From an uncultured Pelagibacteraceae bacterium (GTDB lineage: Bacteria; Pseudomonadota; Alphaproteobacteria; Pelagibacterales; Pelagibacteraceae): DNA of 64,000 nucleotides. The DNA lies in NCBI GenBank assembly GCA_902610115.1, contig CACLUK010000002.1:19687-83686 (forward strand). The letters are read 5' to 3'. Positions 1 to 64,000 of this stretch are shown here, piece by piece; positions within the stretch are counted from its first letter, which is position 1; each line of letters opens with the position of its first letter. The notes beneath the pieces are model-generated. The model worked only from the letters and a program-made list of their open reading frames with translations, made no database searches and was not told the origin of the DNA. Both the position numbers and the translations under genes were made by a program.

Positions 1-13
1 AAAGTATTTTTAG

Positions 14-1063
14 ATGAATTTTGCATTAATTACAGGATCATGTGGATTGGTAGGGTCTGAGTCTTCTTTATTTTTTGCAAAAAAAAAATTTAAAATTTTA
101 GGTATTGATAATAATTCAAGAAAGTTTTTTTTTGGAAAAGACGGTGATGTTACATGGGTAAAAAATTACATTAAAAAGAATATCAAAAATTATAATCATT
201 TTAATATAGACATAAGAAATTATTCAGCATTAAAAAAAGTTTTTTCAAGATATAAAAAAAATATAAAGGTAATAATACATGCTGCTGCTCAGCCCTCACA
301 TGATTGGGCAAGAAATAACGCATTTGTTGACTTTGATATCAACGCCAAAGGTACACTAAATTTATTAGAATTAACTAAAAAGTTCTGTCCTAATGCACCT
401 TTTATTTATATGTCTACGAATAAAGTTTATGGTGACAATCCAAACTTCCTTCCTTTAATAGAAAAAAAGACAAGATGGGAAATAAAAAATAATCACCGAT
501 TTAAAAAGGGAATAGACGAAACAATGTCTATAGATGGTTGCACTCATAGTTTTTTTGGAACTTCTAAATCTTACGCAGATCTGATTGTCCAAGAGTATGG
601 AAAAAATATTGGTTTAAGAACTGCTTGTTTCAGAGCTGGGTGTATAACTGGGCCTAACCATTCAGGAGCAAAACTTCACGGTTTCTTATCTTATTTAGTT
701 AAGATCTCACTAAAAAAACGGAAGTACACACTAATTGGTTATAAAGGTAAACAAGTAAGAGACAATATTCATAGCCATGATTTAGTATCCTGCTTTTGGG
801 AATTTTATAAAAAACCAAGATATGGAGAAGTTTATAATATTGGGGGGGGACGATATTCTAATTGCTCGATTTTAGAGGCATTGAATATGATTGAAGAATT
901 ATCGAATATCAAAATTAAAAGAAAATTTTTGAAAAATAACAGAGTAGGTGATCATATATGGTATATTTCGAACTTAAAAAAATTTAAAAAACACTACCCA
1001 AAATGGCGTCAAATTTATTCAACAAAAAAAATTATTAATGAACTTATTCATAAATATAAATGA
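14..1063 (+). CDS. NAD-dependent epimerase/dehydratase (SDR family, nucleotide-sugar epimerase, CDP-tyvelose/paratose epimerase-like)
   Basis: ORF; N-terminal Rossmann motif ITGSCGLVGSE; YMSTNKVYG and SKSYADLIVQEYG active-site-like segments. Confidence 0.85.
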   Translation: MNFALITGSCGLVGSESSLFFAKKKFKILGIDNNSRKFFFGKDGDVTWVKNYIKKNIKNYNHFNIDIRNYSALKKVFSRYKKNIKVIIHAAAQPSHDWARNNAFVDFDINAKGTLNLLELTKKFCPNAPFIYMSTNKVYGDNPNFLPLIEKKTRWEIKNNHRFKKGIDETMSIDGCTHSFFGTSKSYADLIVQEYGKNIGLRTACFRAGCITGPNHSGAKLHGFLSYLVKISLKKRKYTLIGYKGKQVRDNIHSHDLVSCFWEFYKKPRYGEVYNIGGGRYSNCSILEALNMIEELSNIKIKRKFLKNNRVGDHIWYISNLKKFKKHYPKWRQIYSTKKIINELIHKYK

Positions 1064-2273
1064 GGATTTTTTAAAAAATAAAAAAAAATTATATATATTT
1101 TTATTTTGTATAAGCTTTATTTCACGCGCCTTAGTCTCTTTTTATTTTGGTGACAGAAATTTAGAAAATGAATGGGCAATATTAGTAAGCAACCTTTATA
1201 ATAACAACGTTTTATCTATGCTTAAATTTGGAGATTTGATTGTTCCTAATTTATGGATGCCACCTGTTTATGCATATTTTATTTATTTGCATGCACTTAT
1301 ATTTGGAATGGGCGAAAATTTAGCTGACTACATTATTGCCAGTCAAATTTTAGTTTCCTCATTAACAACAATCATTTTTTTTAAAATTATATCCCAATTT
1401 TGTTCTAACAAAATATCGTTAGGTGGAGCAATAATATTTTCTATTTTTCCTTTAATAGTTTATTCAGCAAGTCAAATTTCATCAGTTACAATATATCTTT
1501 TTTTATTATTACTTTTCATCCTACTGATATTAAATTTAATTAATCAGAGCTTCAAAACCTACTGGCACTATTTAATTATTGGTTTTTTGGCTGGAATTTT
1601 AATACTTACAAGGAGAGACTTTATATTAATTTATTTTTTTTCAATTTTTTATTCCTTCATATTTTTCAAAGTTCAACTCAAAAAAATTTTTCTAATTTTA
1701 ATAGTAACTTCCATAACAATTTCGCCTTATCTTGTACGAAATTATGTTTCGTTCAATAAGTTTATAATTCATTCGGGGTTTGGCTATAATTTATGGAAAG
1801 CGTACAATGTAAACGCAAAAGTTGAGGGATATTATGAAGAATCAGACGAATTAAAATATAAGATAAGTCTAGTTAAAAAAGATATCAATTATAGAATAAA
1901 TGAGGACAAAATTTATCTAGATGAAGCAAAAAAATTTATTATACAAAATCCAAGAGAAACTATCACTCTTTTTTTTAAAAGGCTTTTTTCAATTTTTTTT
2001 ATTGATCTAGAGTCTACTCAAAAAAATTATTATAACGTTTTACACATTGCTCCGAACATATTAATTGCAATTTTTTCTTTAGTAGGGTTTATAATTTGCA
2101 ACAAAAAAGACTCTAAACTTAATTATTTAATTTTGTTGATGCTAGTTTTATTGATGGTTTATTCTTTATTTGCTCTTCTGCCAAGGTATAAGATTTATAT
2201 CATACCATTTCAGATATTGTTAACCTTAAAATTCTTTGAGTATTTTTTAAAAAAATTAAGTAAAAATTATTAG
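1038..2273 (+). CDS. Multi-TM glycosyltransferase-like membrane protein (GT39/ArnT-like)
   Basis: ORF of about 411 aa with many hydrophobic segments, WMPPVYAYFIYL region, located beside nucleotide-sugar gene; overlaps upstream gene by 26 nt. Confidence 0.6.
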   Translation: MNLFININEDFLKNKKKLYIFLFCISFISRALVSFYFGDRNLENEWAILVSNLYNNNVLSMLKFGDLIVPNLWMPPVYAYFIYLHALIFGMGENLADYIIASQILVSSLTTIIFFKIISQFCSNKISLGGAIIFSIFPLIVYSASQISSVTIYLFLLLLFILLILNLINQSFKTYWHYLIIGFLAGILILTRRDFILIYFFSIFYSFIFFKVQLKKIFLILIVTSITISPYLVRNYVSFNKFIIHSGFGYNLWKAYNVNAKVEGYYEESDELKYKISLVKKDINYRINEDKIYLDEAKKFIIQNPRETITLFFKRLFSIFFIDLESTQKNYYNVLHIAPNILIAIFSLVGFIICNKKDSKLNYLILLMLVLLMVYSLFALLPRYKIYIIPFQILLTLKFFEYFLKKLSKNY

Positions 2274-3068
2274 TTGCCCACTTTGAGTTTGGATGCCTTT
2301 GTCTAAATCTATTTTTAGATCTCTGACTGCTTTTTTCACACCGTCCTGATTAATTAGATTATAATCATCAAATAGAATTATAGCATTATTTTCGAGTCTA
2401 TCTTTTATAAAGTTAAATGTATCAATAGTTGATTGATAAAGATCAAAGTCTAAATGGACAAAGCTAAACTTTAAATTTTTAATTTTATTCATATCATTGT
2501 CTTTAAGTTCTGGAAAATACCCAACCAAAGTCATTAATTTTGAATTTTTTTCAGATAAAATTTTATTCAAGTTTTCAGTCATTTGTTCATGATTAAAATC
2601 TCTAAATCTAGTTTTTTTGGTAAAAGGCTTATATTTTCCATGATAATGTTCATCATATTTTGTAATGTTTTTTTTAATTTCTTCTGCATATAAGCCAAAA
2701 CTGTCAACTGAAAAAACATGAGTATCTTTTTTTATAAATTTAGAAATAGTTGTTAAACCTGCCCCTCTATCTGTACCAAACTCTATTACATTTGTTTGCT
2801 TGCCTTCAAAAATTTTATTATGTAGTTTAATAAGTTGATAAACGGTAAAATTTCTCTCTTTGTCTTGTGAAGACTTTTTTTTTATTTCATTCCAATTTTT
2901 AAGAAATTCATCTGGATAATCAATTTGAACACCTAAAAAATATTTTCTTAAATTCCAGAAGAATTGTGATAACCATAAAATGATTATCATTTGCTGCTTT
3001 TCACTAAATAGTCTTCCGACTAAAGATCTAATTTTTTTAAAACTCATAAAGTATTCATTTGCATACAA
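2256..3068 (-). CDS. Class I SAM-dependent methyltransferase (TylF/macrocin O-methyltransferase-like)
   Basis: VIEFGTDRGAGLTTISKF motif, FVHLDFDLYQSTIDTFNFIKDRL and IILFDDYN motifs. Confidence 0.75.
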   Translation of the reverse strand: MYANEYFMSFKKIRSLVGRLFSEKQQMIIILWLSQFFWNLRKYFLGVQIDYPDEFLKNWNEIKKKSSQDKERNFTVYQLIKLHNKIFEGKQTNVIEFGTDRGAGLTTISKFIKKDTHVFSVDSFGLYAEEIKKNITKYDEHYHGKYKPFTKKTRFRDFNHEQMTENLNKILSEKNSKLMTLVGYFPELKDNDMNKIKNLKFSFVHLDFDLYQSTIDTFNFIKDRLENNAIILFDDYNLINQDGVKKAVRDLKIDLDKGIQTQSGQLIIFT

Positions 3069-3130
3069 GTTTTCTTAATTTAATTCAATTAACGAAAAAA
3101 TAATAAACTAAAAATGATATTATTGATAAG

Positions 3131-3207
3131 TGGTGCGCCTGCTAGGATTTGAACCCAGAACCTCCTGGTCCGTAGCCAAGCGCTCTATCCAGTTGAGCTA
3201 CAGGCGC
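3131..3207 (-). tRNA. tRNA-Arg (anticodon ACG), CCA encoded
   Basis: Reverse complement GCGCCTGTAGCTCAACTGGATAGAGCGCTTGGCTACGGACCAGGAGGTTCTGGGTTCAAATCCTAGCAGGCGCACCA folds as a cloverleaf. Confidence 0.95.
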
Positions 3208-3276
3208 TTTAACTAATTATCTTTTTTTATTTTAAATTAAATTTCATGATATAAGTATCATAATTTCACGTAAAAA

Positions 3277-4600
3277 ATGAATTTATTTTCTAAAGCTAAT
3301 ATATCAAAAGAAAACTTTTTAAGTATTTTAGTGGCTCTCCTGCCATTAAGTTTTATTGCGGGTAACTTAATTATTAATTTTAATTTAATATTATTGATTT
3401 TATTTTCCTTAATACTTTTTAATAAAGACGTGTTTACAATTAAATTTTATATTTTAGACAAACTTTTATTTTTTTATTTTTTTCTAGTAATTTTTACTGC
3501 CTTTATAAATGATTTTGAATTTTACAAAAACGATATTCTTTGGAGAGGTTATTTCCCAACGACTATAAAATCATTTTTTTTCTTAAAGTATCTTTTACTT
3601 TATCTTGTACTAAGATTTTTAGTAGAAAAAAATTTTCTAAATCTAAAATATTTTTTCATTTCATGTTTGTTTGCATCATTATTTGTGTGTTTCGATATTT
3701 TTTATCAATTTTTTAATGGTAAAGATATTTTTGGTTTTTCGTCAGAAACTTCTGGAAGAAAGTTAGGAGGTCCTTTTGGTGACGAATTGATAGCAGGAGG
3801 CTACATACAAAGATTCTCTATCTTTGCATTTTTCACACTACCATTATTTTATTCTAAAAATTTCAAAAAAATAGCTAAATATTTAATACCAGTTTTTTTT
3901 ATCATATTTTTTGTAGGTATAATTATGTCAGGTAATAGAATGCCTTTATTACTTTTTTTATTAGCAGTTAGTTTAATAATAATTTTCCAGAAACAAACAA
4001 GAAAATTTTTAGTTCCCTTTGTCGTAATTTTTTCACTAATATTTTTTTTAATTATAAGCGTTAATACAAAGATTAAAAATAATTTTTTAAATTTTTATGT
4101 TCAGATTTCAAATATGAAAACGATTATAGTTGGTGATGAATCTAATTATCAAAATATCCCCCAGTACTTTAAAGAGTTCAGTACTTTTTATGAAACTTGG
4201 TTGTTAAATAAATATATTGGAGGTGGTATTAAAAATTTTAGATACTACTGTCATGAACGTCCTAATATAGATAAAAATTCAAATTTTATTTGTAATATGC
4301 ATCCACATAATTATTATCTTGAAATTTTGACAGAGACCGGTTTTTTTGGGTTTGTTGTTTTAATCAGCATTTTATTATCAATTCTATATCTGTCCTTTTA
4401 TAATAAATATTTTTCAAAATCTTCTTTAACGGATAATAACTTAATAATTCCATTTATTTTTCTATTTATTGTAGAAATTTTCCCATTAAAAAGTACAGGA
4501 AGTTTTTTTTACCACAGGAAATACTACCTATTTATTCTTAATAATTGGAATACTTGTGGGTATTATAAGAAGTGAAAATAGATTTGAAAAACACACTTAA
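3277..4600 (+). pseudogene. O-antigen ligase/polymerase-like membrane protein with apparent frameshift at T8 (intact frame ends 4575; shifted frame ends 4600)
   Basis: Multi-TM ORF with O-antigen-ligase-like HPHNYYLEILTETGFFG motif; after T8 (4503-4510) the -1T frame reads TTGNTTYLFLIIGILVGIIRSENRFEKHT, a plausible final TM helix, whereas the annotated frame reads YHRKYYLFILNNWNTCGYYKK. Confidence 0.6.
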
Positions 4601-4617
4601 TTTTACTAATTTGTTTT

Positions 4618-5790
4618 ATGAAAGAAATATTAATCACATCAGCGCTTAGAACGCCTGTGGGCTCAATAAATAAATCTCTTAAGAATATACCAGCAGACGA
4701 ATTAGGGGCTGCAGTTATAACTGCATCCACAGAAAAATTAAAAATTCAAAAAGATCAGATTGATGAGGTTATAATGGGGCAAGTTTTAACTGGGGGCACT
4801 GGTCAGAACCCTGCTAGACAAGCTGCTTTTAGAGCGGGGATACCAAAAGAAAAACCTTCATATATTGTTAATCAAGTTTGTGGGTCTGGAATTAGATCTG
4901 TGGCTTCAGCATTTCAAAGCATAAAATCTGGGGACAATCATATTGTAATTGCTGGAGGGCAAGAAAGTATGTCTTTGGCGCCACATACTATTCATCTAAG
5001 AGACGGAAAAAAACTAGGTGATACTGAACTTATAGACTCAATGATAAAGGATGGACTATGGGATGCTTTTCATGGATATCATATGGGTATCACAGCAGAA
5101 AATGTTGCAGAAAAATTTCAAGTTACAAGGGATGAACAAGATAAATTTGCTTTGAAATCTCAGGAAAAGGCAATTAAGGCTCAAAAAGCCGATAAATTTA
5201 AAGACGAGATAATAAAATTTAAAATAAAAACTAAAAATACTGAAGTGGATTTTTTAAAGGATGAGCATCCAAGAGAAGGTATAAATCTAGAAGCTTTATC
5301 AAGATTAAAACCAGTCTTTAAAAAAGACGGAACTGTGACTGCAGGCAACGCCTCTGGAATAAATGATGGGGCTGCCGCTGTAACTTTGATGTCAGACACT
5401 GAAGCAAAAAAAAGAGATTTAAAAAAATTGGTATCAATTAAATCATGGGCAAGTTGTGGTGTTGATCCAGCATTGATGGGGACTGGTCCAATACCCTCCA
5501 CGAAAAAAGCTTTAGATATAGCTGGTTGGTCAGTAAAAGACGTCGATCTATTTGAAATTAATGAAGCGTTTGCGGCTCAAAGTTTAGCAGTGGTGAAAAC
5601 TCTTTCTATTCCTGAAGAAAAAGTAAATGTTAATGGCGGTGCGATTGCAATAGGTCATCCTATCGGAGCATCTGGAACAAGGATACTTGTTACACTTATT
5701 CATGAAATGATAAAAAGGGATGTAAAAAAAGGTTTAGCAACTCTTTGTATCGGTGGAGGAATGGGTATTGCAATGTGTATTGAAAGATAA
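4618..5790 (+). CDS. atoB: Acetyl-CoA C-acetyltransferase (thiolase)
   Basis: VNQVCGSGIRSV, GGQESMS, NVNGGAIAIGHPIGASGTRI, CIGGGMG thiolase motifs. Confidence 0.93.
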   Translation: MKEILITSALRTPVGSINKSLKNIPADELGAAVITASTEKLKIQKDQIDEVIMGQVLTGGTGQNPARQAAFRAGIPKEKPSYIVNQVCGSGIRSVASAFQSIKSGDNHIVIAGGQESMSLAPHTIHLRDGKKLGDTELIDSMIKDGLWDAFHGYHMGITAENVAEKFQVTRDEQDKFALKSQEKAIKAQKADKFKDEIIKFKIKTKNTEVDFLKDEHPREGINLEALSRLKPVFKKDGTVTAGNASGINDGAAAVTLMSDTEAKKRDLKKLVSIKSWASCGVDPALMGTGPIPSTKKALDIAGWSVKDVDLFEINEAFAAQSLAVVKTLSIPEEKVNVNGGAIAIGHPIGASGTRILVTLIHEMIKRDVKKGLATLCIGGGMGIAMCIER

Positions 5791-5804
5791 AATATTATCT
5801 TTTA

Positions 5805-6698
5805 ATGGAACTGCCAATTATAAATCATCCTGACTATGTTGCAAAAATAAATGATGATAATAAGTTTCCTATAAAAAAATTTGGTGCTTTAGCAAACCAT
5901 CTACTTGAGAAAAAAGTTGTAAAAAAATTTTATACACCGAAAGAATGCTCGATTGAAACAATGAAAACTTCTCATTCTTTAAAGTATATAAATGATATCA
6001 AAAATAAAACGCTAAATATCCAAGCACAAAAAAAGATTGGTTTTCCCATAAATGATAGTGTCGTAAGAAGATCTTTTGTTGCTACTGGTGGAACAGTTCT
6101 TGCAAGCAAACTTGCATTAGAATCAAAACTTGCCTGCAATACTGCAGGCGGTAGTCATCATGCTACTTTTGATTTCGGAGCAGGGTATTGTGTTTTTAAT
6201 GATACTGCTGTTGCTGCTAATTACTTAAAAAATAAAAAGTATGTAAAAAAAATCCTGATATTAGACTTAGATGTACATCAAGGTAATGGTAATTCAGAAA
6301 TATTTCAAAAAGATAAAGATGTTTTAACTTTTAGTATGCATTGTGCTTCAAATTATCCTGCCAAAAAATCTAAAAGTGATATAGATGTCGAACTTCAAGA
6401 CAATATGGAAGATAAAGAATACCTTAATATTTTAAACAAAAATTTAAAAAAGTTGGATAGTAATACTTTTGACTTTGTTTTCTATATTGCAGGGGTTGAT
6501 ATTCATCATGAAGATAGACTGGGTAAACTTAAAATAACAGACGAGGGTGTTAATAAAAGAGATCAAATAGTAATTGAAAATTTTTATTCGAAAAATATTC
6601 CTTTATGTGGTGTTCTTGGCGGCGGATATAATAAAAGTTTTGAAAAACTTATTGCGCTTCATTCAATGTTACACAAAAACTGCGCTGAATATTTTTGA
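5805..6698 (+). CDS. Histone deacetylase / AcuC-like amidohydrolase family protein
   Basis: GGSHHATFDFGAGYCVFND, ILDLDVHQGNGN, GVLGGGYN motifs of the HDAC superfamily. Confidence 0.88.
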   Translation: MELPIINHPDYVAKINDDNKFPIKKFGALANHLLEKKVVKKFYTPKECSIETMKTSHSLKYINDIKNKTLNIQAQKKIGFPINDSVVRRSFVATGGTVLASKLALESKLACNTAGGSHHATFDFGAGYCVFNDTAVAANYLKNKKYVKKILILDLDVHQGNGNSEIFQKDKDVLTFSMHCASNYPAKKSKSDIDVELQDNMEDKEYLNILNKNLKKLDSNTFDFVFYIAGVDIHHEDRLGKLKITDEGVNKRDQIVIENFYSKNIPLCGVLGGGYNKSFEKLIALHSMLHKNCAEYF

Positions 6699-6705
6699 TT
6701 GGTCC

Positions 6706-6741
6706 TGGCTCTAGATGACTTAAATTTAGGGACTAGAGCCA
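6706..6741. terminator. Inverted repeat between convergent genes, possible bidirectional terminator
   Basis: TGGCTCTAG (6706-6714) pairs with CTAGAGCCA (6733-6741), 18-nt loop; no U-tract. Confidence 0.45.
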
Positions 6742-6798
6742 AGATTAAGATAAGTTTAGTAAATTTTAGAAACTAGTTTAATTAATATTTCTGACGCA

Positions 6799-8727
6799 CT
6801 ATAATTTTAGTTGCGGCAGATTTGCATAAAACTCGAGGGACTCAGGATTGGCTATAGCTTCTTTATTGTTTATTTTTTCACCGTTAATCACTTGTCGCAC
6901 AGCTAACTCTACAATTTTTCCACTTTTAGTTCTTGGAATCTCTGGAGCTTCAATTATCATCGCAGGAACATGTTTAGGAGAACAATTTTTTCTTATTTTA
7001 GATTTTATTAGCTTAATTTTTTCTTCGTCTAATTTCTGATTATCTTTAGTTGTAACAAACAAGATAATTCTTACATCATCATTAAATTCTTGGCCCACAA
7101 CCAGACCTTCAGTGATAAAGTCAATATCTTCTACTTGCTGGTAAATTTCAGAGGTTCCAATTCTTACTCCTCCTGGATTTAAAGTAGCATCAGATCTACC
7201 ACGCATAATAAATCCATTGTTTTCAGTTCTCTCAATAAAATCTCCATGATGCCAAATATTTTTGTATCTAGCGAAGTATGCTTTATGATATTTATTACCA
7301 TCATCATCTCCCCAAAACTTTACTGGCATAGATGGAAAAGGTTGTTTAACAACTAGTTCTCCTTTTTCTCCATCTTTTGTACTTCTCCCATTATCTGTAA
7401 AAACATCAACATCGATCCCTAAACTTTGTCCTTGAATTTCTCCTTTATGGACATTTGAAAAAAGATTTCCAAGTACTAAACATCCAACTAAATCTGTCCC
7501 ACCGGCGATCGAAGCTAGGTGAACATCTTTCTTAATATTGTCATATACATATTTAAAACTTTCCTCTGCTAACGGTGATCCAGTTGAAGTAATAATTTTT
7601 ACAGATTTTAGGTCTAAATTTTTACTTTCGTACTTTTCGTTTTTTAAATGGTCTATATATTTCGCGCTGACACCTAAGAGATTGATTTTTTTATTTTGGC
7701 AATATTCAAGAAGAACATCTATCTTAGGATAAACCGGGGCTCCATCATAAAGAAAAATTGATGATCCAGTCGCTAGTCCACCTACCAACCAATTCCACAT
7801 CATCCAGCCTGTTGTAGTATAATAAAATAGTTTTTCGTTTTCTCTAATATCACAATGAAGCATAAACTCTTTATTATGCTCAATTAAAACATTTCCTGAT
7901 CCGTGTGTAATACATTTTGGTTTTCCTGTAGTACCGCTAGAGAAAAGAATATAAATAGGATGATTAAATTCAAATCTTTCAAAAATCTCGTCTAAGTTAC
8001 TTTTTAAAGTCTCCTCAAAATCAACGAAATCTTTTAAGTTTTCTTTTTCTTTATTATTATAGTTGTATGCGACCACTTTCTTAATTGATGGTATATGCTT
8101 AAGAATTTCATCAATTTTATCTAAAATATTTATTTTTTTTCCATTGTAATAATAGTAATCGCAAGTAATAAGAACTTTTGGTTCAGTCTGTTTAAATCTA
8201 TCTACAACACCTTGAATTCCAAAATCTGGTGAACAAGAAGACCATATAATTCCATTTTTAGCACAAGCTAAAAAACAAATAATAGTTTCTATTTTATTTG
8301 GCACATAAGCTGCAACCCTATCTCCTTTTTGAAGATTAATTTTTTTGAGATATGATGAAAATCTACAAACCTTTTCATATAAATTATTCCAAGTTATATT
8401 TTCTTCAAAACCTTTTTCAGATAGAAAATTTATTGCTAATTCATCAGATTTTTTTTTTAAGATATTTTCTGTGTAGTTTAATTTTGAGTCTGAAAAAAAT
8501 TTTGTTTTATTAAAGGCCTTATTTTTTTGAATTACTTTGGATCCTTTATTTCCAATTATTTTTGAGTAATCCCAGAACTTTGACCAAAACTCTTCTGGAT
8601 TATCAATAGACCATTTCCAAATTTTTTTAAAATCATTTGATGATTTAAAATTTATAAATCTACAAAAATCGTTTAATAAAGAGTTGTCTTTTAGTTTTTC
8701 AGACGGTTGCCATAGTAGTTTATCCAT
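6799..8727 (-). CDS. Acetoacetyl-CoA synthetase (acetoacetate--CoA ligase)
   Basis: 642-aa AMP-forming ligase; ILFSSGTTGKPKCITHG; WMMWNWLVGGL; C-terminal PRTKSGK motif. Confidence 0.88.
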   Translation of the reverse strand: MDKLLWQPSEKLKDNSLLNDFCRFINFKSSNDFKKIWKWSIDNPEEFWSKFWDYSKIIGNKGSKVIQKNKAFNKTKFFSDSKLNYTENILKKKSDELAINFLSEKGFEENITWNNLYEKVCRFSSYLKKINLQKGDRVAAYVPNKIETIICFLACAKNGIIWSSCSPDFGIQGVVDRFKQTEPKVLITCDYYYYNGKKINILDKIDEILKHIPSIKKVVAYNYNNKEKENLKDFVDFEETLKSNLDEIFERFEFNHPIYILFSSGTTGKPKCITHGSGNVLIEHNKEFMLHCDIRENEKLFYYTTTGWMMWNWLVGGLATGSSIFLYDGAPVYPKIDVLLEYCQNKKINLLGVSAKYIDHLKNEKYESKNLDLKSVKIITSTGSPLAEESFKYVYDNIKKDVHLASIAGGTDLVGCLVLGNLFSNVHKGEIQGQSLGIDVDVFTDNGRSTKDGEKGELVVKQPFPSMPVKFWGDDDGNKYHKAYFARYKNIWHHGDFIERTENNGFIMRGRSDATLNPGGVRIGTSEIYQQVEDIDFITEGLVVGQEFNDDVRIILFVTTKDNQKLDEEKIKLIKSKIRKNCSPKHVPAMIIEAPEIPRTKSGKIVELAVRQVINGEKINNKEAIANPESLEFYANLPQLKL

Positions 8728-8748
8728 AAAGGCTAATTTAGCCTTTAT
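8726..8748 (-). promoter_or_regulatory. Perfect 10-bp hairpin overlapping the acetoacetyl-CoA synthetase start codon
   Basis: mRNA-sense ATAAAGGCTA-AAT-TAGCCTTTAT with ATG beginning in the 3' arm. Confidence 0.6.
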
Positions 8749-8885
8749 GAAATTATCTTAATAGATATTTTTTTAGTAGAAATTTCTGAACAATCTGCCC
8801 TTGATTGGTTCTGATTTCTCTTTTTTTGAACAATAAATTAAATAGCCATTTCATAGCTAATAGAACCAGCTAGAGGTGACAAAAA

Positions 8886-8927
8886 ATGGTAAAAAATGTG
8901 TCAAAAGTTCAACTATTCAACTTATAA
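8886..8927 (+). CDS. Putative 13-aa upstream ORF (MVKNVSKVQLFNL) before aceE
   Basis: GAGGTGA Shine-Dalgarno-like sequence 6 nt upstream of ATG; TAA stop; ends 67 nt before aceE ATG. Confidence 0.3.
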   Translation: MVKNVSKVQLFNL

Positions 8928-8994
8928 GCGCTATTCTTTCTAGTTTATTATTCAACAACTTTTTTATATGTTCCTTCCAGTTTATAATAGAGTT

Positions 8995-11900
8995 ATGGCT
9001 CAAAATATTTCAGTTCCAGATATAGGTGATTTCAAAGACGTAGAAGTAATAGAAATTTTAGTCAAACCTGGTGATCAGATAAATAAAAACGATCCTATAG
9101 TAACAATCGAAAGTGATAAATCCAGTGTAGAAATTCCATCACCTTCTGCTGGTCAAATTAAAGATTTAAAAGTAAAAATAGGAGATAAAGTATCTGAGGG
9201 AAGTTTATTAGCTACTATTGAAAATGGTCAAACAGCTTCTTCTCCAAAACAAGAAATAAAAAAAGAAGCCGTGAAAGAGGAGGTGGTTAAGGAACAACCA
9301 AAATCTAATGGTAACTTAAATCCTGTAAAACAAGTTAAAAAAGTTTTTGCAGAACCGGCTTCAAAGGATGACATTGATCCAGTTGAAACTAATGAATGGA
9401 TAGAGTCATTAAACTCTGTAATTGAGTCTGATGGTGCACCAAGAGCAAGCTATCTATTAAATAAAGTTATTGATCAAGCTTATAAATCTGGTTTGGTTTT
9501 ACCTGATACTAGAACAACGCCATATATAAATACTATTCCACCCGAGGCAGAAGCTAAATCACCGGGTGATCAAAATATTGAAAAGAAATTAAGAGCAATT
9601 ATTAGATGGAATGCCGCTGCAATGGTTGTAAAAGCTAATAAAAAAAGTTCTGAACTAGGCGGGCACATAGGAACTTTTGCGTCAGCAGCAACATTGTATG
9701 ACGTTGGTATGAATCATTTTTGGAGAGCAAAAAATAATAAATTTGGTGGAGACTTAGTATATTTTCAAGGCCACTCAGCTCCAGGTATGTACGCAAGAGC
9801 ATTCTTAGAAGGAAGGCTCTCAGCTAAACAATTAGATGGATTTAGACAAGAGGTTGGTAAAGATGGTCTATCATCTTATCCTCACCCTTGGTTAATGCCT
9901 GACTTTTGGCAGTTTCCGACAGTGTCAATGGGTCTTGGTCCCATCATGGCAATTTATCAAGCAAGATTCCTAAAATATTTAATAAATAGAGGTTTAGTCA
10001 AAGATGAGGGTAGAAAAATTTGGGTATTCTTAGGAGACGGAGAAATGGATGAACCAGAGTCTATGGGAGCAATCGGCCTAGCTGCAAGAGAAAAATTAGA
10101 TAATTTAATCTTTGTAATTAATTGTAATCTTCAAAGACTTGATGGCCCTGTTAGAGGCAATGGAAAAATTATTCAAGAGCTCGAGGGAAGTTTTAGAGGA
10201 ACCGGTTGGAATGTTATCAAAGTTATTTGGGGATCTTATTGGGATAAGCTTCTTATGAAAGATAAGTCTGGTCTACTGGTAAAAAGAATGAACGAATGTG
10301 TTGATGGAGAGTATCAAGCTTTTAAGGCAAAAGATGGTTTATATGTTAGAGAAAAATTTTTTGGTAAGTATCCTGAGTTAAAAGAAATGGTGTCTACAAT
10401 GACAGACAAAGATATTTGGAGATTAAATAGAGGGGGTCACGATCCACATAAAGTTTACGCTGCCTATCACTCAGCAATGCAGCATACCGGTTCTCCAACT
10501 GTTATTCTCGCAAAAACAATTAAAGGGTACGGTATGGGAAAATCTGGTGAAAGTATAAATACAACCCATCAACAAAAGAAATTAGATGAGGAGGATTTGC
10601 TTTATTATAGAGATAGATTTGGTGTGCCTCTTACTGATAAACAGGTAAAAAATATTGAGTATTACAAACCAGATGAAAACTCTGAAGAAATTAAGTATCT
10701 AAAAGCTCAAAGAGTAAAGCTTGGTGGTTTTATTCCAGAAAGATCTTCTTTTGCAAAACAAATAAAAGCTCCGCCTAAAGAAATTTTCGATAATTTTATG
10801 AAATCTACAGGAGATAAAGAAATGTCGACTACGATGGCATTAGTTAGAATGCTAACTGCATTACTGAGAGATAAAAATATATCACCAAGATTAGTTCCTA
10901 TCATCCCAGATGAGGCAAGAACTTTTGGGATGGAAGGTTTTTTCCAAAAAATAGGAATATATGCTCACGAAGGTCAAAAATATGAGCCTGTAGACTCAGA
11001 ACAGTTAAGCTCGTACAGGGAAGATAAAAGTGGCCAAGTATTAGAAGAAGGAATAAACGAGTCAGGAGCAATGTCATCTTGGATTGCAGCTGGTACAGCT
11101 TACACAAATCACGATTTAGAAATGATACCTATTTATATCTTTTACTCCATGTTTGGTTTTCAAAGGGTTGGAGATTTAGCGTGGGCCGCTGGAGACTCTC
11201 AAGCAAGAGGTTTTTTAATCGGAGCTACTGCTGGCAGAACAACTTTAGCTGGAGAAGGACTTCAGCACCAAGATGGTCATAGTCATTTACTAGCATCAAA
11301 TATTCCTAACTGTATTAGTTATGATCCAACGTTTGCCTATGAAATGGCTGTAATATTACGAGATGGACTAAAAAGAATGCATGAGAAAAAAGAAAATATT
11401 TTCTACTACATCACTGCAATGAATGAAAATTATTCTCACCCAGAAAAGCCAAAGGGTTCCGATGAAGGAATTTTAAAGGGAATGTATTTATTTAAAGAAA
11501 ATAATAACAAGAATAAGACTAAAGTTCAGCTTTTAGGTTCAGGAACAATTTTAAGAGAAATAATTGCTGCTGCAGAAATTTTGTCAAAAGATTATGGTGT
11601 AGACTCTGATGTATGGAGTGTAACTAGCTTCAATGAATTAAGAAAAGACGGAATGGAAACTGAGAGATGGAACTTATTAAATCCAAATGAAAAAAAGAAA
11701 AAATCATATGTCCAAAAGTGTTTAGAGAAAACAGATGGACCAGTTATTGCCGCATCAGATTACACTAGATCATTTTCTGATCAAATAAGACCTTACACCG
11801 AAAAACCTTTTTACTCTTTAGGGACAGATGGTTATGGGAGAAGTGATACCAGAAAAAAATTAAGAAAATTTTTCGAGGTCGATAAAGAGCATATAGTTGC

Positions 11901-12012
11901 CTATACATTGAGCGCTTTAGCAAAAGAGCAGTTAGTTGAAACAAAGAAAGCTGAAAACGCAATTAAAAAGTTTAAGATTGATAAAGATAGAGATTTTCCA
12001 TCTAATTTATAA
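8995..12012 (+). CDS. aceE: Pyruvate dehydrogenase E1 component (homodimeric AceE type) with N-terminal lipoyl domain
   Basis: Lipoyl domain VPDIGDFKDVEVIEILVKPGDQI...IESDKSSVEIPSP followed by AceE TPP enzyme (GGHIGTFASAATLYDVG, GDGEMDEPES, GEGLQHQDGHSH). The track start at 8968 is upstream of the likely ATG at 8995. Confidence 0.93.
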   Translation: MAQNISVPDIGDFKDVEVIEILVKPGDQINKNDPIVTIESDKSSVEIPSPSAGQIKDLKVKIGDKVSEGSLLATIENGQTASSPKQEIKKEAVKEEVVKEQPKSNGNLNPVKQVKKVFAEPASKDDIDPVETNEWIESLNSVIESDGAPRASYLLNKVIDQAYKSGLVLPDTRTTPYINTIPPEAEAKSPGDQNIEKKLRAIIRWNAAAMVVKANKKSSELGGHIGTFASAATLYDVGMNHFWRAKNNKFGGDLVYFQGHSAPGMYARAFLEGRLSAKQLDGFRQEVGKDGLSSYPHPWLMPDFWQFPTVSMGLGPIMAIYQARFLKYLINRGLVKDEGRKIWVFLGDGEMDEPESMGAIGLAAREKLDNLIFVINCNLQRLDGPVRGNGKIIQELEGSFRGTGWNVIKVIWGSYWDKLLMKDKSGLLVKRMNECVDGEYQAFKAKDGLYVREKFFGKYPELKEMVSTMTDKDIWRLNRGGHDPHKVYAAYHSAMQHTGSPTVILAKTIKGYGMGKSGESINTTHQQKKLDEEDLLYYRDRFGVPLTDKQVKNIEYYKPDENSEEIKYLKAQRVKLGGFIPERSSFAKQIKAPPKEIFDNFMKSTGDKEMSTTMALVRMLTALLRDKNISPRLVPIIPDEARTFGMEGFFQKIGIYAHEGQKYEPVDSEQLSSYREDKSGQVLEEGINESGAMSSWIAAGTAYTNHDLEMIPIYIFYSMFGFQRVGDLAWAAGDSQARGFLIGATAGRTTLAGEGLQHQDGHSHLLASNIPNCISYDPTFAYEMAVILRDGLKRMHEKKENIFYYITAMNENYSHPEKPKGSDEGILKGMYLFKENNNKNKTKVQLLGSGTILREIIAAAEILSKDYGVDSDVWSVTSFNELRKDGMETERWNLLNPNEKKKKSYVQKCLEKTDGPVIAASDYTRSFSDQIRPYTEKPFYSLGTDGYGRSDTRKKLRKFFEVDKEHIVAYTLSALAKEQLVETKKAENAIKKFKIDKDRDFPSNL

Positions 12013-12014
12013 AT

Positions 12015-13274
12015 ATGGCTAGTACAAAAATTTTAGTTCCAGACATGGGTGACTTCAAGGACGTAGAGATTATTGAAGTTCTGGTTAAAGCGGGACAGCA
12101 AATAAAAAAAAATGACTCTCTTATTACATTGGAAAGTGACAAATCAAGTGTTGAAGTGCCATCTACTCATGAGGGAGTTATTGAAAAAATAAATGTTAAA
12201 GTAGGTGATAAAGTCAACAAAGGAGACTTAATTCTTAGTCTGAATGCAGAGAGTGCAACTGAACAAAAAAAAGAAGTAGTTAGTGAGCAAAAAAAAGTTG
12301 AGAATAAAGAGGTAAAAAAAATCAAACCTCAAATACCTAAAGAGATTATTCCTGTAGTACCCACATCACAAACAGATATTAAATCAGCTAGTCCAAAGGT
12401 TAGAAAGTTTGCAAGAGAGTTAGGTGCCAATGTAGCTGAAATACCTGGTTCTCAAAGAGGTGGTAGAGTTTCTGAGGAAGATGTTAAAAATTTTGTAAGA
12501 TCTCAAGTTACAGTCAGCGGTGGAAAAGTAGAAAAGAAAGTTCATAAAGAAGAGTATCCGCATGAAGAGTTTGGTGAAATCGAACTAAAAGATATACCAA
12601 GAGTTAAAAGATTATCTGGTCCTCACTTAGTAAGATCTTGGACCGAAATTCCCCATGTCACACAGCATGATGAAGTTGATATTACAGAAATGGAACAATT
12701 CAGATCATCATTATATGATTACTATACTGGTGAGAAAATAAAAGTAACACCTCTCGCTTTTATAGCAAAAGCACTTGTAAGTGCTTTGAAGAAATTTCCC
12801 AATTTTAATGCTTCAATTGACAGTGCTAACGACAAAATTATTTATAAAAAATATTTTCATGTTGGTTTTGCAGTAGATACTCCTCACGGTCTAATGGTGC
12901 CTAAAATACGAGATGTTGATCAAATGAGTATAAAAGAAATTGGAAGCGCTTTAAGAAAAACAAGTAGACTTTGCAGAGATTTGAAAATTGATAAGAAGGA
13001 ATTTTTTGGCGGTTCAATGACCATATCAAGCTTGGGTGGCATTGGAGGAACTTTCTTTACCCCAATTATAAATCCTCCTGAAGTCGCAATACTTGGAGTC
13101 GGAAAAAGTTTCGACAGGTTGGTAAAAGTTAATGACAAGTTTGTTTCAAGAAAAATTTTACCTATTTCACTCTCATACGATCATAGAATAATTGACGGCG
13201 CGGAAGGTGCTAGGTTCTGCGTCTATCTAGGGAAATGTCTTGGCAAGGACTTCGCTTTTAAACTTGCCGTTTAA
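12015..13274 (+). CDS. aceF: Dihydrolipoamide acetyltransferase (PDH E2), single lipoyl domain
   Basis: Lipoyl domain LESDKSSVEVPST, peripheral-subunit-binding domain SPKVRKFARELG, catalytic [15 protein letters not shown]. Confidence 0.93.
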   Translation: MASTKILVPDMGDFKDVEIIEVLVKAGQQIKKNDSLITLESDKSSVEVPSTHEGVIEKINVKVGDKVNKGDLILSLNAESATEQKKEVVSEQKKVENKEVKKIKPQIPKEIIPVVPTSQTDIKSASPKVRKFARELGANVAEIPGSQRGGRVSEEDVKNFVRSQVTVSGGKVEKKVHKEEYPHEEFGEIELKDIPRVKRLSGPHLVRSWTEIPHVTQHDEVDITEMEQFRSSLYDYYTGEKIKVTPLAFIAKALVSALKKFPNFNASIDSANDKIIYKKYFHVGFAVDTPHGLMVPKIRDVDQMSIKEIGSALRKTSRLCRDLKIDKKEFFGGSMTISSLGGIGGTFFTPIINPPEVAILGVGKSFDRLVKVNDKFVSRKILPISLSYDHRIIDGAEGARFCVYLGKCLGKDFAFKLAV

Positions 13275-13297
13275 TCAATTATAAAATAGTACAAGGC

Positions 13298-14197
13298 ATG
13301 AATAAAAAAGTTTTCTCTCTTATTTGTGCTATCAGCTGTTCTTTAATTTGGGGCTCAGCTTTCGTCGCTCAAGATATGGGAATGGATTATAACGGACCAT
13401 TTACTTTTACTTTCGGCAGACTCTTTCTTGGATTTCTTACACTAATCCCATTTTTGTTTATTTTCGAATATAAAAAGGTTAATTCAATAATTTTTAAAAA
13501 AGTTAACATTTTAAATCTATTGCTTATTGGATTTCTTCTTTCAATGGGTAATGTTTTACAGCAGTATGCCCTTCTTTATACTGATGTAGCTAATACAGCA
13601 GTATTTACAATTTTTTATGTAATTTTAGTTCCATTTGTTGCTTACTACTTTTTTTCAAAAAATATTCATAAATCTGTTTGGCTATCTATTATTATTTGTT
13701 TATTTGGAGGTATCCTTTTAACTGAGTTCGATAATATTCAAGTTAGAATAGGAGATAGTATTGCAGTTTTTAATGCATTATTTTGGGCGTTCCATATTGT
13801 TTTTATTTCAAGATTTTTGAGAATATTTAATTATCCAATTACTATTGCATGCCTTCAATGCTTAATTGCATCTATATTTGCATTGATGCCAGCTTTTGTT
13901 TTTGAAAGTGTTAAATTTTCAAATATGGTTTTAGATGGAAAAGAGATGTTATACGCTGGAATTCTATCAAGTGGAGTGGCGTTTCTTCTTCAAATTTACG
14001 GACAACAAAACCTTTCTCCAGCGCCTGTAGCTATTATATTTTCACTAGAAGGTGTATTCGCTTCTATTTTCGGATGGATAATTTTAAGTCAGTTTTTAAA
14101 TGAAATTAAAATTATAGGAATAATTCTTATTTTATTTGCAGTTATTTTTTCACAATTAGCTCCGTTATATGATAAAAAAAAGTATGGACGAGTCTAA
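13298..14197 (+). CDS. EamA/DMT-family transporter
   Basis: 10-TM-like hydrophobic protein, SLIWGSAFVAQDMG N-terminus, SLEGVFASIFGWIILSQ repeat. Confidence 0.85.
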   Translation: MNKKVFSLICAISCSLIWGSAFVAQDMGMDYNGPFTFTFGRLFLGFLTLIPFLFIFEYKKVNSIIFKKVNILNLLLIGFLLSMGNVLQQYALLYTDVANTAVFTIFYVILVPFVAYYFFSKNIHKSVWLSIIICLFGGILLTEFDNIQVRIGDSIAVFNALFWAFHIVFISRFLRIFNYPITIACLQCLIASIFALMPAFVFESVKFSNMVLDGKEMLYAGILSSGVAFLLQIYGQQNLSPAPVAIIFSLEGVFASIFGWIILSQFLNEIKIIGIILILFAVIFSQLAPLYDKKKYGRV

Positions 14198-14561
14198 TCA
14201 AGGGTTTATGAAACATCTTGGCGGGTTAGAGCTAAAAAAAATTAGCGATACTCAATATGAGTTTACAGTAGAAGTTAAAGAAATACATTTAAACACTGGA
14301 AAAATTGCACATGGTGGTTTTCTCTCCACTATAGCAGATACTGGTATGGGAACGGCTGCTCACAGAGTTGCTGGGGACAAGCGATGTGTAACAATAAATT
14401 TGGATATAAAATTTATCTCAGTAGGCCAACTTGGTGATAAACTTATTGGGAAAGTGAAAATATTAAAAAAAACTAAAACACTGGTTTTTATTTCTTGTGA
14501 AATTTTTAATTCAAGCGACATAGTTGCCTCTGCAAGTGGTACTTGGAAAATACTACAATAG
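14169..14561 (+). CDS. PaaI-family hotdog-fold thioesterase
   Basis: HLNTGKIAHGGFLSTIADTGMGTAAHR motif. Confidence 0.85.
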   Translation: MIKKSMDESNQGFMKHLGGLELKKISDTQYEFTVEVKEIHLNTGKIAHGGFLSTIADTGMGTAAHRVAGDKRCVTINLDIKFISVGQLGDKLIGKVKILKKTKTLVFISCEIFNSSDIVASASGTWKILQ

Positions 14562-14567
14562 TATTTG

Positions 14568-16019
14568 ATGAAATCAAAAACTGTCCTCGTTTCAATTTTA
14601 TTTATTTTTATTTCAATTAAAAGTGCATCCGCAAATTTTTTTAAAAATATTACAGATTTAATAGATAACAACTACGAAAGTCTTAGATATGGTATTTCTG
14701 TGGCTGATGTTGATAACAACGGCACTTATGAATTTATAGTAGCTGGCTTTGGAAGTGAAAATTTAGCATTGTCATACAAAAATAATAAACTAATTAATAT
14801 TGTAAATGATACTAAATTTGCAGATAAAAGAAGTTTTACTATTGGTGTAGCTGCTTGCGATATTGATTCTGATGGGTACGAAGAGATTTATTTTTTAAAT
14901 ACTGATACTTATAGTGGTGAAAAAAAATATTCCGACCGATTAATAGATCTAAAAAATACAAAATTTTTTGATATTTTTGAACAAAAGAAGAATCAAATAG
15001 ATTTAAACTTTACAGCTGGTCGTTCCGTTGTTTGTGTTGATAGAAACGGAAATGGAAAATATGGTATTTATGTTGCTAATTATGGTGGTCCAACAAGATT
15101 TTATGAAAAGTTTAAGGGAAGAATAAAGGATAGGGCAGCAGAGTTCGGCTTGGATAAAATTACTGGGGGAAGAGCAGTTGTTGCTGGACATATATTATCA
15201 AACAATATTGATATTTTCGCAGCTAATGAAAGAGGTGTTAACTTTTTGTACAAAAACGTTGATGGTACTTTTTATGATGTGGCATCAGGGTACAATGTTT
15301 TAGATCCTTATGAAAATGGAAGAGGAACTGCGTTAAGTGATATTTTGTACAGAGGTCAATTAGATATTGTTAGTGGAAATTGGGATGGAGAACACCGTAT
15401 TTTTATAAAGAAAGAAAGCTCTTTTAAAGACATTGCCGATAGCAATTTTAAAAGGCCATCTAAAATTCGAACGGTTATCTCAGCTGATTTTGATAATGAT
15501 GGATATGATGAAATATTTCTTAATAATATAGGCGAAGCAAATAAATTATTTAAAATTAAGGAAAATGGGAAATTTGAGGAAATAGACATCACTTCTAACT
15601 CTGAAGCAAATGGTCTTGGAACTGGTGCTGCTGTAGCGGACATTGATAAAGACGGAATTTTAGAATTATTGATCGCCCACGGAGAAACAGGAAATCAAAT
15701 ACTTACACTTTACAAAGCAAACGTAAAAAAAGATAAGAATTATTTAAGAATAAAAGCTTTGAATAAAAATGGGGCTCCAGCTAGAGGAGCAACAGTGACG
15801 CTAACATCTAATTTAAGAAAACATTCTAAAACAATAGACTCTGGTTCAGGATATCTATGCCAAATGGAACCTGTTGCCCATTATGGAATTAGAAATGGTG
15901 AAAAAGACTTTGAAGTACAAATTAAATGGACAAACGGAAAAACAAATAATTATAAAATAAAAGAAACAGGGAAGACTTATATTTTCAAACAAAGCAATAT
16001 GACTATCTCGCCATCTTAA
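14568..16019 (+). CDS. Exported FG-GAP/VCBS repeat protein with C-terminal ASPIC/UnbV domain (CRTAC1-like)
   Basis: Signal peptide; repeated DVDNNGTYEF, DIDSDGYEEIY, DFDNDGYDEIF, DIDKDGILELL calcium-loop-like motifs; C-terminal NGAPARGATVTL...IRNGEKDFEVQIKWTNGK. Confidence 0.82.
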   Translation: MKSKTVLVSILFIFISIKSASANFFKNITDLIDNNYESLRYGISVADVDNNGTYEFIVAGFGSENLALSYKNNKLINIVNDTKFADKRSFTIGVAACDIDSDGYEEIYFLNTDTYSGEKKYSDRLIDLKNTKFFDIFEQKKNQIDLNFTAGRSVVCVDRNGNGKYGIYVANYGGPTRFYEKFKGRIKDRAAEFGLDKITGGRAVVAGHILSNNIDIFAANERGVNFLYKNVDGTFYDVASGYNVLDPYENGRGTALSDILYRGQLDIVSGNWDGEHRIFIKKESSFKDIADSNFKRPSKIRTVISADFDNDGYDEIFLNNIGEANKLFKIKENGKFEEIDITSNSEANGLGTGAAVADIDKDGILELLIAHGETGNQILTLYKANVKKDKNYLRIKALNKNGAPARGATVTLTSNLRKHSKTIDSGSGYLCQMEPVAHYGIRNGEKDFEVQIKWTNGKTNNYKIKETGKTYIFKQSNMTISPS

Positions 16020-16701
16020 TAAAAATATCACCCATACCAATATTCATTTCTTCTAACGGAATATCGTTTTTAAAAGCACAAAATCTGCCTGTAATTTCAT
16101 TAGCTTCTATCTTTTTAATATCAGCTTTTTGGCATTTTTTGGCTCCATAGAAAAGACCTATTGCAAGTTTACCGTCGACTATAAATACTTCATCATCATT
16201 TAGTCTTTGATTTTTACAAAAATAGTTTCTATTTACTTCCTTAGGAAAATCTTTTTTTGAACAAGGATTGTTAATTAGTAAAACATCAATTTTTTTAGGA
16301 CCATCTTTAAACTTGTGTTTAATTTTTTTAACTTTTGTATAATTCATTAGATCACAAGAACATGGCCAACAACATCTATAAAGCTCTCCACAAATATTTT
16401 TTCGCGTTCTTAACTCCTTAACATAAATATAGTCAGGTTTTTCTCCAGGATTGATTAAAGAACCTGAAACAGGACAATAAAATTTATTATATTCTTTAAA
16501 CTCTTCATAAGTTAAGTCTTGATCTATTAAATATTTGAAAAACCTTGGACCTGCAGCATTCCTGTTGCTGTCTGGAAATATTTTAGACCAGTTTTTAACA
16601 AGGTTTTCATAATAAAATTTTTTTTGTTGAAAATTTACTTCTGCTGTTAATGATGAGAAGTTAATTAATATTAAAAATAATACTTTTAGAAAAAATTTCA
16701 T
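16003..16701 (-). CDS. Cys-rich exported protein of unknown function
   Basis: 232-aa ORF with N-terminal signal sequence; CGELYRCCWPCSCDL motif plus several further Cys. Confidence 0.7.
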   Translation of the reverse strand: MKFFLKVLFLILINFSSLTAEVNFQQKKFYYENLVKNWSKIFPDSNRNAAGPRFFKYLIDQDLTYEEFKEYNKFYCPVSGSLINPGEKPDYIYVKELRTRKNICGELYRCCWPCSCDLMNYTKVKKIKHKFKDGPKKIDVLLINNPCSKKDFPKEVNRNYFCKNQRLNDDEVFIVDGKLAIGLFYGAKKCQKADIKKIEANEITGRFCAFKNDIPLEEMNIGMGDIFIKMAR

Positions 16702-16759
16702 GGATTAAATTAAATTATTTTCAAGTAAGTTTCACTGCGGTTTTCTTACTTAGCTGATT

Positions 16760-16909
16760 TCAATTTTTTCGTCTAATTTTTTTAATTCCGCAATCCTTAC
16801 ATTTTATCGTCTCAGTTGAGCCTCCTGGCCCAAAACTATAATTAATATCGATTTTTTCATATCTGTGGATACCAGCTTTACAAAACAACAAATACAACCA
16901 CTTAATCAT
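16760..16909 (-). CDS. 49-aa putative zinc-ribbon-like microprotein (not in ORF track)
   Basis: ATG...TGA encodes MIKWLYLLFCKAGIHRYEKIDINYSFGPGGSTETIKCKDCGIKKIRRKN; C-x4-H and C-x2-C. Confidence 0.5.
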   Translation of the reverse strand: MIKWLYLLFCKAGIHRYEKIDINYSFGPGGSTETIKCKDCGIKKIRRKN

Positions 16910-16956
16910 AATTCTAACAAAAAAAATTATTAATTATTATAACAGGGGGTAATTAA

Positions 16957-17049
16957 ATGTCAGGTTGAGAAATTTTAATAGTTGTAGCTGTTCTTTACGC
17001 AATAGTTAATTAAGCTTATTTTAAAGGTAAGAAAATTAGTAAATTTTAA
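16957..17049 (+). pseudogene. Possible decayed small membrane protein ORF (two in-frame stops)
   Basis: AGGGGGT SD 7 nt before ATG; reading through TGA and TAA gives MSG[*]EILIVVAVLYAIVN[*]AYFKGKKISKF. Confidence 0.25.
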
Positions 17050-19382
17050 TTTGGAGATAGTTTTCCAGATCTAAAATTTATATATCCAAAAAATAATAAA
17101 AACAGTAATGCAAAAGGATAAATTATTGCTTTGTTTGGCCTGTCTGGGTTTTCAATTTTAAAATTACTTATAATATCGCCCATTTGAATACCAGATTTTT
17201 TTGCTTCCCCTTTCCAGTTTAATTTATCTACAGTTAATTGATCATTCAGGTCTGTTAAAGTCACACCATATTCTTCTAAGTTATAATTGTTTTCAAATTT
17301 ACCTTTATCGATAACAAATAATTTATACCTTTCTCCATATTCAGTAACTCGAGTTACTTTAATATGAACCTCTTTTGAAGGGTCAAAAGATAAATTTTGA
17401 ATACTTTCCGCCGAAAGTTTTTGCTCATTAAATTTAGGATAGAATTTACCTAAAACATAATCTGGAGCTAGAAAAGATAAAGATATTATTAAAAAAGCTA
17501 TGATCTCATACCATCTTAACCTATTTATAAACCATTGTTGAGTAGCAGCAGTAAACACTAAAATTCCAATTAATGAAGTAGCTATTACTAATAAAGCTTG
17601 CCAGATACTATCTACTCCAATTAATAACAGCTCGTGATTAAACAAAAAGACAATCGGTAAAATTCCAGTTCTCAAACTGTACCAAATAGCTTGAAGTCCT
17701 GTTCTTAAAGGGTCACCGCCAGAAATTGCGGCTGCTGCATAAGAGGCCAAACCGACTGGAGGTGTTACATCTGCCATTAAACCAAAATAAAATACAAACA
17801 AATGAACTGCGATTAGTGGAAAAATAAATCCTGAAGCATTGCCAACATCAACCAAAACTGTAGCCATTAAAGATGCTACAACTACATAGTTTGCAGTAGT
17901 TGGAAGACCCATTCCAAGTAGCAAACAAAGAATAATTGTTAATAATATTAAAATTATTACATTGTCTCTTGCTATCGTTTCAATGACTATAATTAAATTA
18001 GTACTCAACCCTGTTGACCCTACTGCCCCTACGATTATTCCTGCTGTAGCAATTGCAATCCCTACTCCCACCATATTAATAGCACCTTTTTGAAGACCAA
18101 CTATTGTTTGATTATACCAATCAATTAAACCAGTTTTTAAATCTGGATTTTTTATTATACGACTTACTAAGTTTACTAATATTAAAGATAACGTTGCGTA
18201 AAAGATTGAAAAACCTGCTGTATATCTCATGTAAACAAGTAAAAAAATCAAAACAAAAATGGGTATTAAAAAATGTAAACCAGATAAAAAAGTTTTCTTT
18301 AAATGAGGAACATCAGCATCATCCATTCCTTTTAATCCTAATTTAAGGGCCTCTAAATGAGAGATGTAAAATAAAGCGATATAGGAAATTATTGCTGGTA
18401 AAAAAGCATGTTTTACAACTTCAAAATAAGTAACACCTATAAAACTTGCCATTACAAAAGCTGCGGCTCCCATAACTGGAGGCATTATTTGTCCATTAAC
18501 AGAAGAAGAAACTTCAATTGCTCCTGCTTTCTCTTGAGAGAAACCTGTTTTTTTCATTATGGGAATAGTAAATGTTCCAGTTGTTACAGTGTTTGCAATC
18601 GAAGAACCTGAAATCATACCAGTCATTCCAGATCCCAGAATTGCAGCTTTAGCTGGACCTCCTCGCATTTTCCCAACCATTGCAAAAGCTAAATCTAAAA
18701 AATACTTTCCTCCACCAGCAGTTTCTAACAAAGCTCCAAAGAGCACGAATAAAAATATAAAATCAACTGAAACTCCTATTGGAATTCCAAATATTGCTTC
18801 TTGATCAAACCATTGAAATCCTACTAGTCTTTTTACAGAAAGTCCGCCGTGAGAAATAATATCAGGAGCATATTTTCCAAAATAAGAAAACAAAAGGAAA
18901 CAGACTGCAATTATAACTAAAGGCAAGCCTATAGCTCGTCTAGTTGCCTCTAATAAAATTAATATACCTATGGCCCCAATTATAAGTTCAATTGGAACTT
19001 TAAAACCAAATATTTCTTTTACTAAAAGGATGCCGCCTCTATTTACTAAATCATCATAAAAAAAATAGATATATAAGCAACTTAATGCCCCTGTAATACT
19101 AATGATAATATCAATAACTGAAATCTTTTTTCCTCTAACTGCCGGAAAAATTAAAAAAGCTAAAGTTAAAGCAAAACCAAGATGAATAGCTCTTGCGGGT
19201 AAACCTTTGAACATTCCAAAGTTAAACCAAAAAGGAAAAGGAGAGGCATACCAAAGTTGAAAAAATGTCCAAAGAATAGCAATTCCAAAAACTATTTTTA
19301 AATGAATACCAGATAAATTTCGAGTTGGAGAAATATCTTCTTGTATTTTATCTTTTATCTTACTTTGAATGTTTTGATTCAT
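17046..19382 (-). CDS. TRAP transporter fused permease subunit (4TM/12TM, TAXI-associated)
   Basis: 778 aa; GSGMTGMISGSSIANTVTTGTFTIPIMKK, LGMGLPTTANYVVVA, ADVTPPVGLASYAAAAISG motifs. Confidence 0.93.
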   Translation of the reverse strand: MNQNIQSKIKDKIQEDISPTRNLSGIHLKIVFGIAILWTFFQLWYASPFPFWFNFGMFKGLPARAIHLGFALTLAFLIFPAVRGKKISVIDIIISITGALSCLYIYFFYDDLVNRGGILLVKEIFGFKVPIELIIGAIGILILLEATRRAIGLPLVIIAVCFLLFSYFGKYAPDIISHGGLSVKRLVGFQWFDQEAIFGIPIGVSVDFIFLFVLFGALLETAGGGKYFLDLAFAMVGKMRGGPAKAAILGSGMTGMISGSSIANTVTTGTFTIPIMKKTGFSQEKAGAIEVSSSVNGQIMPPVMGAAAFVMASFIGVTYFEVVKHAFLPAIISYIALFYISHLEALKLGLKGMDDADVPHLKKTFLSGLHFLIPIFVLIFLLVYMRYTAGFSIFYATLSLILVNLVSRIIKNPDLKTGLIDWYNQTIVGLQKGAINMVGVGIAIATAGIIVGAVGSTGLSTNLIIVIETIARDNVIILILLTIILCLLLGMGLPTTANYVVVASLMATVLVDVGNASGFIFPLIAVHLFVFYFGLMADVTPPVGLASYAAAAISGGDPLRTGLQAIWYSLRTGILPIVFLFNHELLLIGVDSIWQALLVIATSLIGILVFTAATQQWFINRLRWYEIIAFLIISLSFLAPDYVLGKFYPKFNEQKLSAESIQNLSFDPSKEVHIKVTRVTEYGERYKLFVIDKGKFENNYNLEEYGVTLTDLNDQLTVDKLNWKGEAKKSGIQMGDIISNFKIENPDRPNKAIIYPFALLFLLFFGYINFRSGKLSPN

Positions 19383-19402
19383 TTTAGCTAAGATACCTTA
19401 TT

Positions 19403-19439
19403 CTAAAAAAAAAGGCCCAAAAAATATTGGGCCTTTTTT
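19403..19439 (-). terminator. Rho-independent terminator/attenuator between TAXI binding protein and TRAP permease genes
   Basis: AAAAAGGCCCAA-aaaata-TTGGGCCTTTTTT inverted repeat with T-rich tail on both strands. Confidence 0.85.
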
Positions 19440-19459
19440 AATTTAACTATAAAGTTGAA

Positions 19460-20464
19460 TTACATTAATCCAGCTTCTTTGTAGTACTTAATTGCACCTG
19501 GATGTAACGGAGCTGATAAACCATCAGCTATCATGTTTTTCTTTTCCAATGGTCCAAAAGCAGGATGTTGAGCTCTGAAATCATCAAAGTTTTCCATTAC
19601 CGCTTTTGTTACTAAGTATACAAGCTCTTCAGAAACATTAGCACTTGTTACAACAGTAGCTTTTACACCAAATGTTGTAGCGTCTTTTTTCTGATTTGAG
19701 TAAGTTCCTTTTGGAATAACTGCTTTAGCATAATAGTCTGCTCCATCAATTAAACCTTGAACTGGTGCACCTGTTAAATTAATTGGGCTAGCTTTTGCTT
19801 TACAAGTAGCTGCTTGCTCCATAGCTCCATTTGGAAATCCTACAGAATAACCAAACGCATCTATTTTACCGTCACAAAGAGCTTTTACTTGCTCAGAAGA
19901 AGTAAGTTCAGTAGTTGCTTTGAACATACTCATATCTGCACCCATAGCCTTCATTAATTCTTCCATTGTTCCTCTTTGACCAGAACCTGGGTTACCAATG
20001 TTTACTGTTTTTCCTTTTAGGCCTTTGAAATTTTTAATTCCAGATTTTTTACTTGCCCATATTTGGAAAGGTTCGTTGTGAACAGAAAATACAGCTCTCA
20101 AGTCGCTGAACTGTTTTCCTTCCCATTTGCTTGAACCGTTGTAAGCATGATACTGCCAGTCTGACTGAGCAACACCAAATTGAAACTCACCATCTTTGAT
20201 TTGTCCAATATTGTAGTTTGATCCACCTGTTGAAGGTGCAGTACATCTGTAAGCTTTAGCTGTACCTTTTTTTCTACCATGGTCAGCACTTATTGCTGAT
20301 TTATGTAACATTTTACAAATAGCGTTACCTGTTTGGAAATAAACTCCAGTAGGTCCGCCTGTTCCTATTGTAAAGAACTCTGCTGATTTAGCGATTGATG
20401 TAATGGGGCTTGAAAAAGCAAACATTACTAGTACCGCTGAAATCAATGACATCATTTTTTTCAT
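19460..20464 (-). CDS. TAXI-family TRAP transporter solute-binding protein
   Basis: Signal peptide; FFTIGTGGPTGVYFQTGNAIC motif; NIGNPGSGQRGTMEELMKAMG. Confidence 0.93.
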   Translation of the reverse strand: MKKMMSLISAVLVMFAFSSPITSIAKSAEFFTIGTGGPTGVYFQTGNAICKMLHKSAISADHGRKKGTAKAYRCTAPSTGGSNYNIGQIKDGEFQFGVAQSDWQYHAYNGSSKWEGKQFSDLRAVFSVHNEPFQIWASKKSGIKNFKGLKGKTVNIGNPGSGQRGTMEELMKAMGADMSMFKATTELTSSEQVKALCDGKIDAFGYSVGFPNGAMEQAATCKAKASPINLTGAPVQGLIDGADYYAKAVIPKGTYSNQKKDATTFGVKATVVTSANVSEELVYLVTKAVMENFDDFRAQHPAFGPLEKKNMIADGLSAPLHPGAIKYYKEAGLM

Positions 20465-20527
20465 GTGTACTCCTCTTTTATTTATAATTAATTTAACTAC
20501 GATATTTAATTGAGGTCAAAGAGATTC

Positions 20528-21766
20528 TTATAAATTTTTGGCCCAATTTGAGAGCTTAGTGGTGCCTTCAACTACATTTGGGGCATAGGTCTTGACCATT
20601 TCTTCACTAATAGAATTATAGTCTTTTACATTTTTAAAAAAGTTCACACCGTCAAAGTCTGTATAGCTTAATCTAGTAAGCATTTTTTTTGGTTTAAATC
20701 CAAAATCTGATCCGGGAAGCATTGCAACACCAGTCTCTTTTAATATTACATCACATAATTGAGCTGAAGTTTTAAATTTATTATTTTTAAATTCAGGCAT
20801 TAAATAAAAAGCTCCTTGAGGTGGATTTATTATAACTTTATTTGATTTAAGATTATTATAAACATAGTTTCCAACTGAATTAAGTATAGATCTTACTTTT
20901 AGTTTGTACTGCTCATAGTCACCTTCATAAGCTTCGACCGCAGCAAACTGAGTTGGTGTATTTACAGTTGAATATGATTCACTTGCTAATGATTTTAAAC
21001 TATTCATTAATTGTTTTGAACCATTAGGGACTGCTAGAAACCCAAGTCTCCAACCCCCTGCTCCACACCATTTGCTTAATCCACCAGTTATGAATGTAGC
21101 CTCTGGGTAAAATTTAGAAATAGAGTTGTAACTATTGTCAAATGATAGATCTGTATATATTTCATCTGATAAAATTATCAGTTTATATTTTTTAGCTACT
21201 TGAGCTAATTCTTTTAAATTTTTACAGATTGCACCAGATGGATTATTCGGTGAGTTTAAAATAAAAATAATATTTTTATTTTTTCCTATTCTCTTTAATT
21301 TTTTGTCAAGTTCATTTGCTGTTGGAAACCAGTTGTTCGCTTTAGAAGTTTCTAGCCAATGAACTTTATTAGAACCAATTTGTGCCTGAGGTTCATAAGA
21401 TACCCAGCTTGGGGCAGGAGTTAATATTTCTCCATTAAATGTAACGTGCATTAACAACATAGCTTCTTTAGATCCAGGTGTAATCAAAATATTTTCTTTA
21501 GAATATCTGACACCTGTATTTTTAAATAAATGATTGGAAATTTTCTCTCTTAGTTCAGGTAAACCTTGTATAGGTAAGTACTCTTTTTTATGAGCATTAA
21601 GTTTTAGCGTATCAACAACTCTTTCTGGAATTTGAAAAGGTGATTGGCCAAAACCAAATCTGTAAATTTTTTTACCGGACTTAATCAATTCTTTTGATTT
21701 TTCGTTTATGGCTAAAGTTGATGACTCTTTTAATTTTAAGATTTTTTTTTTTACTTTAAATGACAT
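20528..21766 (-). CDS. Class I/II PLP-dependent aminotransferase
   Basis: ILNSPNNPSGAI, LSDEIYTDLSF, ITGGLSKWCGAGGWRLGFLA motifs. Confidence 0.88.
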   Translation of the reverse strand: MSFKVKKKILKLKESSTLAINEKSKELIKSGKKIYRFGFGQSPFQIPERVVDTLKLNAHKKEYLPIQGLPELREKISNHLFKNTGVRYSKENILITPGSKEAMLLMHVTFNGEILTPAPSWVSYEPQAQIGSNKVHWLETSKANNWFPTANELDKKLKRIGKNKNIIFILNSPNNPSGAICKNLKELAQVAKKYKLIILSDEIYTDLSFDNSYNSISKFYPEATFITGGLSKWCGAGGWRLGFLAVPNGSKQLMNSLKSLASESYSTVNTPTQFAAVEAYEGDYEQYKLKVRSILNSVGNYVYNNLKSNKVIINPPQGAFYLMPEFKNNKFKTSAQLCDVILKETGVAMLPGSDFGFKPKKMLTRLSYTDFDGVNFFKNVKDYNSISEEMVKTYAPNVVEGTTKLSNWAKNL

Positions 21767-21926
21767 TTTAACTTTAAATTACTTATACGGGGACTACCTA
21801 TTAGAAGTCAAATCAATTGTTAAAAAATAGGAACATTTGACAAATTGATTCGGTCATGTTTTAATCCTACTTTGTTCTCAACTGTGATCTACATATAGCA
21901 TAAATTAAATTAGGTAGCACAAAAAA

Positions 21927-24392
21927 ATGAAAAACCATTCTGAAAAAATAATTGCGTTACTTGGGCCGACTAATACAGGCAAAACTCATGTTGCCATAGA
22001 AAAGATGCTTGAGTTTAAAACTGGTATATTTGGATTACCTCTAAGACTACTTGCTAGAGAAGTATATGACAAATGTGTTGATAAAGTGGGAGTTGAAAAA
22101 TTAGCATTAATTACCGGTGAAGAAAAAATTATTCCAAGCACTGCTAATTATTTTATCTGTACCGTGGAGTCTATGCCAAAGAATAAAGAAGTTGATTTTG
22201 TAGCCATTGATGAAATTCAAATGTGTGCAGATAGAGAAAGAGGTCACATTTTTACTGAAAGGCTTTTAGAGTCACGCGGTAAAAAACTTACGATGTTTCT
22301 AGGTTCCCAAGTTATGGAAAGTATTATTTCAGAATTAGTTGGTAATGTAGAATTTGAAAAAAAAGAGAGATTTTCAAAACTAAGTTACTCGGGTATTAAA
22401 AAAATTTCAAGATTAGAGAGAAAAGTTGCAATTATAGCTTTTTCAATTGAAGAAGTTTATGCAATTGCAGAGCTAGTACGAAGGCAAAAAGGTGGTGCTG
22501 CAGTTATTATGGGATCTTTGAGTCCCAAAACAAGAAATTCACAAGTAGGTCTATATCAATCAGGAGATGTTGATTACCTAATTGCTACTGATGCTATAGG
22601 CATGGGACTTAATATGGATATAAATGAAATTTATTTTTCAAATTTAAAAAAATTTGATGGAAAAAAAACAAGAAGATTAAACCTTATTGAAATGTCTCAA
22701 ATTGCAGGTAGAGCAGGTAGATATAAAAATGATGGGGGTTTTGGAACAACTGGTGATTGTGAGACTCTTAATTCAGACGAGATAGAAAAAATTGAAAAAC
22801 ATCAATTGCCTACTACAAAAACGATCTTCTGGAGAAATTCACACTTAAACTTTACAAGTCCAGAAAAATTAATTTCTTCTCTCGAGCTCAAACCAAATCA
22901 AAAAAATCTTTTAAGAACGAATGACTCACTAGATGAAAGTGTGCTGAGATTTTTTCTAAAAAAAGGTGCAAATAATATAATTTACCATAAAAATTTAGAG
23001 TTGCTTTGGGAATGCTGTCAAATACCAGATTTTGAAAAAAAAGCTTATGGGCAACATATAAATGTTATCGATAAGGTTTTTCAATTTTTAACTACTAGGA
23101 AAAATAAAATACCAAGCTCTTTTATGAAAGAACAACTAAAGGGGCTTGAGAAAGATCATGGAAATGTAGATTTGCTCTCTCATAGACTATCTAATGTTAG
23201 AACTTGGTCATATGTTGCCAACAAAAAAAATTGGGTAGAAAACTCAGATTATTGGGTGCAACTTACAAAAAATATAGAGGACAAATTATCTGATAAGTTA
23301 CACGATGAATTAACTAAAAGCTTTATTGATAAAAAAATAAGTATTCTTTCAAGAAGTTTAAAACAAGACCTCGTCCTAAATACGGAAATTAATGATGATA
23401 ATAAAATTTATATTGATGGACAGTTAATCGGAGAATTAAAAGGATTAAAGTTTTTAATAGAAGTAACTTCTAAAACATTAGATACTGACATTAAATCAAT
23501 AAAAAAGGCTGCTCGGAAAGGCATTGAAAAAGAGCTAGTGCAAAGAGTTGATAAAATACTTGAGGATAAAACTCTCAAAGTCGGTAATGGAAACAAAATA
23601 ATCTGGAAAAATAATCCAATAGCGAGATTAAAAAAAGGTAACGATTATTTAAGTCCTGAAATAGAAATAATTGCGGATGACTCTCTTAATGAAGAATCAA
23701 AAATGAAATTAATAAATTTTTTAAAAAAATGGCTTGATGAGTATATTAGTGAATTATTAGGTGACCTTATTAAGCTAACTAAACATAAAATAAACAATCA
23801 ATATCTTAGAGGTTTAGTATTTCAGCTTTATGAGAATAATGGCGTAATTAAAAGAAACATTGTTGATAAAATAGTTAAATTAATTCCAGCTGAAGAAAGG
23901 AAAAAACTTTGGGGAATGGGAATAAAAATAGGACGATATCATATTTATCTGCCAAAAATGTTAAAACCTAAAGCTGTTGAGTTTAGGATTAATTTGTGGA
24001 AATTATTTAATAACCTCTCTAATGAAAATGAAATTCCTAAATCGGGTTTAAATTTTTTAACTAATGTAAAATTTGATAAAAATTTTCTATTATTATGTGG
24101 TTTCGAAAAATTCCAAAATTTTTTTATAAGAATTGATATTTTAGAGAAATTATTTCTCAAAATTATCGAAAACACTAAAGATAGAAAATTTACAGTAAAT
24201 GCAGAAATGATGAATTTATTGGGTTGTTCAAAAGAAAATTTTTATAAATTAATGAATTACATGGACTACAAAAAAGATAAAGTTCCAGATACTTACGTTT
24301 TTAAAGGGGAAAAAAAGCAAAAGAAGAAAATAATACGATTTGACAAAAAAGAAAATCCATTTAATAAGCTTCTTTCTTTAAATATAAAATGA
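21927..24392 (+). CDS. Suv3-like DEAD/DEAH RNA helicase
   Basis: Walker A LLGPTNTGKTH, IDEIQMCADRERGHIFTERLL, ATDAIGMGLNM, QIAGRAGRY. Confidence 0.9.
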   Translation: MKNHSEKIIALLGPTNTGKTHVAIEKMLEFKTGIFGLPLRLLAREVYDKCVDKVGVEKLALITGEEKIIPSTANYFICTVESMPKNKEVDFVAIDEIQMCADRERGHIFTERLLESRGKKLTMFLGSQVMESIISELVGNVEFEKKERFSKLSYSGIKKISRLERKVAIIAFSIEEVYAIAELVRRQKGGAAVIMGSLSPKTRNSQVGLYQSGDVDYLIATDAIGMGLNMDINEIYFSNLKKFDGKKTRRLNLIEMSQIAGRAGRYKNDGGFGTTGDCETLNSDEIEKIEKHQLPTTKTIFWRNSHLNFTSPEKLISSLELKPNQKNLLRTNDSLDESVLRFFLKKGANNIIYHKNLELLWECCQIPDFEKKAYGQHINVIDKVFQFLTTRKNKIPSSFMKEQLKGLEKDHGNVDLLSHRLSNVRTWSYVANKKNWVENSDYWVQLTKNIEDKLSDKLHDELTKSFIDKKISILSRSLKQDLVLNTEINDDNKIYIDGQLIGELKGLKFLIEVTSKTLDTDIKSIKKAARKGIEKELVQRVDKILEDKTLKVGNGNKIIWKNNPIARLKKGNDYLSPEIEIIADDSLNEESKMKLINFLKKWLDEYISELLGDLIKLTKHKINNQYLRGLVFQLYENNGVIKRNIVDKIVKLIPAEERKKLWGMGIKIGRYHIYLPKMLKPKAVEFRINLWKLFNNLSNENEIPKSGLNFLTNVKFDKNFLLLCGFEKFQNFFIRIDILEKLFLKIIENTKDRKFTVNAEMMNLLGCSKENFYKLMNYMDYKKDKVPDTYVFKGEKKQKKKIIRFDKKENPFNKLLSLNIK

Positions 24393-24778
24393 ATAATTTA
24401 GATAAAGAAAGCGTGATTGGAGTATCTGCACTATTAGTACACGCGGCGCATATAGATGAAATTTATACTAAGCACGAAAAAGATTTGATTTTACAATTTA
24501 TAAAATCTTACTTATCAGATGCTAATGCTGATGAAATATTAAAAAAAGCTGAGGATGTCGAAAAAAGTTCTAATCAGTTATTAAATTATACAAACATTAT
24601 AAAAAAAAACTCAATGGATGTAAAAAAGGACATAGTCGAACATCTTTGGAAAGTAATCATTTCAGATAATTCAGTAGATCAATATGAGTCTAATCTTATG
24701 CGGAGAATTTGTGGACTAATTTATTTTCCAGATAAAGAATGTGCAGAAATAAAGTTAAAAATACTTCAATCAAAATGA
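24389..24778 (+). CDS. TerB-like domain protein
   Basis: 129-aa helical ORF overlapping the helicase stop; [13 protein letters not shown] and [25 protein letters not shown] pattern. Confidence 0.65.
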
Positions 24779-25116
24779 CTTATATTGTTAAAGATGAATG
24801 TATAAAATGTAAACTCACTGATTGTGTAGAAGTTTGCCCAGTTGATTGTTTTTATGAAGGTGAAAATATGCTTGTAATAAATCCCGATGAGTGTATTGAC
24901 TGTGGAGTGTGTGAACCAGAATGTCCTATCGATGCGATAAAAGCTGATACTGATGAAAGCGTGCATGACAAGGAAAAATGGTTGTTGCTTAATAAAAAGT
25001 TTTCTGCAATATGGCCTAATATTTCTAAAAAAAAAGAGCCTATGAAAGAACATGAAAAATTTAGAGAAATTAAAAATAAATTTAAAAGTCATTTTAGTGA
25101 AAAACCTGGAAAATAA
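24775..25116 (+). CDS. fdxA: Ferredoxin (FdxA type, 7Fe/2[4Fe-4S])
   Basis: [43 protein letters not shown]; the track start at 24739 is upstream, true ATG likely 24775 in ATGA overlap. Confidence 0.93.
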
Positions 25117-25122
25117 ATAATT

Positions 25123-25791
25123 ATGCCTCAAAAGAAGAAAAAAACAAAAAAAGCAAAGAAAATTAAAAAAACTAAAAATGCAAAATTAAAGCCTGCGATT
25201 AAGGCTAAGACTCTTGAAAAAAGATCATCAGTTCCAGGTCAAGATGAAAAACCAGAAATTAAAAAAGTAAAAAAACAACCAACTGAAAAACGAGTATACA
25301 ATTTAAAAGACTTTGTAGTTTATCCTAAACACGGGGTAGGAAAAATAACTTCAATCGAAAAAGCAACCATTGGTGAAATAGATATTCAATTTTATAAAAT
25401 TCACGTGGAAAAAGAAAAATTGATTTTAACAGTTCCTATCAATCAGCAATCTAAATTAAGACCTATATCATCTATCAATCAAATTAATAAATGTATTTCA
25501 ATTCTAAAAACTAAGCCAAAAATCAAAAGAACAATGTGGAGTAGACGTGCTCAAGAATATGATCAAAAAATAAATTCAGGTAAAATTTATGAATTAGCTG
25601 AAGTAGTGAAGGATCTTAATAAAAATACTGATATTATTGCTGATCAATCTTATTCTGAAAGACAACTGTTTGAAAAAGCATACGAAAGACTTAAATCAGA
25701 ATTTGAAGCTGTTTTAAAAGTTAGCACTGAAGAAGTTCAAAAAAAAATGGATAAAGCTTTAGGTAGAGCAAAAATATCAGAGGACGCATAA
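25123..25791 (+). CDS. carD: CarD-family transcriptional regulator with Lys-rich N-terminal tail
   Basis: FVVYPKHGVGKITSIEKATIGEIDIQFYKIHVEKEKLILTVPI RID; N-terminus MPQKKKKTKKAKKIKKTKNAKLK. Confidence 0.9.
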   Translation: MPQKKKKTKKAKKIKKTKNAKLKPAIKAKTLEKRSSVPGQDEKPEIKKVKKQPTEKRVYNLKDFVVYPKHGVGKITSIEKATIGEIDIQFYKIHVEKEKLILTVPINQQSKLRPISSINQINKCISILKTKPKIKRTMWSRRAQEYDQKINSGKIYELAEVVKDLNKNTDIIADQSYSERQLFEKAYERLKSEFEAVLKVSTEEVQKKMDKALGRAKISEDA

Positions 25792-25796
25792 AAAAA

Positions 25797-25833
25797 CGCC
25801 CTCTTTAAAATTATAATAATTATAAAAAGGGCG
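25797..25833. terminator. Long imperfect hairpin between convergent carD and K/R-rich micro-ORF
   Basis: CGCCCTCTTTAAAATTATAA / TAATTATAAAAAGGGCG. Confidence 0.6.
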
Positions 25834-25850
25834 CTTAGTTAAAGAGAAAA

Positions 25851-25922
25851 CTATCTTCTTCTTCTTCTCTTTTTTGCTTTCTTTTTAGTTTTCTTTTTAG
25901 CTTTTTTTCTTCTTTTAGCCAT
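25851..25922 (-). CDS. 23-aa Lys/Arg-rich peptide MAKRRKKAKKKTKKKAKKRRRRR (not in ORF track)
   Basis: ATG to TAG; upstream AAGGGAG SD 5 nt from ATG; 19 of 23 residues K or R. Confidence 0.7.
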   Translation of the reverse strand: MAKRRKKAKKKTKKKAKKRRRRR

Positions 25923-26131
25923 CTTTTCTCCCTTGTTTAAAACAAATCTTAATGATTCGTTTCTTAATTATTACATTAATTAATTAAGGATTCATGTCAA
26001 ACATAAATTAATTTACAAAATTGATTCAAAATTTTAATTTTTTAATTAATTTTTAATTTTTTAAAAAAATTAAAAAAAGTTAGTAATATCAATGTTTTTT
26101 TAAGCAAATTAAATAAGTTTAAATTTAATTT

Positions 26132-27808
26132 TTAATAAAGATTTTCTAGTTGTTGTTTATAATTTTTAATTATTTCTTTTCTTTTTAACTTTAAAGTAGG
26201 TGTAAGCATTCCGTTATCAATTGTAAATTCTTCATGAATTAATACAAATTTTTTAATTTTTTCTATTAAAGTTAAACTTTTATTTATATTTTCAATTATA
26301 AGTTTAATTTTTTCGTTATTAATTTCTTTTTCAGTTACAATTAATGCAACTAAGTAATTTTTTTTATCTCCATAAACAAAAGACTGTTTAATATTTTCAT
26401 TTAAACATAAAATATTTTCAACTTTACTAGGAGAAATATTATCTCCACCAAGATTTACAATGATATCTTTTTTTCTATCAGTAATTTTCAAATAATTATT
26501 ATTATCTAGCTCTCCAATGTCACCTGTATGAAGCCATCCATCTTTTATTACTTTTTCTGTCTCCTCTTTCAAATTCCAGTATCCCAGCATAACATTTTCA
26601 CCTTTAATAAGAATTTCTCCATCTTCTGCTATTTTGACTTTATTAGTCTTAAACGGAGGTCCTACTGATTCGACCTTAACTAAATCTGGTAAATTACAGC
26701 TAACGACCGGAGAGGCTTCGGTTAGCCCATATCCTTGTAGTGTGGGTAAACCAACAGCATTTAAAAATTCTCCAATATTTCGATCTAAGGCCCCTCCACC
26801 AGATACGAAGGCTTGGAGATTACCGCCGAACTGATTTCTGATTTTTTTTCTTACTAATTTTTCGCATAAAAAATTTGTGATTTTTTCACTAAATCTTAAT
26901 TCTTCTTTTTTGAGTATTTTTTTACCCAAATATAAAGTCTGCATTATTAATTTTCTTTTTAACCCAGATTGTTTCTCAAAATTCATATGTATTTTTGTAA
27001 AAAGGTTTTGATAAAATCTAGGAACAGCAGTCATGATTGTGGGTTTAGCAACTCCCATATTAGAAATCAGTTTTTCTAAACTTTCGGTGTAAAAAACTTT
27101 TGCTCCAACTATAATTTGTATAAATTGAACTGTGTGTTCATAAGAATGCGATAAAGGTAACCAAGTCAAAAATACTGGATCTTTTTTTTTAGTTAACACT
27201 TCTAATAATTCTACTGCACCTTCGCAATTAGATAAAATACCGCCATGACTTAAAACTACACCCTTAGGATTTCCCGATGTACCTGAAGTATAAATAATAC
27301 AAGCAGGCATATTCCTTTTTAAATCTTTGTTTAATATTTTTTCATTTATTTCCTCATTTAGTATTTCTTGAATTAACAAACTATCAGTATCTATTTTTTC
27401 AAAAGATATTATTTTCTTAACATCATTATTTACGAATTTTTTAATTTTATTATATTGGTCTTGATTTGAAACAAATATCAATGAAGGCTTACAATCATTT
27501 AAAATATATTCATAATCGTTTGCAGAATAAGTTGTAAAAATAGGAACTGAAATACCGCCTGCATTCATAATAGCAATATCGGTCATTAACCAATATGGTC
27601 TATTCTCAGAAAGTATTAAACATCTATCACCTTGTTTTATTAATGATTTAATTTTTGAGGTAAGTTTATAAATTCTTTCAGTAACATCTTCCCAATTATA
27701 AGTTCGTTTGTCAGGTTTAAGCCATTTTAAAAATGGTCTTTTACCCTCAACTTCTTCTGTCTTTTTAAAGTAAAGTTCAACTAAGCTATTTAATTTACTT
27801 ATATCCAT
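26132..27808 (-). CDS. fadD: Long-chain acyl-CoA synthetase (AMP-binding)
   Basis: IIYTSGTSGNPKGVVLSHGG, LQGYGLTEASPVVSCN, GWLHTGDIG, KITDRKKDIIVNLGGDNISPSKVE. Confidence 0.9.
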   Translation of the reverse strand: MDISKLNSLVELYFKKTEEVEGKRPFLKWLKPDKRTYNWEDVTERIYKLTSKIKSLIKQGDRCLILSENRPYWLMTDIAIMNAGGISVPIFTTYSANDYEYILNDCKPSLIFVSNQDQYNKIKKFVNNDVKKIISFEKIDTDSLLIQEILNEEINEKILNKDLKRNMPACIIYTSGTSGNPKGVVLSHGGILSNCEGAVELLEVLTKKKDPVFLTWLPLSHSYEHTVQFIQIIVGAKVFYTESLEKLISNMGVAKPTIMTAVPRFYQNLFTKIHMNFEKQSGLKRKLIMQTLYLGKKILKKEELRFSEKITNFLCEKLVRKKIRNQFGGNLQAFVSGGGALDRNIGEFLNAVGLPTLQGYGLTEASPVVSCNLPDLVKVESVGPPFKTNKVKIAEDGEILIKGENVMLGYWNLKEETEKVIKDGWLHTGDIGELDNNNYLKITDRKKDIIVNLGGDNISPSKVENILCLNENIKQSFVYGDKKNYLVALIVTEKEINNEKIKLIIENINKSLTLIEKIKKFVLIHEEFTIDNGMLTPTLKLKRKEIIKNYKQQLENLY

Positions 27809-27812
27809 AACT

Positions 27813-27899
27813 TGGTGGGCGAAGAGAGACTCGAACTCTCAAGGTATTGCTACCACCGGATTTTGAGTCCGGCGCGTCTACCAGTTCCACCATTCGCCC
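27813..27899 (-). tRNA. tRNA-Leu (anticodon CAA), CCA encoded
   Basis: Reverse complement GGGCGAATGGTGGAACTGGTAGACGCGCCGGACTCAAAATCCGGTGGTAGCAATACC...TTCGAGTCTCTCTTCGCCCACCA; long variable arm. Confidence 0.95.
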
Positions 27900-27913
27900 T
27901 TTTTTAAGATAAT

Positions 27914-28759
27914 CTAATTGATTTTTCTTACTATGAGAACAAAAATAATTGAGGTACAAAACATTATTAAAGCGTAAGCTGCTGTTGGTACCATAAACAC
28001 AATATCATCAAATAATTGTGTTGTTACAAACACGGCTAAAGTTCCATTTTGTAAGCCACATTCTAATGAAATACATTTTCTTTGTGCAATTCCTGATGTC
28101 CAAAATTTTGCAACATAATATCCTACGAAAATCATAGTCATATTTAAAATGAAAGCTATTAGACCTGCTCTAGTTATATAAGAAACAATTCTATCCCATT
28201 CCTCTACCCAAATTGCAATAAATACGACTAAAAATAAAATTACTGACAATCTTTGAATAATAAGAGTTTTGGAAATAATAAAATTAGTCATTAAACTTCT
28301 AACAATCATTCCAAAAACAACAGGAACAGTTACTACAAGGAACATTTTCATTGCGATATTGAGCATTGATATATCTTTTGCTGTTTCAATCCCTAAAAAA
28401 TCGGCAGAATTAAAAACTATCAAAGGAACGATGAAAATACTTAATAAACTGACGATTGCTGTCAAACTGACTGATAGAGCAACATCTCCATCGGCAAACT
28501 TAGTAAGAATATTTGAGGTTACTCCTCCTGGTGCTGCAGCTATTACCATAACTCCTAAAGCTATTTCTGGTGGTAGTGAAATAATACTAATTAAAATAAA
28601 AGCAATTATCGGAAGCAAAATAACCTGACATAAAAAACCTACTAGGAAGTCTCTTGGATTTTTTAAGACCCTTGTAAAATCCCCTATCGTTAAGCCGAGA
28701 CCTAAACCGAACATTATTATGGCAAGACATAAGGGTGCAATTGTAGTTACGATTTCCAT
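27914..28759 (-). CDS. Bile acid:sodium symporter family protein
   Basis: Multi-TM; MVIAAAPGGVTSNILTKFADGDVALSV and SLECGLQNGTLAVFV motifs. Confidence 0.9.
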   Translation of the reverse strand: MEIVTTIAPLCLAIIMFGLGLGLTIGDFTRVLKNPRDFLVGFLCQVILLPIIAFILISIISLPPEIALGVMVIAAAPGGVTSNILTKFADGDVALSVSLTAIVSLLSIFIVPLIVFNSADFLGIETAKDISMLNIAMKMFLVVTVPVVFGMIVRSLMTNFIISKTLIIQRLSVILFLVVFIAIWVEEWDRIVSYITRAGLIAFILNMTMIFVGYYVAKFWTSGIAQRKCISLECGLQNGTLAVFVTTQLFDDIVFMVPTAAYALIMFCTSIIFVLIVRKIN

Positions 28760-28773
28760 AATTTTATAAGTTC

Positions 28774-29823
28774 CTATTCTACTTTAAAGGGAGAGTTTTT
28801 CATGAGGTCGAAAATTGTAGTTACGAAACCAGCTTTATGCTTTTGATTATGCATGTAGTTTTCTTCAAAAGATTTGATATTTTTGGGAGATGGTAAAAGT
28901 ATATATTCTAGCTTTTTATTTTTCGTTATTAACTTTTCTTTTGTAAGATACTTTAATTTTCTAATGACTGTGGCTCTTGGTATTGTTGAAATTTCTGAAA
29001 TAGAAGAGGCGTTTATTCCATTTTTGGGAGTATGCCTTAAAAGATGCAAATATAAGTCAGCGTAAGTTCTCGGATCTTCAACAACTCTGCCTTTTACTTG
29101 TTTTGAATAATCGGTAAATTGTGAGATACCAATAGCACCCCAAACATTCCACGTTTCTAAATCACCAAAAAAAGTTCTGTGTCTTACTAAAAAGGGAATC
29201 TGAAGCCTTAGCCAATGTTGCCAACATATAGTAAAGTAAGTGTCTATAAATTTCTCAATTTCTTCTTTTTTGAATGATCTTCCAAACCAGTCTTCTTTCC
29301 CAAGGATGGTGCTGGTTTTTTCTAGGAAATTTGCCATCATTATTTTTGAATTAGATGGTTTTTGCACTCGATTTATTGCGTTATTAAAAATAATAGTTTT
29401 CCCTTTTCTAAAAATTATATTTTGACTTTGCAAAAAATTAACTTTTCTTCTTATTGTTTCTTTAGGAATATTAAGCTCTTTTGAAATCTCAATTAGGTTA
29501 ATCTTATCAATATTTAATTCGTTTTTTTCATAAAATTCCTGAAATGAAAGATATTGAAAACGATCTGAATATTTTTGAAATACTTGATTTACTAAATAAA
29601 CTAAAATTAAATAACTATCGTAATCTTTAAAGGTACTATAAGCATTATTGCACCATGATTGCTGTAACTTGAACCACAAAGATACTGTTTCATTAGAATT
29701 TTTAGATAAGACGTCGTAAACTTGGTCAGAATTTAATGTGTTAAAAAATTTGTTTTCAAAAGACGGTTTTTTTTTTAAAGGCTCGAAAATTTTTACAGTT
29801 TTTAGATCTACTGGTTTAGACAT
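28774..29823 (-). CDS. Putative transcriptional regulator with two winged-HTH-like segments
   Basis: EISKELNIPKETIRRKVNFLQSQNIIFRKG and SISEISTIPRATVIRKLKYLTKEKLITKN. Confidence 0.65.
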   Translation of the reverse strand: MSKPVDLKTVKIFEPLKKKPSFENKFFNTLNSDQVYDVLSKNSNETVSLWFKLQQSWCNNAYSTFKDYDSYLILVYLVNQVFQKYSDRFQYLSFQEFYEKNELNIDKINLIEISKELNIPKETIRRKVNFLQSQNIIFRKGKTIIFNNAINRVQKPSNSKIMMANFLEKTSTILGKEDWFGRSFKKEEIEKFIDTYFTICWQHWLRLQIPFLVRHRTFFGDLETWNVWGAIGISQFTDYSKQVKGRVVEDPRTYADLYLHLLRHTPKNGINASSISEISTIPRATVIRKLKYLTKEKLITKNKKLEYILLPSPKNIKSFEENYMHNQKHKAGFVTTIFDLMKNSPFKVE

Positions 29824-30009
29824 TTATTTTTTCCACGTTACGCTTTGATTAATTAAAATAGCCATCAAAATCCAAATAATAAACGTCCCTTCCGGCGAGA
29901 AACCGTAATCAGCACCAAACATTCCTGCAACTATAACGATTGAATAAATAGCGACTGTAGATAATATTAGACTTGCCAGATACCTGAGGATTGTGCATTT
30001 TAAATTCAT
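29824..30009 (-). CDS. Small membrane protein, unknown function
   Basis: 61-aa two-TM-like ORF directly upstream of the HTH gene. Confidence 0.5.
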   Translation of the reverse strand: MNLKCTILRYLASLILSTVAIYSIVIVAGMFGADYGFSPEGTFIIWILMAILINQSVTWKK

Positions 30010-30607
30010 GATCTTAAAAAAATTATACGATAGATGTGTTGAGCTTGCTAGACATAAATTTTCAAAGACTTTATTAGGTTTTGTAGCATTTATCGAAAGT
30101 TTCTTTTTCCCAGTTCCGCCTGATTTAATGATTGTTCCAATGGTAGTGGCAAAGAGAGAGGATTATCTTAAGATATTTTTTATAGCTACAACGGGCTCTG
30201 TTTTAGGAGGGTTGTTTGGATACATGCTAGGAGTTTTCTTTTTAGATGCATCGATGGTCATTATTGAATTTTATGGTTACGAGGAAAAAGTTTTTGAGAT
30301 GCAAGATAAGATGTCTACAAAAGGTGGTTTTTTAGCTTGGCTTGGAATTATGTTTTTAGCTGGCTTTACCCCACTTCCTTTTAAAGTTTTTACTATTACC
30401 AGTGGGGTGATCGCCTATAATCTTCCAGTATTTTTCTTTATATGTTTATTTACTAGAGGGCTAAGATTTTTCTTAGTTTCTTATTTAACATTTCTTTTTG
30501 GTAAAAAATTTGGTGATTTCATCGAGAAAAGAGGTGCGCTATGGTTTACATTAACTGGAATTTTTATTGTGGTTTTAGCCGCCGTCCTTTATATAATTTT
30601 CACCTAA
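30008..30607 (+). CDS. YqaA/DedA-family membrane protein
   Basis: FIESFFFPVPPDLMIVPMV and FTPLPFKVFTITSGVIAYNLPVF motifs. Confidence 0.85.
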   Translation: MILKKLYDRCVELARHKFSKTLLGFVAFIESFFFPVPPDLMIVPMVVAKREDYLKIFFIATTGSVLGGLFGYMLGVFFLDASMVIIEFYGYEEKVFEMQDKMSTKGGFLAWLGIMFLAGFTPLPFKVFTITSGVIAYNLPVFFFICLFTRGLRFFLVSYLTFLFGKKFGDFIEKRGALWFTLTGIFIVVLAAVLYIIFT

Positions 30608-31089
30608 TGTTGAGTAACAATAAGTTAGTTTTAAACAGTATATTAGCCTTTAGTTTTTTATCTTTGGCTATAGCTTATTTTATTCAATACGTATTAGGAC
30701 ATGAGCCTTGTAATTTATGTTTAATTGAGAGAATTCCTTATTTAGCGTCTTTAATACTTATTTCATTAATATTTATAATCAATAAATTTGAAAAAGTAAT
30801 TAGTGCTATTGTGCTATTATTTTTTATTTTTGGTTCAGTAGTTTCTTTTTATCATGTTGGGATTGAGCAAGGATTTTTTAGTGAGTCTCTGGTGTGCGAT
30901 TTAGGTTCTTCTAGTATGGATATGTCAAAAGAAGATTTGCTAAAACAATTTCAAAATAAGACTCCAATAAGCTGTAAAGACGTTACTTTTACGTTTTTTG
31001 GACTTTCTCTTGCTACAATAAATACAATTATATCAATTCTATTAAGTGGTATTATGGTCAAAGTAATTAAAAATTATGGAAAAAACTAA
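30607..31089 (+). CDS. dsbB: Disulfide bond formation protein DsbB
   Basis: GHEPCNLCLIERIPYL CxxC motif and 4-TM pattern; start revised from 30541 to 30607. Confidence 0.88.
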   Translation: MLSNNKLVLNSILAFSFLSLAIAYFIQYVLGHEPCNLCLIERIPYLASLILISLIFIINKFEKVISAIVLLFFIFGSVVSFYHVGIEQGFFSESLVCDLGSSSMDMSKEDLLKQFQNKTPISCKDVTFTFFGLSLATINTIISILLSGIMVKVIKNYGKN

Positions 31090-31609
31090 TAAAAAAACTT
31101 TAGAAGAAATTATAAGAGTTGATCACGCTGGAGAGCGTGGGGCTATTAAAATCTACGAAGGTCAGTTACTTGCTCTTAAGACTTTCAAACAAAATGCTTC
31201 CTTAAAAAGAAAAATTGAGGAAATGAAAGAGCACGAAAGAGAGCATTACGAATACTTTGATAAAGAAATTAAAAAAAGAAATATTCAGCCAACTAAACTT
31301 TTACCTCTCTGGGATTTAATGGGAGTTACTTTGGGTTTTGGAACTGCGATGCTCGGTGAAAGAGCAGCTATGTTATGTACTGCCTCTGTTGAAGAAGTAA
31401 TCGACGGGCATTACAAAGACCAAACATATAAACTTGGAAAAGATGAAGAGGAATTGAAAAAGAAAATTATTAAGTTTAGACAAGATGAACTTGATCATAA
31501 AGATATAGCTTATGACAATGGTGCAACAAAAAAAGGTTTATTTGGGGTGTTAGATAAAGTTATCAAAACTTCATCAAGAATAGCTATCACAATTTCTGAA
31601 AAAATTTAA
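31076..31609 (+). CDS. coq7: Demethoxyubiquinone hydroxylase (Coq7)
   Basis: IRVDHAGERGAIKIYEGQL, EHEREHYEYF, ASVEEVIDGHY, DELDHKDIA di-iron motifs. Confidence 0.92.
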   Translation: MEKTNKKTLEEIIRVDHAGERGAIKIYEGQLLALKTFKQNASLKRKIEEMKEHEREHYEYFDKEIKKRNIQPTKLLPLWDLMGVTLGFGTAMLGERAAMLCTASVEEVIDGHYKDQTYKLGKDEEELKKKIIKFRQDELDHKDIAYDNGATKKGLFGVLDKVIKTSSRIAITISEKI

Positions 31610-32179
31610 TTACGGTTCTAATTCGATATCCCAATAAAGATAGTCCATCCAACTTTCGTGAAGAAAATTAGGCGGAAAATTTCTACCATTTCTGTGAAGG
31701 TCTTCTACAGTAGGAGCGTAAGGTTTGTTAGCTAATTTCAAATCACAGTCTTTATAGAGTTTACCTCCTTTTTTAACGTTGCAACTGGAACAAGCTGTAA
31801 CTACGTTGTTCCAATCTGTAAGACCGCCTTTGGACTTTGGGAGAAGGTGATCAAATGTTAAATCTTTTTTGTCTCCACAATATTGGCAAGCAAACTTATC
31901 TCTCAAAAAAACGTTAAATCTTGTAAAGTTTGGATTTTTTGATGGTTGTATAAAATTTTTTAAAGCTATAACACTTGGTAAATTCATTTCAAAAGATGGA
32001 CTTCTAATTTTTCTTTTGTAATTTGAAACAATACTTACTCTATCTAAAAAAACTGATTTAACTGCATCTTGCCAGCACCATATTGAAAGGGGATAATAAC
32101 TCAAAGGTCTAAAATCAGCATTAAGAACCAATGCTGGGCATTTTTCTAACGGAACTTTTTCTGCAGAAGAAATAATCAT
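31610..32179 (-). CDS. HNH endonuclease
   Basis: CQYCGDKKDLTFDHLLPKSKGGLTDWNNVVTACSSCNVKKG. Confidence 0.9.
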   Translation of the reverse strand: MIISSAEKVPLEKCPALVLNADFRPLSYYPLSIWCWQDAVKSVFLDRVSIVSNYKRKIRSPSFEMNLPSVIALKNFIQPSKNPNFTRFNVFLRDKFACQYCGDKKDLTFDHLLPKSKGGLTDWNNVVTACSSCNVKKGGKLYKDCDLKLANKPYAPTVEDLHRNGRNFPPNFLHESWMDYLYWDIELEP

Positions 32180-32243
32180 AACTAAAGCTAACTGATAAGA
32201 AAAATTTTATCAAGTTATAATTATGTACCAGGTAAAATACTTA

Positions 32244-32897
32244 TTAATTAAAATGTTTTTTAATGAATTGAAGACCCAAACTTGACCCCTCAGTTGGTAT
32301 ACGATGTTCACAGTGTTTAAATATTTTTGTTTCAATTTCGTAATTATTTTTTCCAAAAAATTCTTTTGCTTCAAGAAGTGATTCTATTGGAACAACTTGG
32401 TCAAGATCTCCATGCATTAAGATAATATTCGGTCTGGAAATTATATTTTTAGAGAGATGTTCTGTGCTTATAATTCTACCAGAATATCCAACAACTGAGT
32501 TTATAGTATCTTTTCGCTTTATTCCTGTTTGCAAGGTTATCATACAACCTTGGCTAAAACCGCCAATGATAATTTCATTAGCTTTTAAATTATATTTTTC
32601 CTTAACTTCATCTATTAATTTATTAAGTTTATTCTCAGCTACTAAAGATTTCGATAAAATTTGTTCAGGGGTTTGATCCATTAAGTCGAACCATTGAAAA
32701 CCTGTTGGACTTGCTGCACATTTTTCAGGAGCGTCTGGACAGATTATAATCGTATCAGGTAAATGTGCTCTCCAATAATTTGCTAAAATTGAAATATCTT
32801 TACCGTCTCCACCATAACCGTGGCAAAGAATTACTGCATTCTTCGGTTTTTCTTTAGAAAGTGGCTCTAAAATAATTGTATTTAATGAAAAGGTCAT
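32244..32897 (-). CDS. Alpha/beta-hydrolase, phospholipase/carboxylesterase family
   Basis: VILCHGYGGDGKD, IIGGFSQGCMITLQTG, LMHGDLDQVVPIE. Confidence 0.9.
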   Translation of the reverse strand: MTFSLNTIILEPLSKEKPKNAVILCHGYGGDGKDISILANYWRAHLPDTIIICPDAPEKCAASPTGFQWFDLMDQTPEQILSKSLVAENKLNKLIDEVKEKYNLKANEIIIGGFSQGCMITLQTGIKRKDTINSVVGYSGRIISTEHLSKNIISRPNIILMHGDLDQVVPIESLLEAKEFFGKNNYEIETKIFKHCEHRIPTEGSSLGLQFIKKHFN

Positions 32898-32912
32898 ATA
32901 GATAAAATATTA

Positions 32913-33113
32913 ATGTCAGAATTTTTATTTAACTTTATTGGTTTCACTTTATTAGGTGCAGTTGCCATAGTTTTAATAATGGGTATTTATACTTTATTTA
33001 AAGGTGGAAGTACTAGTAAAAAATATTCTAATAAACTTATGCAGTTAAGGGTATTGTTGCAATTTATTGCAATAATAGTTTTAGTTTTGCTTGCTTATTT
33101 TTTTAAAGACTAA
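32913..33113 (+). CDS. HIG1-domain / twin-TM small membrane protein
   Basis: Two TM segments flanking GGSTSKKYSNKLMQLRVLLQFIAI. Confidence 0.75.
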   Translation: MSEFLFNFIGFTLLGAVAIVLIMGIYTLFKGGSTSKKYSNKLMQLRVLLQFIAIIVLVLLAYFFKD

Positions 33114-33637
33114 ATATATTTTCTTAAAAAGTTAATAAATTCATCACTGGCAAAATCAATTTCTCCAATCACTTTACCGAATTCTTTGCCTTCTTTATTA
33201 ATTAATATGCTTGTAGGTAAGCCTCTTAATTTGAACCCTTTGACTAATCTCAATTCAGGGTCATAATAAGTTTTTAGATCTTTTACTCCTATATCTTTAA
33301 AAAATTTATCTACTTTTATATTATTTGGTTTTTCCATATTCACCGCAAAAATATCAATTTCTGGTAACTTATTGCCTAGTTTTTCTAAAGAGGGCATTTC
33401 TTTTCGACACGGTGCACACCACGTAGCCCAAAAATTTATTATCATGATCTTGCCTCTTTTGTTGACTAAATCAACGTCTTGAAGATTTGAGTCTTTAAAT
33501 TTGAGTTCGCTGATAATTTGAGGTTTTTCATGAATAATAACATTTTTTGAAAAATCTTCTGCTCCGTTAAGATTTTGGCTAAGAAGAGATAAAACTATTA
33601 TGTGAATATAGATTTTAAAAGATTTACTAATTTTCAT
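33110..33637 (-). CDS. TlpA-like thiol:disulfide oxidoreductase
   Basis: INFWATWCAPCRKEMPSLEKL, LRGLPTSILINKEG. Confidence 0.9.
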   Translation of the reverse strand: MKISKSFKIYIHIIVLSLLSQNLNGAEDFSKNVIIHEKPQIISELKFKDSNLQDVDLVNKRGKIMIINFWATWCAPCRKEMPSLEKLGNKLPEIDIFAVNMEKPNNIKVDKFFKDIGVKDLKTYYDPELRLVKGFKLRGLPTSILINKEGKEFGKVIGEIDFASDEFINFLRKYI

Positions 33638-33667
33638 ATTAATTTAAATTGTAGATAACATAGTAAA

Positions 33668-35050
33668 ATGAAAAATAAAACTGTTTGGGCGAATAGACTA
33701 AAAGGAAAGACATCGCTTTCTTTTCAAAAAATAGGCTCATCTATAAGTGTAGATAAAAGACTTTATGAGCAAGATATAGCTGCGTCCATTGTTCATACCA
33801 AAATGCTCGTTAAACAAAAGATTATTGGCAAAAAAGAAGGATCTAAAATTATCAATGGTCTTAAAAAAATTAAATCGCAGATTGATAAGGGAAAGTTTAA
33901 ATTTCAAGAAAAATTTGAGGATATTCATTTAAATATAGAAAAAAAATTATTTGAATTGATTGGTCCTTCAGCAGGTTTTTTGCACACAGCGAGATCAAGA
34001 AATGATCAAGTTGTTACAGATTTCAAATTATGGATTAAAAAATCATCAAAAGAAACTATAGCTAACATTAACTCTTTAATGAAAATTTTAATCAAAAAAG
34101 CAGAGAAAAATGTTGATATTGTTATGCCTGGCTTAACACATCTTAAGAATGCTCAACCTATTTCATTTGCACATTATCTTCTGTCTTACTTTGAAATGCT
34201 TAAAAGAGATAAAAAAAGATTCGAAAATAATATTAAACTTTTAGATGAGTGCCCATTAGGTTCAGCCGCACTAGCGGGTACTTCTTATAAAATAGATAGA
34301 AATTATACTTCAAGACAACTTGGTTTTAAGAAACCAACTGATAATTCAATAGACTCTGTTGCAGACAGAGACTTTGCAGTAGATTTTTTATATGCATCTG
34401 CTTTATGTGCAATGCATTTATCTAGATTGGCTGAAGATTTTATAATTTTTAATTCAAATGCATTTAATTTAATTTCATTTGATGACAGCATGTTAACTGG
34501 TTCATCGATAATGCCACAAAAGAAAAATCCTGACCCTGCTGAATTAATCAGAGGTAAAGTTGGCTTGAACTATGGCAATTTAAATTCGATGCTTACTATA
34601 ATGAAGGGACTTCCAATGTCTTATTTTAAAGATCTTCAGGATGATAAAAAACTTGTCTTTGATGGATTTGATACTTTAAACGACTCATTAGTTTTAAGTC
34701 TTGAGTTAGTGAATTCAATAAAGCCAAATAAAAAAAATATGCTAAAAATGGCTAATGCAGGTTTTACCACGGCTACTGATTTTGCTGATTATTTGGTAAA
34801 GGAAAAGAAACTCACTTTTAGAGAATCTTATGCGGTTACAGCAAAATTAGTGAATTACGCCGAAAAGAAAAATAAATTGTTATCTGAATTATCTTTACAA
34901 GAAATAATGAAAATTTACAAAAATTTGGATAAAAATGTACTAAAAATATTTGATGTAAATAATTCTATGAACTCAAAAAAATCCTATGGAGGGACTTCTA
35001 CTGCTAATGTTAAAGCAATGATTAAAAAATATAAAAAGGAGGTAAAATGA
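33668..35050 (+). CDS. argH: Argininosuccinate lyase
   Basis: HTARSRNDQVVTDFKLW, GSSIMPQKKNPDPAELIRGK. Confidence 0.96.
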   Translation: MKNKTVWANRLKGKTSLSFQKIGSSISVDKRLYEQDIAASIVHTKMLVKQKIIGKKEGSKIINGLKKIKSQIDKGKFKFQEKFEDIHLNIEKKLFELIGPSAGFLHTARSRNDQVVTDFKLWIKKSSKETIANINSLMKILIKKAEKNVDIVMPGLTHLKNAQPISFAHYLLSYFEMLKRDKKRFENNIKLLDECPLGSAALAGTSYKIDRNYTSRQLGFKKPTDNSIDSVADRDFAVDFLYASALCAMHLSRLAEDFIIFNSNAFNLISFDDSMLTGSSIMPQKKNPDPAELIRGKVGLNYGNLNSMLTIMKGLPMSYFKDLQDDKKLVFDGFDTLNDSLVLSLELVNSIKPNKKNMLKMANAGFTTATDFADYLVKEKKLTFRESYAVTAKLVNYAEKKNKLLSELSLQEIMKIYKNLDKNVLKIFDVNNSMNSKKSYGGTSTANVKAMIKKYKKEVK

Positions 35051-35157
35051 AAATATTGGTATTAATTTGTATAATAATTTTAACTCTATCTGGATGCGGA
35101 AAGAAATCAGAGCCAAAGTATCAAGGAAAATTTAATCATATACAAATAATTTTATAA
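35047..35157 (+). CDS. 36-aa small lipoprotein (LptM/YifL-like, not in ORF track)
   Basis: MKILVLICIIILTLSGCGKKSEPKYQGKFNHIQIIL with lipobox LSGC; ATGA overlap with argH; argH-lipoprotein-lysA order. Confidence 0.75.
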   Translation: MKILVLICIIILTLSGCGKKSEPKYQGKFNHIQIIL

Positions 35158-35161
35158 TTTT

Positions 35162-36391
35162 ATGCAAAATTTAAGATATGTAGGTAAAAATTTATTTCTT
35201 GAGCGAGTATCTATCCAGAATTTTTTAAAGAAAAATAAAACTCCTTTCTATATTTATTCTGAAAATCAAATAGTTTCTAATTATTTAAATTTTGTAAAAA
35301 CATTCAAAAAAACTAATCCTTTAATATGTTTTGCTGCAAAATCTAATAGCAATACAAATATTTTAAGAATTTTAGGTAAACTTGGTGCTGGAGCTGATGT
35401 TGTATCTGTTGGAGAACTATTAAAGGCCCTTAAAGCAGGCATTAAACCAAAAAAAATTGTTTTTTCGGGAGTTGGTAAGTCTGAGGATGAGTTGAAAATA
35501 GCAATTAATAAAAAAATTTTATTGATCAACTGTGAGTCTGAGAGTGAAGCAAAATTAGTTAACAAACTAGCAAAAAATTTAAGAAAAAAAGTTTCAATTG
35601 GCTTTAGGTTAAATCCTAATGTCGATGCAAAAACACATAAAAATATATCTACTGGTAAAGCAGATAATAAATTTGGTTTATCAATAAAAAATTTTAAGTT
35701 TTTTCTAAGAGAGATAAATAAATTTAAAAATATAAAACTTGAGGCATTAAGTGTTCATATAGGGAGCCAAATTTTAAATGATGGGCCCTTTAAAAAGACA
35801 CTTAATGTAATGAATAAATTAATTAAGGAATTAAAATTAAATTTAAAGTATGTCGATTTAGGTGGAGGTTTTGGAATTAATTACAGTGATAATGAAAAAC
35901 CAATAAATTTAAATAATTACGCAAAATTAGTAAATAATTTTGCAACAAAGCTTAACTGTAAAATTATTTTTGAACCTGGTAGATCTATTATTGGAAATAC
36001 CGGCTTACTTATCAGTAAAGTTCAATTTATTAAGAAAGGGGTAAATAAAAACTTTATAATTTTAGACGCTGGAATGAATGATTTTATGCGTCCAGCTTTA
36101 TACGATGCGTTCCATAAAATTATTCCTATAACTAAAAATTCATCCAAAATGAAAAGTGTAATTGAATTTGTAGGGCCAATATGTGAAAGTACTTGTAAAT
36201 TTGGAGTTTATAGAAAATATCAAAAATTAGTTGAGAATGACTTTGTGGCAATTACAAATGTTGGTGCGTATGGCTCTTCATTATCATCAAATTATAATAC
36301 AAGACCTTTAATCGCTGAAATTTTAATCAATAAAAATAAATTTAAATACATTAGAAAAAAACAAAATTTACAAAAATTGATTAATTCTTAA
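35162..36391 (+). CDS. lysA: Diaminopimelate decarboxylase
   Basis: CFAAKSNSNTNILRILGKLGAGADVVSVGEL, HIGSQI, EPGRSIIGNTG, GPICES. Confidence 0.95.
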   Translation: MQNLRYVGKNLFLERVSIQNFLKKNKTPFYIYSENQIVSNYLNFVKTFKKTNPLICFAAKSNSNTNILRILGKLGAGADVVSVGELLKALKAGIKPKKIVFSGVGKSEDELKIAINKKILLINCESESEAKLVNKLAKNLRKKVSIGFRLNPNVDAKTHKNISTGKADNKFGLSIKNFKFFLREINKFKNIKLEALSVHIGSQILNDGPFKKTLNVMNKLIKELKLNLKYVDLGGGFGINYSDNEKPINLNNYAKLVNNFATKLNCKIIFEPGRSIIGNTGLLISKVQFIKKGVNKNFIILDAGMNDFMRPALYDAFHKIIPITKNSSKMKSVIEFVGPICESTCKFGVYRKYQKLVENDFVAITNVGAYGSSLSSNYNTRPLIAEILINKNKFKYIRKKQNLQKLINS

Positions 36392-37098
36392 TGCAGTTTA
36401 TTAAATCCTTAATTTTTAATATCTTCTTATATTTGGGACTTATTCTAATTTTCATATTAGCAATACCAACATTAGTTCTCCCAAAAAAATTTACCATTTT
36501 TTTTGGAAGGTTATCAGCAAAATATATTGTTTTAATTTTAAAACTTGTAATGAATACTAAAGTAATTTTTCATGGTGAAGAAAATTTAAAAAAAGTTGAT
36601 CAATTTTTTGTTGCCTCTGCCCATCAATCAATGTTTGAAACTTTTGCATTACAAATTCCGCTGAATGGTCCAATTTTTATTTTAAAAAAAGAACTTTTAA
36701 ATATACCTTTGTTTGGTTGGTATTTAAGAAAAATTGGTTCTATAGCAATCATTAGAGAGACTACCACTAAAGAAAATTTAAATTTTTTTGATAAAATAAA
36801 AGAAAGATTAGAGAAAAATAAAAGACCACTTTTAATATTTCCTCAAGGAACAAGAGTAAAATTAGACGAACAGCCTCCCTTTAAAAAAGGAGTTGGTCGG
36901 ATATATAAAGCATTAAATTTACCTTGTATTCCAGTTGCATTAAATACTGGAAAAGTCTGGCCGAAAAATAGTTTTATGAAATTCTCAGGAGATATTCATA
37001 TTTCATTTCTAGATCCTATTATGCCTGGTAAAGAAAATGATGAATTTACTAAAGAACTTGAAAATAAGATTTACACTGAAATAAAAAAATATTATTAA
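36391..37098 (+). CDS. plsC: 1-acyl-sn-glycerol-3-phosphate acyltransferase
   Basis: ASAHQSMFET, IFPQGTRVKLDE. Confidence 0.9.
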   Translation: MQFIKSLIFNIFLYLGLILIFILAIPTLVLPKKFTIFFGRLSAKYIVLILKLVMNTKVIFHGEENLKKVDQFFVASAHQSMFETFALQIPLNGPIFILKKELLNIPLFGWYLRKIGSIAIIRETTTKENLNFFDKIKERLEKNKRPLLIFPQGTRVKLDEQPPFKKGVGRIYKALNLPCIPVALNTGKVWPKNSFMKFSGDIHISFLDPIMPGKENDEFTKELENKIYTEIKKYY

Positions 37099-37995
37099 TT
37101 ATTTTCTTCCAAAGTCTGGTTTTTCAGTATCCTGTCCAGCTTCAATAATTTCTTTTCTTACTTTTTTAGTTGATGAAAATATTTCTAAAAGCTTTTCGCT
37201 GTCTTTAGTTTTTATAGCATTTTTAATTTCATCAAGATTTTTTGAATAGTTATCTAAAACTTTCAATATATTTTCACTGTTATCAATAAAAATATCTTTC
37301 CACATCAAAGGATCTGAAGCTGCAATTCTAGTAAAATCTCTTAATCCTCCAGCGCTATATTGGATAACATCATTTTTAAATTTGTCCTCATTATTTATTG
37401 CAGTTCTAACAATGCTGTATGCAACTGCATGTGGAAGATGACTTGTTAAAGACAAAACATAATCATGGTCCTCAAATGACATTACTTTAACTTTACTTCC
37501 TAATTTGGACCAAAATTTTTCTAGGTTTTCTATTTTATCTTTAGCAACATGATTGTCAGCTGAAAGAATGCACCATCTATTTTTAAATAAACTTGAAAAT
37601 CCTGCAGTTGGTCCGCTATGCTCTGTTCCAGCTATTGGGTGTGATGCTATCCAGCTAATATTTTTAAGACCTAAATTGTTTACAATTTTGTTAACTTCTT
37701 TTTTAGTGGAACCAGTATCGGTAAGAATAGATCCTTCCTTTAAGTTTGATTTTATAGAAAGCAAAATTTCTTTGTAACTGCTTAATGGTGCAGAAATTAT
37801 TATCAGATCTGCATCTTTTACTGACTCTGTCATATTAGAACAAATCTCAGCTGTAAAATTTTTTTTTAAATATTCTATGACTTTATTTGACTTATCGTAA
37901 ACACTTATTTTTTTAGCTAATTTTTTTTCCTGCGTTGCTCTCAGAATTGAGGAGCCAATCAATCCACAACCTATTATGCTTATTTTACCGAACAT
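37099..37995 (-). CDS. Prephenate/arogenate dehydrogenase
   Basis: IIGCGLIGSSILRA, SHPIAGTEHSGP, SLTSHLPHAVAYSI. Confidence 0.92.
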   Translation of the reverse strand: MFGKISIIGCGLIGSSILRATQEKKLAKKISVYDKSNKVIEYLKKNFTAEICSNMTESVKDADLIIISAPLSSYKEILLSIKSNLKEGSILTDTGSTKKEVNKIVNNLGLKNISWIASHPIAGTEHSGPTAGFSSLFKNRWCILSADNHVAKDKIENLEKFWSKLGSKVKVMSFEDHDYVLSLTSHLPHAVAYSIVRTAINNEDKFKNDVIQYSAGGLRDFTRIAASDPLMWKDIFIDNSENILKVLDNYSKNLDEIKNAIKTKDSEKLLEIFSSTKKVRKEIIEAGQDTEKPDFGRK

Positions 37996-39070
37996 TCAAA
38001 ATTTTTCTCATTTTTTTTATTAATGCAATATTCTCTGATGTTGTCCCTATAGTTATTCGTAAAGAATTTCTTATTCCATAAACATCCATTTTACGTACGA
38101 GTATTCCTGATTTTGCAAGTAATCTAAAAACTTTTGCGGAGTTTATTTTGACTTTATCAAATTTTACCAATAAGAAGTTAGTAAAACTTTTATTTGTCTC
38201 TATTTTCATTTTTTTGAACACAAAAAACATTTTTTTACTCCATTTATTTACGTGTTTAATTTCTTTATTTAACCATGTACTGTCTTTTACTGCAGCAGAA
38301 GCTGCGAATAAGGCTGGTCTGCTTACATTGAAAGGTGGTTTTACCTTATTTAATGCAGAAATAATTTCTTTTGACCCATATCCCCAACCTACTCTTAGCC
38401 CTGCTAAACCATATATTTTTGAAAAAGTTCTTGTCATAACTACATTTTTAAAATTTGTAAAAGTTTTTAAACCAGATAAATAATCTTTATTTTTTACATA
38501 CTCAAAATAGGCATCATCTACTACTAATAAAATATTACTTCTAAGTTTTTTCCTTAAAAACAATAATTCTTTCTTAGGAATATATGTTCCAGTTGGATTA
38601 TTTGGGTTAGCTAGGAAAACTATTTTAGTTTTCCTTGTAACTTTTTTAAGTATATCTTTAGTTGAAACAGTAAAGTTATTCTCTTTCGAATAAACAACTT
38701 TTGCTCCGTTCATTCTGCTGTAAATTCGGTAAATTATAAAACTAAACTTAGGAACTATAACTTCATCTCCTTTTTTTAAGAACGATTTACATATTAATTC
38801 AAAAATTTGGTCAGAACCCGATCCTAAGATTATTCTATTTTTATCAATCTTAAATTTATTAGCTAGAGTCTTTCTTAAAAAAGTTCCATCGGAGTCAGGG
38901 TATCTTGCAAAGTTTTTTGAAACTTCTAAGTATTGTTTTCTTGCTTTAGGGCTGGGACCAAGAGCAGACTCATTAGCAGATAATTTAATCTTTGCTAATT
39001 TACTCTTGAACAAGCTCATTCCAGCAACATATTTCTCTGCAACAATGTTATTTGGTTTTGGAAATCTCAT
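37985..39070 (-). CDS. hisC: Histidinol-phosphate aminotransferase
   Basis: KLSANESALGPSP, LANPNNPTGTYIP, TRTFSKIYGLAGLRVGWG. Confidence 0.92.
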   Translation of the reverse strand: MRFPKPNNIVAEKYVAGMSLFKSKLAKIKLSANESALGPSPKARKQYLEVSKNFARYPDSDGTFLRKTLANKFKIDKNRIILGSGSDQIFELICKSFLKKGDEVIVPKFSFIIYRIYSRMNGAKVVYSKENNFTVSTKDILKKVTRKTKIVFLANPNNPTGTYIPKKELLFLRKKLRSNILLVVDDAYFEYVKNKDYLSGLKTFTNFKNVVMTRTFSKIYGLAGLRVGWGYGSKEIISALNKVKPPFNVSRPALFAASAAVKDSTWLNKEIKHVNKWSKKMFFVFKKMKIETNKSFTNFLLVKFDKVKINSAKVFRLLAKSGILVRKMDVYGIRNSLRITIGTTSENIALIKKMRKILNVR

Positions 39071-39130
39071 TTAATTAATGTATTATCTAAATTGTGTAAG
39101 TTTTTCTATAGCTCTTTATCATATATAAAA

Positions 39131-39159
39131 TTGACAAGTTTGTGATGATTTAGTAAACA
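39131..39159 (+). promoter_or_regulatory. Sigma70-type promoter upstream of SAM-II/metX
   Basis: TTGACA - 17 nt - TAAACA, placing the TSS a few nt before the aptamer. Confidence 0.6.
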
Positions 39160-39162
39160 TTA

Positions 39163-39216
39163 CTCGCGCTGATTTAACCATATTGCAAGCGCATAATAAA
39201 TGTAGCTAAAAAGGGG
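39163..39216 (+). ncRNA. SAM-II riboswitch aptamer
   Basis: tcgcgctgatttaaccatattgcaagcgcataataaatgtagctaaaaagggg matches the remembered SAM-II consensus; upstream of metX. Confidence 0.92.
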
Positions 39217-39218
39217 AT

Positions 39219-39244
39219 GCCCAGTTTAGCTGGGCTTTTTTTTT
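39219..39244 (+). terminator. Intrinsic terminator between SAM-II aptamer and metX start
   Basis: GCCCAG-tttag-CTGGGC followed by nine T. Confidence 0.88.
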
Positions 39245-39246
39245 GG

Positions 39247-40386
39247 ATGAATAAAAAACTTGAGAATATAAAGAAATTAGACGTCACTAAACCGCTTAAA
39301 CTAGACTGCGGAAAAACAATAAAAGATTTTCCTCTCGCTTACGAGACTTATGGAAAATTGAACAATAACAAAGACAACGCAATACTTGTGTTTCATGCAT
39401 TGACTGGAGATCAGTTTGTGACCGGAACTAATCCTATTACTAATAAAGAAGGTTGGTGGGTTACTGCAGTAGGGCCTGGGAAAGCAATAGATACAAATAA
39501 ATATTTTGTTATTTGTGCAAATGTGATCGGAGGATGTATGGGTTCTTTAGGTCCTAAAGATACTAATCCAGAAACAAAAAAACCTTACGGATTGGATTTT
39601 CCAGTTATAACGATTAAAGATATGGTAAAAGCTCAGGAGTCCTTACTTGAACATCTGGGAATTAAAAAACTTTTATGTGCGACTGGGGGTTCAATGGGTG
39701 GAATGCAACTTTTACAATTTTGTGCAACATTTCCGGATAAAGCTTTTTCAGCGGTGCCGATAGCCTGTAGCTCGAGTCATAGCGCTCAAAATATTGCTCT
39801 TAACGAATTAGCTCGTCAAGCAATTATGGCAGATCCTGTATGGGATAATGGAAAGTATGTTTTAAAAAATGTTCAACCAAAAAATGGCTTAGCAGTTGCA
39901 AGAATGGTTGGGCATATAAGTTATTTATCTGAAAAAGGTATGCAGGAAAAATTTGGTAGAAAATTACAAGAGAAGGCAGATTATGAATTTAGTTTTAATG
40001 CTGACTTCCAGGTTGAAAGTTATTTAAGACATCAAGGCTATGCATTTGTTGAAAGATTTGATGCTAATTCAGTACTATATATAACAAGAGCGATGGATTA
40101 TTTTGATCTTTCAAAACAATTTAAAGGAGGTTTGGTAGAAGCATTTAAAAATCAAAAAACAAAATTCTTAATCATTTCATTTTCCTCTGATTGGCTTTAC
40201 ACAACAAAAGATAACAAAGATATAGTAATAGCATTAAATGCGTCAGGTGCAGATGTCTCTTACTCTGAGATAATTACAGAGAAAGGGCATGATTCTTTTT
40301 TACTTGAAGAGCCTGAATTTTTAAAAACACTTAAAGGTTTTATAGACTCTATGTATGAAAAATTTAAAAATGAAAAAAGAATTTAA
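39247..40386 (+). CDS. metX: Homoserine O-acetyltransferase
   Basis: GSMGGMQLLQF, NPITNKEGWWVTAVGPGKAIDTNKYFVICANVIGGCMGSLGP; start revised because the track start 39217 overlaps the terminator. Confidence 0.95.
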   Translation: MNKKLENIKKLDVTKPLKLDCGKTIKDFPLAYETYGKLNNNKDNAILVFHALTGDQFVTGTNPITNKEGWWVTAVGPGKAIDTNKYFVICANVIGGCMGSLGPKDTNPETKKPYGLDFPVITIKDMVKAQESLLEHLGIKKLLCATGGSMGGMQLLQFCATFPDKAFSAVPIACSSSHSAQNIALNELARQAIMADPVWDNGKYVLKNVQPKNGLAVARMVGHISYLSEKGMQEKFGRKLQEKADYEFSFNADFQVESYLRHQGYAFVERFDANSVLYITRAMDYFDLSKQFKGGLVEAFKNQKTKFLIISFSSDWLYTTKDNKDIVIALNASGADVSYSEIITEKGHDSFLLEEPEFLKTLKGFIDSMYEKFKNEKRI

Positions 40387-40963
40387 AGTAATTGCAGATT
40401 TATTACCTAATAATACAAGGGTTCTTGATATAGGATGTGGAGACGGATCTTTAATGCATCTTCTTAGATTAGAAAAAAATATAGAGGTACGTGGACTAGA
40501 GCTTAATCAAGATAATGTTAAAGAATGTATTTATAAAGGTTTGCCAGTTATTCAGGGAAATGCAGAAACTGAATTACATCAATTTCCTGATAAATCATTT
40601 GATTATGTTGTGCTGAGTCAAACTCTACAAGCATTTTATGAGCCAGAGAAAGTTTTAAAAAATCTTTTAAGAATCGGAAAATCAGTTATTATTTCGATTC
40701 CTAATTTTGGCTATTGGAAGGTAAGAACAAAACTTTTATTTTTTGGTGAGATGCCAGTTACAAAGACACTGCCAAATACCTGGTATAATACTCCTAATTT
40801 ACACATGTGCACAATAAAGGATTTATTTAATTTTTGTGATGCAAAAAATATTATTATTAAAAAAGTTGTTGGAGTTAACGAAAATAAAACATCATTAATA
40901 AAAAAATGTAATTTAGAAATTAAAAATCTTTTTTCGAAAGTTGGTATTTTTTTAATCAGTTAA
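40370..40963 (+). CDS. metW: Methionine biosynthesis protein MetW
   Basis: RVLDIGCGDGSLMHLL, adjacent to metX, PNFGYWKVRTKLLFFGEMPVTKTLP. Confidence 0.93.
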   Translation: MKKEFKVIADLLPNNTRVLDIGCGDGSLMHLLRLEKNIEVRGLELNQDNVKECIYKGLPVIQGNAETELHQFPDKSFDYVVLSQTLQAFYEPEKVLKNLLRIGKSVIISIPNFGYWKVRTKLLFFGEMPVTKTLPNTWYNTPNLHMCTIKDLFNFCDAKNIIIKKVVGVNENKTSLIKKCNLEIKNLFSKVGIFLIS

Positions 40964-40964
40964 T

Positions 40965-41723
40965 ATGAAAGTAGAAATTATTCCTTGTTTAAGTGATAAC
41001 TTTAGTTACTTAATTCACGATAAAGAGTCTGACAAGGTTTCAATAGTTGATCCTGCAGAATATAAGGCATGTGATAATGTAATTAAAAAGTTTAAAAAAT
41101 TAGATTTTATTCTGAATACTCATCATCATGCCGATCATGTTGATGGTAATTTAGCGTTAAAAAAAAAATATAACTCTAAAATTTTAGGTTTTGAATTAGA
41201 TAAAGATCGAATTCCTGGTATAGACATACTGCTTAAAGAAAACCAAAAGCATAAAATTGGAAAATTAGAATTTGAAGTAATTTTTGTTCCTGGCCATACT
41301 AAGGGCCACATCGCATTTTTCTTTTTTAAAGAAAAAGTAGTTTTTACAGGTGATACTTTATTTTCATTAGGATGTGGTAGAATTTTTGAGGGTACACATG
41401 AGGAAATGTTTAATTCTTTAAATAAAATTAAAAAACTTCCACCAGATACAAAAATTTATTGTGGACATGAATATACTAAATCAAATTTAAATTTTTGTTT
41501 AAAATATGACTCCAAAAATACTTTTTTAAAAGAGAGACAAATTGAAATTCAAAAAAAAATAAGTGCTAATCAGCCAACTATCCCAACTACTTTAGGTCAG
41601 GAAATTAAAACAAATATTTTTTTTAGGTGTAATGATCCTGAGATTAGGCATGCTTTAGGACTAAAAGATTCATCAGAAGCTAAAGTTTTTTCAAAATTAA
41701 GAGATTTAAAGGACTCTTTTTAA
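40965..41723 (+). CDS. gloB: Hydroxyacylglutathione hydrolase (glyoxalase II)
   Basis: THHHADHVDGN, VPGHTKGHIAFFF, GDTLFSLGCGRIFEGT, YCGHEYTKSN. Confidence 0.94.
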   Translation: MKVEIIPCLSDNFSYLIHDKESDKVSIVDPAEYKACDNVIKKFKKLDFILNTHHHADHVDGNLALKKKYNSKILGFELDKDRIPGIDILLKENQKHKIGKLEFEVIFVPGHTKGHIAFFFFKEKVVFTGDTLFSLGCGRIFEGTHEEMFNSLNKIKKLPPDTKIYCGHEYTKSNLNFCLKYDSKNTFLKERQIEIQKKISANQPTIPTTLGQEIKTNIFFRCNDPEIRHALGLKDSSEAKVFSKLRDLKDSF

Positions 41724-41734
41724 CTTCAATAATC

Positions 41735-41762
41735 TTGACTTGCTAGCAGTGAAGGCTATATT
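41735..41762 (+). promoter_or_regulatory. Sigma70-type promoter for rplU
   Basis: TTGACT - 16 nt - TATATT. Confidence 0.65.
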
Positions 41763-41789
41763 GCGTGGAAATTAAAAAAAAGAGAATTT

Positions 41790-42197
41790 ATGTCATTTGC
41801 TATAATTGAAACAGGTGGAAAGCAGTACAAAGTATCTGCAAGTAAAATTTTAGAAATTGAAAAACTTAATGCTAAAGTTGGAGAAACAATTAAATTTAAT
41901 AATGTTTTACTTTTGAATGATGATAAAAATACCGAAATTGGAAGTCCTAAAATTAACGGGGCAACAGTTGAAGCTAAACTTTTAGATAACGTCAAAGATA
42001 GAACTGTATTAATTTTTCATAAGAGAAGACGAAAGCACTCAAGAAAGAAAAACGGGCATAGACAACGTCATTCTAAAATACAAATTACGAAAATTTTAGC
42101 TAAAGATGGGAAAGTTATAGATGAGGCTAAAATTGTCGAAAAAAAGAAGTCTATCAAAGAAGAGAAAAAAGTTATAAAAAAGATATCAAAAAAATAG
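41790..42197 (+). CDS. rplU: 50S ribosomal protein L21 with Lys-rich C-terminal extension
   Basis: FAIIETGGKQYKVS, FHKRRRKHSRKKNGHRQRHSKIQI. Confidence 0.96.
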   Translation: MSFAIIETGGKQYKVSASKILEIEKLNAKVGETIKFNNVLLLNDDKNTEIGSPKINGATVEAKLLDNVKDRTVLIFHKRRRKHSRKKNGHRQRHSKIQITKILAKDGKVIDEAKIVEKKKSIKEEKKVIKKISKK

Positions 42198-42205
42198 GAA
42201 ATTAA

Positions 42206-42460
42206 ATGGCAACTAAAAAAGCAGGTGGATCATCGAAGAACGGCCGAGATAGTAAAGGTAGACGTCTTGGAGTTAAAAAATATGGTGACCAAGCTGTCAT
42301 ACCTGGCAACATTATAGTTAGACAAAGAGGGACGAAAATTCATCCTGGTGACAACGTTGGTATGGGTAAAGACCACTCAATCTTTTCTTTAATTAAAGGA
42401 AAAGTAAAATTCAAAAAATCTAAATTAAACAGAACTTTTGTTTCTGTGATCCCCAATTAA
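42206..42460 (+). CDS. rpmA: 50S ribosomal protein L27
   Basis: [28 protein letters not shown]. Confidence 0.97.
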
Positions 42461-42464
42461 ATAT

Positions 42465-42490
42465 ATATAAATAACCAAAGTTATTTATAT
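42465..42490. other. Perfect 11-bp AT-rich hairpin between rpmA and obgE
   Basis: ATATAAATAAC-CAAA-GTTATTTATAT. Confidence 0.6.
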
Positions 42491-42500
42491 TAAAATAAAA

Positions 42501-43484
42501 ATGAAATTTTTAGATCAAGCAAAGATTTATATTAAAGCTGGAAATGGTGGATCAGGATCTGCGAGCTTCAGAAGAGAAAAGTTTGTGGAGTACGGCGGAC
42601 CAGATGGAGGTGACGGCGGTGACGGAGGATCTATAATTGTCGAATCAGATAGAAACCTCAATACGTTAATTGATTTCAGGTATGCTCAACATTTTAAAGC
42701 ACAACATGGAAAACCTGGGAGTAAAAGAAATAAAACTGGAGCTAATGGGGAAGATTTGATTTTAAAAGTTCCATTAGGGACTCAATTATATGAAGAGGAT
42801 AATAATACCTTAATTTATGATTTTACAAAAAATAAAGAAAAATATCTTGTGGCAGCGGGAGGCAGAGGTGGGCTTGGCAACGTAAGATTTAAAAGTTCGA
42901 TAAATAGAGTGCCAAGAAAAAAAACTAATGGAAAATCAGGTGAAGAATTTTGGATATGGCTTCAATTAAAAGTAATCGCTGATATTGGAATTATTGGTAA
43001 GCCAAATGCTGGTAAATCCAGTTTGCTTGCAGCGTTAACAAGAGCAAAACCAAAAATAGCAAATTATCCCTTTACAACAATTAATCCAAATTTAGGAGTG
43101 TCTTACTACGGAGGGAAAGAAATTACTTTGGCTGATATTCCTGGTTTAGTAGAAGGTGCACATAAGGGTGTTGGTCTTGGTGATAAATTCTTAAGACATA
43201 TAGAAAGATGTAAAATTTTACTTCACTTGATAGACATATCAGACAGCAATTTGTTAAATTCTTATAAAAAAATCAAATTAGAGCTATCTAATTATGATAA
43301 AGATTTAATTAAAAAAAAAGAAATTATTTTTTTCAATAAATCAGATTTGTTGGAAAACAATGAGATAAATGAAAAATTAAAGGAATTTAAAAAAAAAATT
43401 AAAACTAAATATGAAATTATTTCTGTTTATTCTAATAAAGATATTCAGAGAATAAAAAAATTGTTGGTAAAGTATGCTAATTAA
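42501..43484 (+). CDS. obgE: GTPase ObgE/CgtA
   Basis: GGNGGSGSASFRREK-type Obg fold, GKPNAGKSSLLAALT, DIPGLVEGA. Confidence 0.96.
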   Translation: MKFLDQAKIYIKAGNGGSGSASFRREKFVEYGGPDGGDGGDGGSIIVESDRNLNTLIDFRYAQHFKAQHGKPGSKRNKTGANGEDLILKVPLGTQLYEEDNNTLIYDFTKNKEKYLVAAGGRGGLGNVRFKSSINRVPRKKTNGKSGEEFWIWLQLKVIADIGIIGKPNAGKSSLLAALTRAKPKIANYPFTTINPNLGVSYYGGKEITLADIPGLVEGAHKGVGLGDKFLRHIERCKILLHLIDISDSNLLNSYKKIKLELSNYDKDLIKKKEIIFFNKSDLLENNEINEKLKEFKKKIKTKYEIISVYSNKDIQRIKKLLVKYAN

Positions 43485-44565
43485 AAATGCTAATAAAATA
43501 GTTTTAAAACTTGGCTCTACAACTGTGGTGGACAGTAACGGTATTTTTAAAAAAAAGTGGGTAACTTCCTTAATTAAAGATATAAAAAAATACGGAAAGG
43601 GGAAAAACTTCGTTATTGTCTCTTCAGGAGCGATTGCCCTTGGCCAAAAATATCTTAAAATTAAAAAAGGTAAAATTAAATTAGAAATGAGTCAAGCTAT
43701 TGCAGCAGTTGGTCAAATCCATTTAGCAGGAGAATTTCAGAAATTATTTGATAAGTATAAGATTAAAACTGGTCAAATTTTAATTAGTCCAGATGATACA
43801 GAACAAAGAAGGAGAGCTATTAATGTAAGAAGAACTTTTGACAATTTATTCAAACTCAAAGCAATCCCTGTGGTTAATGAGAATGATTCAACTGCTACAA
43901 GTGAAATAAAATATGGAGACAACGATAGATTAGCTGCAAGGGTAGCTCAAATTATTGGGGCTGACATTCTAATATTGTTTTCTGATGTTGACGGACTTTA
44001 TAATAAGTCAAAAGGTAAAAAAATTATAAGAGAAGTAACTTCAATTAGTGAGAAAATTACATCACTCATAGACAATAAGAAAAATAAATTCGGATCAGGC
44101 GGTATAGCTACGAAGTTAGACGCTGCCAAAATTTGTATGAATTCAGGCAGTCATATGTTTATTGCAAATGGTAAAGTAATTAACCCGATTTTAAATATGA
44201 TCAAAAATAAAAAATATACTCATTTCTTACCAAAAATTTCCACTTTGGCTGCTAGAAAAAAATGGATCATCGGTTCCCTTAATCATAATGGGACTATTTA
44301 TATTGATAGTGGAGCCGCTAAAGCTTTATCAAATGGTAAAAGCTTACTTGCTGCTGGCATAACCAAAATTAATGGGAATTTCAAAAAAGGAGAAAATGTA
44401 ATAATTTTAGATCAAAACAATATTCAACTAGCTAGGGGATTATCGTCTTTTAGCTCTAATGAAATTGAAAAAATTAAAGGCAAACAAAGTAAAGAAATTG
44501 AAGCGATCCTTGGTTATCTAAGTAAAACTGAAGTAATTCATAAAGATGATATGGTATTATTATAA
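43474..44565 (+). CDS. proB: Glutamate 5-kinase
   Basis: VLKLGSTTVVD, NENDSTATSEIKYGDNDRLAARVAQ, PUA domain. Confidence 0.95.
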   Translation: MLIKNANKIVLKLGSTTVVDSNGIFKKKWVTSLIKDIKKYGKGKNFVIVSSGAIALGQKYLKIKKGKIKLEMSQAIAAVGQIHLAGEFQKLFDKYKIKTGQILISPDDTEQRRRAINVRRTFDNLFKLKAIPVVNENDSTATSEIKYGDNDRLAARVAQIIGADILILFSDVDGLYNKSKGKKIIREVTSISEKITSLIDNKKNKFGSGGIATKLDAAKICMNSGSHMFIANGKVINPILNMIKNKKYTHFLPKISTLAARKKWIIGSLNHNGTIYIDSGAAKALSNGKSLLAAGITKINGNFKKGENVIILDQNNIQLARGLSSFSSNEIEKIKGKQSKEIEAILGYLSKTEVIHKDDMVLL

Positions 44566-45808
44566 ATGAACTATTTAAAATCAATAGGAATAAATGCAAA
44601 AAAAGCCTTTGAAGATTTAAAGGGTGTAAAACACAAAAAAATAAAAAAAGTTTTAGAAGGTTACAATCAATCACTTTTAAAAAATACTAACAAAATAATC
44701 AGGGAAAATATGAAAGATGTTAAAAATGTTAAAAGAAAACATTTAGTTGACAGACTTATTTTAAATAAAAAAAGAATTGACGGTATAAGACATTCGATAA
44801 ATGAAATAGCTAAATTTAAAGATCCAGTTGGAAGAGTTTTAGAAACATGGCAAAGACCAAACAATTTATCAATAAAAAAAGTGTCAACTCCTATTGGCGT
44901 TATAGGTGTGATATATGAAAGTAGGCCTAATGTTACAGCTGATGTTGCTGCATTATGTTTAAAATCAGGAAATTGCTCTATATTAAGAGGTGGGTCAGAA
45001 GCTTTTCACTCAAATAGATTACTCGCAAATTTATTTAGAGATAATTTAAGAAAAAATAATATCAATCAAAACTGTGTTCAGTTTATTGAAAATAAAAATA
45101 GAAAAATAGTAGATTATCTATTATCAAAAATGAGTTCTTACATTGATGTAATTGTACCAAGAGGGGGGAAAGGACTTGTAGCGAAAGTACAAAAATTTTC
45201 TAATGTTCACGTTATCGGCCATCTTGAAGGATTATGCCACATTTATGTAGATAGAACTGCGAACATAAAGATGGCTAAAGATTTAATTATTAATGCAAAA
45301 ATGAGAAGAACAAGTATTTGTGGAGCAGTTGAGACTCTTCTGATTGAAGAGAAAGCTTTAAACTCACATGCTAAAGAAATAATAAACGCTCTTTTAAATG
45401 CAGGCTGCGAAGTTAGAGCTGACAAAAAAAGTAAATAAGCTTTTTAGAGGAAAATTAAAAAAAACTGTAGAAAAAGATTGGAAGACAGAATATCTGGATA
45501 AAATTATTTCAATTAGAGCTGTTAAAAATGTAAGTAGTGCGGTCAACCATATTTTGAAATATGGCACAATGCATACCGACAGCATTATTACCAGTAGCAA
45601 AAAAAATGCTGAGATTTTTTTAAATGGTGTTAATAGTTCAATAGCAATGCATAACGTTTCAACTCAATTTGCTGATGGTGGAGAATTCGGTTTTGGTGGT
45701 GAGATTGGCATCTCTACTAACAAACTTCCGCCAAGAGGTCCTGTAGGAATAGATCAATTAACATCTTATAAATACCTTGTTTCTGGAAAAGGAATTATAA
45801 GACCATAA
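44566..45808 (+). pseudogene. proA: Glutamate-5-semialdehyde dehydrogenase split by a frameshift at A7
   Basis: N-terminal ORF 44566-45438 (ESRPNVTADVAALCLKSGN, RRTSICGAVETLL) and C-terminal ORF 45398-45808 (GTMHTDSIITSS, FADGGEFGFGGEIGISTNKLPPRGPVG) in adjacent frames; A7 at 45424-45430. Confidence 0.93.
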
Positions 45809-45811
45809 TTG

Positions 45812-46351
45812 ATGGCAAGTACTCAGACAAAATATATTGGTTTATTAGGCGGTAGTTTTGATCCAGCGCATAAAGGACACTTAAGTATATCAAAAATTGC
45901 TATAAAAAAATTGAAAATAAAAAAGATTTATTGGGTTGTAACAAAAAAAAATCCATTCAAAGATACAACTTTCTATTCTTTAGATGAAAGAATTAAATAT
46001 GCAAAAAAAATTACTAAATCCCAAAAGAAAATTAAAATTATTTATCTAGATAATATTCTCAAATCTTCAAGAACTATAGATGTAATAAACTACTTTGTAA
46101 AAAGAAAGAAAATTTATAATATCTTCTTTATAGTTGGTTCTGATAATTTAATAAGGTTTCATAGGTGGAAAAGTTGGAAAAAAATAGTAAAATTAGTAAA
46201 ATTATTAGTTTTTTCTAGAAGAGGATATGATACAAAGGGAATGAAATCAACTGTGGCTAAAAATTTTAAAAATAGAATTATCTTTATTAAAAATAAACCA
46301 ATATCTATATCATCAACGCAATTAAAAAAGCGGACAAAATTGAATATTTAA
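45812..46351 (+). CDS. nadD: Nicotinate-nucleotide adenylyltransferase
   Basis: IGLLGGSFDPAHKGHLSIS; order proA-nadD-rsfS. Confidence 0.94.
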   Translation: MASTQTKYIGLLGGSFDPAHKGHLSISKIAIKKLKIKKIYWVVTKKNPFKDTTFYSLDERIKYAKKITKSQKKIKIIYLDNILKSSRTIDVINYFVKRKKIYNIFFIVGSDNLIRFHRWKSWKKIVKLVKLLVFSRRGYDTKGMKSTVAKNFKNRIIFIKNKPISISSTQLKKRTKLNI

Positions 46352-46698
46352 TGGGAATCATTAATATTAAAAATAATATTGAAAAAATATTAGATGACAA
46401 TAAAGCTAAAAATATAACATCTATTAATTTAAAAAATAAGTCATACATAGCAGATTATATGATTATAGCTTCAGGGACATCATCAAGACATCTGCAGGCA
46501 TTATCTGAAATTCTTGTAACTCAATTAAAAAGATTAGGAATAGACAATTGTCGTATTGAGGGAAAAGATAGTAACGATTGGAAATTAGTTGATGCTCAAG
46601 ATATAATTGTACACATATTTCATCCAGAAAAAAGAGAGTTCTATGATTTAGAGAAAATGTGGTCGGAAGAGACTCCTCACGAAAAAGCAATGATATGA
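46351..46698 (+). CDS. rsfS: Ribosome silencing factor RsfS
   Basis: ADYMIIASGTSSRHLQALSE, DSNDWKLVDAQDIIVHIFHPEKREFYDLEKMW. Confidence 0.95.
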   Translation: MGIINIKNNIEKILDDNKAKNITSINLKNKSYIADYMIIASGTSSRHLQALSEILVTQLKRLGIDNCRIEGKDSNDWKLVDAQDIIVHIFHPEKREFYDLEKMWSEETPHEKAMI

Positions 46699-47825
46699 AA
46701 AAAATTTTAGTTTTAATATTATTTTTTTTATTTTCCTCATCAGTTTATTCGAAAAATGACATTTACGAAAAAATTGATCTTTTTAGTGAGGTGTTAGAAA
46801 ATGTTAAAAAAGATTACGTAGATGATGTCGATCAAGCAGAAATGATGGACTCAGCGATTAATGGCGTGCTTCAATCTCTTGATCCCTACTCGGCCTATAT
46901 GAGCCCAGAATTATTTAAAGAAATGCAAACTGATACAAGAGGTGAATTTGGAGGACTTGGAATTGAAATAGGTATGGAAGCAGGAGTGGTCAAAGTGATC
47001 TCACCAATAGATGATACACCGGCCGCAAAAGCTGGCATTAAAGCGGGAGATTATATTGTCAAAATAGGAAAAGATCAGGTTCAAGGAAAATCATTGTTAG
47101 AAGCTGTTAAATTGATGAGAGGTCCTGTAGGTACATCTATAAAACTTACTGTAAGAAGAAAAAATGTTAAAAAACCATTAGAATTTAATATCGTAAGAAA
47201 AATTATAGAGGTCAAATCAGTAAGCTCGAAAATTTTAGGTAAAGAGAAAAATTTAGGTTACATCAGATTAAAATCATTTAACGAAAACAGTGATAAACAA
47301 TTTTTAAAATCTGTGAAAGAATTTGAAAAAAAATCTAAAATTACAGGATATGTTCTTGATCTTAGAAATAATCCAGGAGGTTTGTTAACACAAGCCATTA
47401 ATATTACTGACTTTTTTTTGGAAGATGGAGAAATAGTTTCAACTAAAGGCAGAAAAGTTTCAGAAACAAGAAAATTTTTTGCACGAAAGGGTGATGAAAT
47501 AAAAGGAAAACCAATAGTGGTTTTAATAAATAATGGCTCCGCTTCTGCATCAGAAATATTTGCTGGCGCTTTAAAAGATCACAAAAGGGCAATTATTTTA
47601 GGAGAAAATTCTTACGGTAAGGGTTCAGTTCAATCTATCATACCTCTTAGAAATGGTGGTGGAATGAGATTGACGATTTCGAAATATTATTTGCCTTCGG
47701 GTAAATCAATTTCAGAGGTGGGCGTGACTCCAGATATTTTTATCGAAGCACAGGGTGATGATTTTCTAATTAATTCTGAAAAAGATAATCAGTTAAATTA
47801 CGCTATAAAACTTTTTAATTCATAA
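46695..47825 (+). CDS. ctpA: S41-family C-terminal processing peptidase
   Basis: PDZ plus DLRNNPGGLL, NNGSASASEIFAGALKDHKRA, GKGSVQSI; start revised to 46695. Confidence 0.94.
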   Translation: MKKILVLILFFLFSSSVYSKNDIYEKIDLFSEVLENVKKDYVDDVDQAEMMDSAINGVLQSLDPYSAYMSPELFKEMQTDTRGEFGGLGIEIGMEAGVVKVISPIDDTPAAKAGIKAGDYIVKIGKDQVQGKSLLEAVKLMRGPVGTSIKLTVRRKNVKKPLEFNIVRKIIEVKSVSSKILGKEKNLGYIRLKSFNENSDKQFLKSVKEFEKKSKITGYVLDLRNNPGGLLTQAINITDFFLEDGEIVSTKGRKVSETRKFFARKGDEIKGKPIVVLINNGSASASEIFAGALKDHKRAIILGENSYGKGSVQSIIPLRNGGGMRLTISKYYLPSGKSISEVGVTPDIFIEAQGDDFLINSEKDNQLNYAIKLFNS

Positions 47826-47828
47826 AAT

Positions 47829-48299
47829 ATGAGCAAAAATAATCTTCCAATGCGCCAGGGAGTAGGCGTTATAATTTTAAATAATCAAAATAAAATTTTT
47901 GTAGGTAAAAGAAAAGATAATCCAGTAGATAAATGGCAAATGCCTCAAGGTGGAATTGATCAAGGTGAAGATCATCTCACAGCTATGAAGAGAGAACTTT
48001 ATGAAGAGACAAGTATTAAAAGTATTGAGGTAATAAAAGAATTAGAAGGTTATTACGAGTATATGCTTCCTAAAAATTTAGTAGGAGTCATTTGGAAAGG
48101 AAAATTTAAAGGTCAAAGACAAAAATGGTTTGTTACAAAGTTTATAGGCAACGAAAAAGAGATAAATTTAAACACTAAAAATCCAGAATTTATCGAATGG
48201 AAGTGGATTATTGCTGATGAACTTCCTAATGTTATAGTAAACTTTAAAAAAGAAATGTATCAAAAGATTTTATTTAATATCAGAAAAATTATTTATTAA
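47829..48299 (+). CDS. rppH: RNA pyrophosphohydrolase (Nudix)
   Basis: WQMPQGGIDQGEDHLTAMKRELYEETSI. Confidence 0.94.
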   Translation: MSKNNLPMRQGVGVIILNNQNKIFVGKRKDNPVDKWQMPQGGIDQGEDHLTAMKRELYEETSIKSIEVIKELEGYYEYMLPKNLVGVIWKGKFKGQRQKWFVTKFIGNEKEINLNTKNPEFIEWKWIIADELPNVIVNFKKEMYQKILFNIRKIIY

Positions 48300-48678
48300 T
48301 ATTTTTTAATGTTTCTATTTTGTACGAAAGTAGATATTTTTCTTTGTCTGTAATTTTATCATTGCTTATTTTTTTCTCAGCTTCATTAAGAAGTTGATTT
48401 ATTGAAGCTTTATCAAAATTTGATATTTCTTGAGCTGTAGACGTTAATATTAATAAATTATTATTTATAAATTCAACAGTACCATCTTCAACAAAAAGTA
48501 TTTTGTTAGTTTCATCAATTATTTTAATTAAGCCTGGTCTTAGAAAAGTTATTAATGGAATATGATCTTTTAATATTCCTATTTCACCTTCATATGAAGG
48601 TATAACTACTTCTATTGCATTAACTTTAAGAATAGTTCTGTCAGGAGATATAACTTCAACTGTGAATTGTTCAGACAT
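48289..48678 (-). CDS. atpC: ATP synthase epsilon subunit
   Basis: EVVIPSYEGEIGILKDHIPLIT; operon position. Confidence 0.94.
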   Translation of the reverse strand: MSEQFTVEVISPDRTILKVNAIEVVIPSYEGEIGILKDHIPLITFLRPGLIKIIDETNKILFVEDGTVEFINNNLLILTSTAQEISNFDKASINQLLNEAEKKISNDKITDKEKYLLSYKIETLKNINK

Positions 48679-48680
48679 TA

Positions 48681-50979
<2,299 letters not shown>

Positions 50980-50980
<1 letters not shown>

Positions 50981-52509
50981 TAATTTTTACCTTTTTTGTA
51001 ATCTTCAATTACTTGTTTAATAGCTGTTTCTGAAGTTTCATCAAGTTTTCCTGACGATTGAACAGTTTCTAAAACATCAGGTTTTTCAGATTTTATTTTT
51101 TCAATAATATCTTTTTCAAATGCTTTGATTTTAGGCAATTCCACGTCATCTAGATATCCTTTCACTCCAGTAAATACTGAAATTACTTGCTCCGCTACAG
51201 TCATTGGAGAGTATTGATCTTGTTTAAGAAGTTCTGTTAATTTTGAACCGCGATTAAGAAGTTGTTGGGTTGAAGCATCTAAATCTGAGCCGAATTGGGC
51301 AAAGGCAGCCATCTCTCTATACTGAGCTAATTCTAATTTAATCGATCCAGCTACTTTCTTCATCGCCTTTGTTTGTGCTGCTGAGCCTACTCTAGAAACT
51401 GATAAACCAACATTAACTGCTGGTCTAATTCCTTGGTTAAATAATTCAGTTTCTAAAAATATTTGTCCGTCGGTAATCGAAATAACATTAGTAGGTATAT
51501 ATGCGGACACATCCCCTGCTTGGGTCTCAATTATAGGTAAAGCTGTCAAGGAACCACCTCCACTTTTATCATTTAATTTAGCAGCACGCTCTAATAATCT
51601 ACTGTGCAAATAGAATACGTCTCCGGGGTAAGCTTCACGACCTGGCGGTCTTCTCAATAAAAGTGACATTTGTCTGTAAGCAACTGCTTGTTTGGATAAA
51701 TCATCATAAACTATTAAAGCATGCATACCATTATCTCTGAAAAACTCACCAATAGTGCAACCTGTATAGGGTGCTAAAAATTGTAACGGAGCTGAATCAG
51801 ATGCCGTGGCTGCAACAATCGTAGTATATTTTAATGCACCTGCTTCTTCTAAAGTTTTAGTTATTTGTGCAACTGTTGAACGTTTTTGGCCAATGGCAAC
51901 ATAGACACAATATAATTTTTTCTTTTCATCAGTTGATTCGTTTATTTTTTTTTGATTTATGATAGCATCAATAGCGACTGCAGTTTTCCCGGTTTGTCTA
52001 TCCCCAATAATTAATTCTCTTTGGCCTCTTCCGATTGGAATAAGAGAATCAATAGATTTTAAACCGGTTTGCATGGGCTCATTGACAGATTGTCTTGGGA
52101 TAATACCTGGCGCTTTTACTTCAACTCGTTTTCTATTTTTTGCAGAAAGTGAACCTTTTCCATCAATCGGATTACCTAAGCCATCTACTACTCGACCTAA
52201 AAGTTCTTTACCTACAGGTACGTCAACAATAGCTTTAGTTCTTTTAATGGTATCACCCTCTTTTATATTTCTGTCATCGCCAAAAATAACAACACCTACG
52301 TTATCGTTTTCTAAATTCAACGCCATTCCTTTTGAGCCATCTTCAAACTCAACCATTTCACCAGCCTGAACATTATCTAGGCCATAAATTCGTGCAATAC
52401 CATCACCTACTGATAAAACTTTTCCAATTTCTGAGACTTCTGCTTCTTCTCCAAAATTTTTAATTTGATCTTTTAATAGTTTTGTTACTTCTGAAGGATT
52501 TATTGCCAT
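50980..52509 (-). CDS. atpA: ATP synthase alpha subunit
   Basis: [46 protein letters not shown]. Confidence 0.98.
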
Positions 52510-52510
52510 T

Positions 52511-53068
52511 TTAGTTCTCGATCAATACTTGTTTATATCTTTTTAATTTGTTTTTTATTGAGGTGTCTATCATAAAACTTCCAAGCTGAAGCTTTAAACC
52601 GCCTATTAGCTCTTTATCAACTTTATAATTAAGTTTAAGATTCGATCCTACAGATTTTGACAAATCTTTGCTTAGATCGTCAAGTTCAGATTTTGATAAT
52701 TCCTTTGATGAAATTAGTGAGCCTTTTAACTCACCTCTTTTTTTTGAACAGAGTTTTATAAAACTTTCAATAATTTTTTTAGTAAAAAAAATTCTTCTTT
52801 TTTTAATTAATAGAAAGAAAAAATTTTTTAAATTTTTTGAAAAACTTAATTTATCGGATATCGTACCTATTACTTTATATTGCTGATTAAGGCTTTGTGA
52901 TGGGTCTTTAATAAAATTTTGTATTTCAAAACTTGAGTTTAAAGTTATTAAAAAATTGTTAAGATCGTTTTCAACTTTATTTATTTCGTTTGACTCTTTT
53001 ACAACCTCATAAAGAGCGCGCGAATATCTCTCTGCTGTTTCGGTTGAGAAAGATTTGTTTGTACTCAT
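52511..53068 (-). CDS. atpH: ATP synthase delta subunit
   Basis: OSCP-like protein at head of F1 operon; [28 protein letters not shown]. Confidence 0.93.
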
Positions 53069-53122
53069 TTTTATTTGTTTGGATTAAAGTGAAATTAATG
53101 TGAGGTCGTACCATATGAGAAT

Positions 53123-53136
53123 AACTTGATCAAGTT
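53123..53136. promoter_or_regulatory. 14-bp perfect palindrome in atpH upstream region
   Basis: AACTTGATCAAGTT. Confidence 0.4.
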
Positions 53137-53149
53137 GCCAATTTTGAAT

Positions 53150-55093
53150 TTAAGCAAAATTGATAGGATCAACATCAACTGTAAGTTTAATTTTTGATGA
53201 GATTTTAAGCCTATTTAGCACATTTGTTATTTTTTTTTGCATTAAAAAGCGGTTGGAAAATCTGACTAATAATCGTGATCTAAATTTTTTTTTAACTTTA
53301 GCTAATGGAGAGTCCACTGGGCCTAGGACATCTATATCTTTTATTTTACTTAATTTTACTTTTATTTCCCTAGCTCCTTGGAGACTTAAACTCATTGTAT
53401 TTGAAGATATAATTATTGCTATCAACCTTATAAATGGAGGCAGGTTATTTTTTTTCCTCAAATTAAGTTCATTTTTAAGTAACTCTTCTGATTTATTTTT
53501 AATTAGTTCATTAAGTGTTACATCTTGTGGTGTCAATGATTGATAAATTATTAAAGATTTTGAACTAAACCTTCCAGCTCTTCCACTTAATTGATGGTAT
53601 AACTGAATATTTTTCTCTGTTGTTCTCAGATCGTATCCTCGACCAGAGAAGTCTGCATCAATCACCACTATACAATTAAGTTTTGGAAAATTAAATCCTT
53701 TTGAAATCATTTGAGTTCCAATTAGAATATCAATTTTCTTTTCATTTATCTTCTGAAATAAAATTTTTTCTTTTTCTTTTGTTTTTAAATAATCACTTGA
53801 AAAAATATCGACCTTTTTTTTCGGAAATATTGTTTTTACTTCTTCATAAATTTTTTCTACTCCAGGTCCATACATTATGAAATCACAGTTTTTTTCAACT
53901 TCACATTTAATATTAATATTTTTTTCGAATGAACAATGATGACAAACTGCTTTATCTTTTAATTTGTGGAACGTTAAGTATAAAGAGCAATTATTACATA
54001 CCTGTTTACTTCCACATTTTTTACAAATTAAATAGGGGGCATATCCTCTTCTATTAATAAAGAATAATACTTGGTCGCCATTGTTTAAGTAAGCTTGTAC
54101 TTCTTCAATTGTTTCTTCCGAAATAAACTTATTTTTAATTCTTCCTATATTTAAATTGACTATCCTAGTTTCTGGTAGTGGAAAATTTTCAAATCTCTTT
54201 GTTATTTTAAAATGTCTATATTTTTTATTTTGAATATTGTTAAATGTCTCTATCGAGGGAATAGAAGTGATTAAATGTATTGGAATTCTTTCAAAATTTG
54301 CTCTGGATATAGCCATATCTCTCGCATTATAAATTACTCCTGAGTCCTGTTTGTAAGAAGTGTCATGCTCTTCATCCACAACAATAATTCCAAGTTTTTT
54401 AAAAGGAAGAAGTAAAGCTGATCGAGCTCCGATTACTACTTTTATTTTATTACTTATTATTCCTTTCCAAATAATTCTCTTTTTTTTTGGAGTAATCTTT
54501 GAATGCCATATAGCAGGTTCAAATCCAAAAAAATCTTCAAACCGTGATTTAAAATCATTGGTTAAAAATATTTCTGGAAGCAAAATCAAAGCTTGTTTTT
54601 TTTTTCTAATAATTTCTTTGACTCGTTCAAAATAAACTATTGTTTTACCTGAACCGGTGACGCCCTGTAAAACTGATACATCAAATTTTCTATTTTCTTT
54701 TTCGAGAAATTTTATTGCCTCTGATTGTTCCGAATTTAACTTAAACCTCTTAATTTTAGTTTTCTTCTCTACTAGAATTTCGTCTTTATCTTTAAAAAAT
54801 TTATCAGAGTCCCCTATAACCATTTTTAATACAAGACCAACTGACACCATATTGTATGTTGAAAACCACTCAATAAAATTGACTAGCTTTTTATTAATAG
54901 AATATTTAACAAATCTTTTTATGTTTTTTATCTTAATATTTTTTGGCTCTAAATGATTATTTTTCCAAATAATACCTATTTCTTTTTTTGTTCCAAAAGG
55001 AACTTCTACAAAATCTCCTACATTACCCCTTTTATTAGACTCATATGTAAAAGGGTAATTAAAAATTTTTGGCAACAAAACTTGTGCTTTCAT
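53150..55093 (-). CDS. priA: Primosomal protein N' (PriA helicase)
   Basis: VTGSGKTIVYFERV, VVDEEHDTSYKQDSGVIYNARDMA, zinc-binding CKKCGSKQVCNNCSLYLTFHK, LSGRAGR. Confidence 0.95.
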   Translation of the reverse strand: MKAQVLLPKIFNYPFTYESNKRGNVGDFVEVPFGTKKEIGIIWKNNHLEPKNIKIKNIKRFVKYSINKKLVNFIEWFSTYNMVSVGLVLKMVIGDSDKFFKDKDEILVEKKTKIKRFKLNSEQSEAIKFLEKENRKFDVSVLQGVTGSGKTIVYFERVKEIIRKKKQALILLPEIFLTNDFKSRFEDFFGFEPAIWHSKITPKKKRIIWKGIISNKIKVVIGARSALLLPFKKLGIIVVDEEHDTSYKQDSGVIYNARDMAISRANFERIPIHLITSIPSIETFNNIQNKKYRHFKITKRFENFPLPETRIVNLNIGRIKNKFISEETIEEVQAYLNNGDQVLFFINRRGYAPYLICKKCGSKQVCNNCSLYLTFHKLKDKAVCHHCSFEKNINIKCEVEKNCDFIMYGPGVEKIYEEVKTIFPKKKVDIFSSDYLKTKEKEKILFQKINEKKIDILIGTQMISKGFNFPKLNCIVVIDADFSGRGYDLRTTEKNIQLYHQLSGRAGRFSSKSLIIYQSLTPQDVTLNELIKNKSEELLKNELNLRKKNNLPPFIRLIAIIISSNTMSLSLQGAREIKVKLSKIKDIDVLGPVDSPLAKVKKKFRSRLLVRFSNRFLMQKKITNVLNRLKISSKIKLTVDVDPINFA

Positions 55094-55121
55094 AAAATAA
55101 TAGTATTAGAATTAATCTGAA

Positions 55122-56522
55122 TTAAAAATGAATTGGTCTTTTATCAACAGCTAAAGCAGCTTCTTTTATTGCTTCAGTATGAGTAGGATGTGCATGACAA
55201 GTCCTTGCGATATCTTCTGCACTTGCTCCAAATTCCATAGCTAAGGCCATTTCTGCTATCATGTCCCCGCAGTGAGGACCTATAATATGAACACCCAACA
55301 CTTTATCTGTTTTACTATCTGCTAAAATTTTTACAAATCCCTCTGTTTCATTATTAACTTTAGCTCTTGAATTGGCTAAAAAAGGAAATTTTCCGACTTT
55401 GTAAGATCTGTTTTCCCCTTTTAACTCTTCCTCTGTTTTGCCAACAGTTGCTACTTCAGGAGATGTATAAATAACGCCTGGTATGACGTCGTAATTTACA
55501 TGTCCAGCTTGACCTGCTAAGATTTCAGCTACAGCTATTCCCTCTTCCTCAGCCTTATGTGCTAGCATAGGTCCTTTGATTACATCTCCAATGGCATATA
55601 TATTTTTAATAGCAGTTTGTAGTTTTTCATTGACCTCAATTCTACCTTTAGAGTCTTTTTTTACACCTACCTTTGTCAAATTTAAACCTTCAGTATATGG
55701 TTTTCTACCAACGGAAACTAATACCTTATCAAATTTAAGAGTTTCCTCTTTTGAGTTTTTGATGTCAGTATAATTAATTAAAACACCTGAACCTTCATTT
55801 TGAACGAAATTGACTTTTGATCCCATTTTAAATTTTATACCTTGTTTTATTAATATTTTCTTGAATTCGATTGATATTTCTCTATCCATATTTGGAGTTA
55901 TATTTTCAAGATATTCTATTACTGTTACTTCTGAACCTAATCTTGACCAGACCGATCCCATTTCAAGTCCTATATAGCCTCCCCCTATAACTGCAAGTTT
56001 TTTTGGCACTTTGGTAAGTGACAAAGCTCCAGTTGATGAAATAATGTTTTTTTCATCAATTTCAATTCCTGGCAGTGATGAAACTTCTGATCCAGTAGCT
56101 ATAACAATATTTTTAGTTTTGTAGTTAGTTTTTTTATTATTATCATAAACAACTACATCGTTTTTTGAAAAAATGACTCCTTTACCTTTAATATATGTAA
56201 CTTTATTCTTTTTAAACAAGAACTCAACCCCTTTAGTAAGTACTTGAATGGATTTGTTTTTGTTAGACATCATTTTTTCAATATTAAGTTTTATACCCTC
56301 TATTTCTATTCCTTGTTGATTGAAATCTTTTTTTGCTTTGTGAAAATTTTCAGATAAGTTCAACAAACTTTTTGATGGTATACAACCCACATTTAAGCAA
56401 GTTCCACCAAGAGCCCCTCTTGACTCTATACATGCAGTTTTTAATCCCAATTGAGCTGCTCTAATTGCACAAACATATCCTCCAGGTCCTCCACCTATCA
56501 CTATTAAGTCAAAATTATCCAT
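55122..56522 (-). CDS. lpdA: Dihydrolipoamide dehydrogenase (E3)
   Basis: GGTCLNVGCIPSKSLL, AIGDVIKGPMLAHKAEEEG, HAHPTHTEAIKEA. Confidence 0.96.
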   Translation of the reverse strand: MDNFDLIVIGGGPGGYVCAIRAAQLGLKTACIESRGALGGTCLNVGCIPSKSLLNLSENFHKAKKDFNQQGIEIEGIKLNIEKMMSNKNKSIQVLTKGVEFLFKKNKVTYIKGKGVIFSKNDVVVYDNNKKTNYKTKNIVIATGSEVSSLPGIEIDEKNIISSTGALSLTKVPKKLAVIGGGYIGLEMGSVWSRLGSEVTVIEYLENITPNMDREISIEFKKILIKQGIKFKMGSKVNFVQNEGSGVLINYTDIKNSKEETLKFDKVLVSVGRKPYTEGLNLTKVGVKKDSKGRIEVNEKLQTAIKNIYAIGDVIKGPMLAHKAEEEGIAVAEILAGQAGHVNYDVIPGVIYTSPEVATVGKTEEELKGENRSYKVGKFPFLANSRAKVNNETEGFVKILADSKTDKVLGVHIIGPHCGDMIAEMALAMEFGASAEDIARTCHAHPTHTEAIKEAALAVDKRPIHF

Positions 56523-56523
56523 A

Positions 56524-57858
56524 TTAAATATTTAAGAAGAGTCTCTTTGGCTGTTCAAGAGACTCTTTTACAATTTTTAAAAAAGATACAGCTTCTTTGC
56601 CATCTATAATTCTATGATCATAAGATAGAGCTAAATACATAACAGGTCTAGACTCTATGTTACCTTCTACCACCATAGGTCTTTGGACTATATTGTGCAT
56701 CCCAAGAACAGCAGATTGAGGTGGATTTAAAATAGGTGTTGATAGCATAGACCCATAAATGCCTCCGTTTGTAATTGTAAATGTTCCCCCTTGTAAATCC
56801 TCTATAGTGATTTTTCCGTCTCTAGCTTTTTGACCAAGCTCTCCTATGTTCTTTTCGATGTCTGCAAAAGACATCTCGTCCGTCTCTCTTAAAACTGGAA
56901 CAACTAAACCTCTATCCGTACCAACTGCTATACTTATATTATAATAATTTTTATAAACTATTTCCTCACCTTGGATTTCAGCATTTATCGCAGGATAATT
57001 TTTTAATCCAATTACGCATGCTTTTACAAAGAAAGACATAAATCCAAGTTTAACACCATAGTTAGTTTGAAATTCATCTTTATATTGACCTCTCATTGCA
57101 ATTACTTCGCTCATATCAACTTCGTTGAAAGTGGTCAGCATTGCTGCATTTTCTTGAGCCTCTTTAAGTCTTTTGGCGATGGTCAGTCTTAACCTAGTCA
57201 TCTTTAATCTTTCCTCGGGACCATATTTTATTTTTCTCTCAGATGGAGAAGGTTTAGATCCCATTAAGCTCATTATATCTTCTTTTAAAATTACACCATT
57301 TTTTCCAGTCCCATCAATTTTATTAATATCTACTTTTGCTTCATTTGCCATTTTACGTGCAGCTGGTGAGATTTTCTTTTCCTTTTCAAATGGATTTTCT
57401 TTTTCTGACAAGCTTTCGTCTTTATGAACCTCATCTAAAATTAAAGGTTCCTCAATTGAGTCTACACTTTCTTCCTCTAATTTAAGTACTGGCTCTTGTA
57501 AGTTGTTTTTATTATTCTTTTTAGAAGTATATTTTTTTTTATCCTCTTCAAATAACTTAAATTCTTTTTTTGGTGGATTGTATTTTTTTATTTCTTTAGT
57601 ACTGCTTTTTTCTTTATCTAGTTTTTCGCTAATTATTCCAAGTAATGCACCAACATTTACTGTCTCGCCCTCTTTAACAGCAATACTTCCTAAAATGCCA
57701 TTTGAAGGGGCTGGAACCTCAACGTTAACTTTGTCAGTTTCAAGCTCAACAATGGGTTCATCTGCTGTAACTTTATCTCCTTGGGATTTTAACCATTTGG
57801 AGACTGTAGCCTCTGTGACTGACTCACCCAATGTTGGTACTGTGATTTTTTCTGACAT
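56524..57858 (-). CDS. sucB: 2-oxoglutarate dehydrogenase E2 (succinyltransferase)
   Basis: Lipoyl [30 protein letters not shown]. Confidence 0.96.
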
Positions 57859-60744
57859 TTAACCTTTAAGTATCTTTTCTAATATTTCTTTTTGTTGTGC
57901 AAGATGTTTGTTTGCATTTCCAGTCGCAGTTGATGAAGCAGCTTTTCTACCCACATATTTGACGTTAATAACTCTTAAATTTATCATTTCGAGAGTTCTT
58001 TCTATATAATTTCTCACAGTATTCCATGCTCCCATATTTTTAGGTTCTTCTTGACACCATATAAAATTAGCCTTTTTGTATCTTTTAAGAACATTGGCAA
58101 GAGTTTTAGCAGGAAATGGATAAAGTTGTTCTAATCGAATAAAAACAACATTGTTATTTTCAAATTTTTCACGAGCTTCTATTAAATCATAATAGATTTT
58201 GCCTGAACACATCACGACTTTTTTAATTTTTTTATCACTTTTTAATCTTAATAATTTATTCTTTTTAGAATATGCATCGTCTTCTAAAACTCTGTGAAAA
58301 GTACTTTTGATAGAAAACTCAGAAATATCCGACATACATCTTTTGTGTCTCAATAATGATTTTGGTGTCATAACGACTAAAGGTTTTCTAAACTCTCTAT
58401 GCATCTGTCTTCTTAAAACATGAAAGTAATTAGATGGTGTTGTACAATTAACTACTTGAATATTTTCACCTGCACAAAGTTGTAAAAATCTTTCAAGTCT
58501 TGCAGATGAATGTTCTGGTCCTTGGCCTTCATATCCGTGTGGTAATAACATAACTAATCCGCTTGCTCTTCCCCATTTAGACTCTCCAGAAGTTATAAAT
58601 TGATCAATTATAATTTGCGCACCGTTTGCAAAATCACCAAATTGTGCTTCCCAAAGCACTAACGTTTCTGGTTCAGATAAAGAATATCCAAACTCAAACC
58701 CCAAAACTGCAAGTTCAGATAACAAGCTATCTATTATCTCAAAATTTTTTTGATTTTTTTGAATATTGTTTAAGGGAATGTATCTTTCATGGCTATCTTG
58801 ATTTCTTAAAACTGCATGTCTTTGGCTAAAAGTTCCTCTTCCTGAGTCTTGTCCTGACAATCTTACGGAAAAACCCTCTGTTAATAAAGTTGCAAAAGCC
58901 AAACTTTCAGCCGTAGACCAGTCAACTTGATTTGTCTTGTTAAAAATTTCAAATCTTAATTGAAAAATTCTATTTAAAGTTTTATGAACGTGAAAATTGC
59001 TAGGAATCGTAGAAATTTTTTTACCAATTTTTATGAGTTGATTTTTATCAAAGCCGCTTGCACCTCTTTTATCTTTTCCTAGTCCTGGCTTAAATCTTGA
59101 CCAAACACCATCAAACCATTTCAATTCAGATTTGTAATTTTTAGAAGATTCAAATTCTTTTTCTAAATAATTTTTAAAATCTAGCTTTTCTCTTTGTAAT
59201 TTACTCTCAGATGAAAGACCTTGATCACTTAATTTTTTTCCATAGATTGACAGAGTAGTTGGGTGTGACTTTATTTTTCTATACATGATTGGTTGAGTAA
59301 ATGACGGCTCGTCTCCCTCATTATGTCCAAACCTCCTATAACAAACCATATCAATTACAACGTCTCTATTAAATTTTTGTCTGTATTCTGTTGCAATTTT
59401 TGCACAATGAACTACTGCCTCAGGATCATCACCATTAACATGAAATATTGGAGCCTGAGCTATTTTTGCAACATCGGAAGGGTAAGGTGAAGATCTTGCA
59501 AACCTCGGAGCAGTTGTAAATCCAATTTGATTATTTACTATAATGTGAATAGTTCCTCCAATATTATGCCCGGGTAGTCCCGACATTGCAAAACACTCAG
59601 CAACTATTCCTTGTCCTGCAAACGCAGCATCACCATGCATCAAGACTGGTATAACTTTTTTTCTTTCTTTATCTTTATGAAAAAATTGTTTGGCTCTTAC
59701 TTGCCCAAGCACAACAGGATTCACAGCCTCTAAATGTGAAGGATTATCTGTCAAACTAATATGAACTAAATTTCCGTCAAACTCTCTATTTGAAGATGCT
59801 CCTAAATGATATTTTACATCGCCCTCAAAATCTTTGCTTGCATGAACTGATTTGCCAAAAAATTCACTAAAAATCGCTTTGAAAGGTTTCCCCATAACGT
59901 TTGCTAATACATTTAATCTTCCTCTATGTGGCATTCCTATTTTGATTTCTTTAGCGCCAAGATTGCCACCCCTCTTAATTATTTGTTCAAGAGCGGGTAT
60001 TAAAGACTCTCCTCCGTCTAAACCGAATCTTTTTGTTCCAACAAACTTTACGTGTAAATATTTTTCAAATCCTTCTGCTTGAATTATTTTTTTTAAAATT
60101 GCTTTTTTTCCATTATCAGTAAAAGAAACATTTTTTTCTGGGCCTTCAATTCTATTTCTTATCCAAGATTTTTCATCTGGATCTCCCATATGCATAAATT
60201 CATAACCTATAGTTGAACAATAAGTCTTTTTAAGTATTTCAAGAATTTGACTAAGATCACCATATTGAAGACCGAGAACTCCATCTAGAAATATTTTTCT
60301 ATGATAATCATTTTTTGTAAAACCATAGGTTTCTGGTCTTAATTCTGGATGTTCCTCTTTAGATTGGAGAGATAATGGATCTAGATTAGCAATCAAGTGC
60401 CCTCTGATTCTATAGGCACGAATTAACATTATAGCCCTTACTGAGTCTTTTGATGCTTGTTTTACAGATCCTGTTTCAAAACTTTCGGGTTTTATTTTTT
60501 CTTTTATAGTTGATGAGACGTTTATTTTATTTATTTTTTTTTCACGAGACCAACTTGGACCTCTAAGATCATTTAAAACAAGCTTTTCGTCTTCACTTAA
60601 TCCATCAAAAAACTTTCTCCAACTCTGCGGGAGTGATTTTGGGTCTGATAGATAATCTGAGTAAAACTGATTAATAAATTCGGAATTAATTCCTGATAAA
60701 AAGGATGTTTTTTTATAAGTTATATTGTTATCTGATGAAGACAT
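57859..60744 (-). CDS. sucA: 2-oxoglutarate dehydrogenase E1
   Basis: GMPHRGRLNVLANVMGKPFKAIFSEF, GTFSQRHAVLRNQ, LMLPHGYEGQGPEHSSAR. Confidence 0.98.
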   Translation of the reverse strand: MSSSDNNITYKKTSFLSGINSEFINQFYSDYLSDPKSLPQSWRKFFDGLSEDEKLVLNDLRGPSWSREKKINKINVSSTIKEKIKPESFETGSVKQASKDSVRAIMLIRAYRIRGHLIANLDPLSLQSKEEHPELRPETYGFTKNDYHRKIFLDGVLGLQYGDLSQILEILKKTYCSTIGYEFMHMGDPDEKSWIRNRIEGPEKNVSFTDNGKKAILKKIIQAEGFEKYLHVKFVGTKRFGLDGGESLIPALEQIIKRGGNLGAKEIKIGMPHRGRLNVLANVMGKPFKAIFSEFFGKSVHASKDFEGDVKYHLGASSNREFDGNLVHISLTDNPSHLEAVNPVVLGQVRAKQFFHKDKERKKVIPVLMHGDAAFAGQGIVAECFAMSGLPGHNIGGTIHIIVNNQIGFTTAPRFARSSPYPSDVAKIAQAPIFHVNGDDPEAVVHCAKIATEYRQKFNRDVVIDMVCYRRFGHNEGDEPSFTQPIMYRKIKSHPTTLSIYGKKLSDQGLSSESKLQREKLDFKNYLEKEFESSKNYKSELKWFDGVWSRFKPGLGKDKRGASGFDKNQLIKIGKKISTIPSNFHVHKTLNRIFQLRFEIFNKTNQVDWSTAESLAFATLLTEGFSVRLSGQDSGRGTFSQRHAVLRNQDSHERYIPLNNIQKNQKNFEIIDSLLSELAVLGFEFGYSLSEPETLVLWEAQFGDFANGAQIIIDQFITSGESKWGRASGLVMLLPHGYEGQGPEHSSARLERFLQLCAGENIQVVNCTTPSNYFHVLRRQMHREFRKPLVVMTPKSLLRHKRCMSDISEFSIKSTFHRVLEDDAYSKKNKLLRLKSDKKIKKVVMCSGKIYYDLIEAREKFENNNVVFIRLEQLYPFPAKTLANVLKRYKKANFIWCQEEPKNMGAWNTVRNYIERTLEMINLRVINVKYVGRKAASSTATGNANKHLAQQKEILEKILKG

Positions 60745-60774
60745 ATTTTTTATTTTAACATAAAAAAATAAAAA

Positions 60775-61650
60775 TCAACTATTAAGTTTATTAAATAGTG
60801 TTTTACCAATATCTGCTGGAGATTTAGATATTGAAATACCTGCGGATTTCATTATTTCAATTTTATCTTCTGCTCCCCCTTTGCCTCCTGAAATAATAGC
60901 GCCTGCATGACCCATTCTTCTTCCAGCCGGAGCTGTTAATCCAGCAATAAAACCAACCATTGGTTTTTTTATCTTTTCTTTTTTAATAAAATCAGCAGCT
61001 TCTTCCTCCGCTGAACCGCCGATTTCTCCTATCATAATAATTGATTTTGTTTCTTCATCTTTTAAGAATAATTCTAGACAATCAATGAAATTAGTTCCAT
61101 TGATTGGATCACCGCCTATGCCAATACAAGTTGATTGACCCATTCCATTTGATGAGGTTTGTGCCACAGCCTCATAAGTTAGTGTTCCAGATCTGGAAAC
61201 TATTCCAACTGATCCTTTTTTATGAATACTTCCAGGCATGATACCTATTTTACATTCTTCTGGAGTAATTATACCTGGACAATTGGGTCCAATTAATCTT
61301 GAGGAACTATCTTTTAAAACTTTTTTTACTTTAATCATATCAATTACTGGTATCCCTTCGGTTATACATACGATCAGTTCAATATTTGCCTCAATAGCTT
61401 CAATAATTGCAGAGCCAGCAAATTGGGGAGGAACATAAATCATTGTAGCATTCGCTAAAGTTTTTTCTTTTGCCTCTTGAACTGTATTAAATACAGGAAG
61501 ATTTAAATGTTTTTGCCCACCTTTTTTGGGAGTAACACCTCCTACAAGTTTTGTTCCATATTTTAAAGCTTGCTCTGAATGAAACGTTCCGTGGGTTCCA
61601 GTAAATCCTTGGCAGATAACCTTCGTATCTTTGTTAACTAAAATAGACAT
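60775..61650 (-). CDS. sucD: Succinyl-CoA ligase alpha subunit
   Basis: [43 protein letters not shown]. Confidence 0.98.
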
Positions 61651-62814
61651 TTATTTGATTACCTCAACAATTTTTTTTGCAGCATCATTTAAGTCGGAAG
61701 CAGATAGAATTTTTAAATTTGATTTTTCTAATATTTCTTTTCCCTGTTTAAAATTTGTGCCAGCAAGTCTGACCACAAGTGGTACAGATAAATTTACTTG
61801 ATTAGCTGCTTCAACAACCCCTTGAGCAAGCACGTCACATCGCATTATCCCACCAAATATATTTATTAAAATAGCTTTAACATTTTTATCAGCTAAAATT
61901 AACTTAAATGCTGCTGTAACTTTTTCCTTCGAAGCGCCTCCACCAACATCTAAAAAGTTAGCCGGCTCTTCACCATACAACTTTATAATATCCATAGTTG
62001 CCATAGCTAAACCTGCTCCATTAACCATACATCCGATTGACCCATTTAATTTTATATAAGCTAAATCATATTTGCTGGCTTCTATTTCAGCCGGCTCCTC
62101 CTCATTTAAATCTCTCAATTTTGAAATTTCTGGACGTCTAAAAATTGCGTTATCATCAAAGTTCATTTTTGCGTCAAGACATAGTATTTTTTTTTTGTCA
62201 TTTATTATTAGAGGATTTATTTCTATTAAACTCGCATCCTTCTCCACTAAAATGTTATAAAGAGATTTAACCAATTTATTAGCTTCAATTTCTTGATCGG
62301 TGTTTAAGTTGTATATTGATATAATCTTTTTAATTTCTTCATCATTTGGTCCCTCTTTTTTAAGATCAATTTTAGTTGTGATTATTTTTTCAGGATTCTC
62401 TCTAGCCACTTTTTCTATATCCATACCTCCTTCAGTACTACTTATAAAAGCAATTTTTGAGGATTCTCGATCAACAAGACATGATAAGTAAAATTCTTTT
62501 AAAATGTTTGAAGCTTCCTCAATATAAAGCCTTTTGACCTCCTTTCCTTCAGGACCAGTTTGATGCGTGATCAAAATTTTTCCCATCATTTTTTTTGACT
62601 CTTGTAGTAATTCAGAAATACCTTTAACAAGTTTGACGCCCCCAGCTTTACCTCTCCCCCCTGCATGGATTTGAGCCTTAAGTACAAATTGTTCACTTTT
62701 TAAATTTGAAATTTTATTTTTAATTTCGCTTAGAGAGGTAATTACGACACCGTTTGAAACCGGAGCTCCAAATTCTTTCAATATCTCTTTAGCTTGATGT
62801 TCGTGTATATTCAT
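61651..62814 (-). CDS. sucC: Succinyl-CoA ligase beta subunit
   Basis: MNIHEHQAKEILKEFGAPVSNG, NIFGGIMRCDVLAQGVVEA. Confidence 0.98.
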   Translation of the reverse strand: MNIHEHQAKEILKEFGAPVSNGVVITSLSEIKNKISNLKSEQFVLKAQIHAGGRGKAGGVKLVKGISELLQESKKMMGKILITHQTGPEGKEVKRLYIEEASNILKEFYLSCLVDRESSKIAFISSTEGGMDIEKVARENPEKIITTKIDLKKEGPNDEEIKKIISIYNLNTDQEIEANKLVKSLYNILVEKDASLIEINPLIINDKKKILCLDAKMNFDDNAIFRRPEISKLRDLNEEEPAEIEASKYDLAYIKLNGSIGCMVNGAGLAMATMDIIKLYGEEPANFLDVGGGASKEKVTAAFKLILADKNVKAILINIFGGIMRCDVLAQGVVEAANQVNLSVPLVVRLAGTNFKQGKEILEKSNLKILSASDLNDAAKKIVEVIK

Positions 62815-63536
62815 TTCTTAATCTTTTTATTAAAATAAATTCTATCTTCCCACGTAGTAAATGGAAACTTAAATCTTTTTTTTAATATAAAACCATTTTT
62901 TTTTAAATATTTTTCTATTTCTACAGGATTGTAATTCAGGAAAATATTACTGTTATGAAATTCAATTATTAAGTACTTGATTCCTTTTTTCAAAAAATTC
63001 CCAGCACCTTGGAGTACTTGTAATTCATGACCTTCTGTATCAATTTTTACTAAATCAATCTTTTTAATTTTTTCTTTATTTATGATATTTTTTAGACTCA
63101 AAGCTTTTATTGTAATTTTTTTTTTTATCATCTCATCTAAAGATCCCCCAAATAATTTGGCTTTAAGGTTTAAATATTTATTATTCTTATCTATCTCGGT
63201 TAAAGATGATGTGAGATCATGTTTATTAATGTGTAACTTCATTTTTTTTTCTTTGTTTGAAATTGCATGATTATAGATATTTATACTTCTATCATTTTTG
63301 TATTTGTTTTGAATGAAATCAAAAATATTTTTTTGCGGTTCAATTAATATTAGTTTTTCAGTTACTAAGATATTCTTTAATATCAAATCTGTATAGGTGC
63401 CTTTGTGAGAGCCAATATCTAAAAAAATATTTATCTCTTTTAAATGGGTCTTTAAAAAGTTGATAATCCTTTTCTGATGAAAATATTTATCGATCAAGTC
63501 AAAAAATATTATTGCTAAATTTTTAAGAGCAATCAT
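62811..63536 (-). CDS. FkbM-family methyltransferase
   Basis: FLDIGSHKGTYTDLIL, KIDTEGHELQVLQGAGNFL. Confidence 0.88.
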   Translation of the reverse strand: MIALKNLAIIFFDLIDKYFHQKRIINFLKTHLKEINIFLDIGSHKGTYTDLILKNILVTEKLILIEPQKNIFDFIQNKYKNDRSINIYNHAISNKEKKMKLHINKHDLTSSLTEIDKNNKYLNLKAKLFGGSLDEMIKKKITIKALSLKNIINKEKIKKIDLVKIDTEGHELQVLQGAGNFLKKGIKYLIIEFHNSNIFLNYNPVEIEKYLKKNGFILKKRFKFPFTTWEDRIYFNKKIKK

Positions 63537-64000
63537 TTGAAATCTTCACAATTCTTATTTATCTTCAATCTAATTAACATATTGCTTATTCTCTCTTTTT
63601 TGCTGAAATAACATTCTGGACTTAACACGAGTTCAGTAATTGTATTATTATCTGATCTGGTTTCAAAAATAAAATTGATTTTATATTTTTTTACCTTTGA
63701 AACAAAAAAATCTTTGTAAAGTTCGAAATACTTATTTTTATTCAATGGAAAACTTACTGAGGGGTGATGCCATTGATTAGGTGAATTATCGTAAACGCCA
63801 AGTATTGGCGCAATAATTTGATACTCTGTTATTATCATTTTTGAAGAACCTTCATCTTTCAAAATTCTTAAAATTTCTCTTATATCATTTATTTCTTTAT
63901 ATGGATTTTCAGGATTAAGATATGTAATCCATTTAAGTCCTTTCAACTTGTTGTCTAACACTTCTGCGTCAACTGCTTTAGATATATCTACTTTCTCCAG
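63533..64000 (-). CDS. Hypothetical protein, 3' part only (reading frame open to the window edge)
   Basis: ORF track starts at a GTG at 63961, but the frame continues LEKVDISKAVDAE with no stop to 64000. Confidence 0.6.
   Translation of the reverse strand: MEKVDISKAVDAEVLDNKLKGLKWITYLNPENPYKEINDIREILRILKDEGSSKMIITEYQIIAPILGVYDNSPNQWHHPSVSFPLNKNKYFELYKDFFVSKVKKYKINFIFETRSDNNTITELVLSPECYFSKKERISNMLIRLKINKNCEDFK

Follow-up and report, generated by a model that had tools for sequence, protein, structure and literature searches.

A short lysine- and arginine-rich peptide gene convergent to carD, conserved throughout the Pelagibacterales, with a probable nucleoid-associated product

Does a 23-codon open reading frame (ORF) made up largely of lysine and arginine codons, lying in a gap beside carD, encode a protein, and what would such a protein do in a SAR11 cell? 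The ORF was pointed out in a first-pass annotation of the window, the 64,000-nucleotide stretch of Pelagibacteraceae DNA analyzed here, which described a 23-residue K/R-rich peptide, a Shine–Dalgarno (SD) sequence AAGGGAG with 5 nt spacing, an upstream TTGACA and an orientation convergent to carD. All four were found as described, the SD at 25934–25928 and TTGACA at 26000–25995. The two facing genes are as follows.

25851–25922, minus strand: small ORF, ATG...TAG, with the product MAKRRKKAKKKTKKKAKKRRRRR; identified by conserved frame, synonymous changes, codon-sized insertions and deletions and zero lysine-to-glutamate changes
25123–25791, plus strand: carD, the convergent neighbor used as the anchor (Pfam PF21095, 5.1e-20; PF02559, 3.3e-12)

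The peptide carries 11 Lys and 7 Arg among its 23 residues (18/23), with a charge of +18. Its K/R fraction of 0.78 is the highest of all ORFs in the window (runner-up, 0.56), and the maximum in third-order Markov windows of equal length (n = 25) was 0.50. This outlier status, together with conserved presence across the order, ruled out a chance ORF. A leader peptide of a downstream gene was also ruled out, as the ORF is directly followed by a terminator and then by carD on the opposite strand. The only candidate for a second genomic copy was a weak match within another gene that codes for nothing similar. That 25851–25922 is a real coding gene is nearly certain.

The first-pass annotation had proposed short-ORF synteny downstream of carD as a check, with loss of start, SD or frame in relatives as grounds for dismissal. 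Using carD, recognized by its CarD_C and CarD_TRCF_RID domains, as the anchor, the peptide gene was found in 205 of 214 Pelagibacterales loci in the same place and orientation; in the other nine, the contig edge is reached within about 115 bases of carD. Two collections were pooled for the count of 214 and some genomes occur twice, so distinct coding sequences are the better count: 79 in f1, the family to which the window belongs, and 23 in its sister family, f2. The start codon, SD and frame persist across the whole order. Of 89 carD loci sampled from other families of Alphaproteobacteria, several just as AT-rich, none had a peptide-like gene downstream of carD; the basic ORFs seen there were limited to two short ones that resemble chance (L218 and L266), and an older origin within the Alphaproteobacteria was rejected on this basis.

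Several features of the surrounding DNA were recorded alongside. One unrelated alphaproteobacterium (L244) has a 125-amino acid H1-like ORF, MAAKATKKTKTSAKKATKSAAK... (MAAKATKK start), ~1.1 kb upstream of the carD stop. Contig breaks are unusually frequent next to the gene: 22 of 80 public contigs stop in the first 400 bp past carD, against only two in the 2.9 kb upstream, and single-cell relatives (L028, L047, L050, L059, L060, L077, L094 and others) break 80–320 bp past the carD stop, corresponding to about 25870–26110 of the window; amplification or assembly may be impeded by the high AT content of the gap or by the purine run within the ORF. In AG-920-C13 NODE_20, carD occurs at both contig ends in inverted orientation. 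CarD, whose neighbor encodes little more than a lysine-rich tail, itself has a lysine-rich stretch at its N terminus (25123–25230, plus strand), MPQKKKKTKKAKKIKKTKNAKLKPAIKAK, and the CarD open frame ranges from about 220 to over 300 amino acids between genera.

Substitution patterns were then read within the families. In the window's genus, also represented by HIMB058 and numerous single-cell genomes in public records, 38 distinct DNA sequences encode 25 peptides of 21–25 amino acids; AGA, CGT and CGA alternate at codon 4 and AAG and AAA at codon 10, and every length change comprises whole codons. Across the 79 distinct f1 sequences, the A-to-G neighbors of AAA amount to 495 AGA (position 2), 242 AAG (position 3) and 0 GAA or GAG (position 1), and codons for Asp, Glu, Asn, Gln and Ile are absent. 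Because AAA never changes to GAA despite the common AGA and AAG, and because insertions and deletions are of whole codons, the ORF is under coding selection for a polycation. As these comparisons indicate, selection on the reading frame preserves K/R/A composition and not precise sequence: K, R and A residues interchange among the 79 sequences, composition being maintained while the exact sequence is not. Net charge spans +15 to +35 in f1 and reaches +53 in the long forms of f2.

The flanking elements that would drive and end transcription are listed below.

25928–25934, minus strand: SD sequence AAGGGAG, spaced 5 nt from the ATG; nearly all loci have an SD of the GGGAG/GGAG type ahead of the start
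25995–26000, minus strand: −35 element TTGACA, conserved in all loci
25978–25973 or 25975–25970, minus strand: candidate −10 element, ambiguous between TAATGT and TGTAAT, respectively
25940–25962, minus strand: 5′ leader hairpin AAACGAATC-ATTAA-GATTTGTTT at the predicted mRNA 5′ end, present in all clades with compensatory changes
25953–25959, minus strand: CGAATCA (complement TGATTCG), 31–36 nt after TTGACA/T, matching the extended GANTC/GcrA motif
25790–25833, minus strand: intrinsic terminator ending the peptide mRNA, CGCCC...GGGCG followed by T7, folded as the transcript 3′ end; the T-run overlaps the end of carD

An automatic simple promoter scan did not include the peptide-gene promoter among its predictions. 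In the 189 loci whose upstream region could be read, TTGACA/T and CGAATC are present in 189/189 at a spacing of 31–36 nt, and CGAATCA is exact in 188/189. CGAATCA begins the hairpin at the predicted mRNA 5′ end, and its pairing partner differs by clade: g1 and most g2 loci use GATTTGTTT; g4, g8 and f2 use a TGATTCG-type sequence; and g5, g7, g9 and g12 form an extended ATCACTTAA/TTAAGTGAT-type stem. Both arms differ in a compensatory manner in, for example, f2 (CAA/TTG versus CAC/GTG) and g12 (TTAAAA/TTTTAA versus TTAGAA/TTCTAA), with a further one between g7 (CACTTAA) and g9 (CACATAA). The first 36 nt of the leader fold with z of about −2 to −10, and the predicted 178-nt RNA with z = −3.85. 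Leaders of g7, g9, g12 and f2 (L131, L202, L166 and relatives) hold a second conserved element, CTCC/ACCTC, able to pair with the SD, which suggests translational control, a trait that the window's genus lacks. The Rfam search returned no family at the gathering cutoff for the leader or transcript; apart from tRNAs, matches were sub-threshold only, and a known RNA family was discarded as an identity for the transcript. Judged by its conserved elements, the gene is a genuine one-gene transcription unit with its own −35 element, leader hairpin, strong SD and terminator, kept throughout the Pelagibacterales.

The near-invariant CGAATCA could be conserved for either of two reasons. In Caulobacter, TGATTCG is an extended methylated GANTC motif for GcrA activation (PMC7987155), and CGAATCA fits this TGATTCG/YGAKTCK pattern in 188 of the 189 loci. 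A CcrM-type RAMA domain was detected in 11/11 SAR11-order genomes and GcrA in 10/11, the exception being the window's own genome (G000), which is 75% complete. From the motif match, backed by its conservation, we infer GcrA control of the peptide promoter: the site would be methylated by CcrM and bound by GcrA, activating the promoter and tying peptide production to the replication cycle, and the 5′-terminal hairpin would stabilize or tune the short mRNA. An RNA-level reason is about as likely as this one. That CGAATCA is retained for its place in the 5′ side of the leader hairpin, serving stability or translational control and not as a GcrA/CcrM site, we put just short of an even chance; this accords with a hairpin found in all clades with compensatory changes and with the location of the motif at or just past the predicted +1. 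It does not readily account for a 5′ arm that is fixed while the 3′ arm varies freely, or for CGAA being mostly unpaired in the predicted folds of g5, g7, g9 and g12, yet conserved.

The −35 plus CGAATCA arrangement is essentially unique to the peptide gene in 11 genomes. With the motif in the opposite orientation, only chance-level matches were seen in SAR11 promoters, and a wider regulon was discarded, as TTGAC plus the motif in either orientation gave no other promoter above chance. This lack of further promoters weighs against GcrA control, as does the place of the motif just downstream of the predicted transcription start. In the window at large, GANTC is under-represented (121 versus about 176 expected under a first-order Markov model), a shortage that might be expected of a genome with CcrM. 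Pelagibacter has been reported to lack CtrA (PMC2877005), and the GcrA/CcrM motif gives a point at which methylation control could be tested in such a group.

Peptide length varies by clade. Crown genera g1, g2, g3, g4, g8 and g13 have peptides of 19–35 amino acids, basal genera g5, g7 and g9 have 29–38 and g12 has 34–58 with PAKK motifs, for example MAKKRKKAAKKKVAKKPAKRKVAKKKPAAKK...; f2 has proteins of 40–99 amino acids, MEELKVIFAKAKKKAKKKAAPKKKRKAAKRKPAKKK..., with KAAPKKK/PAKK repeats. The f2 and g12 forms contain 0.56–0.63 K+R, 0.24–0.28 A and 0.06–0.08 P, and the window form is without P. Place, leader and composition suggest that the f2 long form (MEELKVIFAKA start) is homologous to the f1 form (MAKRRKK start). 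The CarD tree groups the short-peptide genera, with support (SH-aLRT 99), in one clade within f1 and leaves f2 outside it. Shrinkage of an H1-tail-like protein would be the simplest reading of this series. The alternative, repeat expansion in f2, draws on the 40-amino acid forms that also occur there and on the absence of the gene from every outgroup beyond the order.

The product probably has a nucleic-acid-binding, nucleoid-associated role, by analogy with other basic tails. The best explanation, to which we give an even chance, is that it is a minimal histone-H1-tail-like polycation, a disordered counter-ion protein bundling polyanions, most likely the chromosome, from a GcrA/CcrM-activated promoter. 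Such a polycation would neutralize and bundle nucleic acid as do H1 tails, AlgP and HctB. The likeness to H1/HC2 tails put forward in the first-pass annotation, which named nucleoid compaction, RNA binding or ribosome association as possible roles, gains support from the PAKK- and KAAPKKK-bearing forms at the same locus, and the conserved GcrA-type motif weakly favors a chromosome-related role. Composition by itself does not tell whether the target is DNA, RNA, the ribosome or polyphosphate. A ribosomal or rRNA-binding protein filling an rRNA pocket instead of coating DNA is suggested by eL41 (25 amino acids) and bTHX (24–27), both K/R-rich, which the 19–25-residue size, K/R content and universal clade conservation recall; the strong SD and own terminator also suggest high expression. 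We consider this unlikely, as a range of 19–99 amino acids and a freely drifting sequence with tandem repeats are unlike a fixed-pocket protein, neither Pfam nor NCBIfam yields a matching ribosomal model and the gene is not linked to ribosomal genes. Similarly improbable is a role in balancing the charge of some other polyanion (polyphosphate granules or RNA condensates) or in standing in for polyamines generally: charge, not sequence, is under selection and the KPAA-repeat protein AlgP is associated with polyP granules (PMC9239181), but no polyP gene link was seen in the neighborhood. Least credible by far is a transcript working mainly as a regulatory RNA, with the 3′ end of carD as one conceivable target and the ORF incidental or dual-function. 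Its structured conserved leader, shortness and constant convergence to carD are set against zero K-to-E changes, synonymous AGA/CGT/CGA exchange and codon-sized indels.

Returning to the H1-tail-like polycation, a bolder form of it, which we hold to be doubtful, is that the SAR11 chromosome is packed by a protamine-like peptide of 19–25 amino acids, the remnant of a longer H1-tail-like protein that shrank as the genome was streamlined, with production timed to replication through a CcrM-methylated GcrA site. If true, the peptide would be among the smallest known dedicated chromatin proteins and a direct output of a GcrA/CcrM cell-cycle module still kept in bacteria reported without CtrA. Few cell lineages are as abundant as SAR11, whose DNA is packed into very small cells; a nucleoid peptide would bear on DNA compaction in minimal free-living cells. 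Gene callers have probably overlooked this universal SAR11 gene so far because it falls below the length that they usually accept, and its product is invisible to standard proteomics because trypsin yields pieces of 1–3 residues.

The gene is apparently undescribed in the family libraries, solved structures and literature searched. Pfam, NCBIfam, PHROGs, PDB sequences, phage records and viral contigs gave no match, in searches that low-complexity filtering restricts; phage copies were thereby set aside, and the sole candidate for a solved-structure relative (E = 0.57) was meaningless. Literature on SAR11/Pelagibacter histones, nucleoid or small proteins yielded no description of the peptide. 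No length class matched a curated H1/Hc1/Hc2/AlgP-type profile in Pfam or NCBIfam, so formal membership in the bacterial H1-like proteins, which the peptide resembles in composition, is not claimed; the lysine/alanine(/proline)-rich repeats of that group are nevertheless present in the f2 and g12 forms.

Among known systems, eL41 and bTHX share a size of 19–27 amino acids and K/R richness with the peptide, whereas their length and sequence are fixed and the SAR11 peptide, with no family match, spans 19–99 amino acids and drifts freely in residue pattern. The C-terminal tail of eukaryotic histone H1 and the protamines resemble it in composition and charge density, although it has no globular domain. 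Chlamydial Hc2/HctB, described in PMC2848022 as lysine-rich with a strain-variable repeat number, parallels the lysine-rich, repeat-variable SAR11 family but is 165–237 amino acids long and linked to a developmental cycle, and the SAR11 peptide is without a profile match. AlgP combines a 124-amino acid N-terminal helical domain with a 195-amino acid tail, and its repeat peptides bind DNA (PMC9239181). The C-terminal KPAA-repeat domain of Pseudomonas AlgP/PhaF is likewise a K/A/P low-complexity, strongly basic, predicted disordered, DNA-binding tail. Unlike AlgP, with its N-terminal domain and long tail, the window protein is the tail alone, at 23 amino acids and without proline; the AlgP/PhaF tail is most similar to the long forms of f2 and g12.
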